Assembly (NCBI GenBank): GCA_024228575.1
Contig: JAAETH010000678.1
Location: 1 to 47,330, forward strand
DNA: 47,330 nucleotides
Origin: Actinomycetes bacterium
Lineage (GTDB): Bacteria; Actinomycetota; Acidimicrobiia; Acidimicrobiales; Poriferisodalaceae
Direction: 5' to 3'
Made by a program: the position numbers and the translations under genes. The notes below the pieces were generated by a model. The model worked only from the letters and a program-made list of their open reading frames with translations, was not told the origin of the DNA and did not search any database. This document shows positions 1 through 47,330 of this stretch, piece after piece. Numbering within the stretch: the stretch's first letter is position 1; every line of letters starts with the position of its first letter.

Positions 1-2058
1 ATGTGTTCGCCCACCCGCGCCTGTGTGCTGACCGGCCGAAACCATCACGCCGTCGGATTCGGACAGATCCCCGAGTACGCCACCGACTTCGACGGCTACG
101 TCGGCGAGATCCCGAGGTCGGCGTCCACAATCGCCGAGGTGCTGAGCGAGTATGGCTACGCCACGGCTGCGTTCGGGAAGTGGCACAACACGCCGATCGA
201 CCATGTGAATCGCAATGGCCCCTTCGACCGCTGGCCAACGGGACACGGCTTCGACTATTTCTACGGGTTCGTGGCTGCCGAGACCTCGCAATACGAGCCA
301 CGATTGTTCGAGAACACGACGCCGATCGAACCACCGGACGGACCCGGCTACCACCTCACCGAAGACATGGCGGACAAGACGATCTCGTACCTCCGTCGTC
401 GCCGAAACACCGCACCCGACACTCCGGTGCTGATCTATTTCACACCCGGTGCAGTTCATGGACCACACCACATCCCCAACGAGTGGGCCGACCGCTACGC
501 AGGGGTGTTCGACGACGGTTGGGAAGCGCTGCGCGAACGAACCTTCGCTGCCCAGCTCGAGTCCGGATGGATTCCCCCCGACGCCGAGCTGACAGCGATC
601 GACCCAACGATGCAACGCTGGGACGACGTCCCCGAGGAGCACCGCCGCTTCCAGTCACGGTTGATGGAGGTCTATGCCGGGTTCGCCGAACACACCGACC
701 ACCAGTACGGCAAGGTGCTCGATGAGCTAGAAGCCCAAGGCGAGCTCGACAACACCCTGATCTTCTACTTGAACAGCGACAACGGCGCCTCAGCAGAGGG
801 GATGTTCGGAACCATCTCCGAAATCCTGTGCCAAAACGGGTTCCGTGTGCCCGTCGATGAACAGATCGAGATCCTCGACCGCGACTACGGCGGTATGGAC
901 ACCCTCGGTACCGAGATGGTCGACAACCACTACCACGCCGGTTGGGCATGGGCCACCGACACACCGTTCAAGTCGACCAAGCTGGTGGCCGCACACTTCG
1001 GTGGTACCCGCACACCACTCGCCATCGCGTGGCCGAAAGGTTTCGCCCACGATCCTGTTCCACGCGATCAGTTCCACCATGTCATCGATGTGGCGGCCAC
1101 CATCTACGACGTCCTCGGGATCGATCCCCCGGCCGAGGTCGGCGGGGTATCGCAGACCCCGATCGACGGGGTCTCGCTCGTTCCATCTTGTCGCGACGCC
1201 GCAGCGGAGTCGGGCCACACAACCCAGTACTTCGAGATCATGGGTAGCCGAGGTATCTACCACGAAGGCTGGTTCGCTGGCGCGTTCGGACCGCGCAACC
1301 CGTGGGATCCGCAGTACAACCGATTCCGAGGATGGGATCCCGATGAGGATCGATGGGAGTTGTACGACCTTCGTGCCGACTACAGCCAGGCGACCGACCT
1401 CGCCGATGCCCAGCCAGAGAAGCTGGCCGAGCTGCGCGAGCAGTTCGATCAGCATGCCGAGGCGAACCAGGTGTTCCCGATCGGCGGTGGTCTGCTCACA
1501 TCGGTCTTCCGGCCCGACCTCATGAAGTCGAACACCGTCGACAGGTGGATCTTCGACGGCGACGACGACCGAATCGCCGAAGCGATGGCCCCGAAGTACC
1601 TGAGTGGATACTCCAGCCGATCAACAGTGCGATTCAGCGCCGGACCCAATGACAGTGGTGTGCTGTTCTGCGTGGGTGGAATCACCGGTGGGTTCACGGT
1701 TTACGTCGATGCAGGCATCCTGGCAGCGGAGTACAACACCGGTGGAGTCGAACGAACCACGGCTGTCGCGCCCGATGCGATGGCGGCAGGCGACCACGAG
1801 GCCATCATCGAACTCGTCATGGAAACGACCAGACACCGCAGCCCCGCCCAGCTGAACATCGACCTCGACGGCCGACGAGTTGCCAGCACACGTGTGGGAC
1901 GGACCATGCCTGCCATGTTCAGTTTCTCGGAGACCTTCGACGTCGGCAAGGACCTCGGCTCACCTGTCTCGCTGGTGTACGCCACCCGCAAACCGTTCGC
2001 GTTCAGCGGCAACATCGAAACCGTGGAGTGCACGTACCTCGAGACCAAAGAACCCTGA
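1..2058 (+). CDS. Arylsulfatase (formylglycine sulfatase), 5' partial
   Basis: Hydrolyses sulfate esters. The window opens inside the gene: the first visible residues are the sulfatase signature CSPTR, whose Cys is converted to formylglycine in active type I sulfatases, and this motif normally lies 60-90 residues into the protein. The ATG at base 1 is therefore an internal Met and the true start is upstream. Other family marks are GKWHN (about residue 60, metal and sulfate ligands), DNGAS (about 260, Ca-binding Asp/Asn) and PFKSTK (about 323). The 685 visible residues plus the missing N-terminus fit the roughly 780-residue arylsulfatase class that carries a C-terminal beta-rich extension. No signal peptide can be judged because the N-terminus is absent. 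The next gene on the strand starts 200 bp downstream, so operon membership is uncertain. Confidence 0.93.
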   Translation: MCSPTRACVLTGRNHHAVGFGQIPEYATDFDGYVGEIPRSASTIAEVLSEYGYATAAFGKWHNTPIDHVNRNGPFDRWPTGHGFDYFYGFVAAETSQYEPRLFENTTPIEPPDGPGYHLTEDMADKTISYLRRRRNTAPDTPVLIYFTPGAVHGPHHIPNEWADRYAGVFDDGWEALRERTFAAQLESGWIPPDAELTAIDPTMQRWDDVPEEHRRFQSRLMEVYAGFAEHTDHQYGKVLDELEAQGELDNTLIFYLNSDNGASAEGMFGTISEILCQNGFRVPVDEQIEILDRDYGGMDTLGTEMVDNHYHAGWAWATDTPFKSTKLVAAHFGGTRTPLAIAWPKGFAHDPVPRDQFHHVIDVAATIYDVLGIDPPAEVGGVSQTPIDGVSLVPSCRDAAAESGHTTQYFEIMGSRGIYHEGWFAGAFGPRNPWDPQYNRFRGWDPDEDRWELYDLRADYSQATDLADAQPEKLAELREQFDQHAEANQVFPIGGGLLTSVFRPDLMKSNTVDRWIFDGDDDRIAEAMAPKYLSGYSSRSTVRFSAGPNDSGVLFCVGGITGGFTVYVDAGILAAEYNTGGVERTTAVAPDAMAAGDHEAIIELVMETTRHRSPAQLNIDLDGRRVASTRVGRTMPAMFSFSETFDVGKDLGSPVSLVYATRKPFAFSGNIETVECTYLETKEP

Positions 2059-2257
2059 CCTCCGGGCAGCCAAGCGGAGCTCCGAGTTGGATCTGGAGTT
2101 CACCGGCCGAGACCACGCCGCAGGCCACCGAGACAAACATCACCAATCCATCGTCTCCTCCGATGTCAGCACCAGTGCCCAAGACAACCTCCATCAGACC
2201 GTCGAGGGCCTGCAAACTCGGTAACGTGGCGCTGGACACGAACCGAGGGGATGTCCA

Positions 2258-3463
2258 ATGCAAACACTGTTCATCGGTGGCCGGCTCTTCGATGGGATGA
2301 ACGCTCCAACCGACGGGGTGGCAGTACTCGTAGAAGATGGGGTGATCGCCCGTGTCGCCCCCGATGCGGAGTTCGAGGGTTTCGGTGGGCGCATCATCGA
2401 CACCTCCGGCGGCACATTGATGCCCGGCCTCATCGATTGCCACGTGCATCTGTGCCTCGGCGGCGAGAGCGATCCTCGGGCGATGCGCGAGGGGATGGAT
2501 CCTGGCTACCTGGTGCTGGCCGGTCTGCAACGCGCACAGGCAACACTGGCGGGCGGGATCACAGCCATCCGCGACTGTGGCGGCATGGACTATCTCGAAT
2601 TCGCCATTCGTGATGTGTGCAACAGCGGGGCCCAGCTCGGCCCGACGATCCGTGCCGCTGGGAAAATGATCTGTATGACCGGCGGCCACGGCAACGCTAT
2701 CGGCAGGGTGGCCGATGGTGCCGACGAGGTCGTCAAGGCGGTGCGTGAGCAGATCCATGCCGGATCCGATTTCGTGAAACTCATGGCAACCGGAGGTGTG
2801 CTGACACCGGGTGTCAACCCGGAGGACGCTCACTTCACGCTCGAGGAGATCTCCGCCGGGATCCACGAAGCCCACCGGTTCCACAAGCGCACAGCTAGCC
2901 ATGCCCAGGGCACCGAGGGGATCCTCAATGCCACCCGGGGTGGGGTCGACAGCATCGAACACGGCATGTTCATGACCGACGAGTGCGTCGAGGAGATGGT
3001 GGCTCGTGGGACCTATCTCGTGCCGACCCTCGCCGCCGGCCATCGAATCCAAAACGATGAAGCGCTGCAGGCGATACTTCCGGCGTTTGTGCGGGCCAAG
3101 ATCGACCGCATCAGCGGAAAGAGTGCTGCCTCGCTCAAGCTGTTCTACGACGCCGGCGGCAAGGTGGCGATGGGCACCGATGCCGGTGTGCCGTTCTGCA
3201 TGCATGGCGACAATGCCCGCGAGCTCGAGTTCATGGTCGAGGCGGGTGTGAGTCCTCTCGACGCCCTCATCGCCGGCACATCCAATGCCGCCGATCTGCT
3301 TGCACTCGAGAACGAGGGGAGCCTGGCCGAGGGCAACGCTGCCGACCTGTTGGTCGTCGATGGCGATCCATCGGACGACATCCTCATGGCAGCCCGCACC
3401 GAAAACCACCGCATGGTGGTGAAGCGCGGTCTGATCGTGAACGAGGTGTCCCTCATCAGGTAG
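2258..3463 (+). CDS. Metal-dependent amidohydrolase (imidazolonepropionase/prolidase-like)
   Basis: A 401-residue amidohydrolase-superfamily enzyme that hydrolyses C-N bonds with a binuclear metal centre in a TIM barrel. The first metal motif HVHL lies near residue 65 after a GLID turn. A Lys in DFVKLMATGG (about 174) can be the bridging carboxylated lysine. His residues in ASHAQG (about 213) and IEHGMF (about 238) and the Asp in GTDAGV (about 309) complete the ligand set. The C-terminal segment ending in GNAADLLVVDGDP is the usual beta-sandwich closure. The ATG at 2258 is preceded by GAGGGG. The family covers Xaa-Pro dipeptidases, imidazolonepropionases and other cyclic amide hydrolases; the substrate cannot be assigned from sequence alone. 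It faces the GFA gene convergently with 84 bp between them. Confidence 0.9.
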   Translation: MQTLFIGGRLFDGMNAPTDGVAVLVEDGVIARVAPDAEFEGFGGRIIDTSGGTLMPGLIDCHVHLCLGGESDPRAMREGMDPGYLVLAGLQRAQATLAGGITAIRDCGGMDYLEFAIRDVCNSGAQLGPTIRAAGKMICMTGGHGNAIGRVADGADEVVKAVREQIHAGSDFVKLMATGGVLTPGVNPEDAHFTLEEISAGIHEAHRFHKRTASHAQGTEGILNATRGGVDSIEHGMFMTDECVEEMVARGTYLVPTLAAGHRIQNDEALQAILPAFVRAKIDRISGKSAASLKLFYDAGGKVAMGTDAGVPFCMHGDNARELEFMVEAGVSPLDALIAGTSNAADLLALENEGSLAEGNAADLLVVDGDPSDDILMAARTENHRMVVKRGLIVNEVSLIR

Positions 3464-3547
3464 GGAATCACTCTGCTCCCGGAAATCCGGTCCACCGAAC
3501 TCCGCGTCGGCTTCGGCAGATGCACCTCGAGCAACTCGAGTCCGTCG

Positions 3548-3955
3548 CTAGCTGCGAGCCGATGTCGCCGCGGATTCGTCGATGTGAACCCATGGCTGCT
3601 TGCTCGATGTCCAGATGTGGTACTTGGGATCGAGCCAGGACGAGTCGTCGAGTGTGCCTGCCTTGATGAACACCGATTCAGTGAACGCCTCGACCTTCGA
3701 GAACAGGGGTGAGCCGCAGCTGCTGCAGAAGTACCGATGCACCGGTTGGCCACTGTCGTCTCCGTCCGTGTCGAAACTGGAGAGCGACTCCCCGGCGATG
3801 GTGAACGAGGTTTCGGGGACCGAGACGATGACCGAGAAGGCGGTGCCGGTTTGCCGTTGGCAATCTGTGCAATGACACACGAACATCCCCCTGGGTTCTG
3901 CGCTGCTCGAGTATCGGATCGCGCCACACAAACAGCCGCCCTCAACAGATGACAT
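3548..3955 (-). CDS. GFA / CENP-V family zinc protein
   Basis: A 135-residue protein of the GFA (glutathione-dependent formaldehyde-activating, CENP-V-like) fold. It shows the expected zinc cysteines in order: GGCLCGAIRY near the N-terminus, CHCTDCQRQTG about 30 residues later, and FCSSCGSPLF in the middle. It ends with the WTSSKQPW motif common in this family. I chose the ATG at 3955 because AAGGAG lies eight bases upstream; a longer reading frame to 4015 adds an unrelated 20-residue head. The family name comes from one member; most GFA proteins have no demonstrated formaldehyde activity, so the molecular role is open. It lies downstream of a decayed beta-lactamase-family gene on the same strand. 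Confidence 0.88.
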   Translation of the reverse strand: MSSVEGGCLCGAIRYSSSAEPRGMFVCHCTDCQRQTGTAFSVIVSVPETSFTIAGESLSSFDTDGDDSGQPVHRYFCSSCGSPLFSKVEAFTESVFIKAGTLDDSSWLDPKYHIWTSSKQPWVHIDESAATSARS

Positions 3956-4036
3956 GACCACTCCTTCTGGGTCTGCGATATGCCGGTCAGGCTGCTTTCT
4001 AGCCTTGATGGCCATCCGCCGCCAGACGGGATCACT

Positions 4037-4560
4037 TCACTGGCGGATCCATGCCTCAACCAGGGGAATGACATGTGCCTGTGTGAACTGGCTTGCAACA
4101 GAACGTCGCGACGGGTGCCCGAAGTCGGGGTCGGAGAGCGACACGACCGTGACCTGGAGGTCGGGCATGACCAACACGACCTGTCCCCCACCGCCCCTGG
4201 CCGAAAACGTCGGGTAGCCGGCCAGATCGCCAAGCCACCACAGATAGCCGTACGGGTGGGGCTCCCCGGCGGGACCGATCGCCTGTTGTGTGGTCGATGT
4301 CTCGGTTCCACCAGTCGACAGTGATCTCCAAGGGATCGAAGAGGTGAGTGAAACCGTAGCTACAGGTGTCTTGTGACGTGGCCTCGCTCAAAGCGATCGA
4401 TAGCAGATGTACACCCCCGGTGTTGTAGAGGAAGCCCGATGCGACGTTCGGCGAGTCGAGAATCTCCCGCGCAGACACCGCGTGGCGAGGTGATTCTCGA
4501 TTCTCGATCTCGGGCTCGTAGGCGAACCCGGTACTCATGGTCAGACCAGCTGCGTCCAGC
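4037..4560 (-). pseudogene. Decayed serine beta-lactamase-family hydrolase
   Basis: Two frames on the minus strand carry consecutive pieces of a class C/penicillin-binding-like serine hydrolase. The upstream frame (from about 4553) reads GLTMSTGFAYEPE and FLYNTGGVHLLSIALSEAT, the segment containing the YxN-type catalytic motif, then FDPLEITVDWWNRD. The downstream frame (about 4280 to the stop at 4037) reads PHPYGYLWWLGDLAGYP and RGGGGQVVLVMPDLQVTVVS, the C-terminal sheet with the HxG-like GGGGQ region. About 40 residues normally found between these parts are missing and the frame changes across the junction. A TGA lies just upstream of the first piece, and the SxxK catalytic region is not recoverable. 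I conclude it is a deleted, frameshifted and 5'-truncated relic. Confidence 0.8.
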
Positions 4561-4710
4561 CCTCACCTTCTGCCTGACCTGCCACAACACGGTCCTCACT
4601 ATCGCATCGAGGGCTCCAACATCAGCTATGGACCGTCGGGCTGCAATCCCCGACGACAGCCATGAGGCCATACCTGGCTGAAACTCCGCCGCTCAGCCGT
4701 GAGACCGGAT

Positions 4711-4764
4711 GCAGCTCAAGACCGACCCGTCAGCGCCGACTTCACCATCGAAACCCAAGACCTA
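4711..4764 (+). pseudogene. Remnant C-terminus of a TasA-like protein
   Basis: These 18 codons read DAAQDRPVSADFTIETQD. They align without gaps to the last 18 residues of the TasA-like protein ending at 6514 (PAAQSQTSTADFTFEAQD), with ten identities. The paralogue stops directly after its final Asp, whereas here the frame continues into the next gene. The piece is best read as the 3' scar of a further TasA-like gene whose body has been deleted. It makes the long reading frame beginning at 4699 look artificially extended. Confidence 0.6.
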
Positions 4765-4782
4765 CCGGACCGAAGTGACTCG

Positions 4783-5808
4783 GTGAACAGACAGCACCTA
4801 TCGCGGGCGCGCTCGCCCCATCCATCACCCAGTGCTCACACGGCCCCCAACAATCGGGCCCGCAAGGGAAGACGTGTCGCCAACCTCGCGTTCATCCTCA
4901 CAACAGCCGCCCTCGCTGCCGCCCTCTCCACCGTGCCTCACACGAGCGCAGCGTTCACCGACATCACCGACAACTCCGGCAACGCACTAACTTCCGACAC
5001 CCTCGACCCCCCGACCTCAACAGCGGCCACCGGTGGAGCCGACATCACAATCGACTGGACCGCCACCCCCGATTCCTACGCCACCGGCCACAGGGTCTAC
5101 CGGTCGACAAGCTCGGGTGGCCCGTACACCCAGATCGCCCAGATCACGCCCCGAACCACAGTCACCCACACCGACAACCCGGCCGATGGCACGTACTACT
5201 ACGTGGTGCGCTCGTACTACCTGGGGTGGGAGAGCGCCGACAGCAACGAGGACGCAGCAACCTTGATCGGAGTGCTGTACCTGCACAACAACCCGTCCCC
5301 ACCAACCGGTGGAACCAGCTCCCAGGGCCTGCTCCCCCTCGACACGAACGCCCCGACCGCCACGAGCCTCTACAACTACGACACGGACCGAGACGCTTTC
5401 GCCGGACTTGTGATCGCTAAGGGCAGCGGACTGGGTGAGACGGAAGCGACGAAGATCCAGCGCTGGATGTATATCGCGGCAGGCGGCTTGGACCTGTCGA
5501 CAGCCCCGCAACTGACCATTTCCACGGCCATGAAGGACTTCTCATCGGGCAAGAACGCGACCGCCGAAGCGGGACTCTACGATTGCACGGCTGCCGGCGC
5601 GTCGTGCACATTGCTTGCCTCCGACACGGTGACGAGCAACCCATGGCCATCGAGTTGGCAGGACATCACCTTCACTTTCGGCACCCTCTCCCACACCATC
5701 TCCGCCGGTCGGGCGCTCGTAATCAAGCTCGTCGTCGACGGCAACTCGGACGACAACCTGTGGTTCGCGTACGACACGACCTCATACCAGGCCCGTATCG
5801 ATTTCTAG
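4783..5808 (+). CDS. Secreted SipW-cognate protein with fibronectin III-like domain
   Basis: About 341 residues from a GTG at 4783. After a basic stretch (RARKGRR) comes a hydrophobic segment (LAFILTTAALAAAL) and the sequence SAAFTDITDNSGNALTSDTL. This matches the SipW-cognate class of signal peptides, in which cleavage precedes an A-F-[ST]-D motif followed by GN and a short strand. A fibronectin III-like domain follows (DITIDWTATPDSYATGHRVYRS through DGTYYYVVRSYY), then a Ser/Thr-rich region of about 170 residues I do not recognise. The frame is open back to 4699, but residues there are the scar of a neighbouring paralogue, so I prefer the internal GTG; the start remains uncertain and no strong ribosome site is seen. 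The neighbours include the matching signal peptidase. A role as an extracellular matrix or fibre component is inferred. Confidence 0.75.
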   Translation: MNRQHLSRARSPHPSPSAHTAPNNRARKGRRVANLAFILTTAALAAALSTVPHTSAAFTDITDNSGNALTSDTLDPPTSTAATGGADITIDWTATPDSYATGHRVYRSTSSGGPYTQIAQITPRTTVTHTDNPADGTYYYVVRSYYLGWESADSNEDAATLIGVLYLHNNPSPPTGGTSSQGLLPLDTNAPTATSLYNYDTDRDAFAGLVIAKGSGLGETEATKIQRWMYIAAGGLDLSTAPQLTISTAMKDFSSGKNATAEAGLYDCTAAGASCTLLASDTVTSNPWPSSWQDITFTFGTLSHTISAGRALVIKLVVDGNSDDNLWFAYDTTSYQARIDF

Positions 5809-5923
5809 TCCGGGTTTGCTACCGGATCGCCATACAACAGCGCGAGCCTGCATCGTCTCGAGGCCCCAAAGCTCTCCGACGGCATCACTCAACTCTGACC
5901 CGTGTCGAACGATTGGTATAGAA

Positions 5924-6514
5924 GTGAGAAACGTACGTGGAGCCGGATCCGGCCAGGGACTTGTTGTTGCAACTGTGCGGCTGACGTCGATCGCGGCCGC
6001 ACTGCTGTTGATCACGGCCCTGACGGCGTCGCGTTCGAGGGCCGCGTTCAGTGACACGAGCGTCAACACGGGCAGCTCGTTCTCGACGGGTTCTGTTGTG
6101 ATCACAGACGACGACACAGGGACCGCCCTGTTCTCGGCCACCGGAATGACGCCTGGCAGCGCGGTGGTCGAGTGCATCGTGTTGACCTACTCAGGATCCG
6201 TCACGCCGGCCGACATCAAGATGTACGGCACCACCACCGGCACGCTGGACACCTATCTCGACACCACGATCGAAATCGGCACCGGCGGAACGTTTGGCAA
6301 CTGTACGGGTTTCGCTCCGGCATCGACCGTCTATAGCGGCACGCTCGCCAACTTCTCTGCGACATATCTGAACTGGGCATCGGGTCTGGCACTCTTCACC
6401 GCCGCTGCGAATCCGACCTCTCAAACTCTGCGCGTCACCGTCGATGTACAGAACAACCCCGCGGCACAATCCCAGACTTCGACAGCGGACTTCACGTTCG
6501 AAGCCCAGGACTGA
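5924..6514 (+). CDS. TasA/camelysin-like SipW-cognate secreted protein
   Basis: About 196 residues from a GTG at 5924; an in-frame TTG at 5816 gives a longer but unconvincing head. The N-terminus has a basic stretch, a hydrophobic core (LTSIAAALLLITALTA) and RAAFSDTSVNTGSSFSTGSV. This is the classic SipW-class processing region seen in TasA and camelysin, where the mature protein begins near the A-F-S-D motif. The rest is Thr/Ser/Gly-rich beta structure with two conserved-looking Cys (VVECIVL, FGNCTGF) that could form a disulfide, ending in STADFTFEAQD. In Bacilli such proteins form biofilm fibres or act as cell-surface proteases; which applies here is unknown. The signal peptidase gene follows 121 bp downstream. 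Confidence 0.8.
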   Translation: MRNVRGAGSGQGLVVATVRLTSIAAALLLITALTASRSRAAFSDTSVNTGSSFSTGSVVITDDDTGTALFSATGMTPGSAVVECIVLTYSGSVTPADIKMYGTTTGTLDTYLDTTIEIGTGGTFGNCTGFAPASTVYSGTLANFSATYLNWASGLALFTAAANPTSQTLRVTVDVQNNPAAQSQTSTADFTFEAQD

Positions 6515-6635
6515 GAACCCCAGACTGGTCGAATCCGAAGTTCGGCAACCTCCTACGGCCAGCACCGCGACGTCTCCATCGGCAGCGCCCGCGGATTGCG
6601 ATAAGGCGGGTTCGGTTGTGGCCGACTGATGCTGT

Positions 6636-7322
6636 ATGCCTTCGGGGTCGACAGACCACCCAGTGAATCTGGACGGTTCTCACCAACACCGCCCGGCCGA
6701 CTTGACCTCGGCCAGGCGCGTCTCTGACTCGACTCCTCACAACGCCATCGTCGAGTTCACGGTGATCGATCTGGGATCGGGCAGGGCCGAGAAGCTCGGC
6801 GCCGATCCTTTCAAGCCTGTCCCGGTTCCCGTGTGGCGCCTGATCGTCAGCGGCGTTGCGAACTTCGCTGTCGTCTTGGTTTTCGGCCTTCTTGTGGTAT
6901 CGGTCGGACCGGCTCTGCTCGGGTACCGACCGGTTATCGTCAGCTCGGCATCGATGGAGCCGACGATTCGTTCGGGCGATGTTGTGGTGACCGAAGCTCC
7001 GTCGAACGAACTGCCTGGTGTTGGTACCGTCATCAACTTCGAGACCGGTGAGGGGTCGGTGATACATCGCGTCGTCTCGGTCGAGGGTTCACAGGTACGA
7101 ACGGCGGGAGACGCCAACGCTTCCACCGATCCCGATCCGGTGAGCCTCGACCAGGTGCAAGGAGTGGGCCTGCTGGTGGTGCCCTTCGTGGGAATGCCCG
7201 AGCTCTGGCGCGTGCGGGGTCGATGGCTGTGGCTTGTCTGGGGCTTCTTGCTGTTCGCTGCGGCAATCTACGTGAGCCGGGCCGAGTGGCTGTCGGGCCG
7301 ACGCCCCAGGTGGGCCCGGTGA
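6636..7322 (+). CDS. sipW: SipW-type signal peptidase I
   Basis: A 228-residue membrane signal peptidase of the archaeal/SipW (endoplasmic-reticulum-like) branch. After a soluble N-terminal tail of about 65 residues it has a transmembrane helix (about 67-95), then the catalytic serine motif SSASMEPTIRSGD with Ser106. The region GSVIHRVVSV follows, where His144 replaces the lysine of typical bacterial enzymes, and then TAGDANASTDPDP with the conserved GD. A second hydrophobic helix lies near 200-220. Ser-His chemistry is the defining feature of the SipW branch, which processes TasA-like precursors; two such precursors lie immediately upstream. The stop codon overlaps a GTG of the next gene by GTGA, so the diguanylate cyclase is probably translationally coupled. 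Confidence 0.92.
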   Translation: MPSGSTDHPVNLDGSHQHRPADLTSARRVSDSTPHNAIVEFTVIDLGSGRAEKLGADPFKPVPVPVWRLIVSGVANFAVVLVFGLLVVSVGPALLGYRPVIVSSASMEPTIRSGDVVVTEAPSNELPGVGTVINFETGEGSVIHRVVSVEGSQVRTAGDANASTDPDPVSLDQVQGVGLLVVPFVGMPELWRVRGRWLWLVWGFLLFAAAIYVSRAEWLSGRRPRWAR

Positions 7323-8902
7323 ACCTGCCCGACAGTGCTTCTGAGCTTGCCCGGAGTCCCGTCGCCATCTCAGGCGAGGACCGTTCCGGACAAGGGATAG
7401 CCGACGATATCGAGGAAGCGCTGCGCATCGCCCGCGTGATCCTCGTGGTGTTCGCCTCGGTTGTCATCGCCGGATTCCGCCCCGTGGCCAACTCGGGCAG
7501 CTGGGTGACCGTGGCGTTTCAGTTCTTGGGGATGGCGGTGGGAGTTCTGTTCATGAACACACTGTCCACCAGGGTTCCGCTGTCGGGGCGGTGGATGTGG
7601 CTCATACAGTCGCTCGATGTGTTGGGCGCTGCCTTGATCATGCTCACGATCGATTCTGAATTCCGCAGCGGTAGCTGGGCAGTGTTGCTCATTCCCGTGG
7701 TCGTCGGTGCAGTTCGAAGCGGAACCACGGCAGCGATGTTGTCGTGGCTCGGTGGCTGTCTGGCATTCCTCATGTTGACCCAACTGGGACTGCTGGAAAG
7801 TGTCACCGACGCGGAGGACCTGATTCGTGCGCCGGCAATGCTGTTGGCGATCTCGGTCACGATCGGTCTCGTCGCTCGCTGGATGCGCGCTGGATGGGAG
7901 CGCCAGCAGATACTGACCGAACACGCGGCGGAGCGAGAGAGACGCCTCGCCGCCCTCGAGTCGACTTCTCGCGCGCTCATGAACACGACAATTCCCGAGG
8001 CCCTATCCATCGCCGCGGCAGCAGCCGTCGATCTGGGTTTCGACACGGCCACGGTCAGGGCGGCGGGCGAGGCCACGCCCAATCTGGTAGCTGGAACCGG
8101 CCGTCATATCGCACAGGTCGATCCGACCCTTGGCGTAGCTGCCCTCTCTGTTGTTGTCTCGTCGTGGGTTCAGGACAACCATGTGAAGGCACACAGTGCC
8201 CAAGTGCTCGAGCCGGGTTCCGACATGGTCGTCGCTGGTTGGTCACCGACGCCCATCGGCGAGGACTTGGCAAGGGCCCTTGTCGCCCTTGTTGGCCAAA
8301 CATCGGGGGCTGTGAAGGCTGCAAAGGTGACCGCACACCTGAAGGACGTAGCATCGCGCGATGGGCTCACCGGTGCTCTCAATCGACGGGCCTTCGACGA
8401 CAGGCTCTACATCGCTGCCAGCTCGGGGTCGGGTCTCGCGCTCGCATTCGTCGACCTGGACCACTTCAAGACGATCAACGACACATACGGCCACCAGGCC
8501 GGTGACCAGGCCCTGATCCGAACAGCGGCGACTCTGGCTGAGACCGTGGGCGACGAGGGAGTTGTCGCAAGGTTCGGCGGAGACGAATTCGCTGTGATCA
8601 TCCCGGGCTGCTCACACGCCCGGGCCGCGGAGCTCACCGACCGGATGCTGGAGAGAACAAGCGAGCCCATCCGATCCGAGGGACACGAGTTCTCGTTGAC
8701 CCTCTCGATGGGCGTCGCAGTCTCGCCAACTGTCTGTGAACCCTTTCAACTTCTGGAACTCGCCGACGCGGCCGTGTACGAAGCCAAACGACGTGGCCGC
8801 GCCAACCGGGTCATCGCCGCCCTGCGCCTGCCTTCGGTCGAGTCTCGCGACCCGCTCGCCGACCCGCCGGCGGTGAGCCCAAAGCCATCCCTCGGCGGGT
8901 AG
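7319..8902 (+). CDS. Membrane diguanylate cyclase (GGDEF)
   Basis: A 527-residue protein that makes cyclic di-GMP from two GTP. The first 200 residues are hydrophobic, with about five or six predicted membrane segments (for example ARVILVVFASVVIAGF, LDVLGAALIMLTI, PAMLLAISVTIGLVA). A coiled-coil-like ERQQ...AERERRLAALES linker and a GAF-like region follow. The C-terminal GGDEF domain has DGLTGALNRRAF, FVDLDHFKTINDTYGH and the intact catalytic RFGGDEFAVI. The RxxD product-inhibition site is absent: the four residues at that position are GDEG. The GTG at 7319 overlaps the stop of the signal peptidase gene; another GTG nine bases upstream is possible. Its place after a SipW cassette suggests that c-di-GMP controls or responds to the secreted matrix proteins, an inference. 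Confidence 0.92.
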   Translation: MNLPDSASELARSPVAISGEDRSGQGIADDIEEALRIARVILVVFASVVIAGFRPVANSGSWVTVAFQFLGMAVGVLFMNTLSTRVPLSGRWMWLIQSLDVLGAALIMLTIDSEFRSGSWAVLLIPVVVGAVRSGTTAAMLSWLGGCLAFLMLTQLGLLESVTDAEDLIRAPAMLLAISVTIGLVARWMRAGWERQQILTEHAAERERRLAALESTSRALMNTTIPEALSIAAAAAVDLGFDTATVRAAGEATPNLVAGTGRHIAQVDPTLGVAALSVVVSSWVQDNHVKAHSAQVLEPGSDMVVAGWSPTPIGEDLARALVALVGQTSGAVKAAKVTAHLKDVASRDGLTGALNRRAFDDRLYIAASSGSGLALAFVDLDHFKTINDTYGHQAGDQALIRTAATLAETVGDEGVVARFGGDEFAVIIPGCSHARAAELTDRMLERTSEPIRSEGHEFSLTLSMGVAVSPTVCEPFQLLELADAAVYEAKRRGRANRVIAALRLPSVESRDPLADPPAVSPKPSLGG

Positions 8903-8982
8903 GCGTCGGTGGCCGGCTGACACCGGTGCTTGGTTCCTCGTCGCTGGGTCGACACGCCTGGACCGCGGCCCGACCTTCGGGT

Positions 8983-9786
8983 CTACAACCCGTGGTTGGG
9001 CCACACGGGTGTGACCTTGTCCTTGAAGGCCCTGGCTCCGATGTCCTGGGTATCTCGGCGCATCCTCATCGACATCGTGGCTTCGGCTTCATTTCGGAAC
9101 CGTTCATCGAACGTGCGGCCGACGTTGCGATTGACCGTCTCCTTGTCGGTGCGGATTGCCCCCTGCGGCAGGGCGGCGATCTGGTGCGCGAGTTCGACCG
9201 CCCGATCCAGACACACACCCGGCGATACGACCTCGTTCACCAGGCCGATACGCAGCGCCTCGTCGGCCCGGACCTCGCGACCGGTGATGATCATCTCCAT
9301 CGCTCTCGCGTATCCGACGATGAGCGGAAGTCGGACGGTCAGCCCGTCGCCACCGACGATGTTCCACCTACGCTCGAGAGCACCGAACACAACATCGTCG
9401 GACGCGATACGGATGTCGGCGAGCATCGCCGTCTCGAGGCCTGCTGCCACCGCATGGCCCTGCACAGCGGCGATGACCGGCTTGTGCACGTCCATCCGCC
9501 GCGTGTAGCCACACTCGCCAGGTGAGTTGTAGACGTATTCGCGGAACTCGTCCCAGTCGGACATACGCCAATCGGCCGCATCGGCGAGATCCCACCCAGC
9601 GCAGAAGTTCCGACCGGCCCCTGCGATGACCATGACAAACGCGTCCTTGTCGTCGCGGAAGTGGGGCCAGACCTCCTGCAGTTCGGTGTTCATCACACGG
9701 TTGATGGCGTTGTGCTGCTCGGGTCGGTTGTAGGTGAGGACCGCGACGTGGTCATCGACTTCGTAGGTGAGGGTTTCGAACTGCAT
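8983..9786 (-). CDS. Enoyl-CoA hydratase/isomerase family protein
   Basis: A 267-residue crotonase-fold enzyme acting on acyl-CoA thioesters. It shows the CoA-binding and oxyanion-hole regions: NRPEQHNAIN near residue 22, then AGAGRNFCAGWDL, and later QGHAVAAGLETAMLADIRIA followed by ALERRWNIVGGDG. The Glu residues used in hydration are not clearly both present, so hydratase, isomerase or another crotonase activity cannot be separated. The start at 9786 is set by GAGAAGGA a few bases upstream; the frame extends further but without homology. It is the last gene of the B12-dependent mutase operon, 31 bp after the Cys-rich protein, and probably processes the mutase substrate or product. Confidence 0.9.
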   Translation of the reverse strand: MQFETLTYEVDDHVAVLTYNRPEQHNAINRVMNTELQEVWPHFRDDKDAFVMVIAGAGRNFCAGWDLADAADWRMSDWDEFREYVYNSPGECGYTRRMDVHKPVIAAVQGHAVAAGLETAMLADIRIASDDVVFGALERRWNIVGGDGLTVRLPLIVGYARAMEMIITGREVRADEALRIGLVNEVVSPGVCLDRAVELAHQIAALPQGAIRTDKETVNRNVGRTFDERFRNEAEATMSMRMRRDTQDIGARAFKDKVTPVWPNHGL

Positions 9787-9817
9787 TGTGTGGTTCCTTC
9801 TCGATGTAGGTGCCCGG

Positions 9818-10444
9818 TCAGGCATCGATGTCGGTGACGGTTTTGTGAACCCGGAGGCGGCACGGCATGTGGCCGAGGTCTTCGGCCGGAATGGTCTCGA
9901 ACAGGGGGCGATCCTGGCCTGCGGGAATGGCCTGGTTCTGGAAGTGGCAGTGAGCGCAGTAGATCGGGATCTCAGCGCGGCCAAAGGTGACCGGACTCGG
10001 TCCCTCGATCGAATGAAACGCGTCGTCACCCTCGTATCCGCCGTCGTTGATCAAACGACCACCACTGCCACAGACAGGGGCCACGATCTCGTAGTAGCCG
10101 GCTTCCTCACGAACCTCGACCTCCTGAAGATGCCCACGGATTCCCGCGGCCAGGAAGGTGATGCGTTCGCGATCGCTGGCACCGTCGTAGATCGGCCCTA
10201 TCTCGTCGGTGAAGCGCTGCACGGTTTCTCTGAGAGCCTCCGCTGCCACCTCGTCGCCATCTCTGCGGGCGATGAAAGACGCCAACCCGGTGATCCAATT
10301 CCGATAGAGATCGTGCATCGAGGAGAACTCGCCGTACATACGTCTTGCCAGCCGCCGAGCGGTGGCAACATCACCCTCGTCGAGGGCCTCCTGCAGCAGA
10401 TCGACGGTGCGACGGCCCATGGCTGCCAACTCGGGATCGGTCAT
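9818..10444 (-). CDS. Uncharacterised Cys-motif protein of the acyl-CoA mutase operon
   Basis: A 208-residue protein that I cannot place in a named family. The N-terminal 110 residues are helical and charged (ELAAMGRRTVDLLQEALDEG, RRLARRMYGEFSSMHDLYRN). The C-terminal half has PVCGSGG, then IYCAHCHFQNQAIP and HMPCRLRVHKT: four Cys plus several His, arranged like a metal site. The ATG overlaps the TGA of the upstream MeaB gene (ATGA) and follows AAGGAAG, so it is translationally coupled to the B12 chaperone. That context suggests a role in mutase assembly, repair or substrate processing. It has no signal peptide or membrane segment, so it is probably cytoplasmic. Confidence 0.8.
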   Translation of the reverse strand: MTDPELAAMGRRTVDLLQEALDEGDVATARRLARRMYGEFSSMHDLYRNWITGLASFIARRDGDEVAAEALRETVQRFTDEIGPIYDGASDRERITFLAAGIRGHLQEVEVREEAGYYEIVAPVCGSGGRLINDGGYEGDDAFHSIEGPSPVTFGRAEIPIYCAHCHFQNQAIPAGQDRPLFETIPAEDLGHMPCRLRVHKTVTDIDA

Positions 10445-11412
10445 GTCACTTCCTTTTCGAGCAGGTCGAGATCGGTCAGACGCCCGATGACCCGAGAGTC
10501 GATCACGGCGTCGATACGTGTGGTCAACGCGACGATGTCGAATGGGTCCGAGCCGGCGTCGTCGGAGGTGCGATCGAATCCATCGCGCAGCCGCACCCGA
10601 AACAGTTCGGTCAGATAGTCGGTGGCCGCCTCCGGGGAGAGGGACGTGAAACCCGATCGTGGACCAACTGGGCGGCGTGCGATCCATCCGGCGAGTTCGG
10701 CGATCCCCTCCCCACTCGTGGACGTCGTGCGGAGAATCTGCGGTACCTCCGAGGCTCGGGCCGACATCGCCAGGTCGAGGGCGGCACAGAAGTGGTCGGT
10801 GGAGGGCAGGTCCGCCTTGTTGACAACAATGACGTCGGCTCGTTCCATCACTCCGGCCTTCATCGCCTGAATCTCGTCGCCTTGCCCCGGTTCGGTGACC
10901 AACAGGACGGGATCGCTGACTGCCGCAATGGCCGTGTCGGTCTGGCCGGTACCCGTGGTCTCGATGATGATCCGGTCGAGCCCGAATCCGGCCAGCACTT
11001 GAGCACAGATGACGGTCGCTCTGGCCAGGCCTCCTCTCCCGCCTCTGGTGGCCATCGACCTGAAGAAGATGTCGTCACCTCCACCAGCTTCCATTCGGAG
11101 TCTGTCGCCGAGAACGGCACCACCGGTGCGGTCACTCGATGGGTCGATCGCCAGAACACCCACCCGATGTCCGGAACTGTCCATCTGACGGGCGAGCTTG
11201 CCGATGAGGGTGCTCTTGCCCGCTCCCGGAGCACCGGTGACTCCGATCAGTAGGGCACAACGAACCCGCTCTTGGGCCCACTCGAGAAGTCGGGGCAACG
11301 CCGCCGCGTCTGCCTCGGCGATGGAGAGGATTCGACCCCAGAGTCGCCGCGGCGGAACCGCTGCCTTCCCGCCTGGTTCGAACAGGGCCTCCTGGAGCCA
11401 ATCTGTGGTCAT
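10441..11412 (-). CDS. meaB: MeaB/ArgK-type G3E GTPase, mutase chaperone
   Basis: A 323-residue P-loop GTPase of the MeaB/ArgK/MMAA family, which gates cofactor loading and protects B12-dependent acyl-CoA mutases. Motifs: Walker A GAPGAGKST at residues 60-68, the switch region AIDPSSDRTGGAVLGDRLRM, RSMATRGGRGGLA, the Walker B-like IIIETTGTGQ (with the GxGQ typical of the family), and the base-specificity motif NKADLP. The family's usual length is 310-330 residues. The gene starts inside the stop of the B12-binding subunit (ATGA) and ends inside the start of the next gene (ATGA). Co-translation with both mutase partners supports the chaperone role. Confidence 0.95.
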   Translation of the reverse strand: MTTDWLQEALFEPGGKAAVPPRRLWGRILSIAEADAAALPRLLEWAQERVRCALLIGVTGAPGAGKSTLIGKLARQMDSSGHRVGVLAIDPSSDRTGGAVLGDRLRMEAGGGDDIFFRSMATRGGRGGLARATVICAQVLAGFGLDRIIIETTGTGQTDTAIAAVSDPVLLVTEPGQGDEIQAMKAGVMERADVIVVNKADLPSTDHFCAALDLAMSARASEVPQILRTTSTSGEGIAELAGWIARRPVGPRSGFTSLSPEAATDYLTELFRVRLRDGFDRTSDDAGSDPFDIVALTTRIDAVIDSRVIGRLTDLDLLEKEVT

Positions 11413-11816
11413 TCTCGAAGATTTCGGCCTGCCGCGAGAGCGGTGATGTCATCGATGATCAACTCCATCGGTGTCGACGGGCCGAACACCCCGGCGACCC
11501 CCTGGCCGATCATGTCGGATGTGTCGGCGGCGGTGATGACAGATCCGCCAAGGACCACCGGTGTGGTGAGGTCGTTCTCTGCAAGCAACCGCAACAATTC
11601 GGGGGTGTACTCGATGTACTCCCACGAGTGGCAGCTGATCCCGATGACATCGACGTCCTCGTCCTGAACGGTCGACACGATGCGTTCGGGTGTCTGGAAA
11701 CGGCCGACATAAACGACCTCCATGCCTGCGTCGCTCAGGGCCGAGCTGACCGCGAGAGCACCAACCTCGTGTTGGTCGACGCCGAACATGCCAACCAGGA
11801 TGCGGATCGGTTGCAT
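11409..11816 (-). CDS. Cobalamin-binding small subunit of acyl-CoA mutase
   Basis: A 135-residue free-standing B12-binding domain, equivalent to the C-terminal domain of methylmalonyl-CoA mutase. The base-off cobalamin motif DxHxxG is intact as DQHEVG (residues 14-19), with the His that ligates cobalt. The other parts of the Rossmann-like domain are SCHSWEY and VVLGGSVITAAD, which correspond to the nucleotide-loop regions of the family. GAAAGGA lies upstream of the ATG at 11816. The split of substrate and B12 domains into two genes is known for isobutyryl-CoA-, ethylmalonyl-like and 2-hydroxyisobutyryl-CoA-type mutases and some archaeal enzymes. The large subunit lies directly upstream. Confidence 0.94.
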   Translation of the reverse strand: MQPIRILVGMFGVDQHEVGALAVSSALSDAGMEVVYVGRFQTPERIVSTVQDEDVDVIGISCHSWEYIEYTPELLRLLAENDLTTPVVLGGSVITAADTSDMIGQGVAGVFGPSTPMELIIDDITALAAGRNLRE

Positions 11817-11868
11817 CGAGTTGTCCTTTCTGGTCGGTGGGCCCGACGGGGTTCTTGTTGTGAGTGCT

Positions 11869-13476
11869 CTAGAGAGGCGATTTCAGGTAGCCGAGTGGAT
11901 CGAAAGGGTGGCCATGGGCCTGACGCATGGCTCCTGCGATCTCGCCCATCGTGGCCCCGGCGTTGCCCGCATCGAGTACCGCCGGGATCAGATTGGCCTC
12001 CGGGTCCCCAACCGATGCCAGCACCACCCTCAGCTGACGCACAACGTCGTCGTTGGAGCGACTCTTCCGGAAGGCAGCGATCTCGGCGATGCGGTCTCGG
12101 TCCGGCTCGATCTTGGTCTCGGCGATGTCTCTGAGCAGACGATCGTCCTCATCGCTCATCCGGTAGCAGTTCTTGCCAACGATCTGGAGCTCGCCACTCT
12201 CGACCTGGTGCTGGTAGCGCACGGCCGCGTTGGTGAAGATCTGTCGGAAGTGGCCCCGCTCGGCCAGCTCGATCGGGTCGCCCAGGCTCTCGATCTCGTG
12301 CACCATGGCCAGAACGCGACTCTCGATCTCGTCTGTGAGGCTCTCGACCAGATGTGAACCTCCGAGAGGATCACTCGATCGGGTCACACCGCTCTCCTTC
12401 TCGATGATCTGCTGGGTGCGCAGCCCAACGACATGAGCCTCGGGACTCGGCGTGCGGAATCCCTCGTCGAACGCCGAGATCTCCATGGCCTGCACACCGG
12501 CGAGGGCAAGAGCGAGACCCTGCACCGTGCCGCGAACCACATTGTTGATGGGTTGTTCGGCCGTGAGGGTCAGACCCGATGTGTGGCTGGTGACGTTCAG
12601 CGAGAGCGAGCGCGGATCGGTGGCGCCATAGTCGGTGCGCATCATCGTGGCAAACAACCGGCGGGCTGCCCTGATCTTCGCGATTTCTTCGAAGAAGTCC
12701 ATTGAACAATTGACCAGCAGAGCGATCCTCGATGCGAACGAATCGATCGGAATTCCCCGGGCCAGGGTCTGACCGACGAGGTGCCGAATCTGAACAAAAC
12801 CGAGGGCGAGCTCCTCGATCGCGCTCAGACCACCCTCACTGAAGAAGTACGTGTCTTCCACATATGAGTGGAACTTCGGAAGGTGTTCCGCGCAGAATGC
12901 GATCGTGTCGACCGAGAGGCGGCTAGCCAGGGAAATGGGCATGAACGAGTCGTAGGCCGCGTCATTTGCATAGAGGGGCGGCTGCAACACCGATCCCCTG
13001 AGCCGGCCGAGCGGCATCTCAGCCTGCTCTGCGGCGTGGATCAGACCCGTCAGCGCAAACGCGGCCGGAACCGAGCTGGAGATTGAGACCTGATCCAGAG
13101 GGATTCCCGCAAACAGTCCTGCGTAGTCGCTCAGGCGACACAACGAAACACCCTGGGTGCCGACCGAGTGCCGACAAAGAGGATGATCGGCGTCGAGCAT
13201 CGATTGTGTGGGCCCATCGCCGATGACATCGAGGCCGGCCTGGCCATGCTCGAGGAGGTAGTGGAGCTGCCTGTTGGATTGGGCGGGACCTCCCTCGCCG
13301 GAGAGCTCGCGATGGATCCATCCTCCCGCAGCGGCACCGGGCCGGGTGAGCCGACCCCTGGTGAATGGGTACTCGCCCGGCCTCTCCAGCATTCGGTCCG
13401 AGACGTCGACGGCCTCGTAGGAGGTCTTTAGCGGGATCCCAGATCGGGTTGTTGGTTCGGTCCTCGGTCCGGTCAT
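11869..13476 (-). CDS. Acyl-CoA mutase large subunit, divergent active site
   Basis: A 535-residue TIM-barrel substrate-binding subunit of a B12-dependent acyl-CoA mutase. Family blocks are clear: EYPFTRGRLTRPG (residues 35-47), SDYAGLFAGIPLDQVSIS, LRGSVLQPPLYAND, LPKFHSYVEDTYFFSEGG, and EKESGVTRSSDPLGGS. Two positions depart from the known enzymes. The catalytic-loop His of methylmalonyl-CoA mutase (in GYHMQEAG) aligns without gaps to Phe211 in TYFFSEGG. The Tyr in the substrate loop (TIRQYAG) aligns to a non-aromatic residue in WIHRELSG. Substrate therefore cannot be predicted and is unlikely to be methylmalonyl-CoA. The start at 13476 follows GGGAG; the gene sits 10 bp after the TetR regulator. 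Confidence 0.92.
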   Translation of the reverse strand: MTGPRTEPTTRSGIPLKTSYEAVDVSDRMLERPGEYPFTRGRLTRPGAAAGGWIHRELSGEGGPAQSNRQLHYLLEHGQAGLDVIGDGPTQSMLDADHPLCRHSVGTQGVSLCRLSDYAGLFAGIPLDQVSISSSVPAAFALTGLIHAAEQAEMPLGRLRGSVLQPPLYANDAAYDSFMPISLASRLSVDTIAFCAEHLPKFHSYVEDTYFFSEGGLSAIEELALGFVQIRHLVGQTLARGIPIDSFASRIALLVNCSMDFFEEIAKIRAARRLFATMMRTDYGATDPRSLSLNVTSHTSGLTLTAEQPINNVVRGTVQGLALALAGVQAMEISAFDEGFRTPSPEAHVVGLRTQQIIEKESGVTRSSDPLGGSHLVESLTDEIESRVLAMVHEIESLGDPIELAERGHFRQIFTNAAVRYQHQVESGELQIVGKNCYRMSDEDDRLLRDIAETKIEPDRDRIAEIAAFRKSRSNDDVVRQLRVVLASVGDPEANLIPAVLDAGNAGATMGEIAGAMRQAHGHPFDPLGYLKSPL

Positions 13477-13486
13477 CTGTCTCCCT

Positions 13487-13990
13487 TCATTGTTTCTTGA
13501 GGTCGGCGAGGCGGCCCGCCAGTGGGTCGATGAGGGTCTCGTAGGTGACCTCACCCAGCACAGCGATCAGGTTTGCCATCCGTGCTGGCTGGTCGGCACC
13601 GTCCATGACAGCCACCATCGCCGCCACCGACTCTTCGAGCACCCAACGGCCGGGATGATCGGTGAGGCGAAGAAGCCCGTAGGTGAGCAACCGGACCTCG
13701 CTTGGTCGGTCCTTCCCCCAGGCGCGGATCTCGGATTCGAGACGCCTCGAAGCGGAGCGGCCCGTGCCAGCGAGCGCTACACAGTTTTGGAGGGACTCGC
13801 CGACCCCAAGAAGAGCGGCCTTGTAGAGATCCTCCTTCGTGCGATGGTGATGAAGGACGTTCGCCTTCGACATGCCCACCTCGGAGGCGATGTCGGCAAT
13901 GCTCACGCCATCCACTCCTCGCCGCGAAAACAGCTCGGTTGCTGCCTCGACGATCACCACTCGAGGATCACGGGTTGTTGTGACCGTCAT
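13487..13990 (-). CDS. TetR-family regulator of the mutase operon
   Basis: A 167-residue TetR repressor. The N-terminal helix-turn-helix is typical: ATELFSRRGVDGVSIADIAS then EVGMSKANVLHHHRTKEDLY (about residues 17-56). The C-terminal ligand domain is short and alpha-helical and ends in DLKKQ. It is the first gene of a same-strand run that continues with the mutase subunits, with only a 10 bp gap to the large subunit. A 20-bp perfect palindrome sits 41 bp upstream of its start, so it probably represses its own operon and releases on binding an acyl-CoA or related ligand, as many TetR regulators of lipid and CoA metabolism do. The ligand is unknown. Confidence 0.92.
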   Translation of the reverse strand: MTVTTTRDPRVVIVEAATELFSRRGVDGVSIADIASEVGMSKANVLHHHRTKEDLYKAALLGVGESLQNCVALAGTGRSASRRLESEIRAWGKDRPSEVRLLTYGLLRLTDHPGRWVLEESVAAMVAVMDGADQPARMANLIAVLGEVTYETLIDPLAGRLADLKKQ

Positions 13991-14031
13991 CAGCCATTCC
14001 CCGTCCGGGTGGGTGTCCTCATGACGTCATA

Positions 14032-14051
14032 CTGACCGATCGATCGGTCAG
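14032..14051. promoter_or_regulatory. 20-bp palindromic operator, probable TetR site
   Basis: The sequence CTGACCGATCGATCGGTCAG is a perfect 20-bp inverted repeat 41 bp upstream of the TetR gene start. GACCGnnCGGTC-type palindromes are common TetR operators in actinobacteria. Directly beside it, ATGACGTCAT (14021-14030) is a second perfect 10-bp palindrome. Together they probably overlap the promoter of the mutase operon; no clear -10/-35 boxes can be named. Confidence 0.7.
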
Positions 14052-14234
14052 CCGTCAACCAACTCCGTGTGTTCGGGTGCGGTTGCGGGCGAGCAGCTCT
14101 GGTCATCTCTTGTCGACGCTGGCCATGGTCGACGATCTTGGGCATCCGCCGGCAATACCAACACCACGGTTGCGCAATCGTCGCTACGTGAACTGCCTAC
14201 GAATCACGAGTACGGGCGGCGCTCGGTCGTCGGC

Positions 14235-15038
14235 TCATGTAGCCGTCGTGCCAGCACTCCAGTTGTCGATGAGGTCTCGGTTGGCCCTGGCGGCGCGGCC
14301 GAGAGTGAAGAGGGAGCGTATCTGTGTGAGGGTTCCCGGGTTCTGAGGCAGGATCGATCCGTGGCGAGACTTCACAGCCAGAACTCCCTCACGGACTTCG
14401 CCGCGCAGCGTCAATGCCAACAGTTCATCCATGTTGTCGGTCTCGTGATGCACGAGCAGGCATCCGGCTCCGTCGGGTACCTCGGTCCCGAGCTCGATGT
14501 TCTCGGTATCGGTCGAGAGCTGATCGGCGAGCGGCGTGATCACGATCTCGCCGTCAACAACCGAGGTGATGGTGACACGGTCCCCAACGCCGGGCGTCGT
14601 GATCGTCGCGCTGTCGAAGGTGATCACGACTCGCCCCAGGTACCACCACAACAGGCGTCGGTGGAAGGGGATCGACAGAAGAGACCTTGCAGGCGGATAC
14701 TTCCTCGCCTCCGCAGCCCGCAAGTTGGCATCGAACCACTCAGAATCCTGGTGCATCTCCAGGGTGGTGTCGGCGCTGACGTGCACACCCCCGGCCAGCA
14801 GCGCTGCGGCGGGACGGGCACGCAACATCTTGGCCTTGGTGAGTAGGGCCAGGGTCGTCGTGACGGTGGGCTTGCCATCGATCACGTAGGGGGTGACCGC
14901 GACGGCCCTGGGGGTGAGATCCCTGGCGGTGAACCCGAGCACGCCGACGGCAGCATCATCGATGAGGCTCAACTCCGGCCCAAATGTCATATGGCCCATT
15001 GTCATCACACTATTCAGTTGAGGTGGGGTTTCGGTCAC
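14235..15038 (-). CDS. FMN split-barrel (pyridoxamine-phosphate oxidase-like) protein
   Basis: A 267-residue protein whose central part resembles the FMN/F420-binding split beta-barrel of pyridoxamine 5'-phosphate oxidase-like proteins. Residues 45-100 (AVAVTPYVIDGKPTVTTTLA, LLTKAKMLRARPAAALLAGG) look like the flavin-binding strands and helix. The following half (SIPFHRRLLWWYLGRVVITF, DGAGCLLVHHETDNMDEL) is less familiar. The likely start is the GTG at 15038; an ATG 33 bp inside is an alternative and neither has a strong ribosome site. Possible roles are an F420- or FMN-dependent oxidoreductase or a flavin storage or stress protein; I cannot decide. It precedes a GlxA-type regulator by 95 bp on the same strand. 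Confidence 0.7.
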   Translation of the reverse strand: MTETPPQLNSVMTMGHMTFGPELSLIDDAAVGVLGFTARDLTPRAVAVTPYVIDGKPTVTTTLALLTKAKMLRARPAAALLAGGVHVSADTTLEMHQDSEWFDANLRAAEARKYPPARSLLSIPFHRRLLWWYLGRVVITFDSATITTPGVGDRVTITSVVDGEIVITPLADQLSTDTENIELGTEVPDGAGCLLVHHETDNMDELLALTLRGEVREGVLAVKSRHGSILPQNPGTLTQIRSLFTLGRAARANRDLIDNWSAGTTAT

Positions 15039-15133
15039 CCGATCGAGATCTGTGTCGACGACACATCCCGAACCGTCGGGCCCACGGCGCGCACCTCACC
15101 ACCGCTAGCCCCGAACGGTAGAAGTCGCTCGCC

Positions 15134-16087
15134 TCAGTGCTCCGACAGACCGTAGAGCGACGGGACAACACCCTCGCGCCGCCTGAACGTGGCGCTGAAG
15201 GATGCGACGTCGACGTAGCCGACAGCGCGCGCCACCTCCCCCACCGTCATCCCGGGTTGGGCCAACAGGCTCTTGGCGCTCTCGATCCGGAGTCGCTGCA
15301 GGTAGAGCGACGGTGCTTCTCCGGTGGCGGCGGCAAAGCGCCGGGAGAGGGTTCGAGAGCTGAGGCCGAACTGGCGAGCCGCGTCCTGTACCCGTATCGG
15401 CTCGTCGAGGTGGCGCTCGAACCACCTTTGCACAGCAAGAATTGTGCGGTCGCCGTGGTATTTCTGGCCGTCGAACGCCAGGTTGGCCACGGTGTAGCTG
15501 CGTCGGATCCCCATCAAGAAATCGGCGGCAAGCCTCCTTGCCACATCCGGTCCGTGGAGATCGCCGAGACAGGCGATGATCAGGTCGAGGCTCGACGGGA
15601 TGGCATCGGCACACATGAGTTCGCCTGCGTCGGTGATCGCCCGCTCGGGGTGAAGAAGCACCGCGGGAAACCGCCGGCGAAAGGTCTTTGCATAGGGCGC
15701 ATACGTGGTGGCGACACGACCGTCGAGCAGCCCGGTGGCGGCGAGGAGGAATGTCCCCGTGCTGCAAGCGGCAACGCGGGTTCCCGCAGAGGCAAGGCGC
15801 TCGATCCAGCCCAGAGCCTCGGCGTTTCGGTCGAGCGCGCGACCCGACGATCCCCAGAATGCCGAGATGAACAGCAGTGAGGCCTCCTCCACATCGGCGA
15901 GTGAGCCGTTCACGGCGACGTCGAGGCCTGAGAAAGACGGGACGGGATCGCCGGAGAGACCGATCACCCGAATCTTGTCAGTCGGATCCTGCTCGGCATA
16001 CAACGCTGCTACCCAACACAGATCGGTGATGAGTACGGCGCTCATGGCAACCGATGGCTCGGGCACCAAAATCGCAACGTCGATCAC
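15134..16087 (-). CDS. GlxA-like AraC regulator with DJ-1/PfpI domain
   Basis: A 317-residue transcription factor with two modules. Residues 1-180 form a DJ-1/PfpI (class I glutamine amidotransferase-like) sensing domain with the nucleophile-elbow Cys in VAACSTGTFLLAATGLLDG. Residues 215-317 are the AraC-type double helix-turn-helix, with VQDAARQFGLSSRTLSRRFA, then LYLQRLRIESAKSLLAQ and VGEVARAVGYVDVASFSATF. It starts at a GTG and is divergent from the AidB-like dehydrogenase gene (98 bp between starts), which is a natural target. GlxA-type regulators often control amine, carnitine or nitrogen compound catabolism; the effector here is unknown. Confidence 0.93.
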   Translation of the reverse strand: MIDVAILVPEPSVAMSAVLITDLCWVAALYAEQDPTDKIRVIGLSGDPVPSFSGLDVAVNGSLADVEEASLLFISAFWGSSGRALDRNAEALGWIERLASAGTRVAACSTGTFLLAATGLLDGRVATTYAPYAKTFRRRFPAVLLHPERAITDAGELMCADAIPSSLDLIIACLGDLHGPDVARRLAADFLMGIRRSYTVANLAFDGQKYHGDRTILAVQRWFERHLDEPIRVQDAARQFGLSSRTLSRRFAAATGEAPSLYLQRLRIESAKSLLAQPGMTVGEVARAVGYVDVASFSATFRRREGVVPSLYGLSEH

Positions 16088-16185
16088 GTGGCCGAGTCAA
16101 CCATACATTTGGCCTGTTCACCTATGGTCGGATGCCTCCTCGAACAATACAGTCGAGTCAACTCCAGCCACTAGGAGACAAGCTC

Positions 16186-17967
16186 ATGGCCCTGATGGAA
16201 CCCCCGACGACAAGTTCGGCACCCCAAGATCCACCCGGCCGACTCGAGGAAACTCAGCCTGGCCATGCCGTGGGACGCAACAACCTACGCCGCTGGCAGG
16301 AAGCAACCTCGCGGAACGTCTACCACTTCGATGATGACTTCGCGCACACCATTCGTTTTCACCTCGGTGAGCGCTACCCACAGGTACACGAGGACCTCAG
16401 CCGTTTCGGCGCGGTCGTACCGACGACACTCGAGGAAGCTGTCAACCACGGCGACTTCCGCCTCAACCTGCCCCGGATCGACCGCTACAACGGCATCGGC
16501 GAGCGCGACGACCACGTGGTGCACGACCACTCCTACCCTGTGTCGGGTGACTTGATCTACGGCACCGGAGTTGTCACGCGTTTGGCCCGCCTCGGCGGGT
16601 TGACCGAGGGCTTCGCCTTTCACTATGTGTCGAACCATGCCGGTGACACCGGCCATCACTGCCCTGTCATCTGCAACTACGAGACCACGCGGTTGCTGCG
16701 ATCCCTCGAGTCCTTCCCCGATCGCGACGAGATCATCGCCAAACTCGAGGAACCCTCCTTCTCCAAGGGCTGGACCAGCTCTCAATTCCTCACCGAGGTG
16801 CAGGGAGGCTCCGACGTCGGAGCCAACGACACCCGTGCCTGGCAAGCCGACGACGGCACTTGGCGAATCCGCGGCGAGAAGTGGTTCTGCTCCAACGCCA
16901 ACGCCAACATCCAGGTCATCACCGCCCGATTCGACACCGAACGCGAGGGCACACGCGGTCTGGCCATGTTCCTGGTCCCCGCCCTGCTGCCCGACGGCAC
17001 ACGAAACCATTTCACCTTCAGACGCCTGAAGGAGAAGTTCGGTACCCGCGCCCTCGCTTCAGCCGAGATCGACTACCACGACGCCCACGCCACACCTCTG
17101 GGCCCCTTGGACGAAGGCTTCAAGAACCTGATGAAGCTCGTCATCCACCATTCCAGAATCACCATGCCGATCGCGATGGGAGGCATGCTCAGCCGCGCCT
17201 ACCAGCTGTCCCGGTCATACGCCGATACCAGGCACGCGTTCGGGAAGGCGATCATCGAGTACCCACTCGTTCAGGAGAACCTGGCCCACGTCAAGACCGA
17301 TCTCTTGGCTGGCACCGCGTCGTCGTTCGCGGTAGCCGCCATCCAGGACGACATCGACACCGGCCGCGAATCCCGGGCCGAAATGCGTGCCTTCTGTCGA
17401 CTCATGGCCAATGTCAACAAGGCTGTGTGGTGCACCCGAATCCTGAGCCGGATCCAGGACGCAGCCGAGATCATGGCCGGCAACGGCATGATCGAGCAGA
17501 CGTCGTCGATGCCTCGCTTGATCCGAGACGCCATGACCATGGAGAAGTGGGAGGGCTCACAGAACACGATGCGGATGCAGGTGCTTCGAGACATCGAACG
17601 CCTCGGCTACGACCAGGTGTTCCTCACCACCATCACCGAACTCGGGGGCGAGATCGACACATCACGCCCCGAACGCGCCGCCCTCGACTCTGCCATCGAT
17701 CACTGTCGTCGACTGTTCGACGAGATTCGAAACGCACCCTTCGCCCAACAGACGTTGCTGTCCCAGCGGCTGCTTGTCCAACTGGGCGACACGTTCGCCT
17801 ACTGGGCGCTCGTTCGTGAAGGGATCGATCAGGCAACAGATGCCGACGATCACAAACTCAGCGCAGCCGAGTTGTTCCATCGCCAACATCTCGAGCCCTC
17901 TGCTGGCGAGTTCGACGACAACTATCTCGCCCTGATCGCCCACGTGGTGGACGGCTACAAGCCCTGA
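16186..17967 (+). CDS. AidB-like acyl-CoA dehydrogenase
   Basis: A 593-residue flavoprotein of the acyl-CoA dehydrogenase superfamily, AidB branch. Landmarks are SFSKGWTSSQFLTEVQGGSD (FAD-binding loop; AidB has the same QGGSD), GEKWFCSNANANI, an HAFGKAIIEYPLVQENLA helix, and MEKWEGSQNTMRMQVLRDI, which corresponds to the catalytic Glu/FAD loop. It is longer than standard dehydrogenases (about 390) and close to AidB-type proteins (540-600), with a C-terminal helical extension. The ATG at 16186 follows AGGAG; the frame upstream overlaps the divergent regulator and is not coding. AidB is linked to alkylation defence, but many actinobacterial homologues act on unusual acyl-CoAs, so the substrate is open. 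Confidence 0.93.
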   Translation: MALMEPPTTSSAPQDPPGRLEETQPGHAVGRNNLRRWQEATSRNVYHFDDDFAHTIRFHLGERYPQVHEDLSRFGAVVPTTLEEAVNHGDFRLNLPRIDRYNGIGERDDHVVHDHSYPVSGDLIYGTGVVTRLARLGGLTEGFAFHYVSNHAGDTGHHCPVICNYETTRLLRSLESFPDRDEIIAKLEEPSFSKGWTSSQFLTEVQGGSDVGANDTRAWQADDGTWRIRGEKWFCSNANANIQVITARFDTEREGTRGLAMFLVPALLPDGTRNHFTFRRLKEKFGTRALASAEIDYHDAHATPLGPLDEGFKNLMKLVIHHSRITMPIAMGGMLSRAYQLSRSYADTRHAFGKAIIEYPLVQENLAHVKTDLLAGTASSFAVAAIQDDIDTGRESRAEMRAFCRLMANVNKAVWCTRILSRIQDAAEIMAGNGMIEQTSSMPRLIRDAMTMEKWEGSQNTMRMQVLRDIERLGYDQVFLTTITELGGEIDTSRPERAALDSAIDHCRRLFDEIRNAPFAQQTLLSQRLLVQLGDTFAYWALVREGIDQATDADDHKLSAAELFHRQHLEPSAGEFDDNYLALIAHVVDGYKP

Positions 17968-17997
17968 CACGCGCCGGCTTTGCCGACCAAGGCTGCA

Positions 17998-18026
17998 CCG
18001 ACACCCACGGCAGTCCCGGGTGTCGG
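17998..18026 (+). terminator. Possible hairpin terminator after the AidB-like gene
   Basis: CCGACACCC and GGGTGTCGG form a 9-bp perfect stem around an 11-base loop, 30 bp after the stop codon. No U-tract follows, so intrinsic termination is only suggested; high-GC actinobacteria often use such U-less hairpins. Confidence 0.4.
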
Positions 18027-18235
18027 GTTCGCCTGCGGTGACCAAACCTCCGCCTTCAGCAGCCACTCTCGTCATGGCTGTCCCACCCCCTCGGTACGGT
18101 TTCGCGTACGCGAAGCAACGACGAACAGCCGAACTCCCGGACAGACACGGACGAGGAGCGAGGTCTCGGGTGGCAGATCACCGAATAACCGGCCAGCCTT
18201 CAAACTTCTCCACGACAGATTGAAGGCACCCGATC

Positions 18236-18954
18236 ATGACCACCGATTTCCTCACGAGGGCCGAACTGATCGAACATCGACAGGGTGCTCGCCATCTGAT
18301 CGACACTGGTCGACATTGGGCCAAGGCCCACCACGACCCGATCATCGGTTGCGCCGACTTCGCTGATGGACCGGTCTGGATCGTCGACTGCGCCCGGTCC
18401 GCTGCACATTGGCTCGCTCCCCGTCTCGACCTCGAGGTGTGCACGGTGCGTAACTGGATCCGCGTGGGTCGTGCTCTGCGTGGGCTTCACGCGTCCGCAG
18501 ACGCGTTCCAAGCCGGCCAGATCTCATGCGCCAAGACCCGAGCCGTCATCCACAACCGACACGTCGCCAGCCGGAGCTACGAGACCCGCACAGACCCCGA
18601 CGGAACCACCGTCACCACCATCCGACAACCTGCGGGAGACGCCGCCAAACTCAACGCGGCGGTCGAGGCAGAGCTCATGTGCACCAGACCGGTCAGGGAA
18701 CCATCGGGAGACTAGCCGTCGCTCGCCCAACAGCGCAGCGATGCGTTCAACCGTCTCTTCGACGCCAACACCTCGGGCCGATACGAGCTGCTCATACACG
18801 TCGACGAAACCCGAAACCGCCTCTCCGACGACACACCATCGCTCACGCACTGTCCAGGCACACGAACACCGACGAACTCGAACGGCTCTGCGCCTGCTGC
18901 CACCACAATCGCCACGCGAAACCGAAGCCCCCACAACCGAACGAACCGCGCTGA
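18236..18954 (+). pseudogene. Broken DUF222 / HNH endonuclease (13E12-type)
   Basis: The frame from 18236 encodes the N-terminal part of a DUF222 domain (DCARSAAHWLAPRLDLEVCT, VRVGRALRGL-like segment, GQISCAKTRAVI). An in-frame TAG at 18713-18715 interrupts it. The same frame then continues as LAQQRSDAFNRLFDANTSG and YELLIHVDETRNRLSDD, which is still DUF222. A shifted frame ends with NTDELERLCACCHHNRHAKP, the tail of the C-terminal HNH nuclease. The middle of the HNH region, about 60-100 residues, is missing. So the gene has a nonsense codon, a large deletion and a frameshift. Intact members are around 400-500 residues, are very numerous in actinobacteria and may be mobile. Confidence 0.85.
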
Positions 18955-19054
18955 AGCCGGCCTCAGGTCCGTTGCCCGAATGGGCGGGCCGTTCGCTCCA
19001 GCCTTCGCCAGGTCGTCGGGCCCGAGATCCACCGGACAAAGAGCCCCACTGGTG

Positions 19055-19357
19055 TCAGAGGTTCTCGGCGAGCTCTACCAGTACGTCACCGTGACAGGCT
19101 TTCGGAGCGCACCAGCATGCCAACCGCTTGCCCCGTAGTTCCACGAGTGCTCCCATGAGTTCAGGCTGCGTGGCAATCCAATCGCGGTAGAGCCCAATCA
19201 CACGCTGACGTTCGGCTTCGGTCTCGTCGGCGAGGATGAACGGGTTCCCCCACTTGCTGCCGGCGATCTCGTGCTCCGGTACCTCACGTCCGATATAGAC
19301 ATCGAAGTCGTCGTGCAGGATGTTGACCACGGTCGCTCTCGTCACAACCGAGACCAT
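19055..19357 (-). CDS. DUF4326 domain protein
   Basis: About 100 residues of the DUF4326 family, found in phages and bacteria without known function. The typical pattern is present in order: VYIGREVPEHEIAGSKWGNP, then an AERQRVIGLYRDWIA helix, then LRGKRLACWCAPKACHGDVL with the conserved Cys-Trp-Cys...Cys-His set suggestive of metal binding. An in-frame ATG at 19378 gives a form seven residues longer; I prefer 19357 because a purine-rich GAGGTCGAGCAGG precedes it, though weakly. It follows the lipoprotein gene on the same strand by 63 bp, and next to it lies an HNH relic, which hints at an accessory or mobile origin. Confidence 0.85.
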   Translation of the reverse strand: MVSVVTRATVVNILHDDFDVYIGREVPEHEIAGSKWGNPFILADETEAERQRVIGLYRDWIATQPELMGALVELRGKRLACWCAPKACHGDVLVELAENL

Positions 19358-19420
19358 AGACCTGCTCGACCTCGTCATCGAAGACCGACTAGCTGTGACG
19401 ACCGGGAACGTCGACCTGCT

Positions 19421-20374
19421 TCAGCGTGGGCTCTCAACCTCGACGACGGTTCCGTACGCGGTCAACACGACCCCGATGGATGCGTTGGTGCCCTCGGACG
19501 GGTCGATTCGAGGATCCGATGAGACCCACCAATCTCCAACATCGAGATAGATCTGAGCGACACGTTCATCGGTCCCGACAACAATCGATCCCGTCATCGG
19601 TGACGACGAGGGCTCGCTGTAGAGCAGTGGTTCGATGAACTCCGTCATGAAGGGACCAAACCACTCCATGTCGGGTGGATGGAGAACGATCTCATAGGTC
19701 ACGCGCGGATCCGATGACTCAAGGCGTGTCACCTCGATGAGCTGGATGCCGATCTGTTCCAGCAGGTCGAATGGCGAGAGTGGTACTGGCCGATCGAGCT
19801 CCAACCAGTTCCGTTCGCCGTCGCGGGTCGCGAGCCACGAGGTGCCGTCGATGTGGCGATAGTCAACGATCGGTTCACTCGCGGAGACAAGGATGTCGCC
19901 GGCGTCTGACCGTCGGTCGTCGATGTCTTCGGTGCGCTCGAGGGCATCCATGACTCGTTCGATAATCTCGACGGTCGCTCCGCGAAGCGTGGCGTTGGAC
20001 GTTCCGGTGCCGGCTTGGGCTACTGCGTCGAAGGACCCGTTCAAGATCGTTCGTTTCGACGCTGCGCCCTCGAACACGGCCCATGTGTCGATGGTGTAGC
20101 GCATACTCCCGGCTTCGAGCGACGCCCCGATGGCCAATCTCAGTTCATCGATGTCGTCTGGGAGATCCTCGATGGTCGTCGTGGTCGACGGTGGCGTCGA
20201 CGTCGGTACGCTCGCCACCGCGTGGTCGTCGGTGATCGAAGAGTCAGAGGTGATCGTCGGCACCACGGATGTGCTCGACTCGGCCGAGTCCGCGCTGGGC
20301 TCGCTGGTCCCGCAGCCAATCACCAGCAAGACGAGAACCGCTGAACCCAACCACCGCACCACCGTGACCTTCAT
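19421..20374 (-). CDS. Secreted lipoprotein, LppX/LprG-like size, unknown function
   Basis: A 317-residue lipoprotein. The N-terminus reads MKVTVVRWLGSAVLVLLVIG followed by C, so residues 18-21 form a lipobox (V-I-G-C) for lipid attachment and outer-face anchoring. A Ser/Thr/Pro linker follows (about 22-68). The body starts near DIDELRLAIGASLEAG and has the alternating strands of a lipid-binding-like fold (MRYTIDTWAVF, GTSWLATRDGERNWLELD, VTYEIVLHPPDME). It ends in GVVLTAYGTVVEVESP. Many actinobacterial lipoproteins with this layout bind or carry lipids, but I do not recognise this one specifically. The start at 20374 is set by the signal peptide; the longer frame to 20620 overlaps the divergent carbamoylase gene. 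Confidence 0.8.
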   Translation of the reverse strand: MKVTVVRWLGSAVLVLLVIGCGTSEPSADSAESSTSVVPTITSDSSITDDHAVASVPTSTPPSTTTTIEDLPDDIDELRLAIGASLEAGSMRYTIDTWAVFEGAASKRTILNGSFDAVAQAGTGTSNATLRGATVEIIERVMDALERTEDIDDRRSDAGDILVSASEPIVDYRHIDGTSWLATRDGERNWLELDRPVPLSPFDLLEQIGIQLIEVTRLESSDPRVTYEIVLHPPDMEWFGPFMTEFIEPLLYSEPSSSPMTGSIVVGTDERVAQIYLDVGDWWVSSDPRIDPSEGTNASIGVVLTAYGTVVEVESPR

Positions 20375-20486
20375 GGGCCAATGATACCGGGGAGCAATCG
20401 GAGTGTTGTTGGTCAGCGGTGTTAGACGAAGCAGATGCCCAGGCGCAGGCATGGTCGATTTCTCAGGAGATAGTGTCGAGGGTTGC

Positions 20487-21722
20487 ATGATCGAGATCGA
20501 CCCCGAACGCCTGCTGAGTGATCTCGAGTCGCTCCGTTCCTTCGGCAGTGTCGGCAACGGTGTGGTGCGCACGGCATTCTCCGATGTCGACATGAAGTCG
20601 CGTCGCTGGTTGGTGGACAAGCTGGCGGCCGCAGGCCTTCAGGCATCGATCGATGGTGTCGGGAACGTCATCGCCAGGAGCGAGTATTGCTCTCGGGCAC
20701 TGCTGGTCGGCTCTCACTCCGATACCCAGCCAACGGGCGGGTGGCTCGATGGCGCACTGGGGGTCATCTACGGGCTCGAGATAACAAGGGCATATCGCGA
20801 AGCCGGCGGCATTCCCGGGGTCGGAATCGATGTCGCTTCGTGGATGGATGAAGAGGGCACACACTTCAGCAGCATCGGCAGTCGATCCTTTTGCGGGGAG
20901 TTCACCGATGCTGAACTCATGGACTCGCCGAACATCGCGGGTGAACGGATGGGTGCCCTGCTCCGCCACGTTGGATTGGGCGGAGTCCCCCGTTCGATCA
21001 TGGACCAGGACAGGTATCTGGGATACCTGGAAGCTCACATAGAGCAAGGACCCTTTCTGGAGCAGGCCGGCCTCAGGATTGGGGTCGTGACCTCCATCGT
21101 CGGCGTCCGGAACTTTGTCATCCACTTCCACGGTTCCCAGAACCATGCGGGCACCACACCGATGGCTCTGCGCCGAGATGCCGGCGTCGCTGCCATCCAC
21201 GCCGCTCATGATCTTGACCACCTGCTGGCCCGGTCAGCTCGAGCCGCGACCGTGTGGACGTTCGGCGACATCAGATTCCAGCCGGGAGCAGTGAGCATCG
21301 TGCCAGGTGAAGCCCAGGTCCGCCTTCAGGTGCGAGATGCCGACGAGGAGTTCCTGGACTCTGTGACGCGAGGGCTGGAGGCCCATATCGAGGAACTCGG
21401 ACGCTCCTCGGATGTGGGCATCGAGCTGGAGTCGCTTCACGACAGCGTTCATGCCATCACAATGGACGACCGGATGCAGAGATATTGCGTTGACGCCGCA
21501 GAGAGCCGTGCACCGGGCAAGTGGATGAGCATGCAGAGCGGTGCGGCTCACGACGCTCAGATCCTGGCGACGAAGTTGCCGAGCGGGATGATCTTCGTAC
21601 CCAGCATCGGCGGCATCAGCCACGACTTCGCCGAGGACACCGCCGAAGACGACATCGTCCTCGGCTGCCAGGTGATGGCCGCCGCAGCCGAGGCCATCAT
21701 GCAGGACGCAGCGAACCGCTGA
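20487..21722 (+). CDS. N-carbamoyl-amino acid hydrolase / allantoate amidohydrolase (M20)
   Basis: A 411-residue zinc amidohydrolase of the hydantoinase/carbamoylase family, which removes the carbamoyl group from N-carbamoyl amino acids or allantoate. Metal ligands are visible: His and Asp in GSHSDTQPTGGWLDGALG, Glu-Glu in WMDEEGTHF, His in EAHIEQGPFLE, and the C-terminal His in MQSGAAHDAQ. QNHAGTTPM marks the dimerisation-domain loop, and RSFCG is also typical. I chose the ATG at 20487, preceded by CGAGGG; an ATG at 20451 would add 12 residues. The hydantoinase follows 33 bp downstream on the same strand, so this gene carries out the second hydrolysis of the hydantoin pathway. Stereospecificity is not readable. 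Confidence 0.93.
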   Translation: MIEIDPERLLSDLESLRSFGSVGNGVVRTAFSDVDMKSRRWLVDKLAAAGLQASIDGVGNVIARSEYCSRALLVGSHSDTQPTGGWLDGALGVIYGLEITRAYREAGGIPGVGIDVASWMDEEGTHFSSIGSRSFCGEFTDAELMDSPNIAGERMGALLRHVGLGGVPRSIMDQDRYLGYLEAHIEQGPFLEQAGLRIGVVTSIVGVRNFVIHFHGSQNHAGTTPMALRRDAGVAAIHAAHDLDHLLARSARAATVWTFGDIRFQPGAVSIVPGEAQVRLQVRDADEEFLDSVTRGLEAHIEELGRSSDVGIELESLHDSVHAITMDDRMQRYCVDAAESRAPGKWMSMQSGAAHDAQILATKLPSGMIFVPSIGGISHDFAEDTAEDDIVLGCQVMAAAAEAIMQDAANR

Positions 21723-21755
21723 TGTCGATTCCGGCCATACCGAGGGAGTGAACCG

Positions 21756-23186
21756 ATGAGCCGATTCGATCTGATCATCCAGAACGGCACCGTTGTGACC
21801 GCGAGCGACACGATCCGCTGCGACGTCGGGGTCAAGGACGGGAGAATCTCATCGCTGGCCGAGCACCTCACCGACGCCGAACACGTCGTCGATGCCGAGG
21901 GGATGTTCGTCCTGCCGGGGGGCATCGATGCCCACGTTCATCTCGATGAGCCACCCTTCTACGGGATCTTGCTGAACGACAGCTTCGAGACCGGCACCAA
22001 GGCGGCGGCGCACGGCGGCACAACAACGATCATCTCCTTCGCCCAGCAACAGAAGGGGCGCTCGCTGCGTGACACGGTCAGCGAATACCACACCAAGGCA
22101 TCCGACAAGGCGGTCGTGGACTACGGCTTCCACATCATCTTGAGCGATCCGAACGAGCAGGTGACAAGCGAGGAAATCCCGGCCCTGGTCGACGAGGGTT
22201 ACACGTCCTACAAGTGTTTCATGACCTACGACGGCTACCTGGACGATGGTCAGATCCTGAGGACGCTGGAGGTTGCCAGGCGCGAACGGGCGATGGTGAT
22301 GATCCATGCCGAGAACGAACACTGCATCCGGCACGTGGCCAAGAGGTTCGTTGACGCCGGCCAGACCTCACTCGACTACTTCCCGAAGATGGCACCAATG
22401 TGTGTCGAGCGCGAGGGAACCCATCGAGCCATCTCGATGAGCGAGTTGATCGATGTACCAATCCTGCTGGTTCATGTCTCGGGGCGAGAGGCGATGGATC
22501 AGATCCGCTGGGGCCAGGACCGCGGGCTCAAGATCTACGGGGAAACATGCCCGCAATACTTGCTCCTCACCGACGAGGTCTACAAGAAGCAAGGCTGGGA
22601 AGCTGCGAAGTACCTTTTTGCACCTCCGCCGAGAGACACTCAGAACCCAGACGCTCTCTGGCGCGGGATCGCCACCGGCATCTTCCAGGTGATCTCCTCA
22701 GATCACAATGCGTTCCAGTTCGACAGTCCCTCCGGAAAGAAGGCCGAGGGACCAGAGCCTCACTTCCGCAAGGTTGCCCCGGGAATCCCAGGGGTCGAGG
22801 CGCGACTGGCATTGGTCTTCTCCGAAGGTGTGTCGCGCGGACGCATCGACATCAACACCTTCGTCGCCACCACCGCAACCAATCCAGCCAAGATCTACGG
22901 GCTATACCCCCGCAAGGGCACGATTGCGGTCGGCGCCGATGCGGACATCGCAATCTGGGATCCCGAGATGAGGCGGACGATCACTCACGACCTCTTGCAC
23001 GAGGACGTCGACTTCACGCCCTACGAGGGCACGGAGATCAAGGGTTGGCCGATCAAGGTCTTCTCCCGCGGCGACCTCATCGTCTCGGACGGCAACTATG
23101 TCGGCGAGGAGGGTCGTGGTCGGTTCCTGCGCCGCGACCGGGTCAACATCCATCCCCCGCAAGGGAGCCCGCTCCGCGACAACTGA
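21756..23186 (+). CDS. D-hydantoinase / dihydropyrimidinase
   Basis: A 476-residue cyclic amidohydrolase that opens hydantoin or dihydropyrimidine rings. Features in order: GIDAHVHLDEP (metal His pair, about 59), SYKCFMTYDG (carboxylated Lys, about 152), MIHAENEH (about 185), LLVHVSGREA (about 240), ISSDHNAFQFDS (metal Asp, about 317), and the NPAKIYGLYPRKGTIAVGAD closure. The length is normal for the family. GAGGGAG precedes the ATG. It is the second gene of the carbamoylase-hydantoinase pair and converges on the racemase gene with only 42 bp between the ends. Together with the racemase this gives the complete set for converting racemic hydantoins to single amino acids. Confidence 0.94.
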   Translation: MSRFDLIIQNGTVVTASDTIRCDVGVKDGRISSLAEHLTDAEHVVDAEGMFVLPGGIDAHVHLDEPPFYGILLNDSFETGTKAAAHGGTTTIISFAQQQKGRSLRDTVSEYHTKASDKAVVDYGFHIILSDPNEQVTSEEIPALVDEGYTSYKCFMTYDGYLDDGQILRTLEVARRERAMVMIHAENEHCIRHVAKRFVDAGQTSLDYFPKMAPMCVEREGTHRAISMSELIDVPILLVHVSGREAMDQIRWGQDRGLKIYGETCPQYLLLTDEVYKKQGWEAAKYLFAPPPRDTQNPDALWRGIATGIFQVISSDHNAFQFDSPSGKKAEGPEPHFRKVAPGIPGVEARLALVFSEGVSRGRIDINTFVATTATNPAKIYGLYPRKGTIAVGADADIAIWDPEMRRTITHDLLHEDVDFTPYEGTEIKGWPIKVFSRGDLIVSDGNYVGEEGRGRFLRRDRVNIHPPQGSPLRDN

Positions 23187-23228
23187 GTCGGCCGCCGAAA
23201 CCGTGTCGGGCAGGCGATCGACTCACGC

Positions 23229-23894
23229 TCAGCGATAGCGTCGAATCTTGCTGGTGGACACCTGGTACCTGACCAGACCGGCGGCGATGATGAGCGCGCA
23301 GATCACGCCGTCCAGCACCGGCACACCCAGCTCTGATTGCAGGCGTTTGTCGAGCCCTGTCAGTCCCGCACACCCCAAGACGATGACCTCGGCGAAGTCC
23401 TCTTCGACGGCTGCTCGCGCTGTCTGCAGGTACCTCTCGTCCTCGTTTCGAGCCGCCGAGGCCGCTGCCGGATACCTGACCGATGCCAGGAGACCTTCTA
23501 GGTGGTAGCTGCGAATCAGCGCCTCCTTGTTGGGAACAGACCGTGGATCGGTGGAGATCACCGAGAAGCGATGGCCCAGCATGGTTGCCATCTTCATGGA
23601 GGCTTCTCCGATGCCGACCATCGGCTTGTCGGTCGTCTCCTTCATGAGATCCAGGTTCGGGTCGCAGTGGCAGGCCACAACAAAGCCGTCGTATTCGGCC
23701 TCGTGCTGCCTCAGCAACCGGACCATTCCCGGCATGGCGCTTGCCGTGTCGGAGTAGGTGTCGATGAACGGCGGAGCACTCGGGGTGGGGAGGCAGTCGA
23801 CGTCGAACTCGCCGCCGGCGAATTGTGTAGCGGAGGACAGGATCGCTCGTGTCATTGCCACGTCGCTGTTGGGGTTGATGATGAGCAGCTTCAT
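23229..23894 (-). CDS. Hydantoin racemase (Asp/Glu racemase superfamily)
   Basis: A 221-residue cofactor-independent racemase. The start MKLLIINPNSDVAMT is the diagnostic NPN motif of hydantoin racemases. The two catalytic cysteines are Cys75 in VVACHCDPNLD and Cys175 in VIVLGCAGLTG, which deprotonate the substrate from opposite faces. A second Cys (77) two residues after the first is unusual. It belongs to a two-gene minus-strand unit with the PLP decarboxylase; the gap between them is 10 bp. The neighbouring hydantoinase and carbamoylase make racemisation of 5-substituted hydantoins the likely role. Confidence 0.92.
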   Translation of the reverse strand: MKLLIINPNSDVAMTRAILSSATQFAGGEFDVDCLPTPSAPPFIDTYSDTASAMPGMVRLLRQHEAEYDGFVVACHCDPNLDLMKETTDKPMVGIGEASMKMATMLGHRFSVISTDPRSVPNKEALIRSYHLEGLLASVRYPAAASAARNEDERYLQTARAAVEEDFAEVIVLGCAGLTGLDKRLQSELGVPVLDGVICALIIAAGLVRYQVSTSKIRRYR

Positions 23895-23904
23895 GACATC
23901 TCTC

Positions 23905-25290
23905 TCACCGAGGTTGGCTCTCGCCGTCGAACTGCAGACCGAGAGAACGGATCACTTCGATGGTCTCCAGGAGATCCTCGTAGCGAACGCTCGCTGACAT
24001 GACGAGAATCCGCAGCATGACCACGTCGCCGAGTTGGGTCACCGAGATGGACCGTCTGCCATCGCCCAGTACGGCATCGTAGATGAACGTCTGCAGCTCG
24101 TTCCTGCGGCTTTCTGGAACGTGTTCGGGCTGGTACTGGAAGCAGAGGATCCCGGTGTCCGGCGCGTGCCGGCACTCGAAGTCGTCCTGGGCCGCCAGAT
24201 GTTCCTTCAGCCTCCGAACGTGCGCCAACGGGGCGCGCAACTCGTCGCGAACCAGGTCCAGTCCTCGATGAAGAAGAGAGGTGGCCAACGGCAGCGCTGA
24301 CATCGGGCGCGTGGACGGTGGGGACTTGATGCCGGGGTTGGGTTCAGTGCTCGACTCACGATTGAAGTAGTGACTGAACAGGGTCATCCGGGAGAAGTCC
24401 TGCTTGTCCTTCACGAAGAGCAACGAGTTGGGAATGGGAATTCCCAACTGCTTGTGAGGGTCCCAGGTGATGGAGTCGGCGCGTTCCACACCTCGAAACC
24501 GGGCTCGGCATTCCGGAAGCAGGCTGAACGAGAAGCCATAGGCACCGTCGACGTGCAACCACGAACCACGCTGGTGTGCAGCTTCGACCAGCACCTCGAT
24601 CGGGTCGATGGCTCCGGTGGATGTTGTACCCGCCGTTGCGACGACGCAAAAGACATCCTTGATGCCTCCCAGTTCTGCCATCAACCTCTGAAGCTGATCG
24701 GGATCGATCCGTCGGTCAGCATCAACCTCCAAAGGGATCAAACACTGCTCGCCGAGCCCCAACATCCGCACTGACTGCCTGAGCGAGAAATGGGCATCTC
24801 TCGACGCCAGAATTGCCAGCTTCGAGGGATCTCGAAAGCCCGGTATTCCCTCTTCCCCGAAGTTGAACCCCTCGACCTCGGCCTTGCGGTGAAGTGCCAT
24901 GTAGAGCGCCTGCTGATTGGCATAGGTGCCCGAGTACATGAAGGTTGCGTCCGCCTTCTCGCCCATCTGAAAAAGGCGACAGAGGCTCTCGCAGCACAAT
25001 TCCTCGAGTGCAGCTCCGCCCGGCGAAACCTGCCAGTTGGTCACGCCTTGGTTGTGATCGAGCGCAACTCGAGCCCCCATGGCGGCCCCCACTTCGGGGA
25101 CGCGATTGAACATCGACTGGAAGCCGGCATGGCCGTATCGCATCAGATGAGGAACCAGCTTGTCCTCGACCAACTGCTCGACGGCCTCCAACGACATACC
25201 TTCGTCCCGAAAGCCCACGAGGGGCAAGAGGTCTTGTTGCACCACTGCTGGTGACGCTCCGGAAAAGAGCCGGCTGTCTTGAGTGGTCAT
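23905..25290 (-). CDS. PLP-dependent group II amino acid decarboxylase-like
   Basis: A 461-residue fold-type I PLP enzyme of the group II decarboxylase family (aromatic-L-amino-acid, tyrosine and glutamate decarboxylases). The Schiff-base Lys is Lys280 in SITWDPHKQLG, the PLP-pyridine Asp is Asp248 in WLHVDGAYG, and the ring-stacking His is His167 in SRDAHFSLRQS. The family's NWQVSPGGAALEE N-terminal substrate region is also present. Its length is typical (450-500). It is the first gene of a minus-strand pair ending with hydantoin racemase, so a decarboxylase tied to hydantoin-derived amino acids is suggested. Its substrate amino acid cannot be named. It shares a 155-bp divergent region with the M20 amidohydrolase gene. 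Confidence 0.9.
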   Translation of the reverse strand: MTTQDSRLFSGASPAVVQQDLLPLVGFRDEGMSLEAVEQLVEDKLVPHLMRYGHAGFQSMFNRVPEVGAAMGARVALDHNQGVTNWQVSPGGAALEELCCESLCRLFQMGEKADATFMYSGTYANQQALYMALHRKAEVEGFNFGEEGIPGFRDPSKLAILASRDAHFSLRQSVRMLGLGEQCLIPLEVDADRRIDPDQLQRLMAELGGIKDVFCVVATAGTTSTGAIDPIEVLVEAAHQRGSWLHVDGAYGFSFSLLPECRARFRGVERADSITWDPHKQLGIPIPNSLLFVKDKQDFSRMTLFSHYFNRESSTEPNPGIKSPPSTRPMSALPLATSLLHRGLDLVRDELRAPLAHVRRLKEHLAAQDDFECRHAPDTGILCFQYQPEHVPESRRNELQTFIYDAVLGDGRRSISVTQLGDVVMLRILVMSASVRYEDLLETIEVIRSLGLQFDGESQPR

Positions 25291-25445
25291 CTCGGGTGAA
25301 TCCCAACCTGGCGTGACAAGGGTCTGCTGCGGGGAGGCCCAACCTTAACCCGGCGACATTGCCGGCACTTCTCCCGGGCCCACTGAACCGAGTCTGTCTA
25401 GCTCACAAGGTGCGAGGTCCGAGGCCCAGCACCTAGGGTCGTGGC

Positions 25446-26627
25446 ATGACCGAGCTTTTTGATGCAGCCTCAGGCGTGAACGACCACGTGATCGAACTAC
25501 GACGTGCGATCCACCGCGAACCAGAGATCGGCCTCGACCTACCCAGGACCCAGGCCAAGGTTCTCGACGCACTGTCCGGACTCGGGCTCGACATCAGCGT
25601 GGGCACATCGACGACATCGATCGTCGCCGACCTCGATTGTGGTGACGGGCCCACCATCCTCCTTCGCGCCGACATGGACGCGTTGCCGCTGACCGAGGAA
25701 TCGGGAGAACCGTTCGCGTCCAGTATCGAGGGTGTCATGCATGCGTGTGCCCACGACGGCCACGTTGCGATGCTTCTCGGCGCGGCAAGAGTCCTGTCGG
25801 AACGTCGCAGCGAGCTGAGCGGACGGGTTCGTTTCATGTTCCAGCCCGGCGAGGAGGGCTACCACGGCGCAGAACACATGATCGAAGAGGGCGTGCTCGA
25901 AGGCGTCGATCGCTGTTTCGCCCTTCACTGCACCACCGACCTCCCGGTGGGAATGGTCGCGTGTCGCGTCGGCCCGATGCTGGCCAGCGCCGACGAATTC
26001 CACATCACGTTGACGGGCAAGGGTGGCCACGGGTCGGCACCTCACGCGACGGTCGACCCCATCCCGGCCGCGTGCGCCATCGTGCCCGCCATCTCGACGA
26101 TGATCGCCCGCGACATAAACACCTTCAGCCCGGCCGTGGTCAGTGTCACCCACATCAACTCGGGCACGACCACCAACATCATTCCAGAGACCGCCTTTCT
26201 CGAGGGCACCATCCGCACGTTCGATGAGGACACCCGTGCCCTGGTTCACCGGCGTCTCGAACAGATCGCGACGTCGACCGCCCAGTCGCACCAGTGCACC
26301 TGCGACATCGACCTGGTGCGGGGCTACGGGCCCACGATCAATGACGCGACCGCTGTCGCCGACATGGAGGCGGCAACCAGAATGGCACTCGGCCCCGATC
26401 GTTACGTCGATCTACCAACACCGGCGATGGCGGCCGAGGACTTCAGCTACCTGCTCGCCCAGCGACCGGGAGCCATGGCGATGATCGGCATCTGCCCTGC
26501 CGATCTCGACGATCCGAGCATGGCTCAACCCCTGCATTCGAACCGTATGCGCATGAACGAAGATGGCCTCACAGCCGGTGTGGCCGTCAACGTCGGCGTG
26601 GTCATGAGGAACCTCGGTAACCACTGA
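25446..26627 (+). CDS. M20 amidohydrolase (hippurate hydrolase / aminoacylase-like)
   Basis: A 393-residue M20D-type metalloamidohydrolase that cleaves N-acyl or N-aroyl amino acids. Motifs: RRAIHREPEIGLDLPRTQ at the start, LLRADMDALPLTEE, MHACAHDGHVAMLLGAA (metal His/Cys), FMFQPGEEGYHGAEHMIEEG (catalytic Glu), and a His in CFALHCTT. The dimerisation domain has GKGGHGSAPHATVDP. The last metal His is in AQPLHSNRMR. The start at 25446 follows closely the divergent PLP decarboxylase start (155 bp apart). Neighbouring hydantoin genes suggest handling of N-substituted amino acids, but the link is contextual only. Confidence 0.93.
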   Translation: MTELFDAASGVNDHVIELRRAIHREPEIGLDLPRTQAKVLDALSGLGLDISVGTSTTSIVADLDCGDGPTILLRADMDALPLTEESGEPFASSIEGVMHACAHDGHVAMLLGAARVLSERRSELSGRVRFMFQPGEEGYHGAEHMIEEGVLEGVDRCFALHCTTDLPVGMVACRVGPMLASADEFHITLTGKGGHGSAPHATVDPIPAACAIVPAISTMIARDINTFSPAVVSVTHINSGTTTNIIPETAFLEGTIRTFDEDTRALVHRRLEQIATSTAQSHQCTCDIDLVRGYGPTINDATAVADMEAATRMALGPDRYVDLPTPAMAAEDFSYLLAQRPGAMAMIGICPADLDDPSMAQPLHSNRMRMNEDGLTAGVAVNVGVVMRNLGNH

Positions 26628-26810
26628 TTCCCGCCCAACCAGATCACAAAACGAAGAAACGCCCGGGCGAACCCGAGCGACTTCGATCCAAGTTATCGCT
26701 CAATCTGCTTCACATCTCAAGATTCGCGACAGATACGCGACAGGCTTGAACCCTTCAGAACCTCCTTCGACGTTCCGATCGAGAGCCAGGACCGACGAGA
26801 GGACGACCCA

Positions 26811-27278
26811 ATGGTCGACATGGTGAAGAAGATCCACAAGAAGAGCCAAGATCTCCTGCTTCCGGGCGAGCAGATCCTCGCGGCTTCGGCCGTCCAGGCC
26901 GTGGGTCAGTTCAAGAAGCAGGTCGCGTTCGGTGCCGTCGGTGGTCTCGTTGGCGCGGCGGTCGGCACAGCGATGGCCAATCGCGAACGTGGCGACGGCG
27001 CCGAGGCCGACACGATGGCAGACAACTTCCCGGAGCTCAAGCAGGGGATCCTCGCAGTCAGCGACCAGCGGTGGATCATGTTCACAGCGGGCATGAGCGG
27101 CGCACCAAAGAGTGTCACCGCGCAATGGCGTCACGATCAGATCAGCTCGCTCTCCCTCGACAAGGGCAAGCTCACCTCCAAGGTCAACATCACGTTCACC
27201 GATGGCTCGGTGGCCCAGGTCGAGGCAGTCAAGGCCGCGAAACCCGCAGCCTTGGTCGAGGCCGCAGCTTCCATGTGA
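26811..27278 (+). CDS. Small protein with predicted PH-like fold
   Basis: A 155-residue protein I cannot assign to a named family. Residues 1-35 are charged (VDMVKKIHKKSQDLLLPGEQ), then a Gly/Ala-rich hydrophobic stretch (AFGAVGGLVGAAVGTAMANR, about 40-60) could contact a membrane. The rest alternates strand-like segments (ILAVSDQRWIMFTAGM, ISSLSLDKGKLTSKVNITFT, GSVAQVEAVKAAK) in the order strand, turn, strand seen in bacterial pleckstrin-homology-like domains. That fold call is an inference from the pattern LxxSxQRxxxF. The start at 26811 has GGACGACCC upstream, not a strong site. It stands alone between the M20 gene and a convergent nitroreductase. Confidence 0.7.
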   Translation: MVDMVKKIHKKSQDLLLPGEQILAASAVQAVGQFKKQVAFGAVGGLVGAAVGTAMANRERGDGAEADTMADNFPELKQGILAVSDQRWIMFTAGMSGAPKSVTAQWRHDQISSLSLDKGKLTSKVNITFTDGSVAQVEAVKAAKPAALVEAAASM

Positions 27279-27420
27279 TGCCGGTGGGCAATCGGTATGG
27301 ACCCACGGCGGTAGCGATTGTTGTGAGCAATCCCGATGACATGACGAGACTCAAAGCCCAACTCGAGAGCTACTGAAACCCTCCCCCACCCGCCGTTACT
27401 CGGCGAAGGAAGGCGAAGCG

Positions 27421-28101
27421 TCAGCCATCGAACCCGACGTAGGAGGCGACGTCCTCGTTCGCTGCTCGCCGGGACACGACGTCGTTGGCCACGAAGTCAG
27501 GGTCGGGCCATCCCATGGCGACGCAGGTCATTATGACTTCGTCTTCGGGAATGTTCCCATGCTCTCGGACCACCGATGACTGCATGATGCCCTGACCGTT
27601 GATCACGCTGCCAAGACCCTTCGACGCAGCCGCAAGCACAAGCCCGTACGTCGCAGCGCCACAATCGAAGTGAGCAATCGTGTCGTCGGCGAGCTCTCGA
27701 TCGAGCGTCACCACAACCGACACAGGCGCATCGAACTGGCGGAACCCGCGCATCACCCAGTCCTGGCGCCTCTCCTTGTCGTCACGCTCGATGCCCATCG
27801 CCTCGAAGAGCTGCACCGCGATTTCGACCTGACGCTCCCTATGGATGCCCTGATAGCCGTGGCTGGCAATCTTGATCTCGCGGTCGACTCCGGCACCGGC
27901 AAGCATTCGCTCGGTGTTGCCGGCGCGTACCGCTTCGAGTGGAGCACCGGTCAAGACGTGGAAGTTCCACGGCTGGGTGTTCATCGACGACGGTGCGCGC
28001 TGGGCGAGGTCGACGATCTCTTCCATGAGCTCCTTCGGCACGGGCTTGGCCAGGTAGCCGCGAATACTGCGCCGCGCTTCAACTGTCGATTCGAAGTCCA
28101 T
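27421..28101 (-). CDS. Nitroreductase family FMN oxidoreductase
   Basis: A 226-residue FMN-dependent reductase. The N-terminus has the family motif VEARRSIRGYLAKPVPKEL with the Arg-Ser-Ile-Arg FMN-phosphate contacts. Then come LAQRAPSSMNTQPWNFHVLT and, near the C-terminus, DCGAATYGLVLAAASKGLGS and MGWPDPDF. AGGAGG lies eight bases upstream of the ATG at 28101; the ORF extends 14 residues further without support. It is divergent from the haloalkane dehalogenase (119 bp apart), so the two may be regulated together, for example in detoxification of aromatic or halogenated compounds; that is an inference. Confidence 0.92.
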   Translation of the reverse strand: MDFESTVEARRSIRGYLAKPVPKELMEEIVDLAQRAPSSMNTQPWNFHVLTGAPLEAVRAGNTERMLAGAGVDREIKIASHGYQGIHRERQVEIAVQLFEAMGIERDDKERRQDWVMRGFRQFDAPVSVVVTLDRELADDTIAHFDCGAATYGLVLAAASKGLGSVINGQGIMQSSVVREHGNIPEDEVIMTCVAMGWPDPDFVANDVVSRRAANEDVASYVGFDG

Positions 28102-28220
28102 TGGCCTGCCTCCTCGGTGACGGCCGACATCTGCGTCGACCACCGGTCTAGCATAGACAGACTCGTGCCCTTATGCCTATTCGACTGGCACATAATGGGC
28201 CGGCTGGCTACGATCCGTCC

Positions 28221-29150
28221 ATGCAGACGCTGCGCACACCAGACGAACGTTTTACCGAACTTCCCGGCTATCCGTTCGCAGCCAACTATGTCGAGATCTC
28301 CGATCAGGACGACGGCACGCTACGCGTGCACTACCTCGACGAAGGACCACCCGATGCCGCGCCCGTATTGTGCATACACGGCGAACCGTCATGGAGCTAT
28401 CTGTACCGCAAGATGATCCCGCTCCTGGTCGCCGCTGGACATCGTGTGATCGCACCCGATCTGGTCGGTTTCGGCAAGAGCGACAAGCCGACCCAAAAGA
28501 GCGACTACACCTACGAGCGACACGTCGCCTGGATGCAGGAGGCGATCATCGACCACCTCGATCTGCGCAACGCCACGTTCTTCGGTCAAGACTGGGGCGG
28601 CCTGATCGGCCTCCGTCTCGTCGCCGAAAACCCCGACCGGTTCGATCGTGTCGTCATCGGCAACACGGGCCTGCCGACGGGGACCGAGCGAGCCAGCGAT
28701 GCGTTCATGGCGTGGCAGAAGTTCAGCCAGACCACACCGGTATTCGACATCGGGTTCCTGCTGAGCAGTGCCACCGTCACCGACCTCACCGAAGGTGAGA
28801 TCACCGCCTACAACGCCCCGTTCCCCGATGACAGCTACAAGGAGGGTGCTCGTATCTTCCCGTCCCTGGTTCCGACCCGGCCCGACGATCCCGCCGCCGA
28901 GGCCAACAAGGAGGCATGGAAGGTGTTCGAGCGGTGGGAGAAACCGTTCATCACCTGTTTCAGCGACAGCGACCCCGTAACCGCCGGTGGCGACAAGCCG
29001 TTCCTCGAGTCAGTACCAGGGACCAGAGGTCAACCACACGCAACCGTCGCCAACGCTCACCACTTCTTCCAAGAAGATGCCGCTCCTCAACTCGCCCAGA
29101 TCGTGATCGACGCCTTGTCGGCCGACGCGGACGAGAACACCAGTAGCTGA
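28221..29150 (+). CDS. dhaA-like: Haloalkane dehalogenase, subfamily I
   Basis: A 309-residue alpha/beta hydrolase that replaces halogen with hydroxyl in haloalkanes. The oxyanion region is IHGEPSWSYLYRKM, the nucleophile elbow is FGQDWGGLIG with Asp124, and Trp125 beside it is a halide-stabilising residue. The subfamily-I segment FMAWQKFSQTTPVFDI carries the candidate second Trp (as in DhlA). The downstream SDSDPVT and NAHHFFQEDAAPQLA supply the catalytic acid region and His. Residue spacing matches the Xanthobacter DhlA (310 residues). The start at 28221 is chosen over the earlier 28173 codon, which adds 16 residues without homology. Substrates and whether it acts on halogenated alkanes or other esters cannot be read from the sequence. 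Confidence 0.93.
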   Translation: MQTLRTPDERFTELPGYPFAANYVEISDQDDGTLRVHYLDEGPPDAAPVLCIHGEPSWSYLYRKMIPLLVAAGHRVIAPDLVGFGKSDKPTQKSDYTYERHVAWMQEAIIDHLDLRNATFFGQDWGGLIGLRLVAENPDRFDRVVIGNTGLPTGTERASDAFMAWQKFSQTTPVFDIGFLLSSATVTDLTEGEITAYNAPFPDDSYKEGARIFPSLVPTRPDDPAAEANKEAWKVFERWEKPFITCFSDSDPVTAGGDKPFLESVPGTRGQPHATVANAHHFFQEDAAPQLAQIVIDALSADADENTSS

Positions 29151-29343
29151 AACGCCCCGGTACGGAGTCATCGATTTCGAATACACAACCCAACTGGGAA
29201 CAACTGCCGAGGAGGCCGATGACGCCTACGCACCGGTCGACATCTCGAGCGACATCGGCGAGTTGCCAGCAGGCTGATCTGCGATTCACCAGGGCACCAC
29301 ACCACCCAACACGGGCAACCCCTCCACCCTGGCCTCCCCGCCA

Positions 29344-29393
29344 GATCTGGGTGCCGCAAGTTCTCACTGGTGAGAAACACGGGCACCCAGATC
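29344..29393. repeat. Nested inverted repeats downstream of the dehalogenase
   Basis: GATCTGGGTGCC (29344-29355) and GGCACCCAGATC (29382-29393) are a perfect 12-bp inverted repeat. Nested inside is a second perfect 7-bp one: TTCTCAC, a 2-base gap, GTGAGAA (29361-29376). The structure would fold into a two-tier hairpin or cruciform. It lies about 190 bp after the dehalogenase stop and 120 bp before the end of the convergent epimerase gene. No T-tract follows. It could be a bidirectional terminator or a protein-binding site. The surrounding 29151-29510 interval holds no other gene I can support. Confidence 0.6.
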
Positions 29394-29510
29394 CGAGTAC
29401 TCCAACGACAGAGCGACCGCCACAACACTCGCCTCGCAGCGATCACAACCAACCCAAACGGCCGCGGGACAGCCAGCGCGCATCCGACGACAACGGAGGG
29501 AATCAGCAAA

Positions 29511-30482
29511 TCAGCGGCCAGTAGAGTGCTGAACCTGCTCTGCGATCCAGTCGTAGGTCGCTGCCATGCCGTCGGCGAGCGAGGTTGACGGCTCCCACGC
29601 AAGTCTCGCCCGCACCAGATTGTTGTCGGAGTTGCGACCGCGCACTCCTTGCGGTGCGGTGAGATCGTGCTCGCGGGTGATCTCGATGTCGGCGATTCCG
29701 GCTACAAGATCGGTGAGATCGTTGATCGAGATCAAGTCCTCTGAGCCGATGTTGATCGGCTCGCGTACAGACGACTCCATGAGACGTCGGGCTCCGTCGA
29801 CACAGTCGTCGACGAACAGGAACGACCGCGTCTGCTCACCATCACCCCAGACAGGAATGACGTGGTCTCCACTGCGCACCGCCATGGCCACCTTTCGACA
29901 GATGGCAGCAGGAGCCTTCTCTCTCCCACCGTCCCACTCGCCGTGAGGTCCGTAGACATTGTGGAAACGCGCAATACGAGTCTCGAGCCCAAAATCCTCG
30001 AAGAAGTGGCGACACATCCGCTCGGAGAAGAGCTTCTCCCAGCCATAACCATCTTCAGGCATCGCCGGAAGGGCATCGGATTCGGCGAGCGAGGTCACAC
30101 CCGGGCGCTCCTGCAGATGATGCGGATAGACACACGCGGACGATGAGAAGAAGTACCGAGAGGCACGGGCCGCAACCGCTGCCTCGAGCAGGTGAGTGTT
30201 GATGAGCACGTTCAGCATGCAGAGCGCCTTGTTCTGCTCGATGAATCCGATCCCACCCATGTCCGCGGCCAGGTTGTAGATGTCGTCCACACCCGCCACT
30301 GCGGTACGGCACTCCGAAGCCAGGCGCAGGTCGGCCACCATGTTCTCCGCACCGGCGTGAACCTGGTGCCATCGATCCAACGCCTTGATGTCGACAGCTC
30401 GCACCGAAGCGCCGCCGGCAAGAAGTGAGGCGACCAGATGCCCACCGATGAAGCCCCCGGCTCCGGTTACAAGAACTGTCAT
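29511..30482 (-). CDS. GDP-mannose 3,5-epimerase-like NAD-dependent epimerase
   Basis: A 323-residue short-chain dehydrogenase/epimerase. The Rossmann motif is VTGAGGFIGGHL at residue 4, the catalytic S-Y-K set is in YFFSSSACVYP and DGYGWEKLFSERM, and the body has RFHNVYGPHGEW and GGREKAPAAICRK. The latter strings, with ADMGGIGFIEQN, WGDGEQTRSFLFVDDCV and GVRGRNSDNNLVRA, match plant GDP-mannose 3,5-epimerase nearly block for block, more closely than other sugar epimerases. The expected product is GDP-L-galactose (and GDP-L-gulose) from GDP-mannose. It is divergent from a run of glycosyltransferase genes with 58 bp between starts, so it probably supplies their nucleotide sugar. Active bacterial homologues exist, but substrate here is inferred. 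Confidence 0.9.
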   Translation of the reverse strand: MTVLVTGAGGFIGGHLVASLLAGGASVRAVDIKALDRWHQVHAGAENMVADLRLASECRTAVAGVDDIYNLAADMGGIGFIEQNKALCMLNVLINTHLLEAAVAARASRYFFSSSACVYPHHLQERPGVTSLAESDALPAMPEDGYGWEKLFSERMCRHFFEDFGLETRIARFHNVYGPHGEWDGGREKAPAAICRKVAMAVRSGDHVIPVWGDGEQTRSFLFVDDCVDGARRLMESSVREPINIGSEDLISINDLTDLVAGIADIEITREHDLTAPQGVRGRNSDNNLVRARLAWEPSTSLADGMAATYDWIAEQVQHSTGR

Positions 30483-30540
30483 CAGTTCTCCTATCTCGAG
30501 CCACCAGAGACCCGCTCACAGGATCGTTAGAGTAGCGACC

Positions 30541-31737
30541 ATGCGCTGGATCAAGAGACCACCGCCAGGCGTCCGGTACGTTTCCTGGCCCGGGGTGGGT
30601 GGTTATCCGAGTGTCGCTCGGCACTACATGCAGGCGCTTCTTCGAGGCGGTCGCCGCCTCGAGTGGATTCCGGTCGCTCCAGGTTCCCTCGATTCCCAGC
30701 CCGACCCCGACAACCGCCGAGCGCGGAGGACGGCTTCGAAACACTCGACCCCTGGGGTCGATCAACGGGCCCTCACGAGGTGTATCGGACGTCCGGTCGA
30801 TCCCACCGCCCAGATGCTTCACGTAGTACCCGAGATGTGGCACGACCGTCTTGCCGAGGGAATCCCCACCCTCGGCATCACCGTCTGGGAGACCGATCGA
30901 CTGCCTGCGGAATGGCCCGACATCATCAATGCGACGGACGGCGTCATCGTGCCGTCGGAGTTCAACGCCCAGGTGTTCGCCGACTCAGGCATCTCTTGTC
31001 CCATCCACGTGGTCCCCCACATCGCCCCGTCCTCGTGCCAAACAATCACAGACCGACAGATGGAGGAGTTCCGCCGGGTTCACGGGATTCCCACCGGTCA
31101 CACCGTCGTCTACTTCCTGGAAGCGTGGACGGTTCGGAAGGGGCCGTGGCGCAACCTGAGGGCGTTCCTGGATGCATTCGACGGGATCGACGGGATCACT
31201 CTCGTGGTGAAGTCCGACGAGTTGGGTCAACGATCGGCCATCGACATCGCAAGCTATCCCGTCGTCGATCAGGTCGAGGCAATCGTCGAGCGGTACACCC
31301 GGCCGCCCCCGGTCGTAGTGATCGCCGGCGATGTCACGAGCCGCACGATCGAGGTGCTGCATGCCGTCGGCGATGTCTATCTCTCACTCACCCACGGTGA
31401 AGGGTGGGGCCTTGGCGTATTCGAAGCGGCCGCGGCATCCAATCCGGTCATCACCACGGGATGGGGCGCGGTCACCGACTTCCTCGGTGTTGACTGGCCC
31501 GGATTGGTTGACTTCGAGCTTGTCCCTGTCGTTCACGCACGCGACCATCGCTCCTACGGCATCGATCAACGATGGGCGAGTCCCTCCCACGACCACGCCG
31601 TCGATCTTCTGCGAGCGACGGTGGCAGACCTGCCCTCACAACGCGCCTCGATCGGAACCGTTGCCCACCACCTACAAACGAGCTACACCGAGGGAGTCGT
31701 AGGCCCTCTCCTCATCCAAACACTGGACTCGATTTGA
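30541..31737 (+). CDS. GT4-like glycosyltransferase
   Basis: A 398-residue GT-B glycosyltransferase, first gene of a four-gene plus-strand run. Recognisable parts are PGVRYVSWPGVGGYPSVARHY at the start, then LGITVWETDRLPAEWPDIIN, VIVPSEFNAQVFADSGI with IHVVPH, FLEAWTVRKGPW, and SLTHGEGWGLGVFEAAAASNPVI near the C-terminus. The GEGWG...E string is the nucleotide-sugar binding E-x7-E motif of GT4 enzymes. I set the start at the ATG 30541, where the sequence after the divergent epimerase begins; the longer frame runs back into that gene. The donor and acceptor are unknown. It overlaps the next gene's TTG start by TTGA. Confidence 0.85.
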   Translation: MRWIKRPPPGVRYVSWPGVGGYPSVARHYMQALLRGGRRLEWIPVAPGSLDSQPDPDNRRARRTASKHSTPGVDQRALTRCIGRPVDPTAQMLHVVPEMWHDRLAEGIPTLGITVWETDRLPAEWPDIINATDGVIVPSEFNAQVFADSGISCPIHVVPHIAPSSCQTITDRQMEEFRRVHGIPTGHTVVYFLEAWTVRKGPWRNLRAFLDAFDGIDGITLVVKSDELGQRSAIDIASYPVVDQVEAIVERYTRPPPVVVIAGDVTSRTIEVLHAVGDVYLSLTHGEGWGLGVFEAAAASNPVITTGWGAVTDFLGVDWPGLVDFELVPVVHARDHRSYGIDQRWASPSHDHAVDLLRATVADLPSQRASIGTVAHHLQTSYTEGVVGPLLIQTLDSI

Positions 31738-32585
31738 GCTCACCTCCCCCAGCGTTCCACTTCATCTTCGGTCTCCGCGACCAGACTGCGCCGTTCCATC
31801 TCGCCCATTGGTTGGCTCTGGCCTCATGTGTTCGGCTCCATCCCGAAGCCAAGGTATTCCTTCATCTCGGCAACGAACCATGGGGGCCGTGGTGGGACCG
31901 ACGTCCTGCTTCGATCGAGATCCGTCGGGTCTCGCCGGTTGAATGGCTCGAAGATCATCCGGCGTACTACGAACACACCGAAGGGCGCGACATAGTCGGC
32001 TGGGATCTCGGCTATGCCCACCATGCCGATCTCATCCGGCTCGAGATCCTTCGCGACGAAGGCGGCATCTATGCCGACATCGACACCTTGTTCGTGAAAC
32101 CGTTCCCGGCGAGCTACGCCCACCACAACTTCGCCATCGGCGAGGAGGACGCCACCGGGTACAACGACACCCGGGTCGTCGACCGGCCCCTCTGCAACGC
32201 GATGATGAGCGCTCGGGCGGGCTCTGCTTTCGCCACCGCCTGGCTCGAACGGATTGCGGTCGTCTTCGATGGGTCATGGAGTCGGCATTCCTGCCAAGAA
32301 GCGGCCTTGCTCGCCGCAGCGATGCCGGCTGACGTGACAGTTCTCGGACCCGAGGCGCACCTCTCCATCCCCTGCACGCCCGACGGGCTCACCGACCTCT
32401 TTGGTCGCGATGTGGACCTTCCGGAGCAAGCCCTCAGCATCCACTGGTGGGAACACGTCTGGTGGAGCCCGCTGCGCCGCGACTTCATCGATTTCAGTCA
32501 GACCGACCTCACCGAGAACTACGTGCTTCACGCGAACACCACCTTTGCCCGTCTCGCCCGGCCCACCCTTCTCGATCCGCCATGA
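31734..32585 (+). CDS. GT32-like glycosyltransferase
   Basis: About 283 residues starting at a TTG that overlaps the TGA of the previous gene. The N-terminus (FHFIFGLRDQTAPFHLAHWL) and the LIRLEILRDEGGIYADIDT segment with the D-x-D sugar-nucleotide/metal motif place it with GT32-type (Och1-like) enzymes that transfer mannose or related sugars. A further motif is HLSIPCTPDGL, and IHWWEHVWW is near the C-terminus. The TTG is a coupling start because the frame upstream runs through the previous gene. Its stop overlaps the ATG of the GT10 gene by ATGA, so all three are probably co-translated. Substrates are unknown. Confidence 0.82.
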   Translation: MSSPPPAFHFIFGLRDQTAPFHLAHWLALASCVRLHPEAKVFLHLGNEPWGPWWDRRPASIEIRRVSPVEWLEDHPAYYEHTEGRDIVGWDLGYAHHADLIRLEILRDEGGIYADIDTLFVKPFPASYAHHNFAIGEEDATGYNDTRVVDRPLCNAMMSARAGSAFATAWLERIAVVFDGSWSRHSCQEAALLAAAMPADVTVLGPEAHLSIPCTPDGLTDLFGRDVDLPEQALSIHWWEHVWWSPLRRDFIDFSQTDLTENYVLHANTTFARLARPTLLDPP

Positions 32586-33559
32586 TCGAGGTCCTCAACC
32601 CGTTCGCTGCTCCCGACACATCCGACGCCGAGCTCGAGATCCTGCTGTGGGACCCCCATTGGTTCCCCGACTCCTACAACGATCCACTCGTGGCGCTCAC
32701 TCCCAACGGGGCGCGGATCGTCACTCGGTTCTCCACCGACCGATCCCGCGCCGCCGAGGCCGATGCCATCTGGGTCCATCCGCCCACGATGCGACAGCTG
32801 CCACCCAAGAGCGACGATCAGCCCTGGGTGCTCTGCTCGATGGAGGCGGACCACAACTACCCGTTCCAGGCCAGTCTTGCTGCCGACGCCTTGTTCGACA
32901 TCACGATGACCTACCACCGCGGCAGCGACGTGCCGACCCCCTACGCCAACCGAGCCCAGTACGACGGGTTCGCCCGAACACGAAGTCGACCCCACCGTGC
33001 CGATGCGATCGCTAGCTTCATAGCGTCCAATCCCGTGCCCGAGCGCGACGACTATGTCACCGAACTGATGCACTTCGTACCGATCGCGGCGTTTGGAGCC
33101 TGTCTCCGAAACCGCGACTTCGACGAGATCGTCGGCACCGGCCTCGATCGCGGGCAGGCTGCGGAGATGGTGATCGCGTCGTATGGTTTCAGCCTGGCGT
33201 TCGAGAACTGCTTGGCCGACGAATACGTCACCGAGAAGTTGTACCGACCGCTCGCCATGGGCACGATCCCCGTCTATTGGGGCGCTCCCGATCTGGACGG
33301 GTTGGTACCGGACCGCACCTCCGTCATCGAAGTGATCGACGAAGAACCAGAGGAGCTCGCGAACCTGCTGGTCGAGCGTGCCTCCGACACCGAGTGGCTC
33401 GAAACAACCCTCGACTGGCCCAACCGTCCCGCTCATCCCGCGTTCGATCGGCTCCTCGATGTCACCGACGTCGACCCCCGCGCCCGGCTGGCGACCAAGA
33501 TCGCCCACGGTTGTGATTCGTCGTGCCGTTGTGGCGGACGGCTCGACCCCGTCTCATGA
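32582..33559 (+). CDS. GT10 (alpha-1,3-fucosyltransferase-like) glycosyltransferase
   Basis: A 325-residue protein whose residues 203-234 are the GT10 donor-binding motif: FSLAFENCLADEYVTEKLYR followed by PLAMGTIPVYWGAPD. This closely matches alpha-1,3-fucosyltransferases that use GDP-L-fucose. The N-terminal domain binds the acceptor and is less conserved; it has a Trp-rich start (ILLWDPHWFPDSYND). The gene starts in an ATGA overlap with the GT32-like gene and ends in an ATGA overlap with the next. GT10 enzymes can also use GDP-L-galactose in some cases, and the neighbouring epimerase is predicted to make it, so the donor may be L-galactose and not fucose. That is an inference. Confidence 0.85.
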   Translation: MIEVLNPFAAPDTSDAELEILLWDPHWFPDSYNDPLVALTPNGARIVTRFSTDRSRAAEADAIWVHPPTMRQLPPKSDDQPWVLCSMEADHNYPFQASLAADALFDITMTYHRGSDVPTPYANRAQYDGFARTRSRPHRADAIASFIASNPVPERDDYVTELMHFVPIAAFGACLRNRDFDEIVGTGLDRGQAAEMVIASYGFSLAFENCLADEYVTEKLYRPLAMGTIPVYWGAPDLDGLVPDRTSVIEVIDEEPEELANLLVERASDTEWLETTLDWPNRPAHPAFDRLLDVTDVDPRARLATKIAHGCDSSCRCGGRLDPVS

Positions 33560-34335
33560 AGGTCATCGGCCTCACCTACGCAACCAGTGACTTTGCGCCG
33601 TACGCAGCCCTTTTGGCGGCATCGTCACGGAAGGCGGGAGTCGATGAGTTCACGGTCTACACCCCCGCCGACATCGACCCAGAGTTCCGGCACCAACATC
33701 GACAGATCCTCGATGCACAACGGGGAGCCGGCTATTGGCTCTGGAAGCCGCTGCTGATCGCACAGACGTTGCGCGTCGCTCTCGAGGGTGACCTTGTCCT
33801 GTGGGTCGACGCGGCTGCTCATTTCGCCGGTCCCGTCAACGGGATCGTCGAGGCGATCGACAGGGCCGGGCTGGACATCTTGTTGATGGGCGAAGGATTC
33901 ACCGAGTCGGCATTCACCAAACGCGACACCTTCATCGGTCTCGATGCTGACGAGCCCGCCATCACCGACTCACCACAGCGCTTCGCCAGCTGTATCGCCG
34001 TTCGCAACACGGCTTCATCACGGGAGTTCATCGATCGTTACCTCGCCGCATGTTCGGACCCACGACTGATCACGGACGCTGCCAACGTCATGGGCGCAGA
34101 CAACTACGCCGACTTTCGCGATCACCGCCATGATCAATCGATCCTCAGTATCTTGAGCAAACAAGCGCGGATCCCGGTGATCCCCAACGGGTTGGTCGCC
34201 GAGGGTCTCTCCCCACCTGGCTCTCAGGTCATCAACCACACGCGCCGACACGTGAGCGCCACCCAGGTGTTGACCCACCTCCTCGCCCATGGCCTCGCCA
34301 CAACCGAGGACCTGGCCGCGATGCGGCTGCAGTAG
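33556..34335 (+). CDS. Glycosyltransferase-like protein, unknown family
   Basis: A 259-residue protein following the GT10 gene through an ATGA overlap. The start is MKVIGLTYATSDFAPYAALL, then GAGYWLWKPLLIAQTL, and DLVLWVDAAAHFAGPV: the LWVDA string is a GT-A-like D-x-D-type position. A later block, NYADFRDHRHDQSILSILSK, resembles acceptor-binding parts of polysaccharide-synthesis proteins. The YWLWKP motif is frequent in sugar-transferase-like proteins of bacterial surface-glycan loci. I therefore assign it as a putative glycosyltransferase without a known substrate. It is the last gene of the plus-strand run; the convergent minus-strand operon ends six bases away. Confidence 0.68.
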   Translation: MKVIGLTYATSDFAPYAALLAASSRKAGVDEFTVYTPADIDPEFRHQHRQILDAQRGAGYWLWKPLLIAQTLRVALEGDLVLWVDAAAHFAGPVNGIVEAIDRAGLDILLMGEGFTESAFTKRDTFIGLDADEPAITDSPQRFASCIAVRNTASSREFIDRYLAACSDPRLITDAANVMGADNYADFRDHRHDQSILSILSKQARIPVIPNGLVAEGLSPPGSQVINHTRRHVSATQVLTHLLAHGLATTEDLAAMRLQ

Positions 34336-34340
34336 TCGAC

Positions 34341-35108
34341 TCAGCTTCCCAAAGTGAGCTCGACGAGATCGTCACCAACACGGATCCTGACAGGTCGCCT
34401 CGAGATGGGATACTCGGCGAGCGCAACCCGAAGCTCATCGATCTCCAATCTCAGCTGGGCCTCGGAACGGTGCTTCCAGTTCGAGATCCGTCGGTGGTGC
34501 TCCTCGGGCCAGACATTCTGGCCGGTGAAGCGATACACGTACAGCTGCCCCATCTGCTGCAGGGACGTCACGCGGCGCCCACCTGAGATGAGGTCGGTCA
34601 CGATCTGGGTGTCCTCTCCCCGATCGATCTCGGGATAGCTCGGCATGGATTCGACACGGGCGAGGAGCGAGCCCTGGATGAAACACCCGGGGAACGCTTC
34701 TACCGTCCAGTCGTCCCAGAACAGCTCGCCGGACTCTGTGAAGAGGTGGAGTTGGTCGGTCATGAAACACGCCGCTGCATCACTCGCCTCGAGCTGAGCG
34801 ACCTGGGCCGCGATCCGTGCGGGGTGGTAGAGATCGTCGTCGTCCCACTGGCAGACCAATGCACCTCTGGCGATCCCCACCGCGGTGTTTCGCAACGCTC
34901 CCAACGGCGCCGATTCCGTCTCGTGGATCTGAGCATCGAAATGAAAATGAGCGGCGAGGGCTACCAGTTGGCTGTTGAGATCGGAACCACCGTCGTGGAC
35001 GACGACCAGCTCCCGATCCTCGTAGGACTGGGCGGCAAAACAGACCATCGCATCCCTCACCGAGTCGACCCGGCCCGGTTGGGTCACCATGAGGGCGCTG
35101 ACCTTCAT
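34341..35108 (-). CDS. GT2-family glycosyltransferase
   Basis: A 255-residue GT-A enzyme, last gene of the minus-strand operon. Features: VSALMVTQPGRVDSVRDAMV at the N-terminus, VVVHDGGSDLN (nucleotide-sugar region), LGALRNTAVGIARGALVCQW followed by DDDDLYHP (metal-binding Asp cluster) and FMTDQLHLF, then GCFIQGSLLA and RGEDTQIVTDLI near the catalytic base region. The start at 35108 lies in an ATGA overlap with the GT32 gene; the ORF extends further without support. Its domain arrangement is typical of inverting GT2 enzymes. The sugar and acceptor are unknown. Confidence 0.88.
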   Translation of the reverse strand: MKVSALMVTQPGRVDSVRDAMVCFAAQSYEDRELVVVHDGGSDLNSQLVALAAHFHFDAQIHETESAPLGALRNTAVGIARGALVCQWDDDDLYHPARIAAQVAQLEASDAAACFMTDQLHLFTESGELFWDDWTVEAFPGCFIQGSLLARVESMPSYPEIDRGEDTQIVTDLISGGRRVTSLQQMGQLYVYRFTGQNVWPEEHHRRISNWKHRSEAQLRLEIDELRVALAEYPISRRPVRIRVGDDLVELTLGS

Positions 35109-36061
35109 TCGAGAGACCCGGTCTGGCGGAGTGAACCGAGATGCGAGATCTTGACACACACCCATGGTTCGATTCCCGGTTTGAACCACCCTCCGTCGGC
35201 CTGTGCCGGTTCAAGAGTTGCATCCCGCGACTTCAAGAAACCGTTGAAGTTGAACCCGATGGCTCCGTCATCGGCCGAACACCGTTCCACCAGTGGTCCG
35301 ATGTCGTCCCCGTGACACTGAACGTAGGCCAGGTCGTGGCCGGGCAGGTCAGAGTTCCGGAACAACACATACCCCTCGGGGGCGACCACGGGCGTGGGGA
35401 GTTGGACGTTCCACGTCTCGGTGTTGTGGTGTACCGCAGCGAGTGCCCGCTGCTCGCGCACCGCTTCCAACCTCGGATCCTCGAGAGCCGGATTCTGGGC
35501 GATCACGCCGACGGGACAGACGAGGTCGAGACCCAGAATGGTGATGTCGTCGCCACCCCACGCCGCGAGTTCGGTGGCCAACATGTTCGGACCGGTGTTG
35601 TCGAAGATGTCCTGATGGGTGATGTCGGAGCGACGAATCGCGGGAAGTCGACGTATGAGTCGGTCGAAGAACGGATGGTTGGGCGGTGCAGCCATCAGGG
35701 CATTGCTCGTCACCGTTTGGGTGATCATCGGCCCTGCCTCCATGGAGAACGTGAGCCCGGGGCCCAGCAAGGTTTCGAGGGAGCGAAAGACCTCCACGTC
35801 GAGATCGAGGTAGAGCCCACCGCGGGAATGGAGGATGAAGTACCTCACCGCGTCTACCCGTTCGATGTCGTGGGCATAACTGTCATAGGTCGGCAAGAAC
35901 CACGGGTAGTCGTCGCAGATCAGCGCCCGATTGTGAGCATCGGTCCAGAGGATGTGTTCGTGATTGGGATGTTGGTCTCGAACCGTGCGCTGCCACTGTG
36001 CCTGAGCCGGCGGCAGAACTTCGCTCTTCCATGTTTGATGGATCACCTTCGGGACGTTCAC
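35105..36061 (-). CDS. GT32-family glycosyltransferase
   Basis: A 318-residue protein beginning VPKVIHQTWKSEVLPP, the hallmark start of GT32 sugar transferases (Och1/capsular type). Next comes HILWTDAHN and RYFILHSRGGLYLDLDVEVF, where LDLD is the D-x-D sugar-nucleotide/Mn site. Further on is NTGPNMLATELAAWGGDDI, and HHNTETWN, also common in the family. The GTG start overlaps the TGA of the upstream GT2-TPR gene (GTGA), and its stop overlaps the next ATG (ATGA). It is therefore translationally coupled on both sides. Substrates are not known; family members often add mannose or galactose. Confidence 0.9.
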   Translation of the reverse strand: MNVPKVIHQTWKSEVLPPAQAQWQRTVRDQHPNHEHILWTDAHNRALICDDYPWFLPTYDSYAHDIERVDAVRYFILHSRGGLYLDLDVEVFRSLETLLGPGLTFSMEAGPMITQTVTSNALMAAPPNHPFFDRLIRRLPAIRRSDITHQDIFDNTGPNMLATELAAWGGDDITILGLDLVCPVGVIAQNPALEDPRLEAVREQRALAAVHHNTETWNVQLPTPVVAPEGYVLFRNSDLPGHDLAYVQCHGDDIGPLVERCSADDGAIGFNFNGFLKSRDATLEPAQADGGWFKPGIEPWVCVKISHLGSLRQTGSLE

Positions 36062-37179
36062 GTGGAGAGGTGTTCACTCAGAACGCGCCGGGCCCGAAAC
36101 TCGAGATTGGTCGGATCCGCGATTTCTGCCTCGGCGAAGTGGGTCGCGGCGAAGGTGTGTTGTCCGAGGTCGTGGTACGCGCGACCCAGCAGGCCGTGGA
36201 GTCCCGATCCGAATGTGGTCTCGTCGTAGCCGAAGTCGCGTGAAAGGCCGTCGGCCCGGATCTCGGTGAGCAAGGCGCTCAGGACATCGATTGCTTCGGC
36301 TTGCCGATCGGCTTCGAGCAGGAAGCGGCCGCGCAGCCACCTCAACATGGGGTCGGCCGGAAACGCCGTCAGCGCTTGCTCGAACAGCGCTTCGTTCGCA
36401 TCGGCCGCGCCGCGCGGTGGGTTGAGCAAGGCGATGAACGCCAGACTGTCCGCCGGCCGACGCACCCCGACCCGTCCGAGAGCAGCCACGCTCTCGTACC
36501 ACGCGTCGCGGCCGGCCTCGATCTCCCCCATCTCGACCAATGTCGCACCCAGGTGCCACCAGCAATAGACATGGTCGGGGTCCTGGGCGAGGGCCTTGCG
36601 GAGCAGGGGGAGATTGCGCGGGTGTTTGTGCTCTTGAGGTCCGTCGTACCCGACATGATCGAGAACCGCCTCGGTCTCCGCGATGGTGGATCCCTCGGAC
36701 AACATCAAGGCCTCGATCCCGGGCCAAATCGTCTCATGGATCACACCGCGGAATCGTATCTGCGGGTGGTTCCTGAAGAGCCGCAACTCCCGGTAGGCAT
36801 CGTGGCCGGTACGGGCATGAAGGTTCAGAGTCGCGCCGATGTCCGAGCGGCCAGAGAGCGCAGAACGCAGCCGATCAGGATCGATGGGACGCAACCGTTC
36901 GTCGGCGTCGATGTAGAGGATCCAATCACCGGTGCACCGCTCGAGTGCGTGATTGCGCGCCGCGGCAAAGTCTTCGGGCCAGACAATCTCGTCGAGAACG
37001 GCTCCGGCCGCGACGGCGAGCTCGCGGGACGTATCCGACGAACCTGTGTCCACCACGATGATCTCGTCGACGATGCCATCGAGGGAAGCGAGACAATCGG
37101 GAAGATGGTTCGCCTCGTTCTTGACAATGAGCGCGGCCGAAACCGTGATACGGCGCCGCCCGAGGCGACGCAGAAGCAT
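36058..37179 (-). CDS. GT2 glycosyltransferase with C-terminal TPR domain
   Basis: A 373-residue two-part enzyme. Residues 10-220 form a GT2 domain: VSAALIVKNEANHLPDCLAS, IIVVDTGSSDTSRELA, WPEDFAAARNHALERCTGDW followed by ILYIDADERL (D-x-D), and an FRNHPQIRFRGVIHETIWP acceptor loop. From about 170 on come TPR-like helical repeats (PLLRKALAQDPDHVYCWWHL, ALFEQALTAFPADPML, GLHGLLGRAYHDLGQHTFAA). This order is shared with SunS, the S-glycosyltransferase of sublancin, and similar peptide glycosyltransferases, where the TPRs bind the peptide. Its gene lies 32 bp after the Tat repeat-protein gene, so the repeat protein is its most likely acceptor; that is an inference. Confidence 0.88.
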   Translation of the reverse strand: MLLRRLGRRRITVSAALIVKNEANHLPDCLASLDGIVDEIIVVDTGSSDTSRELAVAAGAVLDEIVWPEDFAAARNHALERCTGDWILYIDADERLRPIDPDRLRSALSGRSDIGATLNLHARTGHDAYRELRLFRNHPQIRFRGVIHETIWPGIEALMLSEGSTIAETEAVLDHVGYDGPQEHKHPRNLPLLRKALAQDPDHVYCWWHLGATLVEMGEIEAGRDAWYESVAALGRVGVRRPADSLAFIALLNPPRGAADANEALFEQALTAFPADPMLRWLRGRFLLEADRQAEAIDVLSALLTEIRADGLSRDFGYDETTFGSGLHGLLGRAYHDLGQHTFAATHFAEAEIADPTNLEFRARRVLSEHLST

Positions 37180-37211
37180 CTATCGCCCTGTTCGGATCGG
37201 CGTCAGCCGCG

Positions 37212-37571
37212 CTACCGGCGACCGCGACCCCGACGCCATCCCCATCGGCGGCCACGACCGCGACCGCGCCCGTGTCCATGTCCGTGTCCGCCCGGCATGT
37301 TCGACCCGTGGGGCATGTTCGAACAGTGGGGCATGTTCGAACCGTGAGGCATATTCGAACAATGGGGCATGTTCGAACCGTGAGGCATGTTCGAACAATG
37401 AGGCATGTTCGAACCGTGAGGTGCATGCGCAGCCATTGCGCCATCGAGGGTGAACGATGAAACCACTGGAGCGGCGTACACCGCGGCACCACCTACGAGC
37501 ATGCGCTTCAGCATCTTGCGTCGGCTGAGCGGGGCGCTGTTGACGAGTTCGCCCAATTGGTCATCAGTCAT
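37212..37571 (-). CDS. Tat-signal hexapeptide-repeat protein, candidate precursor peptide
   Basis: A 119-residue protein. Residues 16-24 (SRRKMLKRM) form a twin-arginine motif, followed by a hydrophobic segment (LVGGAAVYAAPVVSSF) and an A-M-A type cleavage region near residue 47, a Tat-export leader. Residues 51-92 are seven perfect six-residue repeats: four PHGSNM alternating with three PHCSNM (Cys59, 71, 83). The end is PGGHGHGHG then an RGRGRG/RRWGWRRGRGRR tail. GGGAG precedes the ATG at 37571; 21 residues of upstream ORF are not expected to be translated. The neighbours are a PqqD chaperone upstream and a SunS-like GT downstream. Ser and Cys are possible glycosylation sites, while His/Cys/Met-rich repeats would also suit copper or other metal binding. 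No known family was recognised. Confidence 0.85.
   Translation of the reverse strand: MTDDQLGELVNSAPLSRRKMLKRMLVGGAAVYAAPVVSSFTLDGAMAAHAPHGSNMPHCSNMPHGSNMPHCSNMPHGSNMPHCSNMPHGSNMPGGHGHGHGRGRGRGRRWGWRRGRGRR
37296..37421 (-). repeat. Tandem 18-bp repeat array (7 copies) inside the precursor gene
   Basis: Seven head-to-tail 18-bp units, each with the same TTCGAA core and coding HGSNMP or HCSNMP. The CAY-GGT/GGG and CAY-TGT variants alternate, so the real period is 36 bp (12 residues). Differences are synonymous or at the Gly/Cys position. This indicates recent duplication of a 36-bp unit and selection on the protein. Such an array may vary in copy number between strains. Confidence 0.9.
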
Positions 37572-37630
37572 GGAATCTCCCTCTAGGTCATCGACCTGGA
37601 CGCTGAGTGTAGCGGCGAGTACGTGGCTCC

Positions 37631-37885
37631 TCAAACATCGACCACCCCGAGCCGCAACAACTCGGCGATCGCAGTCTCGACATCGGCAACGGGAGCGGCC
37701 TCGAGCCGGTAACTACGTTTCATGAGCTCGGCGATGTCGTTTGCATCGAGTTCGCCGTCGCAGAGTGCAAAAACGATCGCCGCAGTCTCGTTGAGATAGT
37801 GGACAACTCCGGATGCAGAATCGTGGATGACGAAGCCGCCGTCGGAGGCGATCACCTCGAGAGAGGGGTTTGCTTTGGGTTTCAT
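37631..37885 (-). CDS. PqqD-family peptide-modification chaperone
   Basis: An 84-residue PqqD-like (RiPP recognition element) protein. Typical blocks are a short basic start (KPKANPSLEVIAS), GGFVIHDSASGVVHYLNETA followed by AIVFALCDGELDANDIAELM and VADVETAIAELLRLGVV. These form the winged-helix-like fold that binds leader peptides of ribosomally synthesised, post-translationally modified peptides and hands them to modifying enzymes. The ATG overlaps the stop of the preceding GT4 gene (ATGA). The next gene, 59 bp downstream on the same strand, encodes the Tat repeat protein, so that is the obvious client. No radical-SAM or other classical PqqD partner enzyme is in the window. Confidence 0.9.
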   Translation of the reverse strand: MKPKANPSLEVIASDGGFVIHDSASGVVHYLNETAAIVFALCDGELDANDIAELMKRSYRLEAAPVADVETAIAELLRLGVVDV

Positions 37886-39048
37886 GTTCTTGCCTGGTTC
37901 TGTCGGCCGGGTACCGCTCGAGAAGCGGCAGCTGTGGACTGCCCAAAGAGTGGCGAGTCTCGAAGATACCGCTTCATCGATCGCCGGCGGAGCCTGCTGG
38001 CGAGTCCATCCAGGGTTTGGGTGAACTCCTCGAGTACGACCGGCCAGGCGTGGTTGGCTCGCACGGACGGACCGATGGCCGCAGCAGCCAACATGTACCG
38101 GTCGTGATCGTCGACCATCTGTCGAAGTGCCACCCGCAGATCGTCACCGCCGTCGTCGACACCCTCTATGCAGAGCGAGACCGTGGGGTCGAGATAGTCG
38201 ACCATGCCCCCTGCAAGGGTGGCGAGTACCGGCGTCTCGCAGGCGAGGGCCTGGAGGGGAACGAGACCAAAACCTTCTGCGACGGAGGGATGTACAAGGC
38301 AGTCCGGGTGTGACAGGACTGCGGCATATTCCTCGACCGCAAGTGGGAACATCGGCTGGATTCGGATGGCATCGCCGAAGTCGTACCGATTGCGGAGTGC
38401 TGCAAGCTGGCTGGATACCTGTGTCCGAAGGACCAGAACGGCTTCTTCGCCGGTCACACCGAACACGTCGAGAAAGGCCTCGACGAGGGTCGGCACACCC
38501 TTCCTAGCGAGCGTCGAGGATTCGTAGAACGTATTGAAGAAACGGAATGGGCCATCCTCGCGAGGCCCCCGCACGGGCCGATAGCCGGGCTCCAACCCAT
38601 GGGGCACAACCATGATCGGGGCGACGACCCCACTCGCCGAAAACGCCCTGGCGCAGAACGTGCTCGGCACCACGATCAAGTCGAACCGGTTGCAGGAATC
38701 AACCCACGAGGTCGGAATCGTCGGCGCCTCACAGACAAACCCACCGACCGACACGTTGTGGTCAAAAACAAGGTCGGGGACCTCGTTGGGGAAGCCGTAG
38801 AAGAACCCCACCGGCGCCGAGCGGTCGATACCTGCGTGGTCGTACAGACCAGGTTCATAGAAGTTGCCGCCGTTGTAGCTGTATACCCCGACGCGACCGA
38901 CCCTATCGACGAGGTGTTGGGCAATTTGGGTACACACCTGGGCGATCGACCATGCCCCTTCGAACATCCCGTACATCTGCACGCGCCGGCGCGACAGGGG
39001 TCGACCCGCGAAGGAGAAATCGAACCTCGACCCGACGTCTACATCCAT
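37882..39048 (-). CDS. GT4-family glycosyltransferase, start of the peptide-glycosylation operon
   Basis: A 388-residue GT-B enzyme similar to the plus-strand GT4 in the same locus. It has FDLIVVPSTFCARAFSASGV, PIMVVPHGLEPGYRP, TFYESSTLARKGVPTLVEAF, and SHPDCLVHPSVAEGFGLVPL with QALACETPVLAT, the E-x7-E donor motif region. Its stop overlaps the PqqD ATG (ATGA), so PqqD is co-translated with a glycosyltransferase, an unusual link. The ATG at 39048 has no strong ribosome site; a Met 24 residues in is an alternative. The donor and acceptor are unknown, but the surrounding genes suggest the Tat repeat peptide or a lipid or cell-wall glycan as acceptor. Confidence 0.88.
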   Translation of the reverse strand: MDVDVGSRFDFSFAGRPLSRRRVQMYGMFEGAWSIAQVCTQIAQHLVDRVGRVGVYSYNGGNFYEPGLYDHAGIDRSAPVGFFYGFPNEVPDLVFDHNVSVGGFVCEAPTIPTSWVDSCNRFDLIVVPSTFCARAFSASGVVAPIMVVPHGLEPGYRPVRGPREDGPFRFFNTFYESSTLARKGVPTLVEAFLDVFGVTGEEAVLVLRTQVSSQLAALRNRYDFGDAIRIQPMFPLAVEEYAAVLSHPDCLVHPSVAEGFGLVPLQALACETPVLATLAGGMVDYLDPTVSLCIEGVDDGGDDLRVALRQMVDDHDRYMLAAAAIGPSVRANHAWPVVLEEFTQTLDGLASRLRRRSMKRYLRDSPLFGQSTAAASRAVPGRQNQART

Positions 39049-39263
39049 GGAGAAACCCGATCAGCCCACGCGGGCGGGGTCGAGCGGACCATCGGCGCGA
39101 TACGAAGTCTCACATGACCGAGCCGCCGGCGTCCGGGTGATCATCCTCACTCCTCCAATGATTCCGCCGCGAACCATTCGACCGCGCCAAAGCGCACCCT
39201 TTGGACCCCGAGGGAGACGTCGTCGAATGCGGGCGCCCCCATCGAGAACTCACAACGCGGGGA

Positions 39264-39683
39264 CTATACCGTCGCGGAGCTGCGGGAAGAGGGGATGACG
39301 ACCTCCTCCACGAACGATCCGATCTCGATCAACTCAACATCCCGAGGTTCAGGTCTGTTCCACCGAACCCCGTTCCTGCGAACAGAGGCGAACCCCTCGA
39401 GGAGCACGACCAGGTCGGTGCGGGAAACGGCGTGGAGCCGGTGTGAAGCCGCCACCTGGTCGACGAAATCGACCCTTGCACCGGATCGAACCCCGAGATC
39501 GACCGTTTCATCGAGTGACCGGCTAGGTTCCCGAGGAAGGGATGAACGGCCTCGACCAGCCAACTGTTGGCTGACGAGAACAAGTGTGTCGGTGCCGGAC
39601 CAAGCCGAAATCCGCGCTCGTCGGAGACGCTCCCCCTCGAGCGCCTCGAGAGGTCGATGGACGCTAGAGCAGGGCAAGTCCAT
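39264..39683 (-). CDS. Hypothetical protein upstream of the GT4/PqqD operon
   Basis: A 139-residue ORF from the ATG at 39683. I do not recognise a family. The sequence has a plausible globular composition with alternating strand and helix segments (TDTLVLVSQQLAG, SGARVDFVDQVAASHRLHAV, TDLVVLLEGFASVRRNG, DVELIEIGSFVEEVV). It ends 215 bp before the GT4 start on the same strand. The opposite strand here is open as well, but that frame is low-complexity and unlikely. Whether the gene is real, and whether it belongs to the peptide-modification operon, is uncertain. The 39049-39263 gap shows no further feature. Confidence 0.4.
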   Translation of the reverse strand: MDLPCSSVHRPLEALEGERLRRARISAWSGTDTLVLVSQQLAGRGRSSLPREPSRSLDETVDLGVRSGARVDFVDQVAASHRLHAVSRTDLVVLLEGFASVRRNGVRWNRPEPRDVELIEIGSFVEEVVIPSSRSSATV

Positions 39684-40044
39684 GTCACCTGACCGCCAGT
39701 TCATCACCCATGTTCACAGCGATCACCTGATCGATCTCCACGAGGTGGCGATGGCCTGCTGGATCCGACAGCAAACCACAGCGAGTGGACCACTGGTGAT
39801 CGTGTCGCCCGAAGGGCACAGTGCGGACTTTGCCCGCGAGGTGTTCGATGTGTTCAAAGACGACATCAACACCCGCACCAAGGACATCCAGCCCGGACCG
39901 CCTGAGATCGACTCGCGGACATTCGAGCCGACCGCTGAACCGCAGGACGTCTGGTGATCCGATGACGTTCGTCAGGGTGGCTACGCCGCCAAGGTCAGCT
40001 CCCATCTGGGCGCGCCGGTCAAGACAGAGGATCTAGTGCCATGA
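39682..40044 (+). pseudogene. Truncated, interrupted metallo-beta-lactamase-fold hydrolase
   Basis: The frame begins in the metal motif of MBL-fold hydrolases, RQFITHVHSDHLIDLHEVAM (HxHxDH), continues as VIVSPEGHSADFAREVFDVF and NTRTKDIQPGPPEIDSRTFE, then stops at an in-frame TGA at 39955-39957. The same frame then carries SDDVRQGGYAAKVSSHLGAP and TEDLVP up to a second stop at 40042-40044, which reads like the usual end of such proteins. The N-terminal about 60 residues before HxHxDH, and the core of the domain with the other metal ligands, are missing. The last stop overlaps the ATG of the PhlG-like gene (ATGA), indicating a formerly coupled pair. It is best read as a decayed gene. Confidence 0.65.
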
Positions 40045-40856
40045 CCAAACCCGGGCCCGATGCGGCCATACAGATCGAAGAGATCCACGATCTCGAGAAG
40101 TTCCGTCTCCCGATGCAAGCCGTCCCCGACCGCGTGCGACAGGCCATCGATCGTGGTGCCCGCTGCGACACCGTCCGGACATTCACCGACCCGAACTGCC
40201 TGCTCGACATCACCGACGGAGGCGACGGTCTGACCGACGATGTCATCCGCCTTCCGGGCAACGAGCTCGTGGTGGCCTGTCTCACCGAAATGCCAGGGGT
40301 GTCGTCGCAGATGTGGGACTGGTGGTTCTCGTGGCACAGCTACACCAGCGAGCGCTACCAGCTCTGGCACCCACTCGATCACGTCGCTGCCTCGCTTGCC
40401 GAGGACCGCCGCCATGTCGACTCGATCCGCGATCGTTGGGTCGGCAACACGTCCTATGTCGACGAATACATCGGCGGCGAACTTCAGAAGCTCGCTATTC
40501 GGTTCGTCGAGCCGGCCTCACTCGGCTTCGACCAGACCCGGGTCGACGACGTCGGAGTCGCGGTTTGTGCACGCACCGTGTTGCGCCGTGAGCGACTCGC
40601 TGCCGGACACCTCGTCCACCTAGTCGAAGACACTTCCGACGGGTGCCGCATGCACAGCCGATTCCTCCTCGGTGACTCGAAGTTCGAGATCCCGCTGATC
40701 GGCCCGCTTCTGACCCGCGTCGCCAGTTCACCCAGCGTGCGGGCCAGGCGACTTCCCGATCGGGTCGGTCTAGCTCTCCTGCTCCATTGTTCGCAGGAGA
40801 TGAACCATCTCGCTGCAATCCTGCCGCAGCTGCACACACGGTTCGGCCACGAATAG
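40041..40856 (+). CDS. PhlG-like C-C bond hydrolase (DAPG hydrolase family)
   Basis: A 271-residue protein with the PhlG-type fold. Diagnostic strings are MWDWWFSWHSYTSERYQLWH (about 92-111), VDEYIGGELQKLAIRFVEPA, MHSRFLLGD, and HCSQEMNHLAAILPQLHTRF near the C-terminus, which contain the His and Glu residues that coordinate the catalytic zinc in 2,4-diacetylphloroglucinol hydrolase. That enzyme cleaves a carbon-carbon bond next to a carbonyl and is unrelated to alpha/beta hydrolases. The length matches the family (about 260-300). The ATG follows GAGGATC and overlaps the stop of a decayed MBL gene. The natural substrate here is probably another polyketide or aromatic ketone. Confidence 0.88.
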   Translation: MTKPGPDAAIQIEEIHDLEKFRLPMQAVPDRVRQAIDRGARCDTVRTFTDPNCLLDITDGGDGLTDDVIRLPGNELVVACLTEMPGVSSQMWDWWFSWHSYTSERYQLWHPLDHVAASLAEDRRHVDSIRDRWVGNTSYVDEYIGGELQKLAIRFVEPASLGFDQTRVDDVGVAVCARTVLRRERLAAGHLVHLVEDTSDGCRMHSRFLLGDSKFEIPLIGPLLTRVASSPSVRARRLPDRVGLALLLHCSQEMNHLAAILPQLHTRFGHE

Positions 40857-40885
40857 GTGATGGTCATCCCAGCTTCGACACGATC

Positions 40886-41254
40886 TCAAGTGGCAAAACC
40901 GGTTCCGGTGGCGCGGTAGGCCTCACGTGGTGGTGCGAAGATATCGAGAACCCTGGCACCGCTGGCGCCCGCAGAGAAGCCGTGTTCAACATGGCTGGGC
41001 GTGCACCAGAAGTCGCCCTGTTCGACCGGGACCTCCAGGCCATCTTGTGTACGAATGCCGCTGCCAGACAACAGCACACCCCATTGCTCCTCGGCGTGGC
41101 TGTGGATCGAGCCCTCGCTATGCGGGTCGAAGCTCACGACCGAGAGCATGGCCTGCTCGCCGACAAAGACCCGGGCAACGATGCCCTGGGCGAGTTTGCG
41201 GGCGATGCCTTCGCCCAGGTCGTCGAAGTTGAAGAAGGTGTCGGGTCGGCTCAT
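40886..41254 (-). CDS. Cupin-domain protein
   Basis: A 122-residue single-domain cupin. The barrel's first metal motif is HSHAEEQWGVLLSGSG (His-x-His and Glu), and the second is VEHGFSAGA, with FWCTPSHVEHG before it. A small N-terminal part (RPDTFFNFDDLGEGIARKLA) precedes the barrel. The ATG at 41254 is preceded by GGAACG; a GTG at 41272 would add six residues. It follows the frameshifted alpha/beta hydrolase gene on the same strand. Cupins of this size are dioxygenases, isomerases or small binding proteins; its genes next door (PhlG-like, hydrolase) suggest aromatic or polyketide metabolism. Confidence 0.85.
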   Translation of the reverse strand: MSRPDTFFNFDDLGEGIARKLAQGIVARVFVGEQAMLSVVSFDPHSEGSIHSHAEEQWGVLLSGSGIRTQDGLEVPVEQGDFWCTPSHVEHGFSAGASGARVLDIFAPPREAYRATGTGFAT

Positions 41255-41348
41255 GTCGATGTGTCGTTCCACTGTGCCGGGTCGAGGTGATCAGCGGTGA
41301 TCCACTCGAGGATGTCTGGGCTTGCTTCACCGGCGACCGGGGCGGGGA

Positions 41349-42151
41349 TCACGACAGCGCTTCGCAGCTTCGGAGGAATTCGGCCATCGTCGCCCAGAGA
41401 GCAACAGGATTGGAATACATCGGGAAGTGGCCGGCGAAAGCGATCTCGGCGACCTCGACCCCGATCCCTTTCAGGTCCTCGAGATAGGACAGGTGCCGGT
41501 TCTGTTCCCCGTGGATGAACACAAGGGGAAACGGCAACCCATCCATGATCTCCAGGAGCGACGTGTTGTCGGACAGGTCGACCATGGAGGCGAAGATCGG
41601 TCGGACCGATGTGGGCGTCACTTCATCGGCAGTGCAACGGAATAGAGCCTCGAGGCGTATTCGGGTCTGCGGCTCATCCGCGCGACAAATCCGTCGAGAA
41701 AGGTGTCGGCGTCCTCGTCGGAGTGTTCGACGATCTGCCGCGACAGGAAACAATCCTCCGGGGCCACATTGCCCTCGATGTCGATGAAGCTGAGCACGCG
41801 ATCCCGGTGGGCATCGGTCAACATCAGCGCGGTCAGTCCGCCCATCGAATGTCCCAACAGGTGGAATCGCTCGATTCCCAGCGCATCACAAGTGGCGATG
41901 GAGGCATCCACAAGAAACGGGATCGACAACACAGCGGCGTCGTCGACCGTCGAGGCACCGAACCCCGGTGCGTCCAACATCACCAGATCGCGGCCTTCAA
42001 AAGCAGGATGAAATGCCAAGTCCGCGTAGTCCTCCTTGGTCGAACCAAAACCGTGGAGACACACCAGCGGTGCGAGGAGTCCTGCGCGACGCAGATAGTG
42101 GATCTGTACCGGTGTTTCCCGAACGGTCATCGCCAGGGTGTCTGAGCGCAT
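41349..42151 (-). pseudogene. Alpha/beta hydrolase interrupted by a one-base frameshift
   Basis: The first frame encodes an alpha/beta hydrolase N-terminal part: LVCLHGFGSTKEDYADLAFH, DLVMLDAPGFGASTVDD and HLLGHSMGGLTALMLTDAHR (nucleophile Ser in GHSMG). It stops after SRLYSVALPMK. The next frame continues immediately as DEVTPTSVRPIFASMVDLSD and FPLVFIHGEQNR, then FAGHFPMYSNP with the catalytic His, ending at 41349. Adding one G at the CCGAT near 41627 restores a continuous protein (ALPDEVTPTS), so a single-base deletion, a sequencing error or recoding is the cause. All catalytic residues are otherwise present, which favours a recent change. An ATG at 42130 is an alternative start. Confidence 0.88.
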
Positions 42152-42236
42152 CTCCAACACACTTCCCCTTATGTCGAATCGCCCATGACCGACGCACATT
42201 ACAGCTCAACCGACGCCGGGATATGGGACCTACCAG

Positions 42237-42743
42237 ATGATCGACAGCATCGACCGGGACATCTTGTCCATCCTGATAGACGACGCCTCCACCTCAAAAG
42301 CCGAGATCGGACGCCGGATCGGTCTCGCTCCAGCAGGCGTCTCCGAGCGGGTACGAAGGTTGGAAGATGCCGGCGTTGTGCGGGGCTACGAGGTGAGGCT
42401 CGATCCAAAGCAGCTCGGCAAACCACTCCTTGCCTTCGTCTTCGTGACCGAGGCCAAACCCTCACAGGGCTTCGACACCCCAACCGCGCTGTCGCTCGTC
42501 ACCGGGCTGGAGGAACTCCACAAGCTGGCAGGCGATGACTGCTTCTTGCTCAAGATCCGCGCCACCGATACCGACGAGCTGAACACAATCATCGAACGCG
42601 AGATCAACCCGGTGGAGTCCGTCACCCACGTCCGCACCACAATCGCCCTGCAGTCGCTCGCCGAACGCCCACCCTTGGCAGGCCACCGCCTGAAGCGACA
42701 CACCCGTCCTCACACGGCGGCGCCGAGACCGCGCCACTCCTGA
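42237..42743 (+). CDS. Lrp/AsnC-family transcriptional regulator
   Basis: A 168-residue regulator. The N-terminal winged helix is standard: IDSIDRDILSILIDDASTSK and AEIGRRIGLAPAGVSERVRR with LEDAGVVRGYEVRLD. The C-terminal effector domain has the RAM-like pattern with LAFVFVTEA and CFLLKIRATDTDELNTII, followed by VRTTIALQSL. The Lys/Arg-rich tail (GHRLKRHTRPHTA) is longer than usual. It is divergent from the alpha/beta hydrolase-cupin unit (85 bp between starts), which is therefore a natural target. The ligand is unknown; related regulators sense amino acids or aromatic compounds. Confidence 0.92.
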   Translation: MIDSIDRDILSILIDDASTSKAEIGRRIGLAPAGVSERVRRLEDAGVVRGYEVRLDPKQLGKPLLAFVFVTEAKPSQGFDTPTALSLVTGLEELHKLAGDDCFLLKIRATDTDELNTIIEREINPVESVTHVRTTIALQSLAERPPLAGHRLKRHTRPHTAAPRPRHS

Positions 42744-43077
42744 TGAGAGACCGGTCTCGGTCGCAGAACTGCCAGTGGAGCTCTCGCTGATCTCGGCCGT
42801 GTCGAAACACTGACCGTCGATCGTGGCCGACGACAACACGATCCGGAGATCGTCGCACCAACCATCGGATCCGAAGTGCCACAGTCTCCCTCGAACCGTC
42901 CTCGGGCAAGGTGACGACCGATCCAAATGGATGGCCAAGACGGTGAGGGCGGTGAAATCGCACCGATCCACCTCGGGACCTTCGCCTCTAGCCAGCCGGG
43001 CACCATCGAGATAAATACGGCTGACGGCTCGTCGGTTCTGCGTCGATGTCCGGAAACGAATCGAAGGAGCCAGATCG
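42744..43077. other. Gap before the LLM monooxygenase gene
   Basis: No convincing gene. The minus strand has an open frame (to 43148) overlapping both neighbours, with composition that looks like a shadow. AAGGAG lies near 43065 as the ribosome site of the downstream gene. No repeat or strong hairpin was found. Confidence 0.6.
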
Positions 43078-44043
43078 ATGGTCAAGACGTCCGACCTGAG
43101 CGTGATGCTCTTCCCGTGGGGGAACGAAAGCCCCTCCGTCAGCGACACCGTGGCCGCGGCCCAGCTCGCAGAGGAGCTCGGCTTTCACTCCGTCACCTTG
43201 CCCACACACATGACGTTGCCTCCAGGCTGGTTGTTCACCGATTTCACGAACGAGGACTGTCTCGACTCACTGGTCATTGTTCCCGCCATCGCGCAGGCCA
43301 CATCACGAATCAAGATCGGCTTCAACTCCGTTCTGCTGCCCGTCCTGCCTCCGTACCAGTGGGCCAAGTATCTGTCGACGCTCGACGTCATGAGCGACGG
43401 TCGACTCATCGTCGGCGCCGCCATGGGTTGGTGGGAAGAGGACTTCAAGAGCCTGGGTGTCAACCAGAAGAAGCGCGGGAAACTCTTCGACGAACAATTG
43501 GAGATCCTCACCAGGCTCTGGACCGAAGAGCGAGTGACCTTCCACGGCGAGCAATACACGCTCGACGACATGCCGATGCAACCCAAGCCCGTCCAGACAC
43601 CGCACCCACCGATCTGGATCGGCGGCGGACCCATGTCGATCTGGCGTGCAGCCAAGTACGGCGAGTACCTGCTGGCCTTCTGGCCAGACGAGGAAGCGGC
43701 CCGCAACACATGGTGTCCGAAGCTGGCGGAGGAAGGCGCGAAGTACGGTAGAGATCCGAAGCTGGCAGCATTCACCTTCGTCTATGTGGCCGACGACGAA
43801 GCCGATCTGGCCACACAAGCGGATCGCTTGGAGACTGCGGTCGGATTTGAGGGTGGTGACGTTTCCGTCGCCGACGTGACCGTGGCCGGATCACCACAAC
43901 AGTGCGCCGACAAACTCAACAGCCTGCAAGACGCCGGAGTTTCGCACTTTGTTCTCGAGTTCCAGTTTCACGGACTGGAAACCGTCGAGTTCGGCATGAA
44001 CCAGATGAGGAAATTCTCCGAACAGGTTGTGCCCCTGCTGTAG
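43078..44043 (+). CDS. LLM-class F420-dependent or flavin oxidoreductase
   Basis: A 321-residue luciferase-like monooxygenase-superfamily protein (TIM barrel), commonly using coenzyme F420 in actinobacteria. Signposts: AAAQLAEELGFHSVTLPTHM, LDSLVIVPAIAQATSRIKIG, then LDVMSDGRLIVGAAMGWWEE followed by DFKSLGVNQKKRGKLFDEQL, where the GxGWWxxD-type loop contacts the flavin or F420. Later come PHPPIWIGGGPMSIWRAAKY and VTVAGSPQQCADKLNSLQDA, both typical. AAGGAG is nine bases upstream of the ATG. The substrate is not predicted; members oxidise or reduce diverse lipids, drugs and terpenoids. Confidence 0.93.
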   Translation: MVKTSDLSVMLFPWGNESPSVSDTVAAAQLAEELGFHSVTLPTHMTLPPGWLFTDFTNEDCLDSLVIVPAIAQATSRIKIGFNSVLLPVLPPYQWAKYLSTLDVMSDGRLIVGAAMGWWEEDFKSLGVNQKKRGKLFDEQLEILTRLWTEERVTFHGEQYTLDDMPMQPKPVQTPHPPIWIGGGPMSIWRAAKYGEYLLAFWPDEEAARNTWCPKLAEEGAKYGRDPKLAAFTFVYVADDEADLATQADRLETAVGFEGGDVSVADVTVAGSPQQCADKLNSLQDAGVSHFVLEFQFHGLETVEFGMNQMRKFSEQVVPLL

Positions 44044-44339
44044 CACCAAGAACGGGGGACGAAAGGGACTGTCGACGCACCCGCCGGGCCACCCAGCCGG
44101 GATTCCTGTGGGACCACAAGTCCCCAAGACACAACCGCTCGCGACATCACGACCCTGCGACGGGCCCTCGGCCGGTCTTGTGTGTCGGCTCCGCCTTCCC
44201 CAACACCCGCGCCGACAACAGGTAATCCAGAAGGAGGGTCGCTGCTACTGTTTCCGGCCGTGCCGGTTCTCACCAGCGACGATCGAGTCGTGTTCGAGCG
44301 ACCATGCTTGGCCTCGGCGTCAACTCGGAGGGATGGTTC

Positions 44340-45248
44340 ATGGCACCGGTGATCACGGTTGAGCACCTCCAGAAGTCCTACGGTCATATGGTCGCCGTGG
44401 AAGACCTGTCGTTCGAGGTCGAAGAGGGCGAGATATTTGGCATCCTCGGCCCGAACGGTGCTGGCAAGACGACGACGGTCGAGTGCGTTCAGGGTCTGCG
44501 CCGCGCCGACAACGGTCGAATCCGCGTGCTCGGGCTCGACCCCACGACCGAGGTAGCAGAGCTCAGGCAACGTATTGGTGCACAACTCCAGGACTCGGCT
44601 CTACCCGGTCGCTTGAAGGTCGCCGAATCTCTGGAACTCTTCGCCGCGTTCGCCCGCAATCGGGTCGACAGCGACCAGCTCCTCACTCGATGGAAACTGC
44701 AGGAACAGCGCGATCAGGCCTTCGACACACTGTCGGGGGGCCAACGCCAGCGGCTCTTCCTCGCACTCGCATTCGTCAACTCCCCCGAGCTTGTGTTCCT
44801 CGACGAGCTAACTCAAGGTCTCGATCCCCAGGCGCGACGGGCGACCTGGGATCTCATCCGCGAGATCCGACGCGACGGTACGACGGTCGTGCTCGTGACC
44901 CACTTCATGGACGAGGCAGAACAACTATGTGACCGCGTGGCCGTCGTCGACGACGGGAGGGTGATCGCGATCGATACACCGCAGGGCTTGATCGACGGGC
45001 TGGGGCTGAGTTCCGTAGTGCGGTTCACCACTTCAGAGCCAGATCTGGGTTGGCTGGAGAAGCTCGACGTGGTCGAGTCGCTGACTCGCAACGGCGAAAC
45101 GATCGAGGTTCGTGGTACCGGTCCGGTGTTGGCGCTCGTCGCATCCGAGCTTGTCGCACACGGGATCGCCCCACTCGATCTGCGGATCGACCGCCCGACG
45201 GTCGAGGATGCGTTCCTGGTTCTCACCGGACGAAGGATGAGAGGATGA
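44340..45248 (+). CDS. ABC-2 type exporter, ATP-binding protein
   Basis: A 302-residue ATPase. Walker A is GPNGAGKTTTVE, the signature motif is LSGGQRQRLFLALAFV, Walker B ends in ELVFLDELTQGLDPQ, and the switch His is in VLVTHFMDEAE. LDELT in place of LDEPT is a recurrent variant. The C-terminal extension (FTTSEPDLGWLEKLD to the end) is the DrrA/NatA-type regulatory tail. A GGAGGG ribosome site precedes the ATG at 44340. The permease follows in an ATGA overlap. Exporters of this class move drugs, lipids or polyketides out of the cell. No regulator is directly adjacent. Confidence 0.93.
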   Translation: MAPVITVEHLQKSYGHMVAVEDLSFEVEEGEIFGILGPNGAGKTTTVECVQGLRRADNGRIRVLGLDPTTEVAELRQRIGAQLQDSALPGRLKVAESLELFAAFARNRVDSDQLLTRWKLQEQRDQAFDTLSGGQRQRLFLALAFVNSPELVFLDELTQGLDPQARRATWDLIREIRRDGTTVVLVTHFMDEAEQLCDRVAVVDDGRVIAIDTPQGLIDGLGLSSVVRFTTSEPDLGWLEKLDVVESLTRNGETIEVRGTGPVLALVASELVAHGIAPLDLRIDRPTVEDAFLVLTGRRMRG

Positions 45249-46018
45249 TCACAATTCGCGGCTTCCTTGCGATGACACGCGCCGAGTTCCGGCTGTTTCG
45301 CAGGGAACCCTTCTCGATCGTCTTCGTGCTCGTGTTCCCTCTCATGATGATGCTGCTTCTCTCGGCCGTCCTCGGAAACGACCAGGCCGACGCCCAGGAC
45401 GTCGCCAACGGCATGCTCGTCTGGCGGGGTGTGACCCCTGCCAGCTACTACGCGGCGGCCTCGGTTGCCGTCATCATCGCGGCACTGGGGTTGATGACAC
45501 TTCCGACCAACCTGGCGGGATATCGCGAGCGGGGGATCCTGCGACGCCTGCGAGCCTCGTCAGTCTCGGTTTGGGTCCTCGTCAGTGCCCAACTCACTCT
45601 CGCGATGGTGACGTTCGTCGCTGGCGCGCTCATCATGGGCCTCGTGGCGTCCCTCGCCTACGACACACTAGTGCCGAAGGACTTGATCGGCGTCATGGTT
45701 GCCTTCGTGTTCGGAACAGCGGCGTTCGGAGCCCTCGGCCTGTTGCTCGCGTCCGTCGTCCGGACCAGTCGCTCGGCGCAAGGAATCGGCCTGCTCCTGT
45801 TCCTCACGATGTGGCTGATCTCTGGCACCGCGCCGCCACGCGCCATGTTGCCGTCGGGCCTGCGTGATCTTGGCGGTGTGCTTCCGCTCACGCCCCTCGT
45901 CACCGCGGTGCAGGACCCGTGGTTCGGACTCGGCTGGAGCACCACCAGTCTGGCGATCCTCACCGCCTACACCTTCGCCGCCGGCATCCCGGCCCTGTGG
46001 CTTTTTGGCAGGGACTGA
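45245..46018 (+). CDS. ABC-2 type exporter, permease
   Basis: A 257-residue membrane protein with about six helices: IVFVLVFPLMMMLLLSAVLG, YYAAASVAVIIAALGLMTLP, LVSAQLTLAMVTFVAGALIM, DLIGVMVAFVFGTAAFGALG, GIGLLLFLTMWLISGTAPPR and SLAILTAYTFAAGIPALWLF. YRERGILRRLRAS is the conserved coupling region of ABC-2 permeases and PLTPLVTAVQ the family's C-terminal loop. The ATG overlaps the ATPase stop (ATGA), so the two are translated as a pair. With one permease the complex is a homodimer plus two ATPases. The substrate is unknown. Confidence 0.93.
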   Translation: MITIRGFLAMTRAEFRLFRREPFSIVFVLVFPLMMMLLLSAVLGNDQADAQDVANGMLVWRGVTPASYYAAASVAVIIAALGLMTLPTNLAGYRERGILRRLRASSVSVWVLVSAQLTLAMVTFVAGALIMGLVASLAYDTLVPKDLIGVMVAFVFGTAAFGALGLLLASVVRTSRSAQGIGLLLFLTMWLISGTAPPRAMLPSGLRDLGGVLPLTPLVTAVQDPWFGLGWSTTSLAILTAYTFAAGIPALWLFGRD

Positions 46019-46489
46019 GCTGGCCTGGCAGCTAGGGCTGAACGCGAGCCCTCCCCAGACTCGATCGAGCTTGCGGTCTTGAATGCCGGCGACAACAAAC
46101 TCGATCGATGGATCAAGGCCGTGGCCACGGTGATCACCAGCGGCACCAGAGCCAACCTGCAAATCGAACTGTCCAACGCGATGCCCGACGACGCTCGCAA
46201 CCATGTCCAGGGTTCTCTCGGCCAGGCCAATTCACAGGCCATCTCGTCATCAATATGTCCAGGTTCTCGTCAAACGTGGCGGCAGAGGGTGAACACACGG
46301 TCAACGCTTCGAGATCGACGCGGACCATCACGGTGACAGAGGCGACCACACCAGCGTTGGCCACGATCCCCTCGTGATCGAACCTCGTCTGCAGCCCGTC
46401 GGTTCTACGCGATGACGCACTCCCAGCTCAGGGGGCTCCTCTGGTGGACGCGAACCCGATCAACCAATCACCAAACGGTGGATCGGGAC
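46019..46489. other. Gap between the ABC operon and a small secreted protein gene
   Basis: No gene that I can support. Both strands carry short open frames (for example 46134-46364 minus, with VVASVTVMVRVDLEALTV) of mixed composition, some of which may be degraded coding sequence. No tRNA, CRISPR or mobile element was seen. Confidence 0.5.
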
Positions 46490-46942
46490 TCAAGCAACGG
46501 TGATGGTGATCTCGTAGGTGGATCCGTTGACGAGTGTGCCTTCAACGGATGCAAGCACGGTGCCAGCGGCCAGCTCATCGCAGTCATCGTTCGGCGCCAG
46601 CACTGTCACGCTCAGCCAGGTACCCCACGCGATGTATGGATCACTTGAGAAGGTCAGCCCGGATCCTGGGGTGGCGCTGGTAACCATGGCGTAAGCAGAA
46701 CCCCATGCAGGGGGAGCCTGACCGGAGTACGAGTAGTTGGCGACCCACCAGCTGGGGTCCTCGCAACTGACAGGAAATGAGCCGTACTCGTCGTCGATCA
46801 GTATCACCGGTCCCAGCGACACTTGCTCTGCGTTGGCTGGATCATCCGCCGAGTTGAGCGTCGACATGCCCGGGTCGTTGACAAACACGCCGACTGCGGC
46901 GAGAAGCCCCAGAACCAGCGCGGCCCACAGCGTTCGATTCAT
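46490..46942 (-). CDS. Small secreted or membrane-anchored protein
   Basis: A 150-residue protein with an N-terminal hydrophobic segment (TLWAALVLGLLAAVGVFV) that acts as signal peptide or anchor. The exported part contains two Cys (PVSCEDPSWW and DDCDELAAG) and alternating beta strands, ending VEGTLVNGSTYEITITVA. A fold like a small beta-sandwich is plausible, but I do not recognise a family. A similar C-terminus (CPAVGGD... VEGTLSSGQTFELAVTIG) occurs in the next reading frame near the window edge, so these two are probably paralogues. The site before the ATG is weak (ACAGGGCT). Confidence 0.75.
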   Translation of the reverse strand: MNRTLWAALVLGLLAAVGVFVNDPGMSTLNSADDPANAEQVSLGPVILIDDEYGSFPVSCEDPSWWVANYSYSGQAPPAWGSAYAMVTSATPGSGLTFSSDPYIAWGTWLSVTVLAPNDDCDELAAGTVLASVEGTLVNGSTYEITITVA

Positions 46943-47096
46943 AGCCCTGTTCTCTCTCTAAGTGTCTACATGAACGCACTGCGCGCGCATCAGGACCGTA
47001 ACTGTAGCGGTTGACGGGCGCACGTTCCACACAAACGGCAAACGACTGGTACGGTTCGGGCTCGGGCCAACCCGAATGGTGCGTCGCTTCGCAGGC

Positions 47097-47288
47097 TCAC
47101 GGGTCGCTTGTGTCAGCCGAGTCCATCGTGGCGAAGCGGAGGAGACCGGCCGTGCCAAACTGAAACAGGCAACCGCCGGGAACACCGATGGTGACCGCCA
47201 GCTCGAACGTCTGACCGCTACTGAGCGTGCCTTCGACGATAGCGGCGACGTCGCCGCCTACCGCTGGACAGCTGGGGTGCTCAGACAT
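47097..47288 (-). pseudogene. Possible truncated paralogue of the small secreted protein
   Basis: A 63-residue frame whose middle (GDVAAIVEGTLSSGQTFELA) matches the C-terminal end of the 46490-46942 protein (VLASVEGTLVNGSTYEITI) and shares a Cys before it. It lacks a signal peptide. The same-strand upstream sequence in another frame reads EPVSFVVKGDV, so the gene may be frameshifted or may simply begin in the next window. The short stretch visible cannot decide between fragment and intact gene. Confidence 0.4.
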
Positions 47289-47330
47289 CGCCTTTCACAA
47301 CGAACGAGACTGGCTCAGACCTCAGCCCAA

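Follow-up and report, generated by a model that had tools for sequence, protein, structure and literature searches.

Gene organisation of the locus

The window analysed here is a 47,330-nucleotide stretch of an actinomycete contig (JAAETH010000678.1, positions 1 to 47,330). On its minus strand, open reading frames and Pfam matches give the order GT4, PqqD, Tat-leader protein, GT2-TPR enzyme, GT32-type glycosyltransferase and GT2 (Table 1), bearing out the gene order and content that an initial annotation had proposed for 34341–39048. The ATGA/GTGA coupling claimed there corresponds to 4-base overlaps at the GT4/PqqD, GT2-TPR/GT32 and GT32/GT2 junctions, the last of which rests on the gene caller's choice of start codon at 35108. 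The gene set extends past this interval, with convergent plus-strand genes and one minus-strand epimerase/dehydratase, which perhaps supplies NDP-sugars. Matches to the GT10 and epimerase/dehydratase models lie near PqqD in 5/43 and 3/43 of the related loci described below, the window being counted in both cases. A TatC gene is present in the genome (228 bits).

Table 1. Features of the cluster, in window coordinates.
Feature	Position	Strand	Basis or remark
GT4 glycosyltransferase	37882–39048	-	PF00534/PF13692; 4-base overlap with PqqD
PqqD-family RRE protein, 84 aa	37631–37885	-	PF05402; model matches lasso RREs in leader complexes
Precursor: repeat protein of 119 aa with a Tat leader	37212–37571	-	ORF; relatives in 36/43 loci
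Twin-arginine stretch RRKMLK, residues 17–22	37506–37523	-	Sequence
Leader motif YAAPVVSSF, residues 32–40, proposed PqqD-binding site	37452–37478	-	
Seven PH[GC]SNM units, residues 51–92, proposed acceptor region	37296–37421	-	
Gly/His/Arg-rich tail, residues 93–119	37215–37295	-	Sequence
GT2-TPR enzyme (373 aa), proposed to glycosylate polypeptides	36058–37179	-	PF00535 + TPR; GmaR/SunS relatives
GT32-type glycosyltransferase (Gly_transf_sug)	35105–36061	-	PF04488
GT2 glycosyltransferase	34341–35108	-	PF00535
Gene without Pfam match, end of convergent set	33556–34335	+	
GT10 (fucosyltransferase-type)	32582–33559	+	PF00852
Second GT32-type glycosyltransferase	31734–32585	+	PF04488; relatives in 13/43 loci
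GT4-like gene	30541–31737	+	Pfam 20.0 bits, below cut-off 27; relatives in 20/43 loci
NAD-dependent epimerase/dehydratase	29511–30482	-	PF01370, 140.4 bits

The small protein encoded between PqqD and GT2-TPR, hereafter referred to as the precursor, has no match in Pfam or NCBIfam. Its leader reads as Tat-type, with SRRKMLKRM followed by a hydrophobic run and no double-glycine leader, and scores 12.9 bits against the Tat-signal model TIGR01409, below the cut-off of 16.7. The protein had been described as a 119-residue Tat protein made of hexapeptide repeats; the length stands, but the repeats cover only 42 of the 119 residues. Within these, G and C alternate across the seven units, and Tandem Repeats Finder reports, for 37294–37421, a period of 36 bp with 3.6 copies (93% matches, score 221).

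Conservation of the gene trio

A GT2-TPR gene is present in 28 of 43 distinct loci picked by PqqD similarity alone, and 26 of these 28 have a small gene with a leader immediately upstream in the same orientation, ending 3–78 bases before the GT2-TPR match; because the loci share descent, counts over the 43 are not independent. None of 24 further loci, drawn from other PqqD matches that were for the most part weaker, has GT2-TPR (0/24). These controls are separated from the 43 loci by originating search rather than by a single score threshold, and some of the 43 score under the best control (L129, 77 bits with the local model), with L110 at 38 and L111 at 45. The contig scan used a close five-row PqqD alignment, the seven-row alignment A1 being too diverse, and the GT2-TPR and PqqD models were seeded from 7 and 13 sequences respectively, all from these loci.

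The trio was found in Actinomycetota, Alphaproteobacteria and Acidobacteria. As evidence against its proposal, the initial annotation had named a failure of these three genes to occur together in relatives; their association is conserved in several phyla. A recognisable precursor is missing in 7/43 loci, and nine precursor-bearing loci have no GT2-TPR in the stretch examined. Spurious precursors added by a relaxed regular expression were removed ahead of the Asn analysis below (the second matches in L066, L086, L088 and L106, the second and third in L087, and the sole one in L111), L084 (FVVPTMVSF) was included by eye, and the mature parts of L069 (a long frame) and L087 were cut by hand.

Independent Tat and PqqD searches reach adjoining genes in G095 (gap of 89 bases) and G082 (922 bases). 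Two candidates were rejected. The Tat-protein match in G078 reflects composition, spanning only residues 55–97 (the repeats), and the 6.5 kb on either side of it show no Tat-PqqD pair; a frame of the window's own genome (L153), considered as an RRE-precursor fusion, scores 1.8 bits with the PqqD model and has no Pfam match. A plasmid search with GT2-TPR matched two Planctomycetota records, in one of which the annotation shows no small gene ahead of the match.

The GT2-TPR enzyme and its probable acceptor

The predicted model of the GT2-TPR enzyme (pLDDT 93.1) matches the folds of ThuS (4.2e-18) and SunS (5.1e-18), followed by the next protein at 9.3e-9, with moderate whole-length agreement to SunS/ThuS (TMq 0.53–0.65, rmsd 3.1–13.9 Å). 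By sequence, its relatives are GmaR and SunS; among PDB sequences, the family profile matches GmaR best (1.1e-41). The earlier description of this enzyme as SunS-like therefore holds for the fold but does not extend to SunS equivalog status, as it reaches 47.8 bits with the SunS model TIGR04195, for which the cut-off is 350.

In the 27 loci having both genes, [SPGA]-Asn follows the leader in all 31 precursors, compared to an expectation of 8.3 and a maximum of 18 in 2,000 draws. It is likewise present in 6/6 mature parts of 9–17 residues, where 0.43 would be expected. For loci lacking GT2-TPR, the group used in this analysis comprises 6 of the 9 precursor loci, with L024, L089 and L097 (long mature parts) omitted; the Fisher value of 2.5e-5 depends on that choice, and the omitted L089 and L097 contain Ser-Asn. 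Since [SPGA]-Asn occurs in every precursor beside GT2-TPR, the acceptor is more likely to be Asn than Cys or Ser. The comparison thus favours Asn, which all repeat types share, over the Cys or Ser glycosylation anticipated from SunS. The pattern N-X-S/T is absent from the window repeats and from 5 more of the 27 loci.

The same system could nonetheless use another acceptor, with Ser, Thr, Cys or Tyr adjoining the Asn being glycosylated and Asn serving for recognition only. SunS and ThuS are S-glycosyltransferases according to their PDB titles, and Ser stands before Asn in every window unit; the L102 and L103 precursors are mainly Thr-rich, and 62 of 124 Asn have S, T or Y at the second position behind them. 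I consider this somewhat unlikely, as no hydroxyl or thiol residue occupies a fixed position in all repeat types: PNQYQ repeats lack Ser, Thr and Cys, while GGGGNT and PHGSNM lack Tyr. Asn is the only residue found in 31/31 precursors, with the six shortest mature parts possessing Asn and also Thr (6/6).

The PqqD protein and the leader motif

The window PqqD scores 34.1 bits against PF05402 (cut-off 23.4, E 3.6e-8). The best Foldseek matches of its model are 6jx3_B (E 5.9e-4, TMq 0.80) and 5v1v_A (E 4.6e-3, TMq 0.82), both of them leader complexes of the lasso RREs TfuB1/TbiB1. The leaders share the motif [YFW]xxPx[VIL]x[ST][FMY], with YAAPVVSSF as the window version. According to passages of two articles, Y/WxxP is the motif bound by lasso-type RREs (PMC12710340, PMC13381572). 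The leader motif resembles it closely; the first residues named for Y/WxxP in the relevant part of one of these articles are W, Y and L, with F not among them (PMC12710340). In the strict-motif loci described here, F takes the first position in 27/31.

Across 881,917 six-frame residues the strict motif matches 37 times, compared with 3.3 matches on average (1–6) in 20 shuffles, and 35 of the 37 matches are precursor leaders, spread over 31/43 loci. It is also found in 5/24 control loci (7 matches), two of these matches being Tat leaders (L032 and L130). The recognition element is likely the Y/F/WxxP motif within the Tat hydrophobic region.

The position of [YFW]xxPxV in a hydrophobic region would also fit a mere Tat-signal or membrane-anchor constraint, with PqqD not being its reader. 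For comparison with ordinary Tat signals, six genomes of the order were searched and five gave matches; 44 of the 47 match places were examined as loci, and 32 signals looked well formed by a crude filter, some of which are not true Tat signals. A looser RR..[YFW]xxP is present in 5 of these 32, including the window and a second signal (G225) lying 5.5 kb from a PqqD match, whereas the full motif occurs only in the window leader, as read by eye from the printed list, and ordinary Tat signals were rejected as its source. In addition, the L090 precursor retains YEAPRVVTF while lacking the twin arginine, suggesting that the Tat motif is not the indispensable part, and the PqqD fold matches that of YxxP-reading RREs. 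A constraint of this kind is therefore unlikely to account for the motif.

PqqD fusions and neighbouring enzymes

PqqD domains fused to FkbM methyltransferases (four cases) and to a GT4 (one case) tie PqqD to glycan enzymes. The initial annotation was silent on the leader motif and on the Asn pattern. HprK-like genes lie beside PqqD in 20/43 loci, with none in the window set, and FkbM genes occur in 5/43 loci; by gene content, both suggest further modifications in relatives. The interpretation in the initial annotation is partly supported: the conserved co-occurrence and the link between PqqD and glycan enzymes speak for it, and these additional genes qualify it.

The frequency of HprK-like neighbours, together with the numerous glycosyltransferases at the window locus, could indicate that PqqD serves an HprK-like kinase or an unseen enzyme, and that the glycosyltransferases build a surface glycan that has nothing to do with the peptide. 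This is very unlikely, as the window and other loci without an HprK-like match retain PqqD, precursor and GT2-TPR, PqqD itself is fused to FkbM and GT4, and GT2-TPR immediately follows the precursor in nearly all loci that possess it (26/28). Chance neighbourhood within a region where glycosyltransferase genes abound on both strands is scarcely credible, given an identical order in distant phyla.

The proximity of PqqD and HprK-like genes in 20/43 loci recalls the HPr-rel-A system (TIGR04352/TIGR04353). However, the window PqqD scores 30.0 bits, below the PqqD_rel_X cut-off of 35, and the kinases of three relatives score 20.0, 27.2 and 39.0 bits, for an HprK_rel_A cut-off of 200.

Proposed mechanism and comparison with known systems

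I propose, with a probability of roughly 0.68, that the cluster yields a glycosylated, Tat-exported repeat peptide under the control of a PqqD-type RRE. PqqD would bind [Y/F/W]xxPxV within the hydrophobic stretch of the Tat leader, keeping the precursor cytoplasmic and delivering it to the adjacent SunS-fold GT2-TPR, which would add the first sugar to Asn of the mature part. The remaining glycosyltransferases, plus FkbM methyltransferases in relatives, may lengthen the glycan and decorate it further. Once PqqD has let go of the precursor, TatC-dependent export would follow, resembling the action of REMP chaperones on cofactor proteins.

REMP chaperones (TorD, DmsD) hold the Tat signal until maturation is complete; PqqD belongs to an unrelated protein family, and maturation would here be glycosylation. 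In the accessory-Sec serine-rich glycoproteins, a repeat protein is glycosylated in the cytoplasm and then exported, but by a Sec-type route, with other enzymes and no RRE. HMW1C/NGT are cytoplasmic N-glycosyltransferases of family GT41 acting on Asn, as is proposed for the window enzyme, which is instead GT2 + TPR. GmaR is the flagellin O-GlcNAc transferase of Listeria, and the proposed substrate of GT2-TPR differs.

The lasso B1/RRE proteins (TfuB1, TbiB1) share with PqqD the PF05402 family, the fold and an aromatic-xxP in the partner leader, but here the leader is Tat-type and the partner enzyme a glycosyltransferase; no lasso B2 protease or asparagine-synthase-like cyclase was found by Pfam among the ten cluster genes scanned. 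The SunS/ThuS glycocin S-glycosyltransferases resemble GT2-TPR in combining GT2 with a helical C-terminal part and in having a small peptide gene adjoining, and differ from the window system in its Asn-centred repeats, Tat-type leader and RRE; the same Pfam scan of ten genes gave no glycocin peptidase-ABC exporter. RRE-Finder noted fusions of an RRE with a glycosyltransferase and suggested that they may mark a new RiPP cluster, and the corresponding main-text section describes no Tat leader, motif or acceptor (PMC7470986). No paper recognised as combining PqqD, Tat leaders and glycosyltransferases turned up in searches of mainly open-access journal articles, most of them seen as listings.

More tentatively, the system may represent RRE modification of a new class, in which the Tat signal is itself the RRE leader and PqqD gates export until glycosylation. 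GT2-TPR, with its SunS fold, would then be a new kind of cytoplasmic Asn glycosyltransferase, unrelated to GT41 and to oligosaccharyltransferases, and the logic of Tat, WxxP and PqqD could reach Tat peptides without a glycosyltransferase. The proposed system would link the recognition of RiPP leaders with Tat quality control and with protein glycosylation in bacteria, fields that are seldom joined, and makes testable how cells could secure peptide glycosylation ahead of export. It also provides a candidate for a glycosyltransferase that acts on Asn and belongs to a different fold family, and its natural mature parts go down to 9–17 residues. Relatives are present in named records not marked as MAG, namely Reyranella sp. 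CPCC 100927 and Bradyrhizobium diazoefficiens SZCCT0138, and bench work therefore seems possible.

Organization of the gene set

The minus-strand order from GT4 to GT2 given in the initial annotation, with four-base overlaps at three junctions, was found as claimed. The set continues convergently on the plus strand, where a GT32-type and a GT10 gene exceed the Pfam cut-off, one GT4-like gene scores under it, and one gene has no Pfam match. The precursor, a small protein with a twin-arginine (Tat) leader, had been described as made of hexapeptide repeats; it possesses seven such units (PH[GC]SNM), and the remaining tail is Gly/His/Arg-rich.

Coordinates of the window genes and of features at other loci (L, loci mostly around PqqD matches; G000, own genome)
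Feature	Location	Positions	Strand
GT4	window	37882-39048	minus
PqqD-family protein	window	37631-37885	minus
Precursor, 119 residues, twin-arginine leader	window	37212-37571	minus
GT2 with TPR repeats (GT2-TPR)	window	36058-37179	minus
GT32-type	window	35105-36061	minus
GT2	window	34341-35108	minus
Convergent part of set	window	30541-34335	plus
Epimerase	window	29511-30482	minus
Tandem precursor genes	L104	7123-7973	
Tandem precursor genes	L105	7172-8473	
Tandem precursor genes	L108	7175-8030	
Leader fused to pentapeptide repeats	L089	6260-7081	
Leader fused to pentapeptide repeats	L097	6404-7072	
GT61/sulfotransferase-family protein; Tat peptide	L028	9622-11382; 12180-12458	
HprK-like match	L153 (G000:C183)	1993-2424	minus
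Second GT2-TPR relative	G000:C466	90307-90999	

Conservation of the gene neighbourhood

Among 119 related genomes (own genome counted), the Tat protein matched four and PqqD 12. Two of the three outside Tat-protein matches have PqqD as their neighbour, at a distance of 89 bases in G095 and 922 in G082; that of G078 was dropped, as its alignment spans the repeats only. Of 397 genomes from the order, 48 matched a seven-row PqqD profile at E 1e-6; 14 places in 11 genomes reached at least 83 bits, and the next one 57 bits. With a 13-row profile at E 1e-10, 396 genomes from the phylum gave matches in 14. A pattern scan of a species-genome collection yielded 33 loci, four of them repeats of loci already found. 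After removal of repeats there were 43 distinct loci, window counted, every one selected by PqqD, whose model was seeded from 13 of their sequences.

At distances up to 6.5 kb from the top-scoring PqqD, local models placed GT2-TPR in 28 of the 43 loci (seven of these 28 having seeded the model), GT4B in 26, GT4GYG and HprK-like genes in 20 each, GT32H in 13, GT10 in five, FkbM in four (more distant in a fifth, L069) and an epimerase in three. A precursor was identified in 36, by a strict leader motif ([YFW]xxPx[VIL]x[ST][FMY]) in 31, a relaxed motif in four (L026, L028, L069, L109) and by eye in one (L084). The proposed co-occurrence of PqqD, Tat-leader protein and GT2-TPR is conserved: in 26 of 28 GT2-TPR loci (all but L026 and L083) the precursor shares the strand of GT2-TPR and ends 3–78 bases ahead of where that match starts. 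The trio is present in Actinomycetota, Alphaproteobacteria (Bradyrhizobium, Mesorhizobium, Reyranella, Acidocella) and one Acidobacteria MAG. Gammaproteobacteria, Deltaproteobacteria and Stygiobacter MAGs have PqqD and precursor, with no GT2-TPR in the stretches examined. The 24 control loci, stretches of 4 to 20 kb surrounding PqqD matches outside this set, most of them weaker, likewise gave no GT2-TPR.

The leader motif and PqqD

A search of 881,917 six-frame residues gave 37 matches to the strict motif, where shuffled sequences averaged 3.3; 35 are precursor leaders (31 loci), one lies in a modelled gene and one is spurious (L070). It is non-exclusive: five of the 24 control loci together contain seven matches, and in two cases (L032, L130) the match is a Tat leader close to another PqqD gene. 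By reading, the window leader (YAAPVVSSF) alone among 32 apparently well-formed Tat signals carries the full motif. It scores under the TIGR01409 cut-off; a TatC gene is present.

The window PqqD, a PF05402-family RRE protein (model pLDDT 95.8), best matches the structures of the lasso RREs TfuB1 and TbiB1 with bound leaders, and the profile search also ranks TfuB1 first. The lasso recognition motif is YxxP, and several PqqD-like groups recognize W/Y/LxxP/L/I, F not being among the first residues given in that passage (PMC12710340); in a Bacillota RiPP, the complex is reported not to form without YxxP (PMC13381572). By locus, the first residue here is F in 27, Y in three (window, G095, Reyranella) and W in one. 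KR replaces RR in L092, L098, L102 and L103, and the Reyranella leader (L090), directly ahead of GT2-TPR, keeps YEAPRVVTF without twin arginines or hydrophobic run, so the motif outlives Tat targeting.

At least eight of the 24 other-PqqD loci (L027, L032, L033, L075, L130, L132, L133, L135), which lack GT2-TPR, encode Tat proteins whose hydrophobic region contains WxxP; several of these are Cys-rich. They may represent a broader class of PqqD-Tat peptides.

The mature part and the proposed acceptor residue

Precursor repeats vary by locus: PHGSNM (window), GGNQT (G095), PNQYx (L066), FPNQT (L068), DGGSNTT (L067), NGS (L026), GGGGNT (L069) and EGPNTVD (L091). In the 27 loci that have precursor and GT2-TPR together, each of the 31 precursors contains Asn preceded by S, P, G or A (8.3 expected from background composition, ignoring descent and repeats), as do all six mature parts of 9–17 residues. 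N-X-S/T occurs in 25 of the 31 and is absent from the window precursor. Where the mature part is short and no GT2-TPR is nearby, [SPGA]-Asn is seen in one of six loci (Fisher p 2.5e-5, likewise ignoring descent and repeats, and leaving out three long-mature-part loci without GT2-TPR nearby, two of which have Ser-Asn).

A Peptidase_S74 domain is present in three precursors tested (L092, L104, L108), while L089 and L097 have pentapeptide repeats instead. Acidocella loci (L104, L105, L108) carry two to three precursor genes in tandem, some with Peptidase_S74; in L089 and L097 (an Alphaproteobacteria and a Deltaproteobacteria MAG) the pentapeptide repeats follow CSN motifs. In L101, L106 and L109 (Ilumatobacter-type, Acidimicrobiaceae) the mature parts are rich in PTTT, an HprK-like gene is present and GT2-TPR is absent from the stretch examined, perhaps a sign of another glycan type. 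At the PqqD locus L028 there is a protein with matches to GT61 and sulfotransferase families; the Tat peptide of this locus lacks Asn and has a basic, hydrophobic tail.

The GT2-TPR enzyme

Against PDB sequences, GT2-TPR matches GmaR (1.1e-41) and SunS (4.3e-28). The likeness to SunS proposed earlier holds for the fold: the predicted model (pLDDT 93.1) matches ThuS (4.2e-18) and SunS (5.1e-18) ahead of the next (9.3e-9), with TMq up to 0.65, therefore a moderate likeness over the whole length. By score, however, it is no SunS equivalog, lying far under that cut-off. The own genome encodes a second relative, in a 755-residue frame (144.6 bits).

A proposed role for the RRE in glycosylation

The strongest sign that the RRE may serve glycan enzymes is a set of fusions: by local models, PqqD is joined to an FkbM methyltransferase at four loci (L066, L069, L070, L128), and a further fusion, in L069, joins it to a GT4. 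Pfam agrees for L066, for L070 and for the GT4 fusion; the L069 FkbM protein scores 23.3 for PqqD against a cut-off of 23.4 bits, and L128 is a local-model assignment. RRE-glycosyltransferase fusions were noted earlier as possible new RiPP clusters (PMC7470986; PMC12710340).

From these features I infer PqqD-leader binding, glycosylation, an acceptor residue and export gating. In the simplest account of the cluster, the RRE would grip the precursor by its leader and offer the Asn-bearing tail to GT2-TPR, and the Tat signal would therefore stay covered until glycosylation is complete. RRE-guided glycosylation, with Asn as favoured acceptor, is probable (roughly two in three). The full case, with the Tat signal as RRE leader, PqqD gating export until glycosylation and GT2-TPR as a new cytoplasmic Asn glycosyltransferase, is tentative, with the odds somewhat against it.

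In the own genome, the frame of L153, which runs off a contig end, combines a Tat signal with a mature part containing QGSNPGPPTPVSPTPVS; next to it is an HprK-like match (36 bits). The frame might open with the last part of a PqqD domain (PqqD score only 1.8 bits), making it a possible RRE-precursor fusion.
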